Shown here piece after piece: positions 1 to 64,000 of a stretch of DNA of 64,000 bases (position 1 is its first letter; each line of letters opens with the position of its first letter). The position numbers and the translations under genes were made by a program. The stretch comes from Salminus brasiliensis (lineage: Eukaryota; Chordata; Actinopteri; Characiformes; Bryconidae), in NCBI RefSeq assembly GCF_030463535.1, contig NC_132891.1:6945122-7009121 (forward strand), written 5' to 3'. The notes under the pieces were generated by a model, which saw only the letters and a list, made by a program, of their open reading frames with translations, searched no databases and had not been told where the DNA came from.

Positions 1-716
1 ACTGATTCAAGAGCAGAGCAAATCTGAAAAACCTGCTGGAAACATCTTCAGTGATACTAGTTGTCATCAGCACATGCTAGTTTCTGTGGTGAGTTTTGTC
101 TGTTTGTTTTGGATACACTGGTTTGGGATAGACAGTACCAGCAACATGGGTGCTAATCGGCAAAACCTCCAGACTATCATCCTGCAGGACCATAGCTGGT
201 AACCCAGCTTGCAGGACTTACTGGAGTGTAGCAGAGTGTACCAGTTCAGCTATGTGCACTGAAATGTTCAGCTAAGAAACATCAGTAATAATAATATAAT
301 TAATTAATAGTAATAATTAGTAATTCAATGGTAAGGTATAGGGATGGAGTTCTGGGGGGGGGGCACTATTTTATCAGTACAGTTTTATTCATTTAACAAT
401 TTCATACAGGGGATTGTCATGGAGGAAACATGATCTATGTTTTAAATAAAGTGATGAGATTTGGGTTGAGATCACACTGTAAGTGTATGTGATAAAACGC
501 AAAACTCAGATTACAGATTTTATGTAGATCTTATATGCACATATAAGTCTCTTGCAAAAACACTAAAACAAAAACTGCATTTATTACTTCTAAAATAGTG
601 TTTTCCATCTTATCTGCTAATAATTTCATTGAATATATCCCTCTATTTTTATAATTATAATTTGGTTTTATTTAACTCATTTGTATTGGATTTGATTTCT
701 GTAATACAGACATACT
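1..716. other. AT-rich intergenic sequence
   Basis: No coding frame, splice pattern or recognised repeat is visible here. The stretch contains short TAATAA/ATTAAT-rich runs and a 10-base G run near 354. It leads directly into the minisatellite. Confidence 0.6.
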
Positions 717-2640
717 TATTAAATATTTATTGAATTGAAGGAACGCTTTATTAAATTGAGGGAATGATGTATTAAATTGAAGGAATGATTTATTAAATGA
801 GGGAATGATTTATTAAATTGAGGGAATGATTTATTAAATGAGGGAATGATTTATTAAATGAGGGAATGATTTATTAAATTGAGGGAACAATTTATTAAAT
901 TGAGGGAATGATTTATTAAATTGAGGGAATGATTTATTAAATGAGGGAACGATTTATTAAATTGAGGGAATGATGTATTAAATTGAATGATGTATTAAAT
1001 TGAAGGAATGATTTATTAAATGATGGAATGGTTTATTAAATTGAGGGAATGATTTATTAAATTGAGGGAATGATTTATTAAATGAGGGAATGATTTATTA
1101 AATTGAGGGAATGATTTATTAAATGAGGGAATTATTTATTAAATGAGGGAATGGTTTATTAAATGAGGGAATGATTTATTAAATTGAGGGAATGATTTAT
1201 TAAATGAGGGAACGATTTATTAAATTGAGGGAATGATTTATTAAATTGAGGGAACAATTTATTAAATTGAGGGAATGATTTATTAAATTGAGGGAATGAT
1301 TTATTAAATTGAGGGAACAATTTATTAAATTGAGGGAATGATTTATTAAATTGAGGGAACAATTTATTAAATTGAGGGAATGATTTATTAAATTGAGGGA
1401 ATGATGTATTAAATTGAAGGAATGATTTATTAAATGATGGAATGATTTATTAAATTGAGGGAATGATTTATTAAATGAGGGAATGATTTATTAAGTGAGG
1501 GAATGATTTATTAAATTGAGGGAATGATTTATTAAATGAGGGAATGATTTATTAAATTGAGGGAATGATTTATTAAATTGAGGGAATGATGTATTAAATT
1601 GAAGGAATGATTTATTAAATGATGGAATGATTTATTAAATTGAGGGAATGATTTATTAAATGAGGGAATGATTTATTAAGTGAGGGAATGATTTATTAAA
1701 TTGAGGGAATGATTTATTAAATGAGGGAATGATTTATTAAATTGAGGGAATGATTTATTAAGTGAGGGAATGGTTTATTAAATTGAGGGAATGATTTATT
1801 AAATGAGGGAATGATTTATTAAATTGAGGGAATGATTTATTAAGTGAGGGAATGGTTTATTAAATGAGGGAATGATTTATTAAATGAGGGCATGGTTTAT
1901 TAAATGAGGGAATGATTTATTAAATTGAGGGAATGATTTATTAAATGAGGGAACGATTTATTAAATTGAGGGAATGATTTATTAAATTGAGGGAACAATT
2001 TATTAAATTGAGGGAATGATTTATTAAATTGAGGGAATGATTTATTAAATTGAGGGAATGATTTATTAAATGAGGGAACGATTTATTAAATTGAGGGAAT
2101 GATTTATTAAATTGAGGGAACAATTTATTAAATTGAGGGAATGATTTATTAAATTGAGGGAATGATTTATTAAATTGAGGGAATGATGTATTAAATTGAA
2201 GGAATGATTTATTAAATGATGGAATGGTTTATTAAATTGAGGGAATGATTTATTAAATGAGGGAATGATTTATTAAGTGAGGGAATGATTTATTAAATTG
2301 AGGGAATGATTTATTAAGTGAGGGAATGGTTTATTAAATTGAGGGAATGATTTATTAAATGAGGGAATGATTTATTAAATTGAGGGAATGATTTATTAAG
2401 TGAGGGAATGGTTTATTAAATTGAGGGAATGATTTATTAAATGAGGGAATGATTTATTAAATTGAGGGAATGATTTATTAAGTGAGGGAATGGTTTATTA
2501 AATTGAGGGAATGATTTATTAAATGAGGGAATGATTTATTAAATTGAGGGAATGATTTATTAAGTGAGGGAATGGTTTATTAAATGAGGGAATGATTTAT
2601 TAAATGAGGGCATGGTTTATTAAATGAGGGAATGATTTAT
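717..2640. repeat. 20-21 bp minisatellite array (about 90 units)
   Basis: The array is built from head-to-tail copies of a 21-bp unit (TTTATTAAATTGAGGGAATG plus A) and a 20-bp version lacking one T. Minor variants carry GTGAGGG, GATGG, GAAGG or GAACAA. Variant units recur in the same order, giving higher-order blocks: 1401-1585 is repeated at 1586-1770, and 1681-1920 is repeated at 2401-2640 with a single mismatch seen. Open frames on the minus strand here are products of the periodicity, not genes. The array stops about 350 bp before the ptges3 start codon. Confidence 0.97.
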
Positions 2641-2989
2641 TAGTCTGAAGCAATGGTAACAGCTGAACTTCTTAAGCGACTCTTTTACACAGTCGCGCTG
2701 ACTTTACTACACACGTTTCCATGGACACGCGGCAGCTTCGTGAACGCGCCGTAGAAGACGCCAGAAAAGTGCGAGCTGCGTCACCGCGCGCAGAGCAGAG
2801 CGAGGACACGCGAGGAGGAGGCAGCAGCAGCAGCAGCAGCAGCAGCGGCGGGAGCGGCAGCAGCGCTGTTTACTACTGAGTACTTATTTACGGGTTTAGC
2901 AGAGCGCACTGCAACACACCTCCCCCGAAACGCGAGGGCACTTGGGCTTCACAGCTGTAATCTTGGGAAAGCTGAAAGTTGATACCGAC
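2641..2989 (+). promoter_or_regulatory. ptges3: ptges3 GC-rich promoter and 5' UTR region
   Basis: Base composition changes abruptly from the AT-rich minisatellite to CpG-rich DNA. There is a run of about eight CAG/GCA triplets at roughly 2821-2848, followed by GGCGGGAGCGGC. No TATA box is seen, as expected for a broadly expressed housekeeping gene. The transcription start is not determined. The segment joins exon 1, whose only coding bases are the AT of the start codon. Confidence 0.6.
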
Positions 2990-5335
2990 ATGTAAGTTTC
3001 TACTAGTGAAACGGGCGCTAACTCGTTAGCTAGCTGGGTAGCTAAGCTAACCTGCGCTACGCTAAGCTAATCGTCTGGAGGGGTTTTAGCCGGCCAAGCC
3101 AAGCTTTCCATTCAGAAGTGTGGGTCTGAGAGAGTACTGCTACGTTTAAGAGGGCTGCATGTGAGCTGTTGTCCGATTTCTGCAACAGTCTGATGGAAAC
3201 GGACATTTCTGAACGGCTGCAAATTATTCCCGCGATGTGAGAAGCTGACGGGCAGCGTTAGCATGCTGTTAATAACTGCCCGTCACGGTGGCCTCGGTTT
3301 AGCTGACTTGCTAGCTAACCGTGCACGCCTTAGTGACCGGTCAGCGGGTAATGATACATGCTATAACCGCAGTTAAAAGTTAGCCCGCTTTTCATCATGC
3401 ATGCACCCTTCATAAAGCCACGGGGAAGTCTCTTAGGTGCCTAGTTTACCGAATTAGCGATGGCTGCATTCACGAGACAGTGATGGCCTTTCCGTGTCGA
3501 CTTCCAAACGTGATTCCCTGCTGCCAGCCAGCTAGCTAGCTAGCAATCTAGCTAACTAATCTAGCACTAGTTAGCTATGCTTTTACATGCATGTTTACGA
3601 GCCTGAGCTCACGATGACTCCTCCTGCTGGCTAGCCAGTCTTTTTCCTTTTGTGCCCAGCATAAGTGCTAGCTAGCTAACTAGTCAGCCTCTCCTAAAGG
3701 TAGCTGACTAGCTAGCTAGCTAGCTAGCTGTGATGATGCAGTATCAGATGAGCACATCTTGCTAGCTAGCTAGCTCCTTGAGATTAGCTTTACTGCCCTA
3801 ATCAAACTAGCGACCTGTCTCGACCTTGAGGTCAAGATCAGCTACAGTTCATTCGGGGTCAGTGCATTCATATTGTCCACGTTTCTGTCATTGGGCTTAG
3901 CCTAATTGACCAGCACCTCTTTGCTAGCTGCTGAGGATATGCGATAGCCTGTAGGTTTGGCTAGCTAGTGTTGCCAGGGTAACGATGTCCAGCACCTGGT
4001 CCAGCTCACAATCCAGTATTCATCCCATCATTTTAGCTTAATAAAGGCAGAATTTAATGTGTATTTCTGAATTGTGTAAAGTGGTCAAGTCTAACTAAAC
4101 TGGCACTGTATTAATATGGTGGGGAATTTGATGATAACTTTAGGGTGACTTACTTGGGTGGTCTTGGGTTGGTGGCCTGATGACAAAACTAAGGCCATTG
4201 CTTGACCTACATGTCGACATTTCCACTTTGTATTTAAGCCACATATTTGCGTTGTGTAAACAGACAAATTTAGGCCGAAATGTCTCATTTTGTTGTTCCA
4301 TAGGCAGTCAGCAACTGCTAAGTGGTATGACAGACGGGACTCTGTCTTCATCGAATTCTGTGTAGAAGACAGCAGAGATGTTGAAGTGAAATTTGAGAAA
4401 TCAAAGCTTGATTTCAGGTATGTTCTCATTTCATTTACAAAATGTAAACATGAAGTTCCTTGTTTTTCACTCTGTTGTTATTTGAGCCTTTTAGCTTTAC
4501 ACCTCTTTATTGTTGATTCAGTTGTGTAGGTGGAGTTGATACCGTCAAATATCATAATGAAGTAGACCTTTTTGAGGCCATTGACCCAAATGTAAGTATA
4601 AAGCAGTTTTCAGTTTTGCGTCTGCTTGGTGACTTCAATACTTCATGTGCGAAGCTGTGTAAGATAAGAAGTCTGTTTTCTTTCGTTTGCAGGATTCTAA
4701 ACACAAACGTACCGACAGATCTGTGTTTTGTTGTCTAAGAAAAGCAGAATCGGGCAAGTCATGGCCTAGGTTAACAAAAGACAAAACAAAGGTAAGATGA
4801 CTTTTTTTTTTTTTTTCTTTTCTCTCCTTCAATTGTTTGAATGATTTTAGTACATAACCTGCTTGGGCCAAAAGATGCTGAATCACATGTCTGTCTTATC
4901 TTTCTTTTTAAGCTTAATTGGCTCAGTGTTGACTTCAATAACTGGAAAGACTGGGAAGACGATTCAGATGAAGAGTTGTCCAGCTATGACCGTTTCTCAG
5001 AGGTGTGTATAACCGATGCTAAGAAGTACTATGAAAGATGGTTTACTCCGAGAGATGGTATTACATGTTCTGTTGTGTTGCTATGCAGATGATGAACAAC
5101 ATGGGAGGAGAAGATGATCTGCCTGAAATGGATGGTGCAGATGATGTAAGATCGATTCCTTGCTGCATAAAGGACCACTTCATTCTTTTCCTTGTTTGTC
5201 ATCTGTGTAACAGGAACTGTCCTTGAGTTTTTAATGAAAACTAGTATTATGAAAGTTTGATAAAACTAATGGTTCTCTTGTTTTGCATTGCAGGAAGACT
5301 CTGCAGATAGCGATGATGAAAGTAAGTCTGAATTG

Positions 5336-5413
<78 letters not shown>

Positions 5414-5492
5414 TATTTATCTTTTTTTTTGCTTTGTTTGAGTAAAACTAACTGTAACTTTCTAAATTCCAGAGATGCCAGATCTCGAGTGA
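2990..5492 (+). CDS. ptges3: Prostaglandin E synthase 3 / p23 Hsp90 co-chaperone
   Basis: p23 binds ATP-bound Hsp90, stabilises client complexes in the cytosol and is also described as cytosolic prostaglandin E synthase. Coding exons by splice sites and phase: 2990-2991 (AT), 4304-4417, 4522-4591, 4693-4791, 4913-5002, 5089-5145, 5294-5321, 5473-5492. Together they encode 159 aa (human 160). The start codon is split AT|G across intron 1. The CS domain spans about residues 1-110, with the KWYDRRD motif (Tyr9) and WLSVDFNNWKDWEDD (Trp106). The acidic tail ends in KMPDLE, like other vertebrate p23 proteins. PEMDG at the tail start resembles the PEVDG caspase site of mammalian p23. All introns have GT-AG ends. 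Teleosts carry two ptges3 paralogues, and I cannot say whether this is a or b. Confidence 0.97.
3520..3776. repeat. CTAG/GCTA tetranucleotide-rich block in ptges3 intron 1
   Basis: GCTAGCTAGC strings occur several times, the longest at about 3706-3730, mixed with GCTAACTAG variants. The tetranucleotide CTAG is self-complementary, so each run is a palindrome on both strands. A similar cluster lies at 15655-15925. Confidence 0.85.
5337..5430. repeat. (TA)n microsatellite followed by poly-T in ptges3 intron 7
   Basis: About 27 TA dinucleotides run into a T-rich tract. They occupy over half of the 151-bp intron 7 (5322-5472) and merge with the pyrimidine-rich region before the acceptor of the last exon. 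Confidence 0.95.
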
Positions 5493-6640
5493 ATCCGCTA
5501 AGGACGTCATGTGGCAGAAACAAGGATCGTCATATAACTGTTATTTGAAGAAAAAGGCTAGTTATGAGTGGGTAATAATTATTTGGGGGGGAGAAACAAA
5601 AAACACAAAACAAGGCCTACGTTTTGAGCTGTTTTCCAAGCTCTGTGTGCCACTCAAGTGTTACACCAGAGTGGTACCATTTGCGTTGGTGGCTGTCTTC
5701 AGCCATCAGCAGTGCTGTCTTTACCTTTTTATTCTGCATGGACAATTTGAAGTTCTCCATGATGTTTTGTGGATTCTAGTTATCGTCCATTTACTCAGCA
5801 GTGGGTGTGGAGGTCGGTAGTGCAGAGAGGAAACAATCTTCGCCTTTACCCTTGGTATCAGTGAGGTTGTCCGTTATATAAAGCATACACATTGTAACCC
5901 CCAGTGATTAAACAATATATGATGCCCTTCCGTATTCACATTAGACCTGGTTCAGACTGTAAATTTCATTTCGATTTTTATGTTAATTTAATTTTTTTGT
6001 GTGTGAGAGTTCAACAGGCATTCTCCTCAGGCTTGTGCTTTTTTTCAGCTGCAAATACTAGCCAAAACATTTACTGGATCTAAACATAGCTGCATTGGAA
6101 GTTGATGAATGGGCTCGTTCTGCTTCACTGATAAACACTTTTTATAGACGTTCTAGAAGGGGGTTTTGTCCATCAAATAGCCTGCCGTGTAAATCAAATA
6201 TGTTGAAAGTACATAGTCCTGTCTGTACACATAGCTTTACGAGATGATTTCAATTCAGTAGTTACCATGCATTGTTTGTCACACTTGAAAGTGTAGCAGG
6301 CATCTGAACACTGATATCTTCCATATATGTAAAAAGAAGTGATACAATGTAAGCTTCACCACTGTACAGAACAAAAGGGTAACTTACGAATAGCTGACCA
6401 AATTGTGTTTGCACTCCTAATATCAATGCAAGTGTGACTAAAAAAAAAAAAATTATGTTGTGCTAACCTGTAACTGCAGGTTGAGGAACTTCAGTTTGTT
6501 AAACGCAGTGGGGTTTTGTCTACATATTTCTAATAAACTGTCTCTAAACAAATGCTTCACATGGTGAAGAATTTAATTTGTGTCAAGAGGAGGAAAAGCC
6601 AGTGTTTAACCTGAGTTAAAACAGCAAATGCAATAAAGCT
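5493..6640 (+). other. ptges3: ptges3 3' untranslated region
   Basis: Non-coding sequence follows the TGA stop with no further splice pattern. AATAAA polyadenylation signals are at 6532-6537 and 6632-6637. Which one is used cannot be decided from sequence. Confidence 0.6.
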
Positions 6641-7120
6641 GTTCATCAAAGTTTCTTCTGGAATTTAAAGTAGATTTTTAACAATTTCTCAATGTTGCCT
6701 AATAAGTCGTTTAAACTGATTTAATATGAAATGCTTTATTGTAGAGAAAGCAGCAGATGTAGTGACTTATTGGAAGCAATAATAGCACAATGTCTACACT
6801 ACCAATACAGGCATGTTATTTACTATTCAAAACCACAAGAACGTCTTCTGAATTTATTGTAATCTAAAACGAATGTGTCTCATAAAAGGCGTTTTATACA
6901 AATGCTTTCTGGGACGTAGCTTTTTAGAAGTGCTGAACGGTTGTGGCCGATCACCACCGTTTTTAAAGGACAAATCAGAAACTGACCAACTGCATTCCTT
7001 ACTTCTTAGTCCACTATTGATAATCCCCATCTCGTCACTCACACACAAACCTTGAATCTCCATTTTTGCCACTTTCACGTGGTTCAAAATGATAGTTACT
7101 TTGACTTTAAATTAAAAAGG

Positions 7121-7340
7121 CAATGATATACAATTATTGGGACACCTGCTTATTCATTTTTTCTTCCAAAATCAAGGGTATTAAAAAATGTTAATCCTGC
7201 CTTTGTTGAAGTAACATGCTCTACTTTTCAATGAAAGTCTTCCACTAGATTTTAGGTTGCTGTGAGGATTTGATTGCATTCAGCAACAAAACCTGTATTC
7301 AACTTCAAAACCTGTATTCTTGTTCGTAGTGTAGCCCTGT
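7121..7340 (-). repeat. Tc1-like MITE fragment
   Basis: Sequence reading TTGGGACACCTGCTTATTCA, then a fragment close to TCTAGTAGAAAGCC read in reverse and the CAATCAAATCCTCACAGCAA-type segment, matches the MITE family found in more than ten other places in this window. Only one end is present. Confidence 0.6.
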
Positions 7341-7376
7341 ATCTATGTAATCCAGGTTTTCAAACCTGTCCTAAAT

Positions 7377-7400
7377 TATTATTATTATTATTATTATTAT
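7377..7400. repeat. (TTA)n microsatellite
   Basis: Eight consecutive TTA/ATT triplets are visible. Confidence 0.95.
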
Positions 7401-7852
7401 AAATTATTTCAGTAGACAGCCAATCAGTTACATCTACAGACACTAGAATCAGGGTCTGGATTTGAAGACCTAGGTAAAACCCCCTTACCCTTCTCACTTT
7501 GACTTGTTAGCTGATTAGGATGAGGTACGTAGGAGGTTCCGGGGTGTTCCTGGACTAGGGTTGTCCTAATAGATGTGGTAAGTTCTAATAGATGTGGCCA
7601 CCAGAGGTCGCCAAGGTGCTGTACTGTGTAACACATGCTAAGTCCTTCATCCTGCAGAGGGCGTGGGTTTGAATAGTATGGAAAAAAAGGCTCCTACAAA
7701 TAGACAAACCCCTTGCCTAATAGAACAAATTTGTCTAAATATGTCTAAAGTTGTCTAATTCATTAATATTTGGACTGTAGTAAGGACTGTTTTTAACATA
7801 AGGAATAATGTGCACACACTCAGATCTGCACTTTAATGGTAGCGTCCAAATA

Positions 7853-8181
7853 CACTATATGGGCAAAAGTATTAAGACACCTCCTCATTCATTTCAGTTT
7901 CTTCTGAAATAAAGGGTATTCAAAATAATTTCTACTGGATTTTGGAGCTTGGCTGTAAAGATTTGATTGCATTTAGTGATAAGAGTGTTAGTGAGGTCAG
8001 GATGTTGGTTGATAATCACTCCACCTCATCCCAAACATACTGGATGAAGCATCATCATTCAGAAAAACACAGTGTCACTGCTCCACAGCTCAATGCTGGG
8101 GGTTTAAAACCTCTCTAGCCCACACCTGGTATTAGGCACGGTGCCAATAAGTTCATGTTAAACTTTGGACATACAGTGTAT
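7853..8181 (-). mobile_element. Tc1-like MITE, both ends present
   Basis: The left end is CACTATATGGGCAAAAGTATT and the right end reads as its near complement (TTTGGACATACAGTGTA). Internal text includes the CCTCACTAATGCT-type segment and a GCCAATAAGTTCATG segment shared with the other copies. There is no intact coding frame. The element is non-autonomous. Confidence 0.8.
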
Positions 8182-8814
8182 TCATGAATTAGACAACTTT
8201 TGCAGTAAATGATTTTTTATACAGTTATCCATTACAGACACCTTTGTTCTACCTTGAGGGGGATCTCAAAATCTAAGGCTGCAGTAATAAATGCCTGAAT
8301 ACAAAAATATGTTCAAAAGTTTGTCAAAGGTGGTGAAACATATGATGCAAACTGTGGTGTGTCGTCTTAGAACAGTGATCACCAACTGGTTTCACCTCCA
8401 ATTTAAACCTAAAGCACCTCGTCTTAAGGCAATTAAGGCAATTCAATTAATTAGATTAGATTAATTCAATTAGGGCTAAGCTCTGGAACTAAACTCTGCA
8501 GGAGGGACGGCAAATGACTCGGCTTGGTGACCTCCGCCACAGGAGATCCACTTTTGCTTCTTTTAAGAACTGATTTTGTGAATGAGGTGGGCAAGTGTGA
8601 GAAGCCTTTAAGTTCACAAGCTGTGGCAAGTTTAAAGAACTGCCATATAATGTAAATTGTACCAAAGGCCTTGTTTCCCCCAGAGACAAGAAGCATTTAG
8701 GAGCCTTTTGGTGTGTTTGTAGCCTCATATTGTACAGCAGTCCCTGTATGAACTGGACTGGACTGCACAAGTTCAACACTCTTTTACACTGAGCTGCTGT
8801 AGAGTGAAACGATG

Positions 8815-8943
8815 AGACTTCAGCTCAATATGAAGAAAACAAAGGTTGAGTTAACAGGAACTAACTTGACCACTGATGGTGAAGATGTAGAGGTGGTGGA
8901 CAGCTTTTGTCTGCTCACCAAACAACAAATGATTCAGCAGTAA
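8815..8943 (+). pseudogene. LINE reverse-transcriptase fragment
   Basis: A 42-codon frame ending at TAA reads RLQLNMKKTKVELTG, then DGEDVEVVDSFCLL. The LNMKKTK and DGEEVEVVDSF-like motifs are typical of the region C-terminal to the RT catalytic core in non-LTR retrotransposons. The rest of the element is missing, so this is a dead scrap. Confidence 0.7.
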
Positions 8944-11435
8944 AAATACTGAAGTCTTAGATCAACAGCGCAACAAGTGAATTTGCATATCCTGTACCCA
9001 GTGTAAATGCATGTGGTTAAAATCTTATACAATCCAGATAGTAGTCACATTAAGTGACCAGGTGTAAACGAGGTCTAAAAAGTCTGTCTATGTTATTGGC
9101 GGAAGTTGTAATCACACTGATGATAGTTCATGATCGTAGAATCACTTTTCACAATCGTTCATTTGCTGAAACCAAAACAGAGGTGTCTCTTCAAGGCTTC
9201 TGGTTTTGGGCAACGGAGATGCCTGAGCTGGCAGTTTGCTGAAGATGGACCTGGGACAGTATGAGGGCTATGGGATATGATGTATGTCTGTTGTGAAGCT
9301 TGTGTTGGTGTCAGCAGTCTAGGCAAGAGGTAATAGAAAAATCCCCACGCAAGCGGGTTTAAACCGCCTGCCCTGTGTTTGGGGTTTACCACCCACAAAA
9401 GGTAGCTTACCCACACACGAGCAGGGAGTAGAGACCTGTAATCCAGTACACAATAGAGACACAAACTGGTTACCATTGCAAAGTCACGGCAACTGTCAGT
9501 CCTTCAAAGTGCCTGTTTCCACACGAAGAGCACACTTCAAAACATAGAGGTGCTTCAAACAGTGCTTTGAGTGATGCCACAGAACCCAGTTAAGGGAACA
9601 GTTAATGTAACTGATTGGACACATAGCATCACACCAACCAAGGATTTCAAAGTGTAGCACAGGGAACTGGATTCAAGGTCCAGATTGGAAGACCTTTGCT
9701 ATAGAAGAACCACTTTTGGTTCCATGAATAGAAATGTGGGAGTGTGAAAGTCACCTTCACGCTCACACCTCTCTTTTACAAGCATGGTTCTTTATGGACT
9801 GAAAAGTGGTCTTCAGCTTCTGGGTGCTAGATTACATGTGTAGATCTGTGGTGCTGACTTCATCTGAAATATGGAGCAGGGAATGGTGTTAAAAAGCCAT
9901 GAAGAAATACGCTCCTTTAGACAGTCTTGCACTTTCCATTCCATGCTCTGCATTCTGCAACTATATAGTGGGCCCTTCATGTGCAGTGATTGAACCTTCA
10001 ACCCCTTCTAGCAGTTTTAACTGATGACAGTAGTTTGTATTAAATATGTTGCCTAGTAAGAGCAACAAAAATCAAAGAAGGTAACAGAAACTGTTGCTGC
10101 CAGCATTTTGTCCTCAACCCCAATGAAAAGGCAAATGCATGAGCGCAGCAGTATCCTTTCAGCGCTGGCTAGCTCTCTCCGATAGAGGCTCGACACTAGC
10201 CCCTCCTGTCCCCTCCTCTTCACCAAACATGGATTTTCCAGAGCTTTATTGGGCTTCAGGCCGACAGTCCTGCCAGCACACACAATGTAAAAACTCTGTC
10301 TAATCAGTTCTCCACCGAACCAACTGGCACAGCCCAGTGTCCATGTGTTCTGCTGCTGCAGAAAAAAACATCCAGTCTAATTTAAATCTGTTGAAAATTA
10401 TGGGTGATGGGAGGTGGGTGCAAACACAGATGTTGCCAAGTAAACAAATAAAGGGCATTACGTTCACATTTTCTGAGGAAAACAGCTTCCCCCATTACTA
10501 CTATGCTATTCCATGTTTTGTTTTAGAAAAGATCTTACCCTGTTTCCATGGATGTGAGGTATTGGCATGCCATGTAGTCAATACCTCACACACCACAGGG
10601 GAAAGATCTTCTCAGAAAAAGTGAGATGCAAAACACAAGAAATTCAAGACCAACATCTCTGACCAACGTCCATAAAAACCCTAATTACCTTCAGTCACTT
10701 TTGCACAGGATGCGTCTTTCTGAGTTCTCTTGTCCACGAGCAGGACGCTTGCGTTACAGCAATTCCGTCTGGGGCCCCTCCTGCTCAGTGAGAGGGATTG
10801 TCCACTGGTTTCTTTTTGTCAGCACTTAATCCTCACTGTGAGGGCACTGGAGCTTTTTAGGGGCCCAAATGTAGATTACTAGTTCAGCTAGAGCCAGAGG
10901 AGACAGACCACTGCCTTATGCCGCAAACTAGGCTCGGACAGTGGCCTCTAGGGCCATGTGTTCTTTATTTTTTGTCTCCTCTGTGCATTTTAGGGCCTCT
11001 TTTCTAGACAAAGCCTCATCCTGCCCGAGTGGACATTCCACAAAAAATGTAGAGCTAGATTTATTCTGGGAATCAGGACAAGGAAGAGGGACCTACTGGA
11101 CACAAGCAGATATCAAGTCATTCATATTCTAGCTTCTGTCAGCTGAAGCTCAACAATGGTTCAATTGAGGTCATTTGATTGTGGAAGTGTAAGAAACAAA
11201 ATGTACCTATAAAACTGAAGTGAAAGCGAAATGAACTTCCTTCCTTCACATGCCATCAACGACTTTGGTTGCCACCATGTCTGCAGGTTTGGTCATAGCA
11301 CCTGACCATGAACCAGGGGTTAGGCTGTCCAGGTGAGAAAGGGGTTAAGTATTTGTGTTTTGATGCGGGTATTGTCCCCACACCCCTCCCACAGGCCTGC
11401 AGGGGGATTATGGCGTCACTGTGGCCCAAGGGCAT
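8944..11435. other. Intergenic sequence between ptges3 and mip
   Basis: No gene is recognised. An imperfect hairpin lies at about 10527-10615: AAGATCTTACCCTG pairs with CAGGGGAAAGATCTT, and GTGAGGTATTG pairs with CAATACCTCAC. The rest looks like unique sequence and may hold mip regulatory DNA, but no specific site can be supported. Confidence 0.5.
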
Positions 11436-11443
11436 TATAAATA
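11436..11443 (+). promoter_or_regulatory. mip: Candidate mip TATA box
   Basis: TATAAATA lies 430 bp before the mip start codon, preceded by GTGGCCCAAGGGCAT. The distance would imply either a long 5' UTR or a 5' UTR intron; a possible acceptor (TTCTCCTTCTCAG) ends near 11825. The assignment is tentative. Confidence 0.35.
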
Positions 11444-11873
11444 CCCCCACAGGCACCCCCTGCCCCAGCAGAGAGGCTGAATGTCTGCAGGACATGCTCA
11501 ACTTTTGTCTATCCGTGTCCCTTTATCAACATTAACCTGCGCTCATATAGATGCAGACAACGGCCAGCTCCACACATCAAGCTTTATGACAACAAACAGT
11601 AGCTGTGAGGGCTTACGAGACAGATGATTGCGATCTGGTGAAATAGCGTTGCTCCATACGCGAATGCGTCTGTAGCTTAGAGAGGCATTTATGATCTTAT
11701 ATTTCCTTTGATATTTACTTGATCTTAGATTTACCTTTGTGTCCTTCCACCAGAACATAACGTTCTAGGGGAGTGTGTCCCTTTTCGGTATTTTGGTTTT
11801 ACTTGGAGGTGTTTCTCCTTCTCAGTTCAAATCCCTCCAGTTATTTTGAGATCGCCTCTGAACCTCTGCAGCC

Positions 11874-13421
11874 ATGTGGGAGTTCCGGTCCATGTCTTTC
11901 TGGCGGGCAGTGTTTGCTGAGTTCTATGGCACCATGTTCTTCGTGTTCTTTGGGCTGGGTGCGGCTCTGCGTTGGACCACCGGCTCTCACAACGTGCTCC
12001 ATGTCGCCTTCTGCTTTGGGCTGGCAGCTGCCACCCTCATCCAGTCCATAGGCCACATCAGCGGCGGCCACATCAATCCGGCCGTCACATTTGCCTACCT
12101 GATCGGCTCCCAGATGTCCCTGTTCCGCGCCTTCTTCTACATCTGTGCCCAGTGTTTGGGGGCTCTTGCTGGGGCCGCAGTGCTGTATGGGGTAACACCA
12201 AGCAACATGAGAGGCAACCTGGCTCTTAACACAGTAAGTGAAGGGACTGCTACTGCATTCTCTGTATTCCTGACTTTAAACATGTTGTATCTTTAGGACT
12301 AGTTCAAGACTGTTTCACATTAAAACCAGTGTATTATGTAAATCTTTGGAGCATTTGGCATCATGTCCAATGTATGAATGAGTATGGTTCCATCCCAAGA
12401 GAGAACTGGCCATGACTGTTGTGGGTGTGGATGACCAAACATCATGGCATCAATTGCTCATTCTTTACAGCTTTAGTTTCATAGAACCACAGAGCTATCA
12501 TTATGGGAGCAGAAACACTGAGGCTGACCCTGCTCTATCCATGCGACTTCTTCTCACTAGCTGCAGCCAGGCATCAGCCTGGGCATGGCCACCACCATGG
12601 AGGTGTTCCTCACTCTGCAGCTGGTCGTCTGTATCTTCGCTGTGACCGACGAAAGGCGTAATTCACGTTTGGGCTCTGCTGCTCTGGCAATTGGCTTCTC
12701 TGTGCTCATGGGACATCTCCTTGGGGTAAGAGCAGGGCTGGAGAGACTCTTCCATTGCTCCTATGGGGCTTTCCCCAGACATTGTTAGATAAAGAGATGT
12801 ATTAATATGCTCAAAGACAGTAGAAGTGAATCGAGTCTCAAGTATGAAGTTGAAATCTGTTGCAGATGTACTACACTGGTGCTGGAATGAACCCCGCCAG
12901 GTCTTTCGCACCTGCTGTGCTTGTCAGGAACTTTGTCAATCACTGGGTGAGAAGGTTTTCATGCTTACCATACCTTTACAAAAGAAGGAAAATCACTCGT
13001 TAATGTAATGGCATTTGCTTTTTAAGGTACTTCAGAGCATTTTGGTCTATTGGTCAATCTATCATTAAATGTTCACATAATGTAAAGGACAATTGGAGTT
13101 TTCAAATGGTGTAACCAATTTGTGGAATGATAAAGTTTCCAAATGAGAGAGGAGATGCTTGTATGAGTGTCTGAAATGTTGGAAATCTTATCTTAAAAGG
13201 GTTCCAATATCCAACTTCCTCCCTCTCTCTGACAGGTGTACTGGGTCGGCCCCTTCATCGGCGGCGCAATGGGTGCCCTGCTGTACGACTTTATGCTGTT
13301 CCCACGCATGCGTGGCCTGTCCGAGCGGCTGGCTGTTCTCAAAGGCAACCGTCCCCCGGAGGTTGAGGGCCAGCCAGACACCCGGGGCGAGCCCATCGAG
13401 CTGAAGACACAGGCCCTATAA
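11874..13421 (+). CDS. mip: Major intrinsic protein of lens, aquaporin-0
   Basis: This is the six-helix water channel and cell-adhesion protein of lens fibre membranes. Exons: 11874-12233, 12561-12725, 12866-12946, 13236-13421, all phase 0 with GT-AG introns. Total 263 aa, the same length as mammalian AQP0, beginning [10 protein letters not shown] and ending TQAL. Both pore motifs are present, NPA at residues 68-70 and 184-186. The selectivity-filter residues Phe48, His172, Ala181 and Arg187 are present. The cytoplasmic calmodulin-binding helix ([16 protein letters not shown], from residue 224) is kept. Compared with mammals, Tyr23 is Phe, Phe75 is Tyr, Tyr149 is Thr, Ser229 is Gly and Ser235 is Ala. 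Teleosts have two mip genes, and I do not assign a or b. Confidence 0.97.
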
Positions 13422-14285
13422 ATGTGGCAAGGAAAGGTTTGCATTGTTATCCCCGACACTGCACCAGAAGCGTATACATCTCACATGCCTCACTGCCTAC
13501 ACTCTCGACCCACTGCTCCTTTCCCAGATTCCCCACATCTACGTAGGTTTTCACGACAAGTACACCTTCAACCTCATCATGCCTCCCAAGCCTGGACAAT
13601 CAGGGGCAGCTAGAGCCCTCATCATCGTTCAAATTCCATTCTCCCCTATAACCTACACCCTACATCCTAAATCCTACACCATACAGCCTTCTCCACCCCA
13701 CCCCTCTTGGACCACAGGACTAAGAATGAGGGCTAGAAGAAGACTTGGCCACCAAGGACACCGCTCTGGATCCTGCGGTGAGGGAGCGGGGGTCGGTCAG
13801 TCCAGGCTGACCGGGTGGCTAAAACTGCTCAGGACAGGGGCATCTCTCTCAGTTGTAGTCTGCTAGGAGTGAGGTACAGTAGGGCAGTGGACTTCTGCAT
13901 GCTTTTCCAGATTTCACTCAGTTTGCGCTCTCACTATTGTTTTAGGGTTTTTTTCCTCTTCTCATTTTGTTTTTTCTCTTGAAATTTCAGACATGTACAA
14001 TATTATTGGCATTTCACAGCAACATATTCAGCAATACTTTCAGTTGTGTGTGTGTGTGTGTGTGCGTGACAGTTTTTATTTTGGCTTTTCTATTCCCACC
14101 ATACTGTGTTTGTATCAGACCTTGTTCTTCCAAAATGAAAGAAGCATTCATTTTCATGTCTTGATTCGCAGTAAAAGAAATCTCGCCACTTACCCATAGC
14201 AATCTATAAACCTTTGGAAACATTTGGAAATTTCAAAGTGAAGTCTTTTTCATATTATTTTCTTAAATAAACAGAAATACAAAAC
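13422..14285 (+). other. mip: mip 3' untranslated region
   Basis: Non-coding sequence after the TAA stop contains a (GT)n run at 14045-14064. An AATAAA signal lies at 14266-14271, just before a run of A-rich sequence. Confidence 0.6.
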
Positions 14286-14289
14286 AGAG

Positions 14290-16435
14290 CTGGTCTTTTC
14301 TTATCCTAGCTTTTATATCTGCTAAGTTATTTCTTTCCTTTTGTCATTTTGAAATTATGTTGATGATCCTGTTTCTGTCTGAAATCAACTTGTTGAGTAA
14401 CTCCAAAGTTTTAGGGTTTACATTATGTCCAGTGTTTGAGACTGTTCCGATTGAGCTTTTTCCTGGCATACATTTCCTAGTGATTCTAAAACACTGATTG
14501 CCATACAGCTTTGTTCTTTAGATTAGTTGGGATTGGCAATATCCTGTGTTAAGTTGCAGTTTTAGGTAACCTTAGTTTTCTGTTATGGACACCAGCCTGT
14601 TTGTTTTCATTGTGATAAAATGACTATTTTAAGTATTTTAAGTTGAGCAAATGTGAGTGCATGAAGATGCAGTGATTTCTATCTTCTTTTCTTCTTACAT
14701 GATCAGAGAGGGACTTTTTAAATGTATTTTCCCTCTTGGACTTCCCTCTTGGAGAGTGTGTAACCGTCAGCTTTTCCTATCCAAGCTAAGGGGATAGGAA
14801 ACACTGATGAGGTTTCCTTGCTGTCTGTTGTCCTGGGTAGTACACATGCATCTGTGTTCTCATAGTTCAGTGCTATAAATATGAAGGAGTGGTTTCATCC
14901 TGGCACGTCATCTCTTCTTCCTCTTCCTCAAAGCAGGCCCCGCTCTGATTTAAGCTCATTGAATGCAGATGGGCCCGGGAGGGGATGGAGCGATGTGGGA
15001 GAACAGAAAATCACCCAAATAGGATCAGAAACCCAGCCAGTGCTGTAGGGCAGTAGATTCCTCCTCACCACAGCCTTTTCTAAGACACTCAATCAAAAAG
15101 TTGGACTTTCTACATAGATTCTTCAATGTTTACATGAGAACTAGACACCATTCTGTGCTCAAGATGTTATGTACAGTGTAAAGATTTCCTTTTTTAAATT
15201 TCAATGATTGTTTAAACTAGATAAATATACATAAATGATCATTTCAAGTCACTGAATGTCTCTTTTGTGGTAATATGAGAGTGAGGAAAGCAGCAGCATT
15301 TCCAGACTTGATCCTCAGTTGCATCCATGAATTTTCCATGACTTTTCTGTAACACTGACCTTCATCTCATTTTCTTTTTTGTCCTGACCTGGGTGGAGAA
15401 ACGTTTGTTTTATGATATCTGAGATAAACCTAAACTAAATCAACAAGAAATACAAGAAAGAAAACCTGTAAAATTTAGTCAGGATTATGGGCGCCTAATT
15501 TTCTGCAGAAATATTGAAGCCAAATGTAGGGTCTGTCGTTTATTCACAGTTACTCATTTTTGATGACTTAGATATATTAATTATCTCCAAAAAATAAGCA
15601 ATAACTAGTTAATTGTAGAACATTAATTATTCAATAGCCAAATTAAATAGCCAGCTACATTTTGGTAGCTAGCTGAGCAGTTAGCTAACATAGTCTATTT
15701 TTGCTAGCTAGCTAGCACATTAGAAAACACTGTTACCAGCTAGCTAGCACTAAATGTGAAAGTAAAGGTAATGAACTAGACAAGAACTAACGGCTGCTAT
15801 TTTTGTGATGACTAAAATGTATAAATTATCCTTAAAAAACTAAGATAACACCAGCTAGCCAACCGACATTAGCTAAAAACCACATTTCAGTAGCTAGCTG
15901 GCCAGCTAGCTAGGTTAGCTAGTGCTAACTTATTAGACTAACATTAGTAAAATGCTATTTTTCTTCATTGCAGACAACTGGAAATCTGTCTGTATTTCAT
16001 TTCACCACAGTGGTCAACCCCGGCTCTGGACATCCAACTTTCAGTGGAGTCCAGCTCCAACCAATCTCCACACCAGCTCCACCTAATGAGCTAGCTAGTG
16101 CTATTAATCCAGGAGTTTCAGGGTTGATGACCACTCATTCACAATCCATGCCACTGAGTGTAAGCTCTTATCTACCGCAACTTACAATTCAGTCATGTTC
16201 AGTAGCTGAATGTAGTGTTTGGAGTCTTGCCCAGGGACTGTATTGTATTGTGGTGAGGTGTCGTGAACTTGTCTGGCACAGCAAAGACATATGCTTTATT
16301 TATGGAAAAACAAAAATAGCACACAAGTATTGTCAGATATGTACATAAAAAAATCAGATGGTAAAAGCCTTGTTTTTTTATATTGGTGCGTCTCTACAAT
16401 CGCACTAGGTAGTACCGTCCAGATTCAGTCCCATC
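14290..16435. other. Intergenic sequence downstream of mip
   Basis: No gene is recognised. A short open frame at 15968-16348 lacks any recognisable motif. Much of 15550-15960 is the CTAG-rich block listed separately. Confidence 0.5.
15655..15925. repeat. GCTAGC-rich cluster
   Basis: Repeated TAGCTAGCTAGC, GTAGCTAGCTG and CCAGCTAGC strings are scattered over about 270 bp. The pattern resembles ptges3 intron 1 at 3520-3776. Confidence 0.8.
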
Positions 16436-16800
16436 ATGGGTAACATAAATGTGATGTAGATGTTGATCTTATAATCTTTCATGGACATCTTTATTGTTTT
16501 GTATTTTTGTACAATATGGTACATCCAAGCCACTCGATCATGAAGAGGAATAAAAAAACAAACAAACACCTGTTTTAAGCCACAATCAGGAATTTGAAAC
16601 TGACAATTGCACACTTTACACATACAGCACTAGAAAACCCAATGGCAGACCTGTTCTAGATGTTCAATCACTTATATAAAATAAAATCAGCTTCAGCAGC
16701 CCATGATGGGAATCTATTATGAATAATGAAGTGAACAGTGGCTTTTCAAAGTCCTGATAGTGGCTTTAAGCATATGTGTATAATAATGTAATGGTAGAAC
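16436..16800. repeat. Dispersed repeat family A, copy 1
   Basis: The segment shares long stretches with 19028-19412 in the same order and orientation, e.g. TACAATATGGTACATCCAAG, ATCATGAAGAGGAAT and TTTAAGCATATGTG. It is shorter and diverged at 22385-22500. The class is unknown; no terminal repeats were identified. Confidence 0.85.
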
Positions 16801-17065
16801 ATCCACACAGCCTTGCCCGTAATCTCACAGCAAAGACTGACCCCAGTGTTCTAGCAATAGCTTTAGTTACAGGCAGGTCAATAAAATGTCATGAAATAGC
16901 TTATTAAACTTGTGTGGGATAATAACAGCACAGTACACAGGTACTGTATGCTACTGCAAGACAGTACAACCTTTCTTTAGGTATTATTATTATAGACATA
17001 TTAAAAAGCACTACAGCAATATTATACTTTCTTATTCAGTCAGAATATCAGAATATCATGAGCAA

Positions 17066-17618
17066 CCCTGGTTTGAAATGAACTTGTCCCATTCTATCAG
17101 CTTTAATATTCGGGTGGTGGGTCATTCTCAGCACTGCAGTACCACTGACATGGTGGTGGGGTGTGTGTGTGGTGGTGGTACGAGTGGATCAGACAGTTTT
17201 TAAACACCTCAGTGTCACTACTGGACTGAAGATAGTCCTCCAACCAGAAATATCCAGCCAACAGCGTCCTGTGGGCATTAGCGTCCTGTAAGCACTGATG
17301 AAGGACTAGAGGATGACCATCACAAACTGTGCAGCAACAGATACAAGCTTCTGTCTCTGACTTTACATCTACAAGGTGGATCAACTAGGTGGGAGTGTCT
17401 AATAGAGAGTGGACAGTGAGCGGACACAGCGTTTAAACACTCCAGCAGCACTGCTGTGCTGAGAATGACCCACCACCCAAATACGACCTGCTTTGCGGTG
17501 GTCCTGTGGGGTCCAGGTCATTGAAGAACTGGGTGAAAGGAGGTCAACAGAGTAGGTAATTACAGAACTTATGGAAAGTGGAGCTGATAAAATGGGACGA
17601 GTTCATTCCAAACCAGGG
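17066..17618. mobile_element. Non-autonomous DNA transposon with nested inverted repeats
   Basis: The ends are about 38-bp inverted repeats: left from 17066 starting CCCTGGTTTGAAATGAACTT, right ending at 17618 as its near complement. Inside lies a second inverted pair, GGGTGGTGGGTCATTCTCAG near 17113 and its complement near 17455-17478. There is no transposase. It resembles a MITE family common in teleost genomes. Confidence 0.8.
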
Positions 17619-19027
17619 CCTCTAATCAAGCTGGTGGTTTATGTGCTCCACTTGTTCACTTGCTTCACTGAAACAAATGACCTCCATCTTCAGACACTGA
17701 GAAGAATTCGAGTCCAGTTCATTTCTTTGTTTCTTTATTTATTTGACTGTCTATTTCCCCCAACAAAGCACTCACAGCACAAAAGAAAGGTATTTTACAA
17801 GATAAAAAAACAGTATTATTACAAGGCAACATCATTGTCCATAGCTTGAGGAACATACCGAAGAACTTATATTACAAAGAATAAAGAAAACAAAAGGTTG
17901 GAAAACTAAAGGCCACACAGAAAACACTGCATTATGATACGGAGTTAACCTTATTTCCACTGAAACCAAACAAATCTGTGCGCATGTGTGTTTGCATGTG
18001 TAAAACTTAAAGACGCACCGTAGAGATACAAGTTGGTAAAGAGGCTAGCCTTAGAAGAACTGACCTGTAAACCTCCGAGCTAGTTTACAGTCCTCCCAGA
18101 GAAAATCTTTCATAAAGACCAGCTTACTATAGATGTGGAAAGAGATACGAGTAAAAAGACTTAGCTGTTGCGTTCGTTATATGAAGACAAATCACAGGGC
18201 AGCACATTTTCGGCTGTGAATACTGAGTATCAATTCTATAGAGTAATGAATCAAGCAAATGTTCACAGAAGTAAAAGTATGCACAGAAAGAAAGGCGAAA
18301 GACGTCCTACACGGCTATCTCGAAACAATACAATCTCATTGTACAAGTAAATGGGAGTGCTATGTGAGCGGACTGGTTTGTTCAGGTGAACTCAAACAGC
18401 GTGAAGGCATCCCAGACTAAGACCTCGGGGTTGACATCTATCTACAAACTGAGAATCACAACTGAGCACCATTCATATGCTTTAGCCACTCAGGATCCTA
18501 TTTTAAATAGCATTTCCTAAGGACGAGGGCTTGTCCCAGATTTGCGGTGCTTTTAGTCCTCACAGGAACGTTAAATGTGAAGCTAGGGCATATACAGAAG
18601 CAACAAGGCGTACAAGGAGGTACAGGAGTAAATGCAAGATGGAAGAAACTCTCTATCATTGAAATTAGGGATGCACAACGGTACTGAAATCATATCGGTA
18701 TTACTTCAAAAAATGATCGCCATTGAACAGATTATATCATTTTTAGATCGATTTTTAAACTGATAATCTGATAATGCATTTATTTACTGAACTGAACTAA
18801 AAATCTCCCCTTTTTATTTGTTTTCCTGCATTTGTAACCGTACAGAAACAAATGTAAGATTTCTCTGTAAGGCTAATCCAGATATATGTCCCTATATATT
18901 AGATAGTGTAAGTTCATGTACATGAAAAAATCTGATCACACTGGAATGAGCCCCCATTTCTTATATTGGTGCATCCCTAATTTGAACTCTTTTAATTACA
19001 AACACACTAGACAGATCTCTTTATGGA

Positions 19028-19412
19028 TATTCTAACATAAACACTACAATGTAGATGCTGATCTTATAATCTTTCAAGGCCTTCAAGGACAACATATTGA
19101 CATTTTTGTGTTTTGTACAATATGGTACATCCAAGCCACACTATCATGAAGAGGAATGAAAAATGCCTGTTTTACACCACGAACAGTGAAATTCCACACT
19201 TCCCACATACAGCACTGGAAAACCCCGTGGCAGACGAGATCAAGAACCTGCATTCTAGATGTTCTAATCATTTGTAAACACTGGAGCAACAGCTTTGGCA
19301 ACCCATGACGGTAATGTATTGTGAAGTAAACAAAATAATGGCATTACAAAGTCCTCACAGTGGCCTTTAAGCATATGTGAATGTGTAATAATGTAAATGT
19401 AAAGGCAGGAAC
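19028..19412. repeat. Dispersed repeat family A, copy 2
   Basis: Collinear match to 16436-16800, including the segments with GTACAATATGGTACATCC and CACATACAGCACTGGAAAAC. It ends directly before a MITE at 19423. Confidence 0.85.
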
Positions 19413-19422
19413 AGCATAATAC

Positions 19423-19746
19423 ATTATATGTCCAAAAGTATCCAGACACCCCTTCTAATCAGTCAGCGATTGCTGATACAGCTTGTAAAATCTGCTTGCA
19501 GTAGAATAAATGGTGGGGGCGGTGGAACTGCATTCTCTGGAGTGGGAATACCTATGGGATGATACCTATGGGCTCATTCCCCAACACTGGTATTTGACTT
19601 TGCCTGTAAGCAAGCAAATTTTCACACAATTGTTGCAACATCTACTGCAAAGCTGTTCCATAGTAGAGGTTGTTACTGCAGCGAAAGGAAGACAATCTCC
19701 TTACTGAATGAGCAGGTTTCTACAAACTTTTGGCCATATAGTGTAT
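19423..19746 (+). mobile_element. Tc1-like MITE, both ends present
   Basis: Left end ACATTATATGTCCAAAAGTA and right end ACTTTTGGCCATATAGTGTA are inverted repeats. The internal sequence differs from the main family and has no intact frame. Confidence 0.75.
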
Positions 19747-20373
19747 GACTCACATGGTGTTCTCAGCTTTCTTGTCTTTTACCATTACACTGTGAATATC
19801 TTTCTCCACCTCTTTTGCAGGCTTAAAGGTACACTAAGCACTCTTTTTTTTAATTATTTGTAAGTCACACAATACTTGCTCACATGACTTGGGCATAACA
19901 CAGAAACTGGACACAAGAACCAGTTCCACAGAATCGCTGCACAACACAAAAGAAGCCAACACAAGGCTTCGCACCTACTGTACTGTTGAGTAATATTCAC
20001 AATGACGCTCACTCCCTGTTTCATCAGGTCTTAATGAAACAATCAGCTTAGTGTACTTTTAAGTCCTGCCCGCATGCCCGCTTGTGACCAATCAATCCAA
20101 TAGCTCAGGCAAAAGCATGTGTGCTGTTCTGCGTGTCCTTAGTGTACCTGGCCGTTTGATATCCTTGATGCGATGAAGAAAAGCCGAGGTTTCCGATCCA
20201 CACAGAGCTTACGGAATTGTTATGCGCCCCACAGAAAGAGTGGCGAGTGTTAGCGTCTGTGTGTTGAGCGTAATGCTTTGCTTCTGTATGATCCACATAG
20301 TACTTTTGTGTTTCTGGGCGGGGAAGGGGGCTCCTGTAGCAGAAGGCGGCTGCAGTCTCTGATAGTATTATAA

Positions 20374-23300
20374 TTAAGTGCTGAATGTTGACAGAATCTC
20401 CTCCAGCTCCATTTGGTCTTGTGGATCTGGTCTCCTGATAACACAAAGGCAGGTGGGGGCTAACTTACCAAATCTGATATTTGCAGCTGTTATTTACTGA
20501 TGGTAAATAAAATCCCTGAATGAGATGAGATAGAACGGGATAAGATAGCATGCAAAGTGTAGCAACAAAAGAGAAATCAAGTTTAGGTTAATAGTGAGAG
20601 CTTGTGTGCATGTTGTGTGTGGGCATGCGGAGACTCACATGGTTTCATTGTAGAAATGAGGGTAGATTCCTGGCACGGAGGGATCGGGAAATGAGGGCGA
20701 AAACGAGGGTCCAGGAAGAGAAGCAGGACTGTACAAAAAAGAAGCACATATGTAATGACCACGGCTCGAATTACACCTGGGTTTGTCTGGTGATCAGCTG
20801 CTTACGGCCACCAGGGGGCCCCCTAACGACATTTGGGTTACTACTGTACCATTGTGTTGTTTAAAGAGTATATCAGCAGGGTAATTGCAGGGTGTACTAC
20901 AATTATTTTATTTTTTTAAATGCACATTTAGGGGTCAATAACAAGCAGGAGGGGCTTAAAAAGAAGTGGGCAGGGTAGAAAGCAGCCAGTCAGAGACGCC
21001 ATGGTGCCGCTCGCTGCTATGTGATAGAGGGGCAAATTCTCACTATTTCGTCATCAATTGAGGTGGGGTCAGGTGAATAAAGGCATTGTAGCTGCTGGGA
21101 CACAAATGACAGGTCATCTTGGTGTCACCATTTCAATACCAGAGACCGCTGTGATTTGACCAGTGAGCTTATGGTGCTGTGGAAACTGACCATAAGCTAG
21201 AGCTTGGTGTTTGAGGTTAGTTTATTAAAGTCATCATGCTTGTTTTATAACGGCCTTTAGAATCACAGAAACGAGAGACTAGCTGTCTTTAGGCTGTCCT
21301 TCCAGTTTTAGGCTTGGTAGCAGTTGTAGTAAAAAGTAATGCTTACATTTGGAATGGTGGGGCTGAGGCTGGTTCCTGGGGCCTGATGGGAAAAGGTAAA
21401 ATATTTTTAAATATCATTTTTATATATTTTAAAACAGTACAGTAGCTATAAACACTATAGGAAGATGTGTGTGTGTGCTTTTGTGGCCTGGATACACTAA
21501 CAAAAGTGTACATCCGTATATTCTGCAGAATTAACATTTGCCTCGTGAGTCATTGAACCATGTGACCTGATGGAGGCAGCATTAGAAGCGTTTACAGCTC
21601 TCCAGCTGGTCACAATTCTCCAGAGTTTTGTGGAGATTTCTGTTTAGTCAACAGAACATGACCAGCACGACCATGCCTTTAGAGTGAGTAAATGTATTTG
21701 AATTTCTGAATCCCAATTCTTCACTTTTTCTGGATACTTTGATTCTGGTATTTGGTCTTTCTATTGTGTCATGATGAACGGACCAATAGAAACGTTTTAA
21801 AATGACTATGAATGAATATTTTGTTTTGCCATTGACTTTCACTGAAAGTTAAGAAGGTTTTACCTTCTCCTGTAAAGTTGCTATTTTGGAGACACAAGGT
21901 TTTTGCATGACAGTGACAATATGTATGGCATATCTGTGTGGAAGTGTGTGTGTGTGTGAAAGATATTCACAGGCAGAAATCCACTGGTAGTTCAGACTGT
22001 GGCGTGCTGCTCGGGGTGGAAGTGCTGAAACACACCAGAGAGCAGAGTCAATAACACACAAACGCTAATGTAATATACGCCACAAATCCAATCACGCAAG
22101 AACACAGTAAATACAACAAATACATCCGTGCCACGTCTGCCTCAGAGCCTGATCACATCACCATGTCAACTCCATTATATGCTACAATTACATGATTGAA
22201 TTTCGGAGGGCTGGTTTCCAGCGCAGTCCTGCACAAACACACACTTCTAGACCTCATAAGTAACTGTTAAGGGTCTGAATTGGATCAGGTGGTTAGGCAG
22301 GAAATCACTGAACTGTGCTAAACCAGAGCTGAATTCACAGATGCAGCGCTGCAGAAGCAACAGTCAGTGAAACCAGGGACGTGCTTTCAATATCTGCATT
22401 TTCCGTAAACACTGGGGAATTAACAGCTTTAGCAAAACCTAGGAATGTATTGCGAAAAATGAATGTGTGTTCCTAATGTAAAGGCAGGAGCATCCAAACT
22501 GCACAACACAAGACATGTTTGAATATATCCAGACACCTTTTCTCTTCTCATCTGTGAATTTAGCTACTTTATTATATATTGCACCTACTGGTGACAATAG
22601 TGAGAAGGTGTCTACAAACTTTTGGACATATAATGGAAATTTGTGGAAAGGACAGATCTGCCCCCACAAACACCAACAAACCCAAACACTAGGTTCTCAC
22701 ATACCTAATGATTGCTAGGAGACTGTGGAAGGTTCTCACCTATTTAAACTGTTCTAGAATACGGTTCCCCTATTTACACTGTTCTAGAATTGTTGCCCCC
22801 ATCACAATGCTATCAAATGTTCTCACTCATTCACCTTTATCTAAAATGCTTTCTACAACATGCTCTCATCTTCACAATCTTCTAAAACGTTCTCCTCCCA
22901 ATCACACCACTCTAGAACATTCTCTCGCATTTATACTGTTCTAAAATGTTCTCCTCATTTACACTGTTCTAGAACATGCTCGCTAATTGTTACTGTTCTA
23001 GCATGTTCTCCCCATTCACACTCTTCTAGAATATTCTCTTTGTACACTGTTCTAGAACATTCTCATTCATACTGTTTTAGTAGGCGTTAATCCGTTCTAT
23101 AACACCATTCTACAATGTTCTCCCCCATTTACACTGGTCTGGATGTTATTCTTCTATCCATACTGTTCTAGGAGGTTCTCTCTCATTTATAATTTGTCTA
23201 GAACATTCAACCTCTTTCCTCACCAATTCACTGTGTTCTCCTGCATTTACACTGGTAGAATGTTCTCGGGCAGTACAAAGAACATCTTAGAAGAAAATTC

Positions 23301-26300
23301 TAGAACATCTAGAACATTGTAAACATGGTAAACATTCTACCTTTTGTCAGAATGTTCTAGAATGTTCTAGAATTTTCTTCTAAGATGTTCTTTCCCTTTC
23401 ACAATGAATTAAAAACTCTAAAGAACCAAATGAACCATGGTTGAGGACATTCTACAATGTTGTGAATGAGAAAACATGCTCTAGAACATTGCGAATGGGA
23501 GAGAACATTCTGGAAGAAGGTCAGTAGGTAAGAACATTCTAGAACATTACGAAAAATGGAGAACATCATCCCTATTCATATTGTTCAAAAACGTCCTCCA
23601 TTTTTTAAAAGACACTGTTCTTAAATACTAACCCTCTCCTGGAATGTTCTCCCCTGTTCACAATGTTCTACAGCAAGAATGACAAAATCCAGGACTGTGA
23701 ACTGGAATCCAGGTCCAGATTTGAAGACCTGGGTTCTCCAGTGTGTTCTCTCATTTAAAACATTCTAAAAGGTCCCCAGCCATGGTTCATTTGGTTGATT
23801 TGATGGCTGTATTTGCTTTTGTACAGAAAATGTGCTGTATGGATGTTACTTACGGGTCCACAACCATGGTGAGTTTGAATGGCAGGTATCCATCTGCATG
23901 TGGAGGAGACAGAACTGTGGAAAAATACACAGCTTCATTAAATTCCACTGATCAGAACTTTAGCAGTTTTAGGCTCCACATTATATAGATTTTATCAGAA
24001 TAATTTTTCACGCCTAGCTCACTGAAACCAGCAGGGGGATGTGCTGCAGATTCTACCATGTTTGTGTTTTCATACAGAAAAGGGGGTTATTGTATGATGA
24101 TGTAAAGTAACTGATGTGTATACATAAAAATAATGCTGTATACACTGCCAGTCAACAAGAATAGAGGGTATGCACTGCCGTCACATTCCTGCTGGAACAT
24201 GACACGTATATTCGGATTGAGTGGCAAAACCTTCTGCAACACAGCTGCAGTGTTAATTAGTGAAACGGCCAAACCGAGAATGAAAGTTAAAGGCAGCTGA
24301 ACTCCACGACGATCCATCCAAAATACCAAAGAACCAATGGTCCATGGACGTCAATGTCTAGCCAGGAACGTCCAGCTAACTGTGGCTCACATCCCACCAT
24401 TTAGAGGATAAAGCCTCATATCAGAGTGTTAAGTTGAGTGAATGCTCCTGTTAGTGTTTTCCACTGTTTTCAGGCTCATTTAGCAGACTGACTCATCCAG
24501 GTTAGCTTGTTTCCCTCTTACTTGGACTTAGCATGTCCCCAAATTGGCATCTACAGTGTTTTAGTGGCCTTTACACTAACGCTGCCACTGAGTCTTTTTG
24601 CCACGCATGTCCATGGCTGCAGTGACTCCCACCACCTGTGACGTCACATGCATAACCTCTATTGCTTAGCTGTTGTTCTATGTAACGATCACTAATAAAA
24701 GTCCTCTAAAGGTTCTTTTCTGGTCTAGATGGTGGCCTTACACAGCCTAGTCATATTTCTATAATGTTGACCTGAATGAAATGCTTCCCACACATCTCAC
24801 ATTCTTCACTGCTGTCCACACTGCTCCTATAGTGGCTGTATTTTACGTCTTCACACATTTCCAAGCACAGTTTCCTATTTGCTCAGTAGGGCTGAAGTCA
24901 AGGTTTGGCTCTGTTTATTGATCAGAAGTGATCTGTGATTGTGTTCATAAGACAACCACCCACAAAGCTCAAAATCAGCCTCTGAGCTTCCTCACAGCCT
25001 CACCAATTTACAACCTCGCCAATTTACAGCCTCACCAATTTACAACCTCGCCAATTCACTTCACCTCAAGCTCAATTCATCACCATTTAGAATCTTCCCG
25101 CTTAGCCACATTGCTGTGGAGTGTGATTTTTAGTTCATAATATTCTAGAATGTTCTCCCCTTCCTAATGTTCTAGAATGTTCTCCACTTCCTAATGTTCT
25201 AGAATGTTCTCCTCCCATTCACACCATTTCACAATGTTCCTCTCATTCACACTTCTCTATAAGGAGCTCCCATTCCCAGTGTTCTCCCCCATTTATTCTG
25301 TTCTACAACGTTACTGTCCTATTCACACCGTTCTAGAATTGTCTCTCATTCATATTGTGCCAGAACATTCTCCACTTTCCACAATGTTCTAGAATGTTCT
25401 CCCATTCCCAGTGTTCTAGAACATCCTCCTCTACACTGTTTTAGAATGCTAACACCACTCACACTCTTCTAGAATGTCTCCCTCAATATACACTGTTCTA
25501 GTACAACCTCTATTTACACTGTTCTAGTACATCCTCAATTTATACTGTTCTAGAATATTTCCCTCCCATTCACAATGTTCTAGAATGTTCCCCTTCATTT
25601 AGACTGTTCTAGAAGGTTTTCTTCCCATTCACAATGTTCTAGAATGTTCTCCCATTCACAATGTTCTCCTGCTCCCAGTGTTCTAGAACATCCTCCTCTA
25701 TTTACCCTGTCCTAGTACATCCCCCATTTATACAGTTCTAGAATATTTTCTTCCCATTCACAATGTTGGCTAGGTCATCCTCCTCAAAATCCACTGTTCT
25801 AGAATGCTCTCACAATGCACATAATTCTAGAACGTTCCCCTCTATTTACACTGTTCTAGAATGCTCTCACAATGCATATAATGCTAGAATGTTCCCCTCC
25901 ATTTACACTGTTCTAGAATGCTCTCACAATGCATATAATGCTAGAATGTTCCCCTCCATTTACACTGTTCTAGAATGCTCTCACAATGCATATAATGCTA
26001 GAATGTTCCCCTCCAGTTACACTGTTCTAGAATGCTATCATTCCCACTCTTCTAGAATGTTCTTCTAAATCACACTGTTCTAGAAAGTGCTCATGCGTTC
26101 ACACCATTCTAGAATGTCCCCTTCATTCACAATGTTCCAGAATGTTCTACCTTTTACTGTTCTAGAAGGTGCTCATGTGTTCACGCAATTCTAGAATGTT
26201 CTCCTCCTCCACACTGTTCTGGAACATTCTGCCTCTATACACCGTTCTTGAATGGTCTCTTCTAGAATTTTCTGCACCATTTATGCGGTTCTCACACTGT

Positions 26301-27412
26301 TCTTGAATGTTCTCTCTAAATCAGATTGGACAATAGCAGAAAGGAACAGATCTGCTGGAACAGATTCAAAAAACACAGACTAAACAGGAAAAATCCATCA
26401 TGCAATTTCAGATGTTTCAAACATCAACCTTTAAGATGTTTAGTCTGTGTTATCAGGAAGAGGAACATATTCTGGAAGCAAAACCTTCAGTAGCAAAGGA
26501 AACCCACTCTCAAAACAGTGGTGCGTTTATGCCGTAGATGGCTACGTTGCTTCTCTGGCTAACTGCTATAGTGTCCCCAGTGGTATCAGAGTGAAAGGCC
26601 AAGCAAGAAGATTTCCATCTAAGTTAATCTCAGCTGTTGTCCCTTCCAAAGAAAAGTTTAAGTTAAATAGGGTGAATAAACAAGACAGCTGCTCTGGTGA
26701 ATAAACACAACAGCAGCAGAGACAAGTCCGAAAGAAATGGGGAAGCAGAAACAGCACTGAAAACACGCTGATGGCCACATCAGGCCGCATCGGCTATGGT
26801 GTTTAAACGTACCATTTGCTCAACAAGAACCAAGACTGCTAGTCTAACCAAGATATGATAAACAGCAGGGTGTAACACAGGTTTTCTCAACCCAGACCTA
26901 GTGTGTTGAAAATGTGGTCCAGGCGAAAACTGGCCGGACTGTTTGAGATAAATGTGGATAGGGTAATGTTCTAACGCTCCACTGACGGTTTTCAGTGTAC
27001 GCTGTCAACCTCAGAGCAATTACTGACACTAAACCTTAGGCTTTTCTAATAGGAGGCTACCATGGTATCAGTTTACAAACTGGAAAGCCTCATGATAAAC
27101 ATATTTAATTGCAACAGTCAGTTCCACTGGCACAACCTGGTAGGGGATCAGATTGTCAGATTTGATAGCACTCTGATTCACACTAATGCAGGCAGTGCTA
27201 TCAACTTAGGGGCGTCCTATTTCCTTTATTGGTCTGATAAATTATACTGAGCCTGATTCACCAATATCTCCATAAGAATTAAAGAAAGTACTAATAAAAA
27301 AGTCTGCGTCACCTTCATGTTTGTAAAGCACAAAAGTAAAGGTGCACATATTTGTCACTGCACTATGTACAGCGAAATGTGTCCTCCATCCCATCTGTGG
27401 TAGTGAACACAT

Positions 27413-27456
<44 letters not shown>

Positions 27457-30400
27457 GAACTAGGGGCAGGAAGCACACATTCACCCAGAGTGGTGGGCAG
27501 CCAACTCCAATGCCCAGGGAGCAGAGAGGGTAAAGGGGTTTGCTCAAGGGCCCGGGTATCGAACCCACAACCCTGTCATCAATAGCCCAGATCCCACTGT
27601 CCTCGTAAATTGAACAAATTCCACATAAGAAAACACTGGCGAATGTGAGAGTCTTTGCAAAAACCAGCAAGAAATTCCTCTTAAGAACGACTGGTGAAAA
27701 AGGCCCATTATGTGCAAACAGTTAGGAAAACATGAACATCAGATATATATTCAGCCTTAAAATGATCAATGGACCAGTGCAACTGTGTTCTCTGGAATGA
27801 TGATACTCCATCCCACACCTCTGGGATGGCTTGGGGGGTAGGGAATGATGAGGTGGGATGTTGATCATCATCCAACATCCTGACCTCACTAATGCTGAAT
27901 GCAATCAAATCCTCAGAGCAATGCTCCAAAATCTCGCTAACACACTGCCTGGCCTCTCATGTTCTATGCCTACATGAAAGAGTTCCAGGCTGAGCCCTGC
28001 GCGTACTTGCCTGTATAAAACTTCTTAAATACTTCATCCTTTGGCATGTCTGGATACACGTGACTGATGCAGTTGATGTCCCGGATTCGGTCGCCAAGGC
28101 CAGAAGAGTCCAGGTCCTTCTTGGTGAAAGGCTGGATGTTCTGAATTTTCCTGCCTCCACCTGGAGAGAGACAGACATGGCATTCAGAAAGAGAAAAAGA
28201 GAGCATGACGGAGCACATCAGTTTTAAAAGCAAAGGTGCTGACCTGAGGTCAGAAACTTGCAGCACCGCTTGATACATATAAAGTCAGATACACTATATG
28301 TCCAAATATTTGTGGACATCCCTTCTAATGAATGCTTTCAGCTACTTCAAGCTGCACCCATTGCTGACCCAGTGTAAGTTTCTAATAGAACAGGACGCTC
28401 TGGAGCAGATACACATGAACCTATTGGCACTGTGTCTAATGCCAGGTGTGGGCTAGAGGGATATTAAGCCCCCCAGCATTGAGCTGTGGAGCAGTGGGAC
28501 TGTTCTCTGGAGTAATGGTTTGTGCTCCAGCCAATACCTTTGAGATGAGTTGGGGAGTTGGGGATGAGATAGGATGGTGATCATCAAACACCCTGACCTG
28601 CTAAATGCAATCAAATTCTCACAGCAATGCTCTGAAGTCTCAAGTCTTTTTCCCCTTTAGAACAGAGACAGTTACACCAACAAAAACAGCATAATCTATT
28701 TTCAATACCCTTGACTTCAGAATAAACAATAAATGAATACTTCTGTCCATATGGGAGAACACAAAAAGGATAAAATGGCTTTTTTTATAACACATACTTT
28801 CACTGGGGCCCACATAGGCGATGGTGATGCCTCCGATTTCTGAGTCACTGAAGCGCAACAGGAAGGTGCCGTTGGGTTTGTTCTGCAAAATGACATGGAG
28901 GTGCTGCTTCCCGATAAAGCCAAAGATCAGCCTGCAGTGGACAATTAAACATGGATGAATGGCTCTTCCTCAGGCCTTTAGTCAGGACTCTAAACATATA
29001 TCATCGCTGTCATATAAAACCCTCATCTGAGAACACCAGCTTCCGTTTACACTGTGTGATACATGTCATGATGAACAGACTAACAGAAGTGGCCTAAATG
29101 ACTGAAAATTTTATCTTATTATATTAATGCAAACATTCCCAGTTACTACATTACTACAACATTATAGTCCCCAAAGCACAAAACCTACTGGTCACATGAA
29201 TCACAAACTCATTAGCCTGTACTGTGGGGAACGTGGAAGGAGGAAGTGAAGAGTGATATCATTGGTTAATATAATTTTCCCCCATTTTATGAAGTTTTTC
29301 CAATGAAGTGGATAAAAGGAGGGGGCAAGAATTTCGTTTTTTACATGATATGATAATCCATGCTTAATATGACCAATGAGGCTTCCATACCCTTCACTCC
29401 AGTAGGATTTCAGGCACTTTTTGGTCAGGTCAATCACTCCCTCAAACCACTGCCAGAAGGTGAAATTCCGTCCAGGTAGAACTTCCTGTACCACAAACAA
29501 ACATTAAAATGACTTCAAATAATCTCTGGAGTGGTGATAGAAAAATATAGTTAGTTTTCAGTAAAGAAAGATATAAAAATTATATACAGTGATACAGTGA
29601 AAATAATCATAGTATTTGTTGTACACAGTATGTCCAAATGTTTGTGGACGCCCCTTCTAATAAATGCATTCAGCTACTTTGAGCATTGAGCTGTGGAGCA
29701 GTGGAACAGTGTTTTTTTTAAATGATGAATGATGGGAAGAGTTGGGGAGTTGGGGATGAGATGGGATGGCAATCATCCAATATCCTGACCACACTAATGC
29801 TCCTGTCACTAAATGCAATCAAATTCTAAATCTAGTAGAAAGCTTTCTTCCCTGGACTGTAGGGACATTTACTCCAAGAAAAGCAAGACAAACGCTTGTT
29901 AATGCCCTTGATTTCAGAAAAAATAATGAATGAGCAGGTGTCCCAATACTTTTGCTCATATAGTGCATTTAAACTAATTCTATGATTCCAGTATTGCGTT
30001 AATACCACCAAGTTTTGGTCGTAAACAAAACGGGTAAAATCTTAAAAACTGTCCAGTCAGATTTTAGCTAGGCAAGCTTTCCCATTGGTTATGCCTTCAG
30101 AAGCTGCACTGAGGGTCTTAAATTGAATTTGATGGTGAAATCAGCCAGTCATGCAGAGGGTGGGACCTATTTTATAAAAAGTCATCACTCTCAGCTTTCT
30201 GGAAGTTACTACTGTGTTTGTGAAACCCAGTGGTAGCCTTACCAGGATTCAGTCAGCTGCTAGAAATGGAGAACAGTAGTGGCAGCTCTGTATGGGGGCT
30301 CTTTTTTAAAAAAGGGTCACTTTTTGACTTTTTGAGATAATATTAAAATCTGGAAATAGTTTTTTTATGTCGTGTCAAAATTAAATCATGAATGGACCAA

Positions 30401-33400
30401 TAGAAATGCTCCAAAGTAACTCTTAAGTAAAAATATTTTTTGCACTTTCTTCCAATAAATGTTAATTTTTTGCGAGATGGTGAGAATATGTTAACATTTG
30501 TTACAAACTTCAAACAAAACAATTTGGAATATCTTTTACACGCTTTATCTAAAACAGCATTACTGTTGAAGTTTTATGTATTTATAGGCCATACAATTAT
30601 GGCCTGAATTGAGCGCCAGGGTTTAATAATCTGCTATAGTATATAGTATAGAGTAAGTGTGTTTGCTGCAGAATATGACTGCACCACGACATTAAAAACC
30701 ATACCTTGTTGAACTGGGCCCAAGATACTGGCATGTTGCTGAAGTCTCCCGAGACATCTTTGTCAAAGATTTTCTGAGCGAGGCAGTGTAGGTTGTATCT
30801 GTCCAAACCACGGTTGGTCTGCACCTCTGACATAAACTTACTGCTCAAAGCTTCACACATCTGGCTCCAGGGCACGCGCTCCGGCACCACAAAAGGGATC
30901 CTATTCTGAGGTCACCAAGGCAGAAAGCACAATTAGAATTGTATTAGAATAAATGCTTAATGTTTTGTTTAATAAAGTGTATAAAGTTAATGCAACTCAC
31001 AGGTTCAGAGAATGCACAGTCCCATATGATTGTAGCCATAGCGTTGTTCTCCTGACTGCCATGTACAATTACAACCACAGGAAGGGAGATCATCTAGAAG
31101 AAGAAGAAGAAGAAGAGAAGTACATTCATAACACAACTCAATTCAGCAAGATTATCCACTGGATTGGAAGAGTGTAAGTAAGTATCTGGTTAAGGGGAAT
31201 GTATTAGATCATAACCGATTAGGGTAATATTTAACACAGCAGCTCTAATAGCACAATAATGTGGCCAAAATGTTGCATTTTTTTGCAAATGTTTGTGGAC
31301 ACCCCTTCTAATGAATGCATTCAGCTACTTTAAGTTGCACCCATTTCTCACACAAACATGCAAATGCACACACACACACACAAGCTTACTAGTCCCTGTA
31401 AAAAAATACAGTCCAAACAGAATAGAACTCTCTGGTGCAGATAATCATGAACCTATTGGCACCATGCTTAATGCCAGGTATGGGCTAGAGGGGTGTAAAG
31501 CCCCCCAGCATTGAGCTGTGGAGCAGTGGGACTGTGTTCTCTGGAATGAGGGTTGGTGCTCCATCCAATCCTTTTGGGATGAGATGGGGGGATAGGGATG
31601 ATGAGGTGGGGTGGCGATCATCCAACATCATGATCTCACTAATGCTATAGTCGCTAAATGCAAACAAATCTTCACAGCAATGTTCCTCCAAAATCTAGCA
31701 GAAAGCCTACTTTGGACATTAGAAACTCTGTAATACCTTTGATTTCAGAAGAAACAATGAATGAACACATGTCCCAATACTTTTGTCAAATTAGTGTACA
31801 ATCAAGGCAACACCAATTAGGTGGATCAGGTGGGGTTGATTAGGATTGGAGGTAAAGTTAGCTTTAGACCTCTGTGTTATACTGTGTTTAGATCCACCCC
31901 CCCTGCAGGTGGCGCCAGGTGGTACAACCTCAACGAGCTTCTGCCTGTTTTGAGTGTTAATCCATCCTCACCTCATTAATGAGGAAAAGAATGTTTGCCA
32001 CGGCTCAGGACCCAAACTGCTTTCGTAAGCCACTCTGAATGCTTGTCAAGTTGGCACAGGTAGTCACTGAAGTCTCCTGTTGGTCTAATCTCCTCATCTT
32101 TCCTAGATTACTTGCTTAACAAAGCAGGAAAGACAAGGTTTTTAGCTGCTAATCCATGTTTTAGGTTTTAAAACACCGACCTGTTAAGACTTAAATTGGG
32201 CTAGAGTGGCACAAAGAACTATGTTGTCTGGAAAGATGGATGGTGCTCTATACAATACGTTTGGGACGGAGTTGGGGTTGAGGTGGGGTGGTGATCATCC
32301 AACATCCTGATCTTACTAACACTCTTGTTACAGAATGCAATCAAATCCTCACAGCAATGCTCCTCCAAAATCTAGTAGAAAACCTTCACAGTAGAGACAG
32401 TTCCTCCAACAAAATCATGATGAATTCTTTTTAATACCCTTCATTTAGAAAAAAAACAGTGAATGAGCAGGTGTCCTAATACTTTTGTCCACAATGTGTA
32501 TTATTAATGGAGGGATCTGCAGAAAAGTCTTACTGGTGTAGTGCAGCCTAGTCATCCATACCAGGGATCGAACCCCAGTCTCCTACAAGGCACTGTACCT
32601 CACCAACCATCAAGCACACCAAGCACTGTTCCACCCCTAGTAAAACAACTCCATTGCTCTGTTAGTTAATTGTTATGGTGGGGCGACTGGAAGCCTATAA
32701 TATTCAAATATGCCCTGCAACCAGTGTTGCTTGCTGTGTGCTCCACTGCACTGTGACAAATCACAGTTCCACATCAGTGTTTTTGTGGGTGTTTGGATGC
32801 TGCACTGTACAGTGTATCATTTTTCTGGTCAAAATAATGCAGACCTATATGTATTCATGCCATATTATAGCCTCCCCAGTGTATTTTATTATATATTACA
32901 AGGTGTTCTACAACTGATATATGAAAGCCGAAGCAATTGAACTGCAATATGCATTCTGTGCTAATAATGACTGTGCTCTTTCCATCAGCATTATTCCTCT
33001 CCCTAGCATTCACAGCAGTCAAAGCGCTGTCGACACAGTCTTGCATCACTGGCTTTCGCTGAGAGCTTTTTACAGGACATTGGTTGGTCTTGCACGCTGA
33101 CCACAAGGCAACCACACAACTGACACACAATTTGAATAGATTTGTTTTTACCTCAGACAACCTTTTGCCAGACAGCATGGCAGTCCTATCTACAAAATCA
33201 TTGTACAAGTCAACTCCCCATTCCTTGTTCTAGCTCGCCTAGAATCTGACTGGCTGCAAGCGATTTCATTCTAGATGTTCGGTCAGGCAAAGACGAATTG
33301 CTGAAAGTAATCTGCCAACAAGGCACATGCTGGGGATATCCCTTGCAGAGCTGTTCTCTCCACACTGACACACTTGTGCTTCTATTCTCTGATGGAGAAA

Positions 33401-36400
33401 ACTGATAGACCCAACCTTTAGAGCACTTATTGCATACGGACTTGGGACTCCCAATTTGGGATACCACACATGGACAACCATGCATGTATATTTGTGCTAA
33501 CTACAGTAAAAACACCCTTGCAGTGTGCAGAAACATATTCTGTGATATGGTGGTGTCTTGATTCAATACAGCAAATACAGCAATACAAAATCTATGCAGC
33601 AAAAATGAACAGCGTGCCTTAATATGGGGTTTATGTTCATATCCGAAATGTACAGTTAATATGATAATGACTGCACCATGTGCGCAGCTACCATGCAGGC
33701 ACACTAGGCCTTACCCCTTTAGACCCTCTGTGTAGGCCCACTTCATCACTCTCATAACAACATTACTGTAAAACAACAACAATTTACAACAATTTCATAG
33801 GACCCAAAATAGAGCCCTGTGGGACTCCATAAGCTATGTTTAACATTTACAAATAATGAAATAATAAAAAAATCTGTATGAATTCTGCATTAGAATTAAG
33901 AACTGAATAATAAACATTAGGTTCTGGGGGTTAAGTTTTGACATTCTGAGGTCAGGATTCAGTATTTTAAATGTTGCAGAAAAGTTTATTATGTTCTACA
34001 CAAACTAGTTTGGCGCAGATAAATTAATGTCCACCTTCTACTAAACTTAAAAAATGGTTGGTTTTATGAGAGTGAGCATGTGCACAACATAAGTCCCGTC
34101 CCCACCCCACCCACTTTACTCTGATAGGTTGCACTCTGATATTGCGTTTTAAAGACTTAGGCTGCAACAGAATAGTAATCTACTTCCTCATTAATGTTGT
34201 GCTACTATTTTTACTAAGAGACTATTTAGTTTACTGATGCTAAATACTTCCCGACTTGGAAGTCGGAGGGATGGCGAAGAAGAAGTACTGGATGGTACAT
34301 ATAGCTGCTGTTGATGGTTGTTTGTGCACATTATTTTGATCTGGAACCTTTGTATATTAAAGTTAATATAGAACAATGCTATTTATCCTTTTATTCATAG
34401 CAAAGTGGCTACTCCGCTAGTGCGGCACAAGTTATTAACCTTACATTAGCTGCCATTTTTCATGATGTTTTGACAACAAAGCTCTTGAACGTGAGGTGCT
34501 TGAGGTGAACGCAGCATCAGTAGCAAACACACAAACACGCTTCCTCATCATTAGCATGCATCTACACGGGTCGCATAAACACACATGGCTAGATCAAGTG
34601 ACAAGTGGCTAGGGAGTGAAAATAAGTTAACAAATTCTCTACAGATATAACAGTTTTTGCCTGTTTTACAGCACAAATCCTTTTTTTACAGCAGCTTTTT
34701 ATTTTCTGAATTTTACATTCTGAAAATCATAAAAAATTTAATGTGCCAGGAATTTTGCACATGCCACATTTTACTGTTATTTTTTGCAGTTTGTTAACTC
34801 CCTAACACTCCAAGGCATATTACACTGTATGGTGTAAATCTTTTTTTTTTCTTTTTAAACAACCACATTGACCATTTGTGACAGATGGAATTTGTGAAAA
34901 CACACATACCCACCAGTGAAACACACACAGTGGACAGTGAGCACACATGCCCAGAGCAGTGGGCAGCCATTGCTGCAGCGCCCAGGGAGTAAAGAGGGTG
35001 AAGGGCCTTGCTCAAGGGCCCAACAGTGGCAGCTTGCCAAGCCCAGGTATTGAACCCACAACCCTGTCATCAATAGCCCGGATCTCTAACCGCTGCCCCA
35101 TATTCAGTAACTACTCAGTAACTTCTGGTTACAAACTGGTGGGGCTATTCTTCGTTAATAGAAGTTTGTAACGCTTAATGGGACATGTAAGTAGTTGAGA
35201 GGGTTTAAGGGGTTAAATTAAGCAAGAAAATATATATATCATCTTAAGGATGTGCAGTAGTGTGTACTCTGTAGAGCAGTGGTCTCTAACCCTGCTTGTG
35301 GAGAGCTAGCTACCTTTCTGCTGACTTTAAATCCAACCCTAATCCACCGCTCCTGACCCAACTAATCACTGCCTTCAGACCTCCTTGATTAGCTGAATGG
35401 GGTGTTAGGTTTTGGGTTGGAGTTGAGACCTGCAGGGAGGAAGCTCTTCAGGAGCAGGGTTAAAGACCACTGCTGTGGTCAGAACATTTTGCATGTATAT
35501 GCCTATTAAAGACATATAAAAGCCTCAAAAAGTCAAATTTTACATATTTGAAAACACATCTTTGTAAATTAATGCATTTATGATGAGGCTACATTAACGC
35601 TACATTAACGTTAAGATTTTCCCCTTCTCCTATAAAGCTGCCATTTCTAATCTACAGGCTTTTAAGAGGCCAGCTAAACGTACTGCAGTCTGATTTACAT
35701 TATGGCATTTAGCTGACGCTCTTATCCAAAGCAACTTACAAGGTTCCTCATATTACAGCGTTGGGTCAGTGTTAGGAGTCTTATTGGTGTAGTGCAGCAT
35801 AGTCACCTAAACCGGGAATCGAACCCCAGCCTCCCACATGGTGTGGTAGCTCACTGGAAGGTAGTGGTGTTATCTTTTGCACCACACCAAACATTTGATT
35901 TGAAAATGAAGAGCTGAATTGACAAATAGTGAAAAATGAAGCCCTACCTGGACACTGTAAGGGCTTTCGCAGCCTGTGATGGTTATCTCTGCTGTGAAAA
36001 GGAGAGCAAACTTCTCCTCTGTTACCGACTCAGAGCCTTTCCTGTCAGCTCGCTTGATTTTCCTGATGGACTGCAGAAGAGAAATAAGTGCTGATTACAA
36101 ACACTGATTACACTGATTACAGGTGTTTCAACATGCTGTAAAAACATGATAGAAACGAGTCCAATTTTCCAAGTCAAACAAACTGCAAGCAGGTGGTAAA
36201 AAGTCATACAGACCATGTTCCTGAAAGTCGCACACGTGCTCTTGCTGGCAGTGTTGTGTTCTAAAATGGCCGTGCTATTGATCAGCTCCCCCACATTCTC
36301 ACTGAGGAAAGGAAAAACATAGGAAAGACTGTAGGTTTTACTTTTGAATGCACTTTAAATCTGCAGCAGGATTTTCCTGATATCTATGCGAGTACTACAG

Positions 36401-39400
36401 TGGTAAAGCTGCAGTGGAAGTTGTGGATAGTGTGTTTTTTTTTTGTTATGGGACCTGTCTAGGCCCTTACAGAAGAAGAAAAATATATGTACATATATTT
36501 CCTTATATTTAAAGGTTGTGTAATGTCAATAAATGTAATATTTAATCAATAAAATTACAAACAAAAAAAAAGATGTGCATTTTTCCTCAAATTCTAAATA
36601 CACTTAATGTACTGATGTACATATCAGTATATCTAATGTCAGCACCATAGACTCATACAAAGAAAAATACACAAAATATGGACAAAATGTCAATATAAGC
36701 AATGACCAAACACCAAAATATTTACATATTATACAATATAAAGTGTCAATAGATTTAGATCCAGTTTTTAATACAGAAATTAAACTTTGTCTTAAACTTT
36801 AAACTCAAAATTAAGTTTATGTACATATTTTTTCCACATTTAAAATGTCAATATATGCAATGTGCTAACACCAAACTCCCAAGTAAAGAAAATATGTGCA
36901 TAATTTCTTATATCCAAAATATGACATGCTTTAAGCATCCAAGAGCAATATTTCATAATTGTAAGTAAAAAAATAAATAGAAAAAATATTTTACAAATAA
37001 ATAATCCATAAACAATACAGTACAGTGTTGTGTACTGTACATATGTGTGTGTGTGTGTGTGTGTTTGTTATTTCCAAAGGGAAACTCTTCCTACTCTTAG
37101 TACAGTTTCCATCCAACACCTAGTTCATCTTTTACGAACATATCGTTTATGTTGAAATAATTGCTAGGACATTTGCACAGTGCTCTATGTCAGTATGCGC
37201 AAAATAACATACAGTCGATGTCATGCAAAAACCTTGTATCTCCAAAATGACAAAAGAAAGACTCTACAACTAAAATTATATATAAAAATAATATTCCATT
37301 TAATTTTGGGGTGTTATTACAAACTGCCATTACCAGAGAATAGTCCCACCAGTTCAGTGCAGACATCCCTGTAATTACTGAGTAATACACCTTGGTGTGT
37401 AAGAAGGCTTAGAGTGTTAAAACTGGCAGATTCAAATTATGTAAAAAAGTCAAATTTAGCAAAAACAGAGATACATGACATAAGGGTGAGTAAGAAATAA
37501 AATAAATAAAATTATATATTTTCTTATATATATATACACACACAATTTGTATTCAAAATTTTAAACGATGGTAACACTTTATGTGGACCTGGCTACATAA
37601 CACCGACACAACTATGTCCTAAACATGTAAGGACTAACTTTCCAGTAACATCAGTATCATGATAACAGTCTTTACAGTCATGACAGATATTTTAATGTTC
37701 AGCACTTTAAACCAGCACATAAGACAAAAGCTGTCCTGGCAGTTACTGGTAACGGTAACAAGACATCGTTAATAGCATGGTTATGTCAACATTTTGGTTG
37801 AACCGAAGTGTTCGAGGAAGAGCTATGTTCACATTTCCTCAAATTCAAAATGACCAAAATACACCAACATACAGCGCGCAATATTCTAACACCTACAGGC
37901 CCTGGGTCGGTGCAGCGCGTCAGTCGGCTTTATATAGTCGTCACTTTGACGCAATGAATCATCAAACAGCTACAGGCTGAGTTTTCAGTTTCAGTATGAA
38001 CAGAAACGTTTCACAGCAGACCCATGAATGTTTCCAGTACCATCAGAAGTAAAAGTGCTGCCTGTGAGAAATATGCTCAGAGCTCCAAATCAGGGCATGA
38101 GGGCAGGAACAGCGCATCCACACCTTCACGGCAACTCTGTTTCCCGGAATGACTCCCTCCAGCCTATGAGGTATTCACTTTTGAGCTGTGTCAGCTTTTG
38201 TGGGTAGACTGCAACAGGAAGCACGGTGATGACAAAACGGTCATGTGACCTCTGAGGTTGGCATAGTAGCACATTCTGTCTGCTTGACATACATTCAGGA
38301 TAGAAATGCAAGTTGTTGTTTTTTTATTGTGTACATATTTCTGTTAGTTTTCTGTTCTTGTGTACGCTTAAGATCGCTGTTCAAAAATTGGGAATCAATT
38401 TTGTATTGTGAAGGTAAGTAAGTGTATAAAATTAAAGATAAAATGATTAAGAAAGATGTATAATATTAAGAATGAAGTTTCTATATAACTATAATTCATA
38501 TAATATATAGAATGCCTCATATTTACCAGATAACTTCACTAAATGTGAACGAAAATAAGTAACGTATATCATTTATGGCATACAATACCTCAACATTTAA
38601 ATATCCAATGTAGGTTTGTAGTTTATACATAAATAATCTTTATTAATCTTTAATCCAAGTACCCTTGGTTGTTTTAGTAAGCACACTGTACCTCGTCTAT
38701 CTGTGTTACAAGGCTGTTTGCTTACAGCAGTCATGTGTTGAAAGGTCAAACACGCTACTGTAGAAGTATGCCATGCATTCAGAAAATGTGGGTACATGTA
38801 GGCTGGTGAGACTTTCTGGTTTTTCTGTGTGGAATCAGATAAAGTAATGAGTTATTACAACATGTATGTGTGTGTGTGTGTGTGGGGGGGGGGGGGTTGT
38901 GTAATTCTGTGTGTTCATGGCATCTTTAGTTCATCTACAGCCTATAGTTTAGCTGTTTATGTTTGTGTGTGTCTGTGTGTGTGTGTGTGTTCAAGATTGA
39001 AGTGTTCTTGTGTATAGGTGTGTGTAGTGTGCACTCAGGCTTTAGGCGCCCATCTGTGTGGGTGTGTGTTTGTGTTTGCAAGCTAACCTGTCAATTGCAC
39101 AAGAACAGTAAAGTGTATGTGTGTGAAACATGATTTAGTCCTGTGAGAACACAAGGCCAGTGATGAATCAGGTTATGGACATTCTGGGGAAGTTTGGCAC
39201 GTAAGTAGTTTAATTACATTATAAAGCTTTCAGGTCATGACTAAGTTTCAGAGTTTGGGGATGGGTGAGTTGTATTTTATGTAATACCATTGCAGATAAG
39301 GGTCTGGGAGATCACATGACTGATCATATGAATGGTATGACAAGCCTCCATCCGCATTCACAGTCTCCAGAGTTCTAAGCATTTTCACCTGTGTTGTTTA

Positions 39401-39790
39401 AATCATGACTGATTAGACTAGTATATAAGCCCCGGCTTTAGAACTTTAGGTCTTTGCAAAGTATTGTATCTCTACTGAGAGTTTATCCTGATCTATATGC
39501 ACATGTATAAGCTTTGACCTGCATTTTGGATTTTGGATTTGGACCTGCTGTCTGTGTTTTTCACCACGTTTTTGCCTCACCCCTTTTGGTTTATTTGGCT
39601 GTGATGTTTATACTTCTCTGAGCTCTGGGACTGATCCTTGCCTGTGTTGTGACTACGAACTTGGATAACAACTCTGTTAGTAAAGCCTCTTTTACCCTTC
39701 ATCTCTGCAAGCGTCTGAATCTGTTTAGCATGTTACAGTGTTTGTGATTGTCTGTTTGGTTTTATTAATTTACAGGCTAATCTTCCTAAG

Positions 39791-39852
<62 letters not shown>

Positions 39853-40356
39853 AAAATAAAAAATGCCCAGCAAAAAAATGAATGGAATTTGCATCCATAA
39901 ACAGTCTACTGTGATGCCGCCAAGTCCATCTAAATAAACCTGCAATTCCATAAATCTGAGAGCCTTGGAAGAGTAAGTCAGCAGAAAGTAAGACAGTGAG
40001 TACTGCTGCTCAGTCAACAAAATATCAGTTGTTGCTCACAGCAAAGTAAATAATCCACATAGCTCACTAACATTAGTTGCTCACAGGATGTGACCACCTG
40101 ACTAATAGGCAGCTGATCCTCTGTGTACCACCAAAACAGCCCATACTTGAGTCATATTAGGAATGTGACACTTTTTATTGCTGCTGAATGCAATCAAATC
40201 CTCACAGCAGTGCTCCTCTAAAATCTAGTAGAAAGCCTTCTTCTCTGGACAGTAGAGACAGTTACTCCAACAGAAGCAGGACAAGGTTTTTAATGCCCTT
40301 GATTTCATAAGAAACAATAAATGAGCCTGTGTCCAAATACTTTTGTCCATATACCA

Positions 40357-40419
<63 letters not shown>

Positions 40420-43400
40420 AATGTGTGTGGTGTGTGTGTGTTTGCTGGTGCCCTGCTGTCCGCTGCGTGCTACTTACGTGGGTATAACCCCTTGTCCTAA
40501 ATTCCTGGCCTGTGACTCAGTGATGATCTGGGCCTTCAGGACGACTGGCTTCCCTGGAGCCATTTTCTCACCCAGCAGGTAGCGCACAGTACTGGAAAAC
40601 TTGGACTGGGTCTTAATCACCTGCGGGGGCTGCTTCTCCACCACCAGTGAGCTGCGGAAAGTTGGTAGGAACATAAAGACAATTGGCGACATTCTTTAGC
40701 TTGAAACAGTGACTGCTGTACACATTTCAGTTTCGGGCGGAGTACATTCAGCGATTGTAAATTTCAACACACTGCTGTCAAAGTGTTTTCTGATCCCCAT
40801 GTCCTGAGCTTCATCAACACGGTTTCCTTATTCAGGTTACTTACGTTTGGCAGTAACTGTGTTAATAAGAAAAAATGACACCAATTGTTGGGAGGAGCGT
40901 CATGCCTGAAGCTTCTCCTTTCTCCAGTCCTACTTCCTATAATTATTCTACCCCACCTTCTGTTCTCCTGTTCCTTGTGACAAAGTTCTCTTGCACTCTG
41001 TCACCTTCCAGTTTCTCAGTCCTATATCTTTCCATCAAACAGGTGGATATTCTGCCTTATGGCATAAAGTAGAGGCTTCCCAGACGCTCAACCATAACAT
41101 ACGGTCTCCTCTCCCACTAGATGCACATATTTGAATCATATTTGAAGTCATGTCAATGCATTGCCTGCTTCCACCAATCAGCAGCAGGGGGCTCCAATTA
41201 ATACCCACAAAGCAGGAGAAGGCTATGATGGTGTCAGGTTACAGAATCAGCAGAGGTCAAGCTGATATTTGAAAGACCATCTTGAAGAAATGTGCAGAGA
41301 GAACTGCTCATTGGACAATAATAAAGACTTTCTATGGCACATGTACTGTATCCGAAGGCATGTCGCAACCTGTCGCAATATGTAGCAATGTAACTGCAGT
41401 ATGGTATTTCTCAACAGAGCGGAACTGCAGCATGGTCTTTTGACCTAGATCCTGTACTGAAAGGTAAAGAAGTATCTCAGTAGTGCCTAAACAATTTGTT
41501 CTTTTGAGAAAGGTTGTGTCTGCAGTGGGCAGATGGACAAAAAGACCAAACACAACACAAAGAAGGCTTTTCTGTTCCTAAAATACTTCAAAAAGGACAA
41601 TTCTAAAACAAAAACATTAAAATAATGAAGAGAGTGATGAAACATATACATTCTAGGCTGTCAAAAAGGCGTGGCGGTATTGCTTTACCTCTTGATGAGC
41701 GTCTGCAGAAGATGATCAAGGTTGTCTTCCAGCTGGTGGAACTGCTCAGCAGTTCCGTGGTCCCTCTTCAACAGCATCACCTCCTGTCTCAAGTTACTGT
41801 TCACCCCCAGTAACTGCTCACACCTGGCAGACAGACAGGGAACACGAGAGAATAGGGGTGATTAATACACACTGTTAACGTTATCTTAGAAAATGAACAT
41901 TATTCTAAAGAATGCTTGACAAGGCTGAAACACTGCATTATTATTATTGTTATTTAATTATTTGTCATGAACAATACAGCAAGATATAGTTATATACCAG
42001 AACCAGATGCACTGTGTACAATTTAACAACAACACCTAAAAAAAACACCAAACAACCCCCCCAAATATAATGACCTGTCAATGCAAAATTAATTAATGTA
42101 TTAATTAATTATGACACGGAGTCAGACTGGAAAGTGGGCTTAGTAAATTTAATTTTAACATTTTGTCCCCATTTCCACACTGTGTACACATGTATCAGCA
42201 TCATCACTGGCATGGACAGATACACCATATGTCCAAATGTTTGTGGACACCCCTTCTAATAAATGCATTCAGATACTTTAATCTGCACCCATTGCTGACA
42301 CCGCCTTGGTACATGTGCTTCTTTACCCTTAGAACCTGGTTCTGTATATCTCAGCTTGTCTATGACCTACCAAAAGCCAACCAACAAAGGACACACGGTG
42401 GATCAGCTATGGGGCACCTAGGGTTCATTGATACGATCCGTGGAGGCCCCGCTGCACAATTTTCAGGACTGTGGAAAGGATCTGTTGCAAACCTATTGGT
42501 GCCAGATTACACAGGACACCTTCAGAGGTCTTGTAGAGTCCATGCTTTAAATGGTCAGATCTGTCATGGTGGCACATGGGGGACCTTGTACAGAAGTACT
42601 TCCAATAGAATAAGACTCTTTGGCGCAGATAAACATGAACCTATTGGCACCATGCTGCCTAATGTCAGGGGTATAAACCCCCCAGCATTGAGCTGTGGAG
42701 CAGTGGGAATGAACTGTGTTCTCTGGAATGATGGTTGGTGCTCCATCCAGTACTTCTGGGATGAGCTGGGGAGTTGGGGATGACCTCACTAACGCTCTTG
42801 TTAAGAAATCAATTCCTCACAGCAAGGCTCCAAAATCTAGCAGAAAGCCTTATTCCCTGGATAGTAGAGACAGTTACTCCCTGTTTTAAATCCCGTGATT
42901 TAGGAGTAAACAATACACGAGCAGGTGTCCCAATTCTGTACGCTGTACAAGCATGAAAAATACTACCCCTGAGTTTCCATATTAGCACATGTCTAATCAT
43001 TCCATGACTCATTCATCAACCATCTGCAAAGCACATAACTCAGCAGATACACATATTTGCACAGTTGCATAATATGCAAAAAACTATTTACAACTGAGCG
43101 TTTATTTACTTAAACAATCTGTATTCTATTGGAGAGAAATCTGAAATTTAAATGCAGAAATAAATACACAGACATTTTTAAACCATGTAATTATAGACTG
43201 GAAAAAAGTGATGAACTTGTAGTCATATAGGGATAAGAGCCAATTATAAAGTATTGATAATAGCAAAAATATTATATTACAATAGTTAAAGACAATTTCA
43301 TGATACACAGTATTAATCACAATATGTTGACATGTAGCCTTTATGCAGCATTAGCAGCAAAACGGCTATTCAAAGATTCTTCTATACTTAATACAGTGAT

Positions 43401-46400
43401 TAGTATTCAAAATATGCTGCACATCATCCAATTAAACAGCACTAATTACACACACAAATGTGCAGTGTTCTTTAAGCACTGAGGATTTCCATGATATACT
43501 TTTAAGTTTATTGTGTATCAAGATAACAGTTTATCACAATACGAAAAAAAATTGTCATATCGCCCACCCCTAACTCAAATATTACACTTACACACAATTA
43601 TTGCCCAGAGTCAGCTGACTCAAAGAGAAAACTGTCTGAAGGTTTGAAAAATGTTGAGACATCTGGTTGATGTCAAACCCCAACATTCTAAAGACGTTAA
43701 TTTAAAGGTTGCTAATCAAAGTCACACATCCATCAAAAACCAACACTGAGTTGACATTAAGGTCCAACATAGACAGATGTTGAAGTTCTGTTACTTAACA
43801 CCCAGGCTCACGACCAACAACATATCTAACAACCTCAGAATTTCTCGTTTTATGTGGACAATGACATTATAAGGTTAAGCAGACGTTGGATTTTTCATCC
43901 CAACTAAATGTATTTAATGTCAATATGACATTGGCATGTGACGTTCGGAAGACGTTGGATTTTGGCTACTTAACCCTCTGGAAGGGCATTTTCTCAATGT
44001 TTGCATAGCTTCTTCAATTTAAAGACACTTGAATAGAAGATAATTCCCACATGCTTTATATAAAAAATGTTCAAAACAAGCTCAGCCCTCTCTATAGCAT
44101 TACCTAGAGCCCTGTGTGAAGAGATTCTCAGTAAAATTGAAGCCTGATTTGAGAAATTCTTCATATTTCTTATGAAATAATGTCTTTAAACATGTGGACA
44201 AATTGCTCTGGTGCTTGAAATGGGTTCACCAGAGTCTCAGCTTCACAAAAGCAGTGGAATATCGGAATAACATTGTATAAATGGCGAGAGGCAGAAGACC
44301 CGTTTCTGAGTGTTCACTGGTCAGTTTCACAAAACACAAATAGACATACTATCCAGCAATTACAGATGAGCAGCAGGTGATGGATGCACAAATCCACCTG
44401 TTAGACAACTCGTCCCCATGGCCTCATAACTGCAGGTGTGAGTCATGTACAATTGGCAATGGAATGGGTGAACTATCCAGAGTCTGGAAAAGTCTAAACT
44501 GTATTTCTGCTCTGTAATAATCACAAATCTATTAATAGAAACATCACAGTCACATTCACAGACTCCAGAGGGACACAATATCAATGTCAGCTCAAGTCAC
44601 TACTCTACGTTAAACCGACCCACAGCTGGGGTTCTTCATGTGGAAATGCATAATAACAATTTATCACAATACAATAAAATATAATATCGCCCACCCCTAA
44701 CTCAAATATTACACTTACACACAATTACTGCCCAAAGTGAGTGTGACTTTATAATAAACGCTATAATGGCACTATAGAATTACAGCAACTGCTCTTTCTG
44801 TGTCAAGGGGCAGTTGGGGGCCTTCGTGCAACATGACCAAACACTCAAGTAAACAAAAAGCAATGCTCACGGTCCATTTAAATAATCAGATTTTTCCCTC
44901 TCCCTCCCTATCCCTAATTAACCTGTTTACTGTTTACTCTTATAGGACGTGCAGAAACAACATTCTTTAGCAATTTTGGTCTGCCCTCAAACATTTGTGT
45001 GTACTGTGCAGTCTGGCAAGTAATGCTGCCATATTTCATAATTATAATTATTTCCTGGAAAGTTTTGTGCTGCACTTGCAACAGGCGGAGCCTTTCTGGT
45101 GACGTCAGCATGCAGCCTCAGTAGGCTGTTCCACTTGTGTGACCAATAGGCTACTAAGGAGGAGTCTTCATAGGACAGTTCTACTACAGACCCGCCCTAC
45201 CTCAGCTGCAGGCTAGGCTTTGAAATGCTGCTGAAGACTGATAGGGGAGCATACGCCCGCAAGCCTTCAGAGAGGAGCAGAGAAGTGAGTGATTTAATCA
45301 TGTATTCCTTCTGATCATGGTGTAGATTTATTTAGTGCCATTACCACATGCCAATACCATTACAGATATATGAAAAGACATATCTCTTCATTTCTGTCAC
45401 CTTTTAGTTTTCTCTGTCCTTTTAACACTGTAGCTGCACCTGTACCCTGTGTGAATAAATCTGGATGAATGGAGCAATAGAAATGCTCCAAATTCACTGT
45501 TGACTTCCATCGACGTTGGTATGTTTTTTTTCTCTTCCTGTAAAGTTGCTATTTTTTAGATACATGTTCCTCTCTGGACATGACGATATAGATATTATTA
45601 AAGAAATAAAACATTATTTATTTTTTATATAGTTTATATATCTGAAGTGTATCATATAGTCGCTGTTGAACAGTGTCAGGAAATCCATGATCTTTCACTT
45701 ATTTATTAACACAAAATTATTATTATTTTCCTCTCCCTTTTCCTGATTTATCCTGTTTACTTTAGCAATTTATCAACTTTATTAACACTAAATTATTGTT
45801 TTTTATTCATTTTACTTTTTGAAAACTTAAGATGGTCAAAAAGAGTCCTCAATTAAAGTCACCCTACTGTGCATTTAAGACTGATTTATGTAAATAATAT
45901 ACGCCTTATTCAAAAAATAGTCCCAGGTGAAACACTCCCAATAATGTCACCCTCAGTGGGTGGGGCCAAACTGATATAAGTTGAATATGCGGATGTTTGT
46001 ACATCTGTCATAAAAGGTTTTGTTGTCACAAAAACAATGAATTCAGTAGTTTTTGCGTAGTGTCTGGGAAGTGAACAGTACTTTTTACGTTGAAGAAAAT
46101 GGTAAAGTAAAGTGTAAACTTTATTATTGTTTACATGCTAAACTCTTCTTTAAAAAAGGAAATGTAAAAAACCTGGTTTTCCGTGAGATGGGCCCTTTAA
46201 CTGCTCTTATCTCAGCACGTCTGCAGCGTTCTGTCATCATTTGTGTGACTAAGACGTTTTCATTGTAACTGACTTCTTCCTGAAGAGAGTTGACACACTA
46301 AAGGTAAAGGAAGTGTAGGATGGTAGCAGTGTGCAAGAAGTGTGCGAGAAGCTCACCATGTCTGCAGAGGCACCAGGTTGTCATCGAAGGGGAGGCCGAT

Positions 46401-49400
46401 GGTGGAGCGGAGCTGCTCCCACCGCCAAGACTTGATACGCTGGATGAGTCCAGTCTGGCACTGTTCCAGGTTACGCACTGCCTCCTGCAGCAGCTGCACA
46501 CGCATCTGCATAGACACACACACAAAAAGGTCACACACTGTGGCAACAACTTCCCAGGGCCCCTAGGTAAAGGGGGTCTTCAAATGGCCTAGATTATAAA
46601 GCTTGATTTTGTGTACAGCTGTAAATTTAGTTACAGCTGCAGCTACATGTAGGAAATCGATTAAGATTGAAGTTTTCATCCACTGAAAATAATGTGGTCC
46701 TCTTGTGGATCTCCTCTCGCTCCCTCCTCTGTAAGTTCCCATGCCTGACAGGGTCATGTTCATGTGCTCTCACTATTCTATTGGCAGTACTGCTCTACAA
46801 AGACTAGACATTGGCATGTGTGTGCATTGGCACATGTGTGTCAGCATTGAGCGTTGAATGCAATCATTAGAATGAAATATATAATACAGTGCTGCTGTCC
46901 AATGAAAACCATGTATCTCCATTTTTCATGCATCTCGTTTTAGTTTTCTCCCTGTAGCTGCTCTGTACAGTGTGTAAATAATTCTGAATGAATGGACCAA
47001 TACAAATGCTCTAAATTGCTTTTAATAAACTCCTGTTTTACACTGACCTTCTTTCAAAGTTGAGACCATTTTTCAGTCTTCTCCTGTAAAGTCACCATTT
47101 TGGAGATACATGTTTTTCATTGGACAGCGACAATATGCTTTTATTAGCCATCAATAAGCTGGCAGAATTCTGGTTGGATGTCTGATCACTCTTTTTTGAC
47201 AGAATTCATTCAATTAAATTTGTTGTTTTAATATTTGAAATATGTGACATATTTGAGGTCAGGCCATTCCAAAAGAATTAGTTGGATTTCTTGGTTACAG
47301 ACACACCACTGATAAAAAAAAAACCTGCTTTTCTTGATCTCAAGCATACCACAAAAACCACCAAGGCTTGGTTCCAAAAGAAGTCCTGGAGTGGCTGTCA
47401 CAGTCGCCTGACTTGAACCCCATAGGAAGTCTATGGAGGGATTTGAAGAAGACGGCCGCAGCAGTAAACCCAGGAATTTTAGTGAACTGGAGGCTACTGC
47501 TCATGAGGAATGGGATAAGACAGCTCAGGAACGCTGCCAGAAGCTGGTGTCTGGCTGTGCATCATGTTTGCAGCAGGTCATAACAGCAGAAAGGGGCTGT
47601 ACTAAGTACTAAAGATGCCGAAGATCACGAAGGGGTTAAGTAATTCTGAGACTGCACTGTCATTAAAAGGGGTATTTGGTGTTGAATTTGGAGAAAAGCA
47701 CTTGTTCTATTAGTTGTGTTGAGCTTTTTCAATTGGTCTTGTCTTTGACTGGTTACTTTTTGCTAATAAACCTAATTTCAAAGTAGGTGAGTTACAGCCC
47801 AGGGCCATGAGGTGCTTTTCTTCAAAAAAGGTTACAACGTTTTTATCCAACAGCGCTGATCCAAGTGACACAGTTATTACTGAATAATTTCAACCAATTA
47901 GGGACCATAGAGACAGCAGACACAAGTCTCAACAAACCAAACCACATTATTCACATACCAGAACTAGCACTGCTTTATATAACCAGTCTGTGCTATGTTC
48001 CAATGCATACCTCTTATTGCTAGCAACCCACTACCTCACTTGGCCGTCTAGCTCATCCATATTTTCAGACACACGTGAAATACTAAATATTCTTATCTTC
48101 TTATTATACAATATCTTATTATACAATATATTTATTCATTTCTTATTGTCATTTATTGATTAGTGTTAACTACAAGAGCCTGGCAAGCCAAGGTTTCAGG
48201 CCCTTACCTTCGCACAGACTTGATAGTTGTTCTCCAGCTGTGCTATACGATTCTGCTTGGTCACAGGATCCGGATGTTTGGTATCCATCTCGTTCTGTGC
48301 TGTGGAGGAATCAAAGGAAAAACATGTTATGTAATGCGACACCCGGCGTTAAGTGTGTGAGAGAGATGGAGGGCGAGAGACAGAAACATCACCCAGCTCC
48401 TGAGTTGAGACAGTATTTTCTTTCATTTTGCCAGATTTCTCTAAGCTGAGCTGTAGCCAGATTGCAGAACAATGGTTAGATCTCTTCAATCATCTCAGAT
48501 GTTATATGTCGCCGTTGGCTTGCTCACTGGGGGTCTTGGATCCTTATGTCTTCTTACGTTATTACTTTTTTGTCTCTGTCTTTTACTAATTACTAATTAA
48601 TGTAAAGCTGCTTTGTGATGACAACAGCTGTAAAAAGCGCTATACAAACCATGAACAAACCAGGGCAACAGAAGTGGTTATTGACTGGTTTAGTGCTTAT
48701 GAGACCAGCAGCACTACATGGCGAGAGAAGAATGCGAATCGGCTGCCAAACCACATCAACACTGCAGACAGCAGCATTAATCATGAACCGGACAGGAACG
48801 CAACACGGCTCTATGTTTACAAATTTCATGTAAATCAGACACACTGTTGTTTACACTGGCCTAACGAAAATCTACCTCTAAACACCTTTACACAAACTAA
48901 GTGAAGTAAAATCTTGGGAATTAAAGTGAAGTAAAATCATTTGACCCTCCTGTTGGAAGTGCCAATGAGACCCAAGCTCCAAGTTTGTGAGTTAACACCC
49001 AAGTAGGGCTGTTAAATTCAACTAGACGACCCAAGGGAATTAAAAAACCATGCACCATAGAACACGGTTCCAATGGGGGGCTTTATACCCCTCTAGCCCA
49101 CGCCTGGCATTAGGCATGGTGCCAACAGGTTCATGTTTACCTGCTCCAGAGAGTCCTATTTTATTTGTAATATGTCTAGGTGTGCATTTGCACATCTTTT
49201 ATAGCAATAAGTGCAACTCAAAGAATGCATTCATTAGAAAGGGTGTCCACAAACATTTGGCCAGATACCACAAATGCCTTCAGAGGTCTTGTGGAGTCCA
49301 TACCACTCAATTGGCCAGATTTGTTTTGGAGGCACAAAAGGGGTACCTACTCCATATTAGGCACTAGGTGGTACTAATGTTATGGCTGATGTGCGTATTT

Positions 49401-52400
49401 CGTTTGTTCAATCTAAAGAAATGACTTCATTCAGTCAAATTCTTGCATGTTTTACTAGTTTCGATATGAAGCTTCAGGTAAAGTTCAGCCCTGTTAAGAA
49501 ATGCCAGTGCCATGAAATTCCAGAGGCTTGAATGAATTCTTGTGTTGGTGAGCAATCCACACTCTCAGACCAGTTTTATTGCCTGATCTCTTCTGCATAT
49601 TTTCCACAAAGGCTCAGCCTTGGTTTTAGTGTGTGCTCAGACACGTAGTAACATGACCTTGCTCAGATCCTGTACACCGTAAATGAACAACATGCTGTTA
49701 AAGAAGCAGTTTACCCTGTCTATTACAGTGCTTACGCTCTTCCAGAGAACAGCTCGCTCACCCAGTTAATCCACATGGTTTCAGGACAAAAGTGTACAAG
49801 CTTAACTTCTGTTATCACAACCACAGTCCCTCACAGAAAACCCTCACTACTGGAACTCATCCAAAACAGGGTTTAGTTATTATATGTACGGATATACATA
49901 TATTGACACTATGCACTATGTACATGTCCAAATGTATTCAGACACCCGTTCTAATGAATGAATTCAGTGCACCAGAATTCACCGCCTGCCCTTTGTGCTG
50001 CCACAACAGCTTTGATAATTTGAGGCATGAACTCCACCAGACCACCAAAGATTGTCCTGTGGTATCTGGCACCGAGACATTAGCAGCAGATCCTGTAAGT
50101 CCTGGGGATGCTCTGACCCAGTCGTCTAGCCGTCTAGACAATCTGGATCTTGTCAAAGTGGCTCAGATTCTTATGCCCATTCATTTTTCCTGCTTTTAAC
50201 ACCACCATCACCTTCAACGCCTGAATGTTCACTAGCTGCATGATGCCACTGTAGATGAAGATAATCATAATGTTTTTTCACTGCACCTGTCCTAATGTTA
50301 TGGCTGATCAGTGTACACAACAGAATGCCAACAGAGCCATATTGAAAGGTCTACAGCAGTATGTAGAGCAACACATGCCCAAAAACATTCATCTTAATAA
50401 CTGTGTTTCATTCTGAGGTAAAATAACAGGGTTGTAAACAGGCTTCTGAACATTTGTGCACAAACTAAAGTCACTTACTTACTGTTTATACAGCAACGGA
50501 CAACCTCAAATACTATAACAGATGCTATTCCTTTGTCTCTTAAAAGCTCTAATGTTCTGTTTCTTTCCAGAAATGGTTCAGACAAAACAATCTGATGACT
50601 CACTGGGACGTGCAATACTACACAAAAGCATGGGTGTCATTGCCCTACAACTGTCCACCTTATTCAGATAATACTGATAAAGTAAGACACACATATGCAT
50701 GTATGTGTTGCACCTCCCTGAATCAGACTGAAGATGAAGGCTAACCAATTCAATATGCAAACTTGTGCTGAATCACCAACACACTCAGAAGTAAGAGCTA
50801 TGCCCAGTTCTAACCCCATGCACATGTGTCTACATGCAGTGTAGCACAGAGCTATCTACATTCTGTCTACTAAGTACATTTGTATTTCAGACACTGCCTG
50901 AAATGAGGGCACTGCTCTGTCCACTAAAACACTGAGGCCTGGCATCCAAGACTTTGATACCACACGCTAAGAATGCACTGAAGTCCTGACATAGAATACG
51001 TACAGTCAAGCCGGGAAAGTCTGCACACCCCCTTCACCTATCACTCAAAGAGTTAAATATTGTATGTACACAAGTGTACATATTTCGACACTTGACATTT
51101 GACACCCAAAAGTGAGCTGAGGTGCATTTTGTTGCCACTGATACTAAATGAGATCTTTCTACAATTTAAGTGAAGTCCACCTGTGGTAAATTCAACTGAT
51201 AGGACTGGGGATTGCCAACACCTGCCTATACAGGTCCCACAGCTGACAGTGCATGTCAGAGCAAACTCCAAGCCAGAATGATCTGCAGACCTCAGAACCT
51301 CAGACTGTGTCAAAGCACAAATCTGGAGATGCATACAGAAAAATTGCTGGCCACCATCATTTGTAAATGGAAGACGTCTGGAAATACCAAGAATCTTCCC
51401 AGGCCTGGTCGCCCGGCCAAACTGAGCAATCAGCTAAGACAGGCCTTGGCCAGGGAAGTGAGCAGGAACAACGCTTCCCAACCAACCTAACAAAGCTTGC
51501 AAGGATGTGCCAAGAGGCAAGGGCAAAAATGTCCAGAAACAAGAGTGCCAAGCACATAGCTTCTTACCCAAGACACCTTAAAGTTGCAACTGCTGCCAAA
51601 GGTGCATCAACCAAGTTGTAGTCTAAGGGTGTGCAACCTATTTTTGTCAGTAAAATGAAATTGCATATTTCCTAAATACTTGTTTTTAGTTCGGTGATTG
51701 TGTGTAGATGTTCGTAGACGTTTGAGGCAATGAATGAACTTAATCTACTGTAGAATACTCTACAACCTAACAAACACTACCCAGCTTGACTGTACACTGT
51801 GTAATCCAAACCATTTTAAAACATTCCAGATGGCCAAAGCTGTAACTCAGTATGTACCTAACACCTACGCAGCATCATTCACTCAAAGGTCACAGTAACA
51901 ATTCTTTAGGAGTGCTGATTCTGACACTTTCAATCAACCGCAAATGTGTGTTTATATGTAGAAGAAATACATTTTTACTGTGATTTCATTTAGATGAAAT
52001 GTTATTGTGTGTAGAGTAGTAGTGTGCTGGACGAATACCGGTTCAAACCTTCCTCCGGTATGAGATTCCTAATTACCGTTACATCTGTATGCAACAAAAA
52101 AGTGGTTTACCAGTTTAAATTCGCCCTAAAAGTATGATTGTCTTAATTATGGTAATACCTGTCTGCAACAAAAAAGTGCAGAAGTAAATTTAGCACCTGG
52201 TTTATCAGTTTACATTCACCCTAAAGAATGAGGTTCTTCATTACCGTAATACCTGCATGCAACAAAAAAGTGCAGAAGTAAATTTAGTGCTGTGAAAATT
52301 AATATGCATCACAAACAGCTCAAATGCTTAGCCATAATGTGCTGCTAGTGACAGCGACCTAGCACACACGCACTCACTCACAACACAAGGACCCCAAACA

Positions 52401-55400
52401 GTTTTTGCATGATTTTCTAACAACTCAAGATGCTCATGTCTCACTTTCAATCTTTACGCACATGCACACCACATACACACACACAAACCCGGGGTGGGGT
52501 TCCCCAAACATTTTATGAACATGCTACAATACTCTTTAAAAGCCAAAGGCTTTCTGAGGATAAAACGGAACTTTAACCCCTGAAACAGGCTCTGCCCTGC
52601 TGGTGGGCTAATTCTATTACTAAAGAAAACCCCCACCAGTTTGTACAGAAGTCCCTGTGGTAATAATAGTGAATAATACACCTTAGGGTGTAATAAGCCT
52701 TTCTTCGTTAAGGGGTTAGAAACTTCTTTACAGTTCAGTGTTTAGAAACTTTCAAAAAGAAGGCAGTAGGAAAAGGTTGCCTAATAATTGTTTTGCTTTT
52801 CTATTTTGCACAATAAACATATTTCATACATACTTTAATTTTGGAGCATTTCTATTGGTCCTTTATGAAATTCTGACACAGTGCAAAGAACAACTGGCAT
52901 TTTCAAAGTATGTCAAAAAGTGAAACATGGCAAAAATTGAGATACAAGGTTTTTGCGTCACAGTGGCAATATGCTTATCTGTAGTAAAATAAGACATTTA
53001 TACCCTACAAAGATAGGCTTACTGTTTTTACTAGGTTTAAGGCAGTTTTTAAGGCAGTTTAATGTATACCAAAACAGACCCAAATTGTTATGTATGGTGA
53101 TGTGCAGCCCTTCTTTACATTTTCGCCACGTTTTTGTGATTAAAAAAATAAAAAAACATGATGAAAATGGTCAAACTTACAGATTCTGACTTTCTGTCCA
53201 TTTGGAATGTAAATCAAATATGAATTGAATTAACAGCAAAATTATGTAACTAATTTAAAAACAAGCTACCTGATATCTCTAAACCTCTACAGATGAATCC
53301 ATCCACAAACAAAACATCATCCCACAATACAGAATTTATATGGAGTTATGTAATAACTGAAAGTTTGGGAGAAGGACCACGCCTAAACTCCTCCCCTCCA
53401 TTTCTACACACTATAAAACCGCTCCTCTCCCTTCTCGTTCTCATGATGAAAACTTACACCCCACCACCTCCCCTGCTCCTCCTGATCATCCAATCATACT
53501 CAACCTCTACCTGGCAAGGGGGGTCTGGCTTCGGGTCCTATCAGCTCGAAGCCCCCCAGAACTCCAGCCCAAATGTCTTGAGTTCTCCTCCATACGTAAA
53601 GTGGAAGTAAACAGTTTTACTGTTTGCTTGATGACTGCCTATAAACTATTTATAGGCACAAATTGCTCTATAATAGTAAAAGGTGGAGCGCTGAGTGCGT
53701 GGGTGCTTACCTTGCATGGGCTCGACTTCCTGCTTCTCCCAGTTAAGCTCCTCCTGGAGCTGGTGAATTTGTTGACGGCAGGTTTGAATCTCCAGCACCT
53801 TCATTCCCAGATTGTCCACATCATGGTTGCTAGCTTCTCTGGTCGGCTGCATGGAGCCGTTAATAGGGACCGGCATCTGCTGGAATTGCTGCATTGGCTG
53901 TGGAGAAAACGTGGGAATCTGCTGTGAGGTCAGAAGTGGAACAAAGACACACCTGGTACAAACTGATAAGCGTTCCAGGTGCTTCCTGAAGGAGACGTGA
54001 CTGGCTTACCGCCTGACTAAGCAGGAGTCTCTCCCTCCTCAGAATATCACGCACTGTCCTCACCAGTTGCATAGGCTGGGCCTGGAACATGTTCTGCAAA
54101 GCAGTTCAGCAGGTTAGCCTGCACCTTTGGTACAATATTTAATGGCACAGTAAACATAGCCTGGTTGGACTTAGCGATGGATATTCATCAAGTGGTTTGG
54201 AGCTCTTCAGACGTCATTAAAATACATATCATATGAGGCACTAAACAGTAAGCAATCAGAAGTATTTGCAATAAAATGAATAGGTTTATGACAGTAATTA
54301 GCTACGCTTTAGCACAACAGTGGTCCTATGTGTACTACAGGCTAATGTAGAAATCACTGGTTGCTTCTTATGTCTAAACATTGTGTAAAGGTCTACAATA
54401 GCACAGTGCCCGTGTATGAGCAAAGGATTTTATTATAATTATAATATTATTATTAAGGTCCATTTAGTAAAAATGTCTTTTTTCAACAGCATGTGTTTGT
54501 TTATTAACATAAGCAATGCAAATGATTCACATCAGTACCCTAATCTGTTCACACTGTAAAGTCCAAGAGGGGTTTGGTGAGAAATACTCTGTTCTAGAGA
54601 AACTTACCAATTCAGAGACGTTCACAGTCCAAAGAGTTAAAAGCTAGAAGCTGCCTCACAAAACATTATTACATAAAACGGTTCAGAAACACACCACCTG
54701 CTGCCTGAGACAGAGATTCATGATAGTTTTCAGACGTTTTTTGGCCTAAAACATGTTTTAAAACCAGTTCACGCACTAGTTCAAGACTGCAATCAGCCAT
54801 AACATTAAAACCACCTGCCTAATATGGTGTAGGTCCCCTAAGAGCTACCAAAACAGCTCTAAAGAGCACCTCTGAAGGTGCCCTGTGGTATCTGGCACCA
54901 AATCATTAGCAGCAGATCCTTAAAGTCCTGTAAGTTATGACTTGCTTCAGTGAGCCTTAGGTGCCCATGACCCTGTCGCCAGTTCACCATTTGTTCTTTC
55001 TTGGATACGGGGAAGGCCTCACAAGACCTGCTGTTTTGGAGCTTGCTGGATTCGCCGTCTAGCCACTCAGATAACATAGATAGCACATCAATAACTTCAA
55101 GAACTGACTGTTCATTTGCTGTCTACCATCCCACTACACCCTACTGCTGAACAGGTGCCATTATAAAGATATAACCAATGTTATTCCACTTTAACTGTGA
55201 GTGGTTATAATGTTATGGCTCATCATTTTTCTTTTCAGATTTACCACTACTTGACCACCATAGACATTACATAGTACATCTGCGCTGAGGTCATGGTGAC
55301 TCCTGCTTCCTATGACCACCACTGTAAATAAATCAGTGTCAGTAAGTTTCTTAACAGTGATTCACACCAAACCCTCTCTGAATGACTCCATATGTTTCCA

Positions 55401-56925
55401 TATCAGTGATTGAACCCCGCAGAAATGTTGGAATTCTCCTGCAGGTCCAGGACGAGTACCATTTTCTTGCTAATGTGCTGGAGTTTGACCCTCTCCACCA
55501 CGTTGGGGTTGCGGAAGGCCACTTCGTGTAGGAGCTCCAGCATCTGCTCCAGCAGCCGCTGGGCCATGGGGCCCTGCTCCACACTGTCCACATTAAAATC
55601 CTCCCTGAGACCAAAACACACACATACAGACACACTCATTCTAAGTCAGACTGCAACACAGTGCAATACTACTATACTTTGAGACATTTTTACAACAGAC
55701 TAATATGTTATGAATATGCGTAATTGTTAACCTTATCCTTTTAATGTTAATAATGTGTTCTTTCTTCTCTTATAAATGATCATTTCAGAGATACAAGCTT
55801 TTGTGAGAACAGTAACGGTACTTATAAAGAAGATAAAGAATGAGGATGACATATGGGGTGGGCGATATAACAAAAATACAATACCTGGTACCTGAAGACA
55901 TGATCGTTTTTCACGATACACAACACATTTCATAAGATCTTGTTTCTCTGATTTTGCAAAAATTGGATGGCACCAAGAAACCCACCAAAAGTAACATGAT
56001 CTAAAACTACACATTCAATAATAATTCACCAAATTCAGTTCAATTAATTTAGATTTTTTTTTTTTACATTTTCAAACTGTACTCCCAGAGGGAATCGCCG
56101 CATACCTGGCTCTAACGCACCAGCCTGCAGGCGCCAGTGACGGCCAGCACTGCAGCAAAGCGATGTGGGGGAGAGTGCCATCTACCCACCCAGGAGAGAG
56201 CAAGGCCAATTGTGCTCTCTTGGGGCCTCGGCTGCAGATGGCTAGCAGCATGACCGGGAATCGAACCAGCAATCCTCTGATCATAGTGACAGTGCTTCAA
56301 CCACAAGATGGCAATACAGACATCACTCACAGCTACAGAACCCCGTTAAATCCAGTGTTGAATTCCACTTCAGAACTCAGCCATATTTGACTCTTACAGG
56401 TTTCTGTTCTGCCCAATTTATTGACTTCCATTGGGACTACCATTACTGGAAGGGTGAAGGCTAACATGTGTTTCCTCCATCAACTGCAGCTAATGGACAG
56501 CTGAACACACTTTGAGGAGAACACTATATGCCAGTACAGTTACATCAGCTGACAGACATTAGAGCTGGCTAGCATCACACTGACTGATGTGGGATAAAGG
56601 GAGTGCCATCTCTGGAACTCCAAGCCATAAAAGACTATGACATGGCATCACCGTTCAGTTCAAACCTGCAATGTCCCGATGACAGAGCCGATGCTTAGAC
56701 GGCTGTGCCACTTGGGAGTCTGATGCTCATGGTTAAAAACAGTTCATATTTACTACGGCTGTTTATGGTTATATAATAACTGATGTTACTGTACCATCTC
56801 TGATCCTCGATCCAGTTGGCCAGGTAGTGCCTGACGTCAATGGGGAACGCGTCCGGGTAGAGCTCGTTCAGCGTCTGGTTGGACAGATTTGGAAGCTGCT
56901 GGGAAATTTGCATCCACAGCGCCAT
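20374..56925 (-). CDS. stat6: Signal transducer and activator of transcription 6 (20 coding exons)
   Basis: STAT6 is activated by JAKs after IL-4/IL-13 receptor engagement, dimerises through SH2-phosphotyrosine contacts and regulates transcription in the nucleus. Exons (5' to 3', minus): 56925-56795, 55604-55460, 54093-54010, 53897-53711, 48299-48208, 46505-46357, 41823-41689, 40651-40478, 36301-36214, 36070-35948, 31093-31001, 30905-30705, 29485-29391, 28931-28798, 28160-28011, 23893-23854, 22024-21971, 21382-21347, 20728-20639, 20434-20374. Phases agree at all 19 joints and give 753 aa. Regions: N-domain to about residue 120 ([11 protein letters not shown] start), coiled coil about 125-310, DNA-binding domain about 310-470 ([15 protein letters not shown]), linker 470-540, SH2 about 540-640 ([16 protein letters not shown], Arg592), and phosphotyrosine Tyr663 in [29 protein letters not shown] and KIQNIQPF mark STAT6 rather than STAT5. 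The tail after Tyr663 is only 90 residues, rich in Pro/Ser, ending [12 protein letters not shown]. Exon 15 uses a GC donor. A splice acceptor at 56938-56939 puts 12 nt of 5' UTR in the first coding exon and implies an upstream non-coding exon that I could not find. Confidence 0.95.
21740..21915 (-). repeat. Dispersed repeat family B, copy 1
   Basis: Contains a GACCAATAGAAA segment followed by TTACCTTCTCCTGTAAAGTTGC and ATTTTGGAGACACAAGGTTT. The same ordered motifs occur near 45465, 46980 and 52835. The class is unknown. Confidence 0.6.
22385..22505. repeat. Dispersed repeat family A, copy 3 (partial)
   Basis: GTAAACACTGGGGAATTAAC, then an AATGTATTGCGAA segment and AATGTAAAGGCAGGAGCA, parallel the 3' part of the copy at 19028-19412. 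Confidence 0.65.
22515..22633 (+). repeat. Internally deleted MITE remnant
   Basis: TATCCAGACACCTTTTC on the left and ACAAACTTTTGGACATATAA on the right resemble the ends of the element at 19423-19746, only about 120 bp apart. Confidence 0.5.
22726..23270 (+). repeat. Diverged TTCTAGAA-core array, block 1 (stat6 intron 16)
   Basis: Copies of a roughly 25-40 bp unit, approximately CACTGTTCTAGAATGTTCTC plus a CCCATTTA-type spacer, run on the plus strand with many substitutions. Exact TTCnnGAAnnTTC sites include those near 23026 and 23051. Spacing is irregular, which suggests an old array. Confidence 0.85.
23277..23393. repeat. Long palindrome inside the TTCTAGAA array
   Basis: Arms 23277-23318 and 23351-23393 are inverted copies differing by one indel in the part compared, with a 32-bp loop. 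The right arm together with base 23350 contains GAA-TTC-GAA-TTC-GAA-TTC at strict 2-bp spacing (23350-23377). The array units to its right, up to about 23560, run in the reverse orientation. Confidence 0.9.
23400..23760. repeat. TTCTAGAA-core array, inverted block then forward block
   Basis: Between about 23400 and 23560 units read AGAACATTCTAGAACATT, the reverse of block 1. From about 23575 the forward orientation returns (GGAATGTTCTCCCC). Two exact GAAnnTTCnnGAA sites lie near 23507 and 23534. Confidence 0.75.
24997..25060 (+). repeat. 16-bp tandem repeat, four units
   Basis: GCCTCACCAATTTACA alternates with ACCTCGCCAATTTACA, so the true period is a 32-bp doublet repeated twice. Confidence 0.95.
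25135..26310 (+). repeat. TTCTAGAA-core array, block 2 (stat6 intron 15)
   Basis: More than 30 diverged units carry GTTCTAGAATGTTCTC-type cores separated by CCCATTCACA/CCATTTACACT spacers. Exact TTCnnGAAnnTTC matches include 25143-25155, 26050-26062 and 26189-26201. Block 2 is separated from block 1 by stat6 exon 16 and about 1.2 kb. Confidence 0.9.
25797..26035 (+). repeat. 57-bp tandem repeat within the array
   Basis: Four near-identical units contain TTCTAGAATGCTCTCACAAT, then GCATATAATGCTAGAATG and CCCCTCCATTTACACTG. The AGAATG of successive units is 57 bp apart (25801, 25858, 25915). This is the freshest amplification in the region. Confidence 0.92.
27413..27452. repeat. (CA)n microsatellite
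   Basis: About 20 uninterrupted CA dinucleotides. Confidence 0.98.
27455..27600 (-). mobile_element. tRNA-derived SINE
   Basis: Shares GGGCAGCCA, GCCCAGGGAG, TTGCTCAAGGGCCC and GAACCCACAACCCTGTCATC with 34900-35100. Read on the minus strand, GGGTTGTGGGTTCGATACC fits a tRNA B-box. Confidence 0.75.
27770..27945 (+). repeat. Tc1-like MITE internal fragment
   Basis: CTGTGTTCTCTGGAATGATG, GATCATCATCCAACATCCTG and GCAATCAAATCCTC match the MITE interior. Terminal repeats are lost. Confidence 0.75.
28290..28757 (+). mobile_element. Tc1-like MITE filling stat6 intron 14
   Basis: Starts ACACTATATGTCCAAATATT and ends with CTTCTGTCCATATGG. The interior carries AACCTATTGGCACTG, CAGCATTGAGCTGTGGAGCA and GACCTGCTAAATGC. 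It lies between exons 14 and 15. Confidence 0.85.
29622..29968 (+). mobile_element. Tc1-like MITE, internally deleted
   Basis: Left end CAGTATGTCCAAATGTTTGT, right end CCCAATACTTTTGCTCATAT then AGTGCA. The GAACCTATTGGCACC block is missing, so it is shorter than other copies. It lies in stat6 intron 12. Confidence 0.82.
31096..31117. repeat. (AAG)n microsatellite at a stat6 splice acceptor
   Basis: On the minus strand this is a TTC/CTT run that ends in CTTCTAG, the acceptor of exon 11. It is the pyrimidine tract of intron 10. Confidence 0.9.
31272..31800 (+). mobile_element. Tc1-like MITE
   Basis: Runs from AAATGTTTGTGGACACCCCT to CCCAATACTTTTGTCAAATT with the full family interior (TATTGGCACCATGC, CTGGAATGAGGGTTGG, AATCTAGCAGAAAGCC). 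It carries an internal (CA)n. It lies in stat6 intron 10. Confidence 0.82.
32195..32503 (+). mobile_element. Tc1-like MITE, 5'-truncated
   Basis: Begins within the interior (GGCTAGAGTGGCACAAAGAA) and ends TCCTAATACTTTTGTCCACA. Confidence 0.75.
32510..32640 (-). repeat. SINE-like repeat
   Basis: GTCTTACTGGTGTAGTGCAG, AGGGATCGAACCCCAGTCTC and ACTGTACCTCACCA match 35775-35890. GATCGAACCCC is a reverse B-box-like string. Confidence 0.6.
34900..35100 (-). mobile_element. tRNA-derived SINE
   Basis: A fuller copy of the element at 27455. On the minus strand GGGGCAGCGGTTAGAGATCC followed by GGGTTGTGGGTTCAATACC resembles tRNA A and B boxes, followed by the TTGGGCCCTTGAGCAAGGCC body. Confidence 0.8.
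35690..35890 (-). repeat. SINE-like repeat, second family
   Basis: GCTGACGCTCTTATCCAAAG then CAACTTACAAGG is a very common teleost repeat string. CGGGAATCGAACCCCAGCC follows. It lies just before stat6 exon 10. Confidence 0.65.
36430..37560. other. AT-rich stat6 intron 8 segment
   Basis: Repeated ACATATTT, ACAAAATATG and AATAAAT strings with a (GT)n near 37045. No coding or element boundary is recognised. Confidence 0.5.
37928..37994 (-). promoter_or_regulatory. Candidate internal promoter: ISRE plus TATA box
   Basis: On the minus strand CTGAAACTGAAAAC (37994-37981) matches the GAAANNGAAA interferon-response core, and CTATATAAAG (37937-37928) follows about 44 bp later. CpG-containing sequence continues downstream. 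The direction is the same as stat6, inside intron 8. No downstream exon was found, so the role is inferred. Confidence 0.35.
38867..38897. repeat. (GT)n followed by poly-G
   Basis: About nine GT dinucleotides run into a 13-14 base G run. More GT-rich sequence continues to about 39130. Confidence 0.95.
39793..39850. repeat. (TA)n microsatellite
   Basis: About 29 TA dinucleotides in stat6 intron 8. Confidence 0.98.
40165..40358 (+). repeat. Tc1-like MITE 3' part
   Basis: Runs from GCTGCTGAATGCAATCAAAT to CCAAATACTTTTGTCCATAT, the right third of the family. It is followed by a (GT)/(TA) microsatellite at 40358-40411. Confidence 0.8.
40366..40411. repeat. (TA)n microsatellite
   Basis: About 20 TA dinucleotides, abutting the MITE end and preceding stat6 exon 8 by under 100 bp on the genomic map. 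Confidence 0.95.
42225..42945 (+). mobile_element. Longest Tc1-like MITE copy
   Basis: Starts ACCATATGTCCAAATGTTTG and ends CAGGTGTCCCAATTCTGTAC. About 700 bp long, with extra interior (ACACAGGACACCTTCAGAGG to TGCTTTAAATGG) absent from shorter copies. A 206-codon open frame crosses it (42163-42783) but has no recognised domain. Confidence 0.8.
43523..43611. repeat. Direct repeat, left copy
   Basis: ATAACAGTTTATCACAATAC to ATTATTGCCCAGAGT. It matches 44652-44738 over nearly its whole length, including TATCGCCCACCCCTAACTCA. Confidence 0.9.
43605..44000. repeat. Putative interspersed repeat with GACGTTGG strings
   Basis: Multiple AGACGTTGGAT, GACATTGGCATG and TTGATGTCAA strings resemble a common teleost DNA repeat. 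No ends are defined. Confidence 0.4.
44652..44738. repeat. Direct repeat, right copy
   Basis: Second copy of the 43523-43611 sequence, about 1.13 kb away in the same orientation. Confidence 0.9.
45100..45290 (+). promoter_or_regulatory. Candidate antisense promoter and first exon in stat6 intron 6
   Basis: A perfect palindromic CRE (TGACGTCA, 45100-45107), a CCAAT box (45143-45147) and a GC box (CCCGCCC, 45191-45197) lie in order on the plus strand. A consensus donor GAA|GTGAGT follows at 45284-45285. The cluster is unlike the surrounding AT-rich intron. Most elements work in either direction, so strand is uncertain. Confidence 0.3.
45465..45600 (+). repeat. Dispersed repeat family B, copy 2
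   Basis: AATAGAAATGCTCCAAATTC, CTCTTCCTGTAAAGTTGC and AGATACATGTTCCT in the family order. Confidence 0.6.
46760..46875 (-). repeat. Tc1-like MITE fragment
   Basis: ATTGGCAGTACTGCTCTACA, then GACTAGACATTGGCATGTGT and GTGTCAGCATTGAG parallel the 61500-61600 part of the copy at 61207. Confidence 0.55.
46980..47135 (+). repeat. Dispersed repeat family B, copy 3
   Basis: GAATGAATGGACCAATACAA, AGTCTTCTCCTGTAAAGTCA and CCATTTTGGAGATACATG. This is the least degraded copy. Confidence 0.7.
47340..47640 (+). pseudogene. Tc1-like transposase C-terminal fragment
   Basis: GTCCTGGAGTGGCTGTCACA translates to [14 protein letters not shown] followed by LWRDLKK, the signature around the second catalytic region of Tc1/mariner transposases (SPDLNPIENLWRDLK in intact ones). 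The frame then runs to TAA at 47581 without the usual C-terminus. The N-terminal and catalytic DDE core are missing. Flanking sequence to about 47790 is probably the element 3' end. Confidence 0.85.
49055..49275 (-). mobile_element. Tc1-like MITE, reverse orientation
   Basis: TACCCCTCTAGCCCACGCCT, GCATTAGGCATGGTGCCAAC and GAAAGGGTGTCCACAAACAT are the complement of the common family; one end is lost. Confidence 0.8.
49912..50322. mobile_element. Internally deleted Tc1-like element
   Basis: CCTGTGGTATCTGGCACCGA, ATCCTGTAAGTCCTGGGGAT, GTCGTCTAGCC and the end TAATGTTATGGCTGATCAGT are shared with 54786-55225. The left end instead looks like the commoner MITE (ATGTCCAAATGTATTCAGAC), so this is a composite or nested insertion. 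Confidence 0.7.
51001..51794 (+). mobile_element. Deleted Tc1-like transposon with terminal repeats and TA duplication
   Basis: TA (51001-51002) followed by CAGTCAAGCCGGG, and CCCAGCTTGACTG followed by TA (51793-51794), are inverted ends flanked by the TA target duplication characteristic of Tc1/mariner. Total about 790 bp, roughly half of an intact Tc1 element. Confidence 0.82.
51230..51620 (+). pseudogene. Tc1-like transposase N-terminal remnant
   Basis: The frame reads [20 protein letters not shown] then [20 protein letters not shown], the paired-like HTH region of Tc1 transposases (KWKK.GT..LPR.GRP.KLS). The catalytic DDE domain is absent. It cannot encode an active enzyme. Confidence 0.82.
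52060..52300. repeat. Threefold degenerate tandem repeat (about 70-95 bp)
   Basis: ATGCAACAAAAAAGTG, preceded by ATTACCGT and followed by TTTACCAGTTTA and CACCCTAAAG, recurs three times. Units 2 and 3 also carry GCAGAAGTAAATTTAG. Confidence 0.85.
52835..52985 (-). repeat. Dispersed repeat family B, copy 4
   Basis: GGAGCATTTCTATTGGTCC is the complement of the family's GGACCAATAGAAATGCTCC, with GAGATACAAGG and CACAGTGGCAATATG nearby. Confidence 0.55.
54786..55225. mobile_element. Internally deleted Tc1-like element with terminal repeats
   Basis: Ends CAGCCATAACATTAAAACCA and TGGTTATAATGTTATGGCT are inverted. On the minus strand a stretch reads [20 protein letters not shown], resembling the HTH linker of Tc1-like transposases. 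The catalytic region is deleted. It lies in stat6 intron 2. Confidence 0.8.
56085..56320 (-). mobile_element. tRNA-derived SINE
   Basis: On the minus strand GTGGTTGAAGCACTGTCACT, then GATTGCTGGTTCGATTCCCG, gives A-box-like and near-perfect B-box sequences, followed by a body with CTGCAGCCGAGGCCCCAAGA. It lies in stat6 intron 1. Confidence 0.8.
56520..56720 (-). mobile_element. tRNA-derived SINE, older copy
   Basis: Minus strand AGTGGCACAGCCGTCTAAGC, then ATTGCAGGTTTGAACTGAAC, resembles a tRNA head with a weakened B-box. It starts about 75 bp from the donor of the first coding stat6 exon. Confidence 0.6.
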
Positions 56926-57346
56926 GGCAAGGCAAAGCTGAAACGACCACAGAAAAAAACATACAGATTACAGAGCTGCACTGAGAAACAAGCTCCTGCC
57001 GGCATGGCTGGAGGCACTGAGAGAAATGATCACACATCATTTTCTGTTGATTAATAATACATTACAGATTGCAATATATCAAACAAAGCTGAAGCTATTC
57101 TGGAAACCATACAAACTTATAAAATAATAAATAACATGGATGGAATGATCAATCTGCCATGTATCGGTATCGGGCAATTTCCAGCCCAAATATGTGACCG
57201 GTGATTGGCTGAGAATTTAGCCGATCTTTAGAGCTGGTTAGATCATCTGATCCATATTTTGTGATTTGCTGCAGTTCCTCATTCAACCACAAGGTGTCAA
57301 TACTAAAGACTTTTAGCACCACTAACAAATACCACACTGAGAGTAG

Positions 57347-57935
57347 GGGCTCTATTTTAGCGAGCTGCCAACCACAGACTGCGCAGCTTGATTTAGGGCG
57401 TGTCAGTGTGTCTTTGCTATGGTAACAACGGGAAAAGTTCGCACTGTGTGGCCCAAAGCGCACAAAAGTCATGTACTAAGTCTCTTAATTAATCATGGGT
57501 GTGTTTTGGGCGTAACGTGCAATAAACCGTCAGCGTGTCGCTCGCCGTTCCCTTTAAGAACCAGGTGCAGTCTGACTTTGCCGGATTGCTAATTCAGGGG
57601 TGTAAAGCAGGGGGCGTACGAGTGTCGGGCTGCATGCGCCTGTGTTAACAATTCACTGCCAAGATAGCATCGAACGTCTGACTGCTGACGTCTGCCTAGG
57701 TTGTTTTCAGTCAGTGGAGCTCCTGTGTTTTCCATTTCCAAAATAGCAATACGGCAAAAACTGATCTGAACACACCTCATTTCGAGACCACCACACCCAT
57801 CAGCGTAGATATATTCACAAGCACTGTTGCTGTTTCAACGGTGGCAGGCGGAAGGTGTGAAAATAGACTGTTGGCAGGGTGTAAGACAGCAATGAGCATC
57901 ACCACAAGCCTTGCGCAGGGTGTGAGATAGAGCCC
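57347..57935. mobile_element. Non-autonomous DNA transposon with GGGCTCTAT ends
   Basis: Left GGGCTCTATTTTAGCG and right end GGTGTGAGATAGAGCCC form inverted ends about 590 bp apart. The interior has TTAGGGCGTGTCAG, GGTAACAACGGGAAAA and TTCCCTTTAAGAACCAGG, typical of a widespread teleost element family. Confidence 0.75.
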
Positions 57936-60900
57936 CAATGTCACTGACCCCAGTCAAAGACCTTAGATGGAAGTCTATTCACTTGGCGGCCATTCTTACA
58001 ACGCCACCAGACAGTTATTTCCAGTCACACAAGACCAGACTCCCATTTCTATGAATGGAGAGAGACCAAAATACTGGAAACTGACAAAAACCTCATTAAC
58101 AGTTCATAGCGTTTGTCAGCACTGTAATGCAGATCGCCACATCGACTGGGGGGAGGGCACAATATCATTGACCCTCCTCCACTTGTGGAAGAACCTGCAA
58201 GCTGATTTGCTCTTTTTGTTGAGCGTTACATTCATATTTTAACCATTTATAGCATCTCTGGTCCACTACAGCGAGTATCAGGTGAGCTAGCAAACACCTA
58301 CACAGTGCAGTTCTACATGCACAGGAATTCACAGAGTCACAGGAATTTGCAGCGAGTGTCTGGAGTTCGACAGCATTTTAAATGTGGTTGACTCCAAAAA
58401 GCAGAGAACATTTCATCTTCAGAGATGATTGCAGAAACATTAGAGAAGCCCTGCATGATGGTGCAATACCAAGTTGGGCTGGACAGGTTAATGTAGCATC
58501 CAGCCTCCCCCTCAGTCCGTATCAGCTATTGCAAGCATGCCAAAAAAGGATCAGCGATCAGCATCAGCCTCAAAACCACAGATCAGGCCATCTATAATAA
58601 ACAATATACTCTCATAATCATAATAAAACTTTTCAATCCATTTCTCCCTTTAGATTTGATCCACATTTTGGTAACAAAAGACATTCTGGGGATTCATTTT
58701 ATTGGTAAATATGAATTAGTTTTAGTTATGTCCTCATTCTTGATGTTCTACAGCTTTCTTACACTCTTAAAAATAAAGGTGCTACAAATGGCTCTTTGAG
58801 CGATGCCATACAAGAAGCACATGCTGTCATATGAGTGTAAAGAACATTAAAATTGGTAAAGAAGCTTTACATCGAGTAGAATGTACTGTGAAAAGTGAAA
58901 ACTCTGAATATGCTCTAAAACTAATTACAGTTAAATGTACTACATCAACACTGCTGCTGTCAAAAGGAGGAAAGCTGAATGACTTAATTGCTTATGTTGT
59001 GTTGAATAAACCACAAACATGGTAACGGGTGCATCTCTATTAAAAATCAATACTGCGTTTCTGAGAATCGATACAATATTGCAAAACAGTATTGCAACAC
59101 TCAAGCGTATCAATGTTTCCTTACACCCCTAGAGCTGACTGCCACTAACCCTGCTTTACCGACCCACAGACGTCTGCAAATTCTGCACTTACAGCCAAGA
59201 GTAATGTCCACAATCTGTACTGCCTTTCCCACAACACCCTACTGTAAGACAAAGAGGCCTCAAACCTGCACACTAATGCGGTGTGTGTACTTGAAAAAGA
59301 GACTGAGGTTTAACAGGGGTGTGTCATGGGGGCCACTGCTTATTTCCATGGTTAAGGACTTATGTCCTACATTTTTTTAAATGTATTTGATCAATGTCAT
59401 AAGAGTCAGAATCCAATTTTACATAACCATTTTCCCACCTATCTATTAAACTAGCTGTTTCTGTAACTGCGCCTTTAAGAGTTAAGGATAGGAGATAAAT
59501 GAGCTCGGTTCTGATTGGCTGTCCTGCACTGCACCTCAATCAAAAAGCCCTCAGATGGATAACAGTGACCAGAGCAGCAATATAAATGGGTGGGGCTAAA
59601 CTGTGGAAGGCTGAATTGGCAGAGATCTGTAAAATAGTTGGTTCTTGTGGCAGTTGTTTTTTTATCTTAGTGTCCACACAGACTGTTTTATTAAAAAATA
59701 ACCGAGCTCTGCATAAGAGTACCGGCCAACCGAGTAAGGCTTTAAAGGGACTGCAGCATGCAAAAATGATCTCCAAAACACATCCTTAATCCATACAGCC
59801 TAAATCAGCAACTTAGCTATAAAAACAAACTGACAGTGTTGTGATTTCACAAAGCCAGTGTATTTTTAGGTCCGCTTATTCGGCCTACAGCAGTTTAGGC
59901 CCACCTATTCATGCTGTAAGGAGCACCTCAGCCATGCTTTTTAAACAAAACACAGAGCAGCCAATCAGAATCAGTTCATTTACATATACCAGCCTTAAAG
60001 GCACGGTAACAAAAACAGCAGGTTTTTACAGTAATGGATTAAGAGGTGTTTGAAAATGATTATGAAAATACCGAGAGAGAGACAGAGAGAGAGAGAGCGA
60101 GAGAATGACAGAGAGGGGAAGAGGAAAGATAGAGAGACAGAGAAAAGAGAAGAGAGAGAGAGCAAGAAAAAGAAGAAAAATAGATTTGATAGGTTGATAG
60201 AGTTTTCTGTCATAACGACTACTGCAAATAAATGAATATACATTTTATAATAATAATAATAATTATTAATATTATTATTATTATTCTTAATAATAATATA
60301 TGTATGTTTTCATTGCTTTATTGCTACTACAGAACCTTAGCAACAGTATTTGCTGTTAGATAACAACCTTCATAATTTTATGTTTATTGATTTTATTTAT
60401 TGATTTTTAATGGTCAGCTGTCATTTACACTGTGTGGCCATTTGACAATAAAAGGGGCATAAAAACGTCAACATTTACAAGAAGTGTTGGCCGTATATAA
60501 AGACTGGACTAAAAAAAGAACAGGACTAATATTACACTTGATATCTTTGTCCCTGTTCAGAAAGGGAGTTTTTGGAGGCTGACAGTAATTCAGACACAAG
60601 TTCAGGGTTTCGGGCTGAGTCGGCAGAGTGAGTGGTCTCTCCACTTTCATTTGCTGTTTAAGAACAGGAACAAGTGAGGGGGTGGTCTGGCTTTTGTTTG
60701 GGGTGAGAAAAGAGAGTACCCAGTACATCCTGTCAGCTTTATCTCCCGCTAACATAAGGAGACCGCGCACACAGTATATAATAGATGCTGCATCTTGACA
60801 GTTTTTAAATGAACCGTGCAGTTGTGGTGTAAAGAGCCAAACACACAGCAACAGCAACGCGCTTGGCTAACTGGCTAGTGTGAGATTAGGCTTGCCGGGC

Positions 60901-61206
60901 TGAAAAACACACATCTCAAACAGGATTATATATCATTATTTATATTATTCTTTTATATCTCAGGATTTTATTTTTTCAGCAGGATGGACTGGAGTTATCA
61001 TTTAACCATTTGATAGTGAGTCGCAAAATGCGAAACTGAAATTTCTGTCAAATTTTCTTTAGGAAAGATTCAGCTAAAGAGCGTCAAACGTTTAAAGGAC
61101 CAACTTCACCCAAACCTGAAAAACTAAAATTTGGAATTAAAAAAAATTGATGTGGTTCTAAAACAGGGAAACAATTTTAATCCAAACACGGACAATAAGC
61201 TTTAAA
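57936..61206. other. Sequence upstream of the first coding stat6 exon
   Basis: No gene is recognised. A non-coding 5' exon of stat6 should lie here or beyond the window. A 129-codon minus-strand frame at 60468-60857 has no known motif. A GA-rich tract is listed separately, and a (TAA)/(TTA)-rich stretch lies at 60250-60300. Confidence 0.45.
60067..60170. repeat. GA-rich purine microsatellite
   Basis: Mostly GAGA, GACAGA and GAAAGA repeats on the plus strand. It is a long homopurine tract. Confidence 0.9.
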
Positions 61207-61535
61207 TTCACTGTTTTGGACAAAAGTGTTGGGACACCTGCTCATTCATTATTTCTAAAAATTTCTGATTAAAAAAGAGTTTATTCTGCTTTTGCTGGAG
61301 TAACGGTCTCTACTGTTCAGAGAAGAGCCCGACCTATTCTTAAAAGTATTGGATGGAGAACCACCATTATTCCAGAGAACACAGTTCTTCCACTGCTCCA
61401 CAGCTCAATGCTTTGTGCTTCATACCCCTCTAGTCCACGCCTGGCATTAGACAGCATGGAGCCAATAGGTTCATGTTTATCTGCTCCAGATGGTGCTACT
61501 TTATTGGCTATACTTCTCTACATTGACTAGACATG

Positions 61536-61569
<34 letters not shown>

Positions 61570-61657
61570 ATTTGCACATCTGTGTCAGCAATGGGTGTGA
61601 CTTAAATTAACTGAACACATGCATTTGAAGGGATGTCAAAAAACTTGGACATGTAGC

Positions 61658-61665
<8 letters not shown>
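61207..61665 (-). mobile_element. Tc1-like MITE, reverse orientation
   Basis: TTTTGGACAAAAGTGTTGGG to AAAACTTGGACATGTAGCGT with the family interior reversed (CACAGCTCAATGC, CTAGTCCACGCCTGGCATTA). It contains an internal (GT)n at 61535-61568 and is followed by (TA)n at 61659-61696. Confidence 0.82.
61535..61568. repeat. (GT)n microsatellite inside a MITE
   Basis: About 17 GT dinucleotides at the position where the copy at 31272 carries (CA)n in opposite orientation, so the microsatellite seed belongs to the element. Confidence 0.93.

Positions 61666-61696
<31 letters not shown>
61659..61696. repeat. (TA)n microsatellite at MITE end
   Basis: About 18 TA dinucleotides directly after the MITE terminus, where a TA target site would be. 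Confidence 0.95.
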
Positions 61697-61699
<3 letters not shown>

Positions 61700-61705
<6 letters not shown>

Positions 61706-64000
61706 CAGTCTTAAGGGTTATGGATCCTAATCCTAATGCATAAAAACATGGAACTGACGTTAATGAACCTCAGACAAAACAAGAATATAGAAGGAAGTGT
61801 AAAATATGGGCCTTTAACTGCAACAGTGCTGGTGTAGGCTTGATGTAGGTACAACCGTGTTCCAGAACAATCTAGAAGCAAATACAATCAGACAGCACCT
61901 GTGCACCTGAAATATCAGCCCTTTAATAGCTTTAATATCAAAGAGACACACTTGTCTAAAGCCAGGAAGCTCTAGTTTGGCACATAGCTCTGATCTACAT
62001 CGGCTCTGTGACACGGCACTAATGCCTGCAGCCCATTAAAGCCAAAACACTAAAGGGTGTGTCTCTGTGAGTCACGAAGAAAAGCCTTAACAGGCTCAAC
62101 TCGGCTGGGGAGTTCCAACCTTCAGAGTGAGAAGGTACAGTAATCTCTATTTCTTTCCTTTTCTTTCTTTTTTTTACATTTCTGTCTGTACTGTACATGA
62201 ATCACAGCAAACATCCTTGATTTTGACACCAGCAAGCATCAACACATCGTCTGTGTTCAAAAGAAGTACTAATAATGAAAGTGACAAACCCGGCCTGCTT
62301 TGTTGTAGACTGTACTATAAGAAAAACACAGAGAGGAGAAGTTCTGAGGTCACTGGTCCAGGACACAATTCCCTCAGACCCACAGTCACTTAATGGACCA
62401 GGAGCTTCCCCAAAATTACCAAATATAGCAAATAATAAACAAACTGATGAAGAATGTAAGAAAACAACAAGCAAATTCTCTGAATCTTTCTCAAAAAGGG
62501 ATTCACAGCTCAAAATGTAACAAGTGCAAAAGAACTTGATCTCCCCCCCGTTGACCAGCAGGGGAAACTAGCATTTCCAGTCAGAAACTGAACCATTTAT
62601 TAAAGTTGAAATATAATCATGAAAATGAGGAAATAAAACTGTCAAATTTAACCATTTCCATTTTATAGCTCAACAAAGAAAAAAAAAAAAAAGGCCCCTA
62701 CCTTACCCGGCTACCTAGTGCATCAGTCTGTCATTGAAAGTAAGTAATTAAGTCCAGTCTTGGTCTTCAAACAGGGTTCAAACAGCTGTGTACTACAAAA
62801 TAAAAAAAAAAACAACTCTACCAATGTACGTTAAAGGACTAGTTTGGTGAAAAATCAGATAACATCATTTATCACTGACCCCAGATGCAGTCGATCAACC
62901 AAAACGTGTTTGGTATCTGAGGTGCGATTCTTTACTTTACAACAGGAAGTGCTAGGCTAACGACGCTAGAAAACACTGGACCTCAACTGTCACCGTTATC
63001 TTCTTAGTAAACACACGCCCGAATCTTAGTTCAATTACTTCAAAATTATGCAAAAGCTAACAAAACAAGTCAGAAGAGAAAAATAGGTGATAAAATGACG
63101 TGGCCAGGCCTTATTTGGCATATGTATCTTAATAATTTCACAGCGTTAATATAATCTATAGCTACAGCTGAAGTGATCTGATGGTAAAGCTGTAGTAGTA
63201 GCTGCCGTGGTAGAATTGAAGGTTCTACCAGTAAAATGATTTTACGGTGCCACTAAGACTAGACGCCAGAAATGAGTAGTGCTGAAAGTGAGTATATTTA
63301 CTGACCACAGCAGACCGCAGACCTGGACGTTAATAACGTGCATTGACAATTTCATTTCAACAGCCTATCAGCTGTCTAGATTTTGAAACAAGGATTCTTA
63401 TTACTGGGTTAGTGACACAGGACTTAAGGCTGACTACTCAGGTATTCAAATTTGATTTTGAGTGTAGAACTCAATGAAATTAGTATTAGTAGTATTGATC
63501 AGAGTCATTAAGTTGTTGTATTCCAATTCCCAGCCATAACATATTTGTTGGAATCAAAATGACCATAACACCCTAAAACATACACACTTTCAAGTGTCAT
63601 TGCAGGTGAAGAAAACCAGGACAGACAGAACACAAAGTAACACACAAAAGGCCATAGAAACCTCCAGTGACTCCTGTTTTACCCATACTTAGAGCTAAGG
63701 ACTCATTACAGCACATGTGAGTCAGTCATGTGAGACAGAGCTGGGCACGACCTCAACATTTGGGGGATTTTTTCCCTACATCGTTAAAAAGCAGTTTATT
63801 AATAACTTCTGAACACAAGCGACGTGCAACCCTCTAGTACGCTCTCAGAAGTGAAGCACTGAAAGTGATGTGAGTCAAAATGTTACAACCTACCCTATAG
63901 GTGGGGTTAAATGCAAGAGACATGGACAAGCTGTAACAGTAGAGCTGAAACAGTAGCCAACAATCGGACAGGCCTGTTCATTCAGAATAAAAAATACATG
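61700..64000. other. Unannotated right flank
   Basis: No coding exon with splice support, RNA gene or clear transposon is recognised. An open frame at 62275-62520 on the plus strand has no known motif. Short poly-A runs occur near 62680 and 62800. Confidence 0.45.

Follow-up and report, generated by a model that had tools for sequence, protein, structure and literature searches.

A stretch of STAT6 intron sequence densely filled with perfect heat-shock elements (HSEs) raises the question of whether these sites form a heat-responsive device acting on STAT6 or are a by-product of the repeat that carries them. We examined the array in its gene, within the 64-kb stretch of DNA analysed here (the window), and across the genome assembly. 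In our judgement, with a probability of roughly 80%, the array is explained by an ageing dispersed minisatellite whose founding unit happens to hold a near-ideal HSF trimer site.

The first-pass annotation had described a single intronic satellite at 22726-26310. The interval is indeed repetitive and intronic, but masking by unit similarity resolves it into two blocks rather than one array (Table 1), with ~1.46 kb of non-repeat sequence, exon included, separating blocks A and B. The unit is degenerate and ~28 bp long, consisting roughly of CACTGTTCTAGAATGTTCTC plus a spacer. Units of block A are mostly in the + orientation until ~23270 and inverted or mixed beyond that point; those of block B are ~25-30 bp long and have the core TTCTAGAATGTTC. 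At its inner edge, block A has two nested inverted duplications, candidates for hairpins in either the DNA or the pre-mRNA. The window also contains an unrelated second minisatellite at 725-2642, with ~93 copies of the 21-bp unit ATTTATTAAATTGAGGGAATG at 91% matches.

Table 1. Coordinates of the repeat blocks, inverted repeats, exon and longest HSE at STAT6 (positions in the window).
Feature	Position	Strand	Remarks
Repeat block A	22732..23666	+	In the intron that follows the exon in gene sense; from unit-similarity mask, unit list and inverted repeats
Repeat block B	25123..26329	+	In the intron that precedes the exon in gene sense; from unit-similarity mask, TRF arrays and unit list
Inverted repeat	23277..23393		Two perfectly complementary 32-nt arms, partly built from repeat units
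Diverged inverted duplication	23417..23803		71-nt arms, 79% complementary; inner edge of block A
STAT6 exon	23854..23914	-	61 nt, coding for 20 residues; GTAAGT donor, CAG acceptor; presumed phosphotyrosine exon
Longest HSE	23350..23377	+	Six contiguous boxes, GAAnnTTCnnGAAnnTTCnnGAAnnTTC; exact trimers overlapping at 23350, 23355, 23360 and 23365

The earlier assignment of the gene to STAT6 held up, as three neighbouring exon readings, joined into one peptide, had STAT6 as their best match among solved structures (5d39, E = 2.2e-44), with STAT5B second (8e-39); the linker exon by itself did not separate STAT5 from STAT6. Repeat blocks do lie on either side of the exon that had been called the phosphotyrosine exon. 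This 61-nt exon encodes a tyrosine in the motif GYLP, and the role of that tyrosine is presumed from the position of the exon after the SH2 exons and from comparison with the GYVP motif of human STAT6. Because the length of the exon is not a multiple of three, skipping it would shift the reading frame. Beyond the 3' end of STAT6, an aquaporin exon (MIP family, E = 1.3e-39) lies at 11862-12296 on the + strand.

Exact copies of TTCnnGAAnnTTC and GAAnnTTCnnGAA number 17 and 5 in the window, and every one of them starts within 22726-26310. The interval thus holds the starts of 22 exact three-box HSEs and the rest of the window none, close to the twenty or so counted by eye in the first-pass annotation, whose example sites at 25143, 26050 and 26189 are all among them. 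The final one (26300-26312) overruns the end of the array as first drawn by two bases, leaving 21 wholly inside. If a trimer HSE is defined by three or more nGAAn boxes that alternate in a 5-bp register, the STAT6 array carries genuine ones. The sequence TTCTAGAA, contained in the DNA on which HSF1 was crystallised (PMC8379338), has 34 copies in the array and a single one in the rest of the window. A weight-matrix scan, which had been proposed as a check, points the same way: with the published human HSF1 matrix and the threshold of 9 recommended with it (PMC9148306), 31 sites were found in the array and 5 elsewhere in the window, and at scores of at least 12 these numbers were 17 and 0.

First-order Markov versions of the array contained on average 0.04 exact trimers (maximum 1 in 500 versions) or 0.06 (maximum 1 in 200), similar to the 0.03 that had originally been expected by chance. 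Such small figures are no measure of surprise, because the HSEs of the array descend from one amplified unit and are not independent. For an exact trimer within one 28-bp unit, our own arithmetic gives a chance of ~2 in 10,000, with the sites of other factors uncounted. Other types of motif are equally rich in the array: TGTTCT, which we take to be a steroid-receptor half-site, occurs 67 times versus 4.4 in Markov versions, and RCATTCY, presumably TEAD-like, occurs 35 times versus 2.4. The repeat multiplies whatever motifs its unit holds. STAT-type sites, considered as a possible means of autoregulation, were rejected, as neither TTCnnnGAA nor TTCnnnnGAA occurs in the array (expected 1.1-1.2).

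We searched the genome assembly (1.07 Gb, 103 contigs) for further copies of the unit. The 15-mer core TTCTAGAATGTTCTC occurs 1,023 times (462 + 561), and its reversed control 2 + 0 times. Contig C1 (99.4 Mb) accounts for 72 of the first 100 listed core matches, which by eye form 14 clusters between 3.2 and 97.5 Mb and extrapolate to roughly 150 such places genome-wide. We fetched 20 of the 23 clusters among the matches listed, and all 20 places contained related arrays, with periods mostly of 26-30 bp and at times of 31, 36, 43 or 48-49 bp. Their blocks span ~0.2-2.4 kb, save for a single piece of 130 bases close to where one fetched stretch ends. A looser pattern, TTCTAGAANNTTC, has 3,711 matches in the genome versus 1,038 for its reverse, an excess of ~2,700 to which this family may contribute. 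The CACTGTTCTAGAATGTTCTC family is accordingly a short tandem unit present at many unlinked places, and the STAT6 array belongs to this dispersed minisatellite family.

The same searches touched on further arrays. At G000:C1:8654021-8654938, TTCTAGAACGTTC sites recur every 57 bases in another array, be it of this family or not, and on contig C5 of the same genome an identical 27-mer (TCATTTACACTG followed by TTTTAATCATAGATC), apparently from another repeat, has eight copies over 4.7 Mb (32.77-37.48 Mb) among the matches listed. Outside the genome, a 21-mer of the family matched no stretch in viral contigs, and an exact 19-mer was found twice in cyanobacterial contigs, which by our own arithmetic is about chance level for 257 billion bases.

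If the HSEs were a selected cluster, their boxes should be better kept than their spacers. Places found by core matches were chosen for an intact core and are unfit to judge box retention, so we searched with flanks only and left the 13 core positions free. A group was dropped as unrelated unless its consensus agreed with the core at 8 or more of the 13 bases, a rule that treats boxes and spacers alike. In sample 1 (pattern CCATTCACACTG-N13-TC; 240 matches, control 2, first 100 of the 240 used), 20 of 32 groups were family-like and 12 groups, representing 13 of the 100 places, were dropped. Retention was 141/180 (78.3%) for box columns and 66/80 (82.5%) for internal spacer columns, with three exact boxes in 2 of the 20 array consensuses and in 8 of 87 units. 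In sample 2 (pattern TCATTTACACTG-N13-TC; 114 matches, control 14, first 100 of the 114 used), 28 of 65 groups belonged to the family, the STAT6 array among them, and 37 groups (38 of the 100 places) were dropped. Here boxes were kept at 214/252 (84.9%) and spacers at 86/112 (76.8%); three boxes were present in 5 of the 28 consensuses and in 14 of the 62 units.

Pooling samples 1 and 2, with an array common to both counted once, gave 47 arrays in which box retention was 348/423 (82.3%) and spacer retention 150/188 (79.8%), and seven of the 47 consensuses had all three boxes. The bootstrap interval of the difference (0.025; 47 arrays, one genome) runs from -0.04 to 0.09, which leaves room for boxes to be ahead by as much as 9 points; the comparison is among paralogous arrays of one genome rather than among species. 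Sample 3 (pattern CCATTCACAATG-N13-TC; 24 matches, control 4) yielded 11 family arrays, three of them seen before, with 84/99 box columns (84.8%) and 39/44 spacer columns (88.6%) kept and three boxes in 2 of 11 arrays; 11 of the 24 places were dropped, and these matched the core in at most 4 bases, while retained ones matched in at least 9. The sign of the difference thus varies by sample, sample 2 favouring boxes and samples 1 and 3 favouring spacers, and the three samples together show no preference for boxes over spacers. Boxes decaying as fast as spacers between species had been named in the first-pass annotation as one half of what would refute its reading, and within one genome that half is what the comparison shows.

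Details of individual columns and arrays are similar. Of all columns, the G of the middle GAA is kept worst (29 of 47 arrays), although its change is heavily penalised by the HSF1 matrix; in some arrays the trimer is nearly lost: one (L025) has 35 copies of TTCTAGAA and another (L026) has 33, each with a single three-box site. Among the 57 units of the STAT6 array, the third-box columns were kept in 41, 41 and 45 units versus 44 and 47 for the next two non-box columns; the retention of the first two boxes cannot be judged here, as the units were picked by them.

Several known systems resemble this family in part. Dispersed minisatellites (VNTRs) likewise have units of ~28 bp in small arrays at many places with degenerate edges, but here the common unit holds a consensus HSE and many unlinked arrays share one core. 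In C. elegans, 61.4% of HSEs (11,527/18,766) are located in Helitrons (PMC6927752), and the HSE arrays of Caenorhabditis Helitrons are also clustered, tandem, dispersed and present in introns, with TTCTAGAA among their sequences (PMC6927752, PMC4039745). However, HSF-1 binding is shown for those arrays and the likeness here is one of motifs, with no element ends found. The satellite motif Mo34 of Pristionchus pacificus, GAACATTCTAGAAG, also repeated in tandem, is itself an exact three-box HSE (PMC3634726), although it stems from another phylum and by eye has no evident homology past the HSE; the words 'heat shock' do not appear in the main text of that paper. Human satellite III, the classical HSF1-controlled satellite, is also a tandem repeat bearing HSE-like boxes, but it has a 5-base unit in pericentric heterochromatin and reported HSF1 control (PMC9032817), whereas the arrays described here are small, dispersed and known from their sequence. 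In terms of motif content, the Caenorhabditis HSE Helitrons and human satellite III are the closest precedents. In the titles and abstract openings listed by searches of the open-access literature, we found neither this sequence nor any fish HSE satellite.

How the family spread bears on one alternative, namely that a mobile element such as a Helitron with an internal tandem repeat carried it and that the ends of the element have decayed beyond recognition. The presence of one unit at many unlinked places would fit such a history, as would the precedent of HelitronY4_CE in C. elegans, which has a 40-base tandem repeat with TTCTAGAA (PMC4039745). Against this, 62 array flanks (up to 400 bp each, from the 20 places and the window) contain no common sequence even at sensitive settings, with no sign of a shared element or common ends; sharing among them is limited to flanks of adjacent blocks that overlap each other, a single local duplication (at L039) and matching stretches, 26-53 bases long, that lie at varying distances. 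Array edges fade gradually (e.g. at L032). The inverted arms of 23417-23803 at STAT6 were rejected as element ends, because their end sequence CCAAATGAACCATGG has only four exact places in the genome, two of which are these arms themselves; the arm sequence is local and no dispersed element. Also rejected as a vehicle was the sequence at 28287-28730, which is found at a distance of 0.3-3.5 kb from arrays in several of the fetched places but is an abundant independent repeat. This stretch is one member of an abundant dispersed repeat with about nine further matching stretches within the window. We consider spread by a mobile element unlikely.

A device specific to STAT6, in which heat-induced HSF binding at the array alters how the phosphotyrosine exon is spliced in or nucleates a stress body, appears highly improbable. 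It would draw on the position of the blocks on either side of the exon and on the frameshift that skipping of 61 nt would cause, but the unit is present at many unlinked places, the boxes are not preferentially kept and the blocks are small. Looping of the RNA across the exon was rejected as well, since in a gene-sense fold (run without a shuffle control) the helices of at least 8 pairs that enclose the exon are all short, with 9-16 pairs. As for stress bodies, the satellite-III-like nucleation that had been suggested is unlikely given small blocks spread along chromosomes: no large block of the pericentric kind was seen, the fetched blocks reaching at most ~2.4 kb and the C1 clusters among the matches listed being scattered over the range given above.

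A different possibility is that HSF1 in heat-shocked cells goes to intact arrays, that of STAT6 included, and that the family is a genome-wide sink or a source of ectopic enhancers with no array selected. The 31 matrix sites, many scoring 12-13.5, the genome-wide excess of TTCTAGAANNTTC over its reverse and the binding of Caenorhabditis Helitron HSEs by HSF-1 (PMC6927752) speak for it, but three boxes are kept in only a minority of family units (8/87 and 14/62), and we regard it as unlikely. As a yardstick we used three intronless hsp70-type genes (L043-L045), taken from among eight full-length hsp70-type open frames that cluster at ~32.04-32.08 Mb of contig C12. They have 3, 1 and 3 matrix sites 0.8-0.9 kb upstream of the ATG, with scores of 9.1-9.9, and no exact three-box site (a trimer of the TTCTAGAAnnTTC type) upstream.

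The minisatellite reading would run as follows. A founding unit of about CACTGTTCTAGAATGTTCTC plus spacer, usually 26-30 bp, would by chance have held a near-ideal HSF trimer; tandem duplication and unequal exchange would have multiplied it in the two STAT6 intron blocks, as at many other places in the genome; and mutation would then wear down boxes and spacers equally, so that single arrays come to hold many variants, some with intact boxes and some without. Neutral amplification would be the cause. Two findings count against this reading, namely the better retention of boxes in sample 2 taken alone and the HSF1 scores of the array, which exceed those of the hsp70 upstream sites in the same genome. 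Nevertheless, since the sites belong to a dispersed family and decay about as fast as the intervening bases, they look more like a side effect of repetition than like a switch by which heat acts on STAT6. That a repeat core merely resembles an HSE was the simplest alternative offered in the first-pass annotation, and it is favoured by the 1,023 core copies and the unpreferred boxes; selection for HSEs or a STAT6-specific design is not supported. From the motifs, it is very likely that HSF1 would bind array sites in vitro, and it could perhaps bind intact ones opportunistically after heat, although such binding need not have any effect on STAT6.

As it stands, the array is a caution on motif counts inside repeats: a tandem repeat makes dozens of 'perfect sites' from one chance motif, and the count within an array is thus no evidence of function. 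A bolder and rather improbable view is that near-consensus HSF sites number in the thousands in this genome, that many of these sit in repeats and outscore the sites upstream of its hsp70 genes, and that on heating HSF1 would be drawn to intact intronic arrays including that of STAT6, forming a sink or an ectopic layer of the heat response, a vertebrate parallel that arose independently. If this were true, HSE-cored tandem repeats would have arisen repeatedly in animals, as in worm Helitrons, Pristionchus Mo34 and human satellite III. What deserves experiment is the load of HSF sites across the genome. Worm Helitrons and human satellite III have already raised the question of whether HSEs carried by repeats sequester HSF1 or rewire the genes around them, and this genome would be a natural testing ground for it if HSF1 occupied the arrays.
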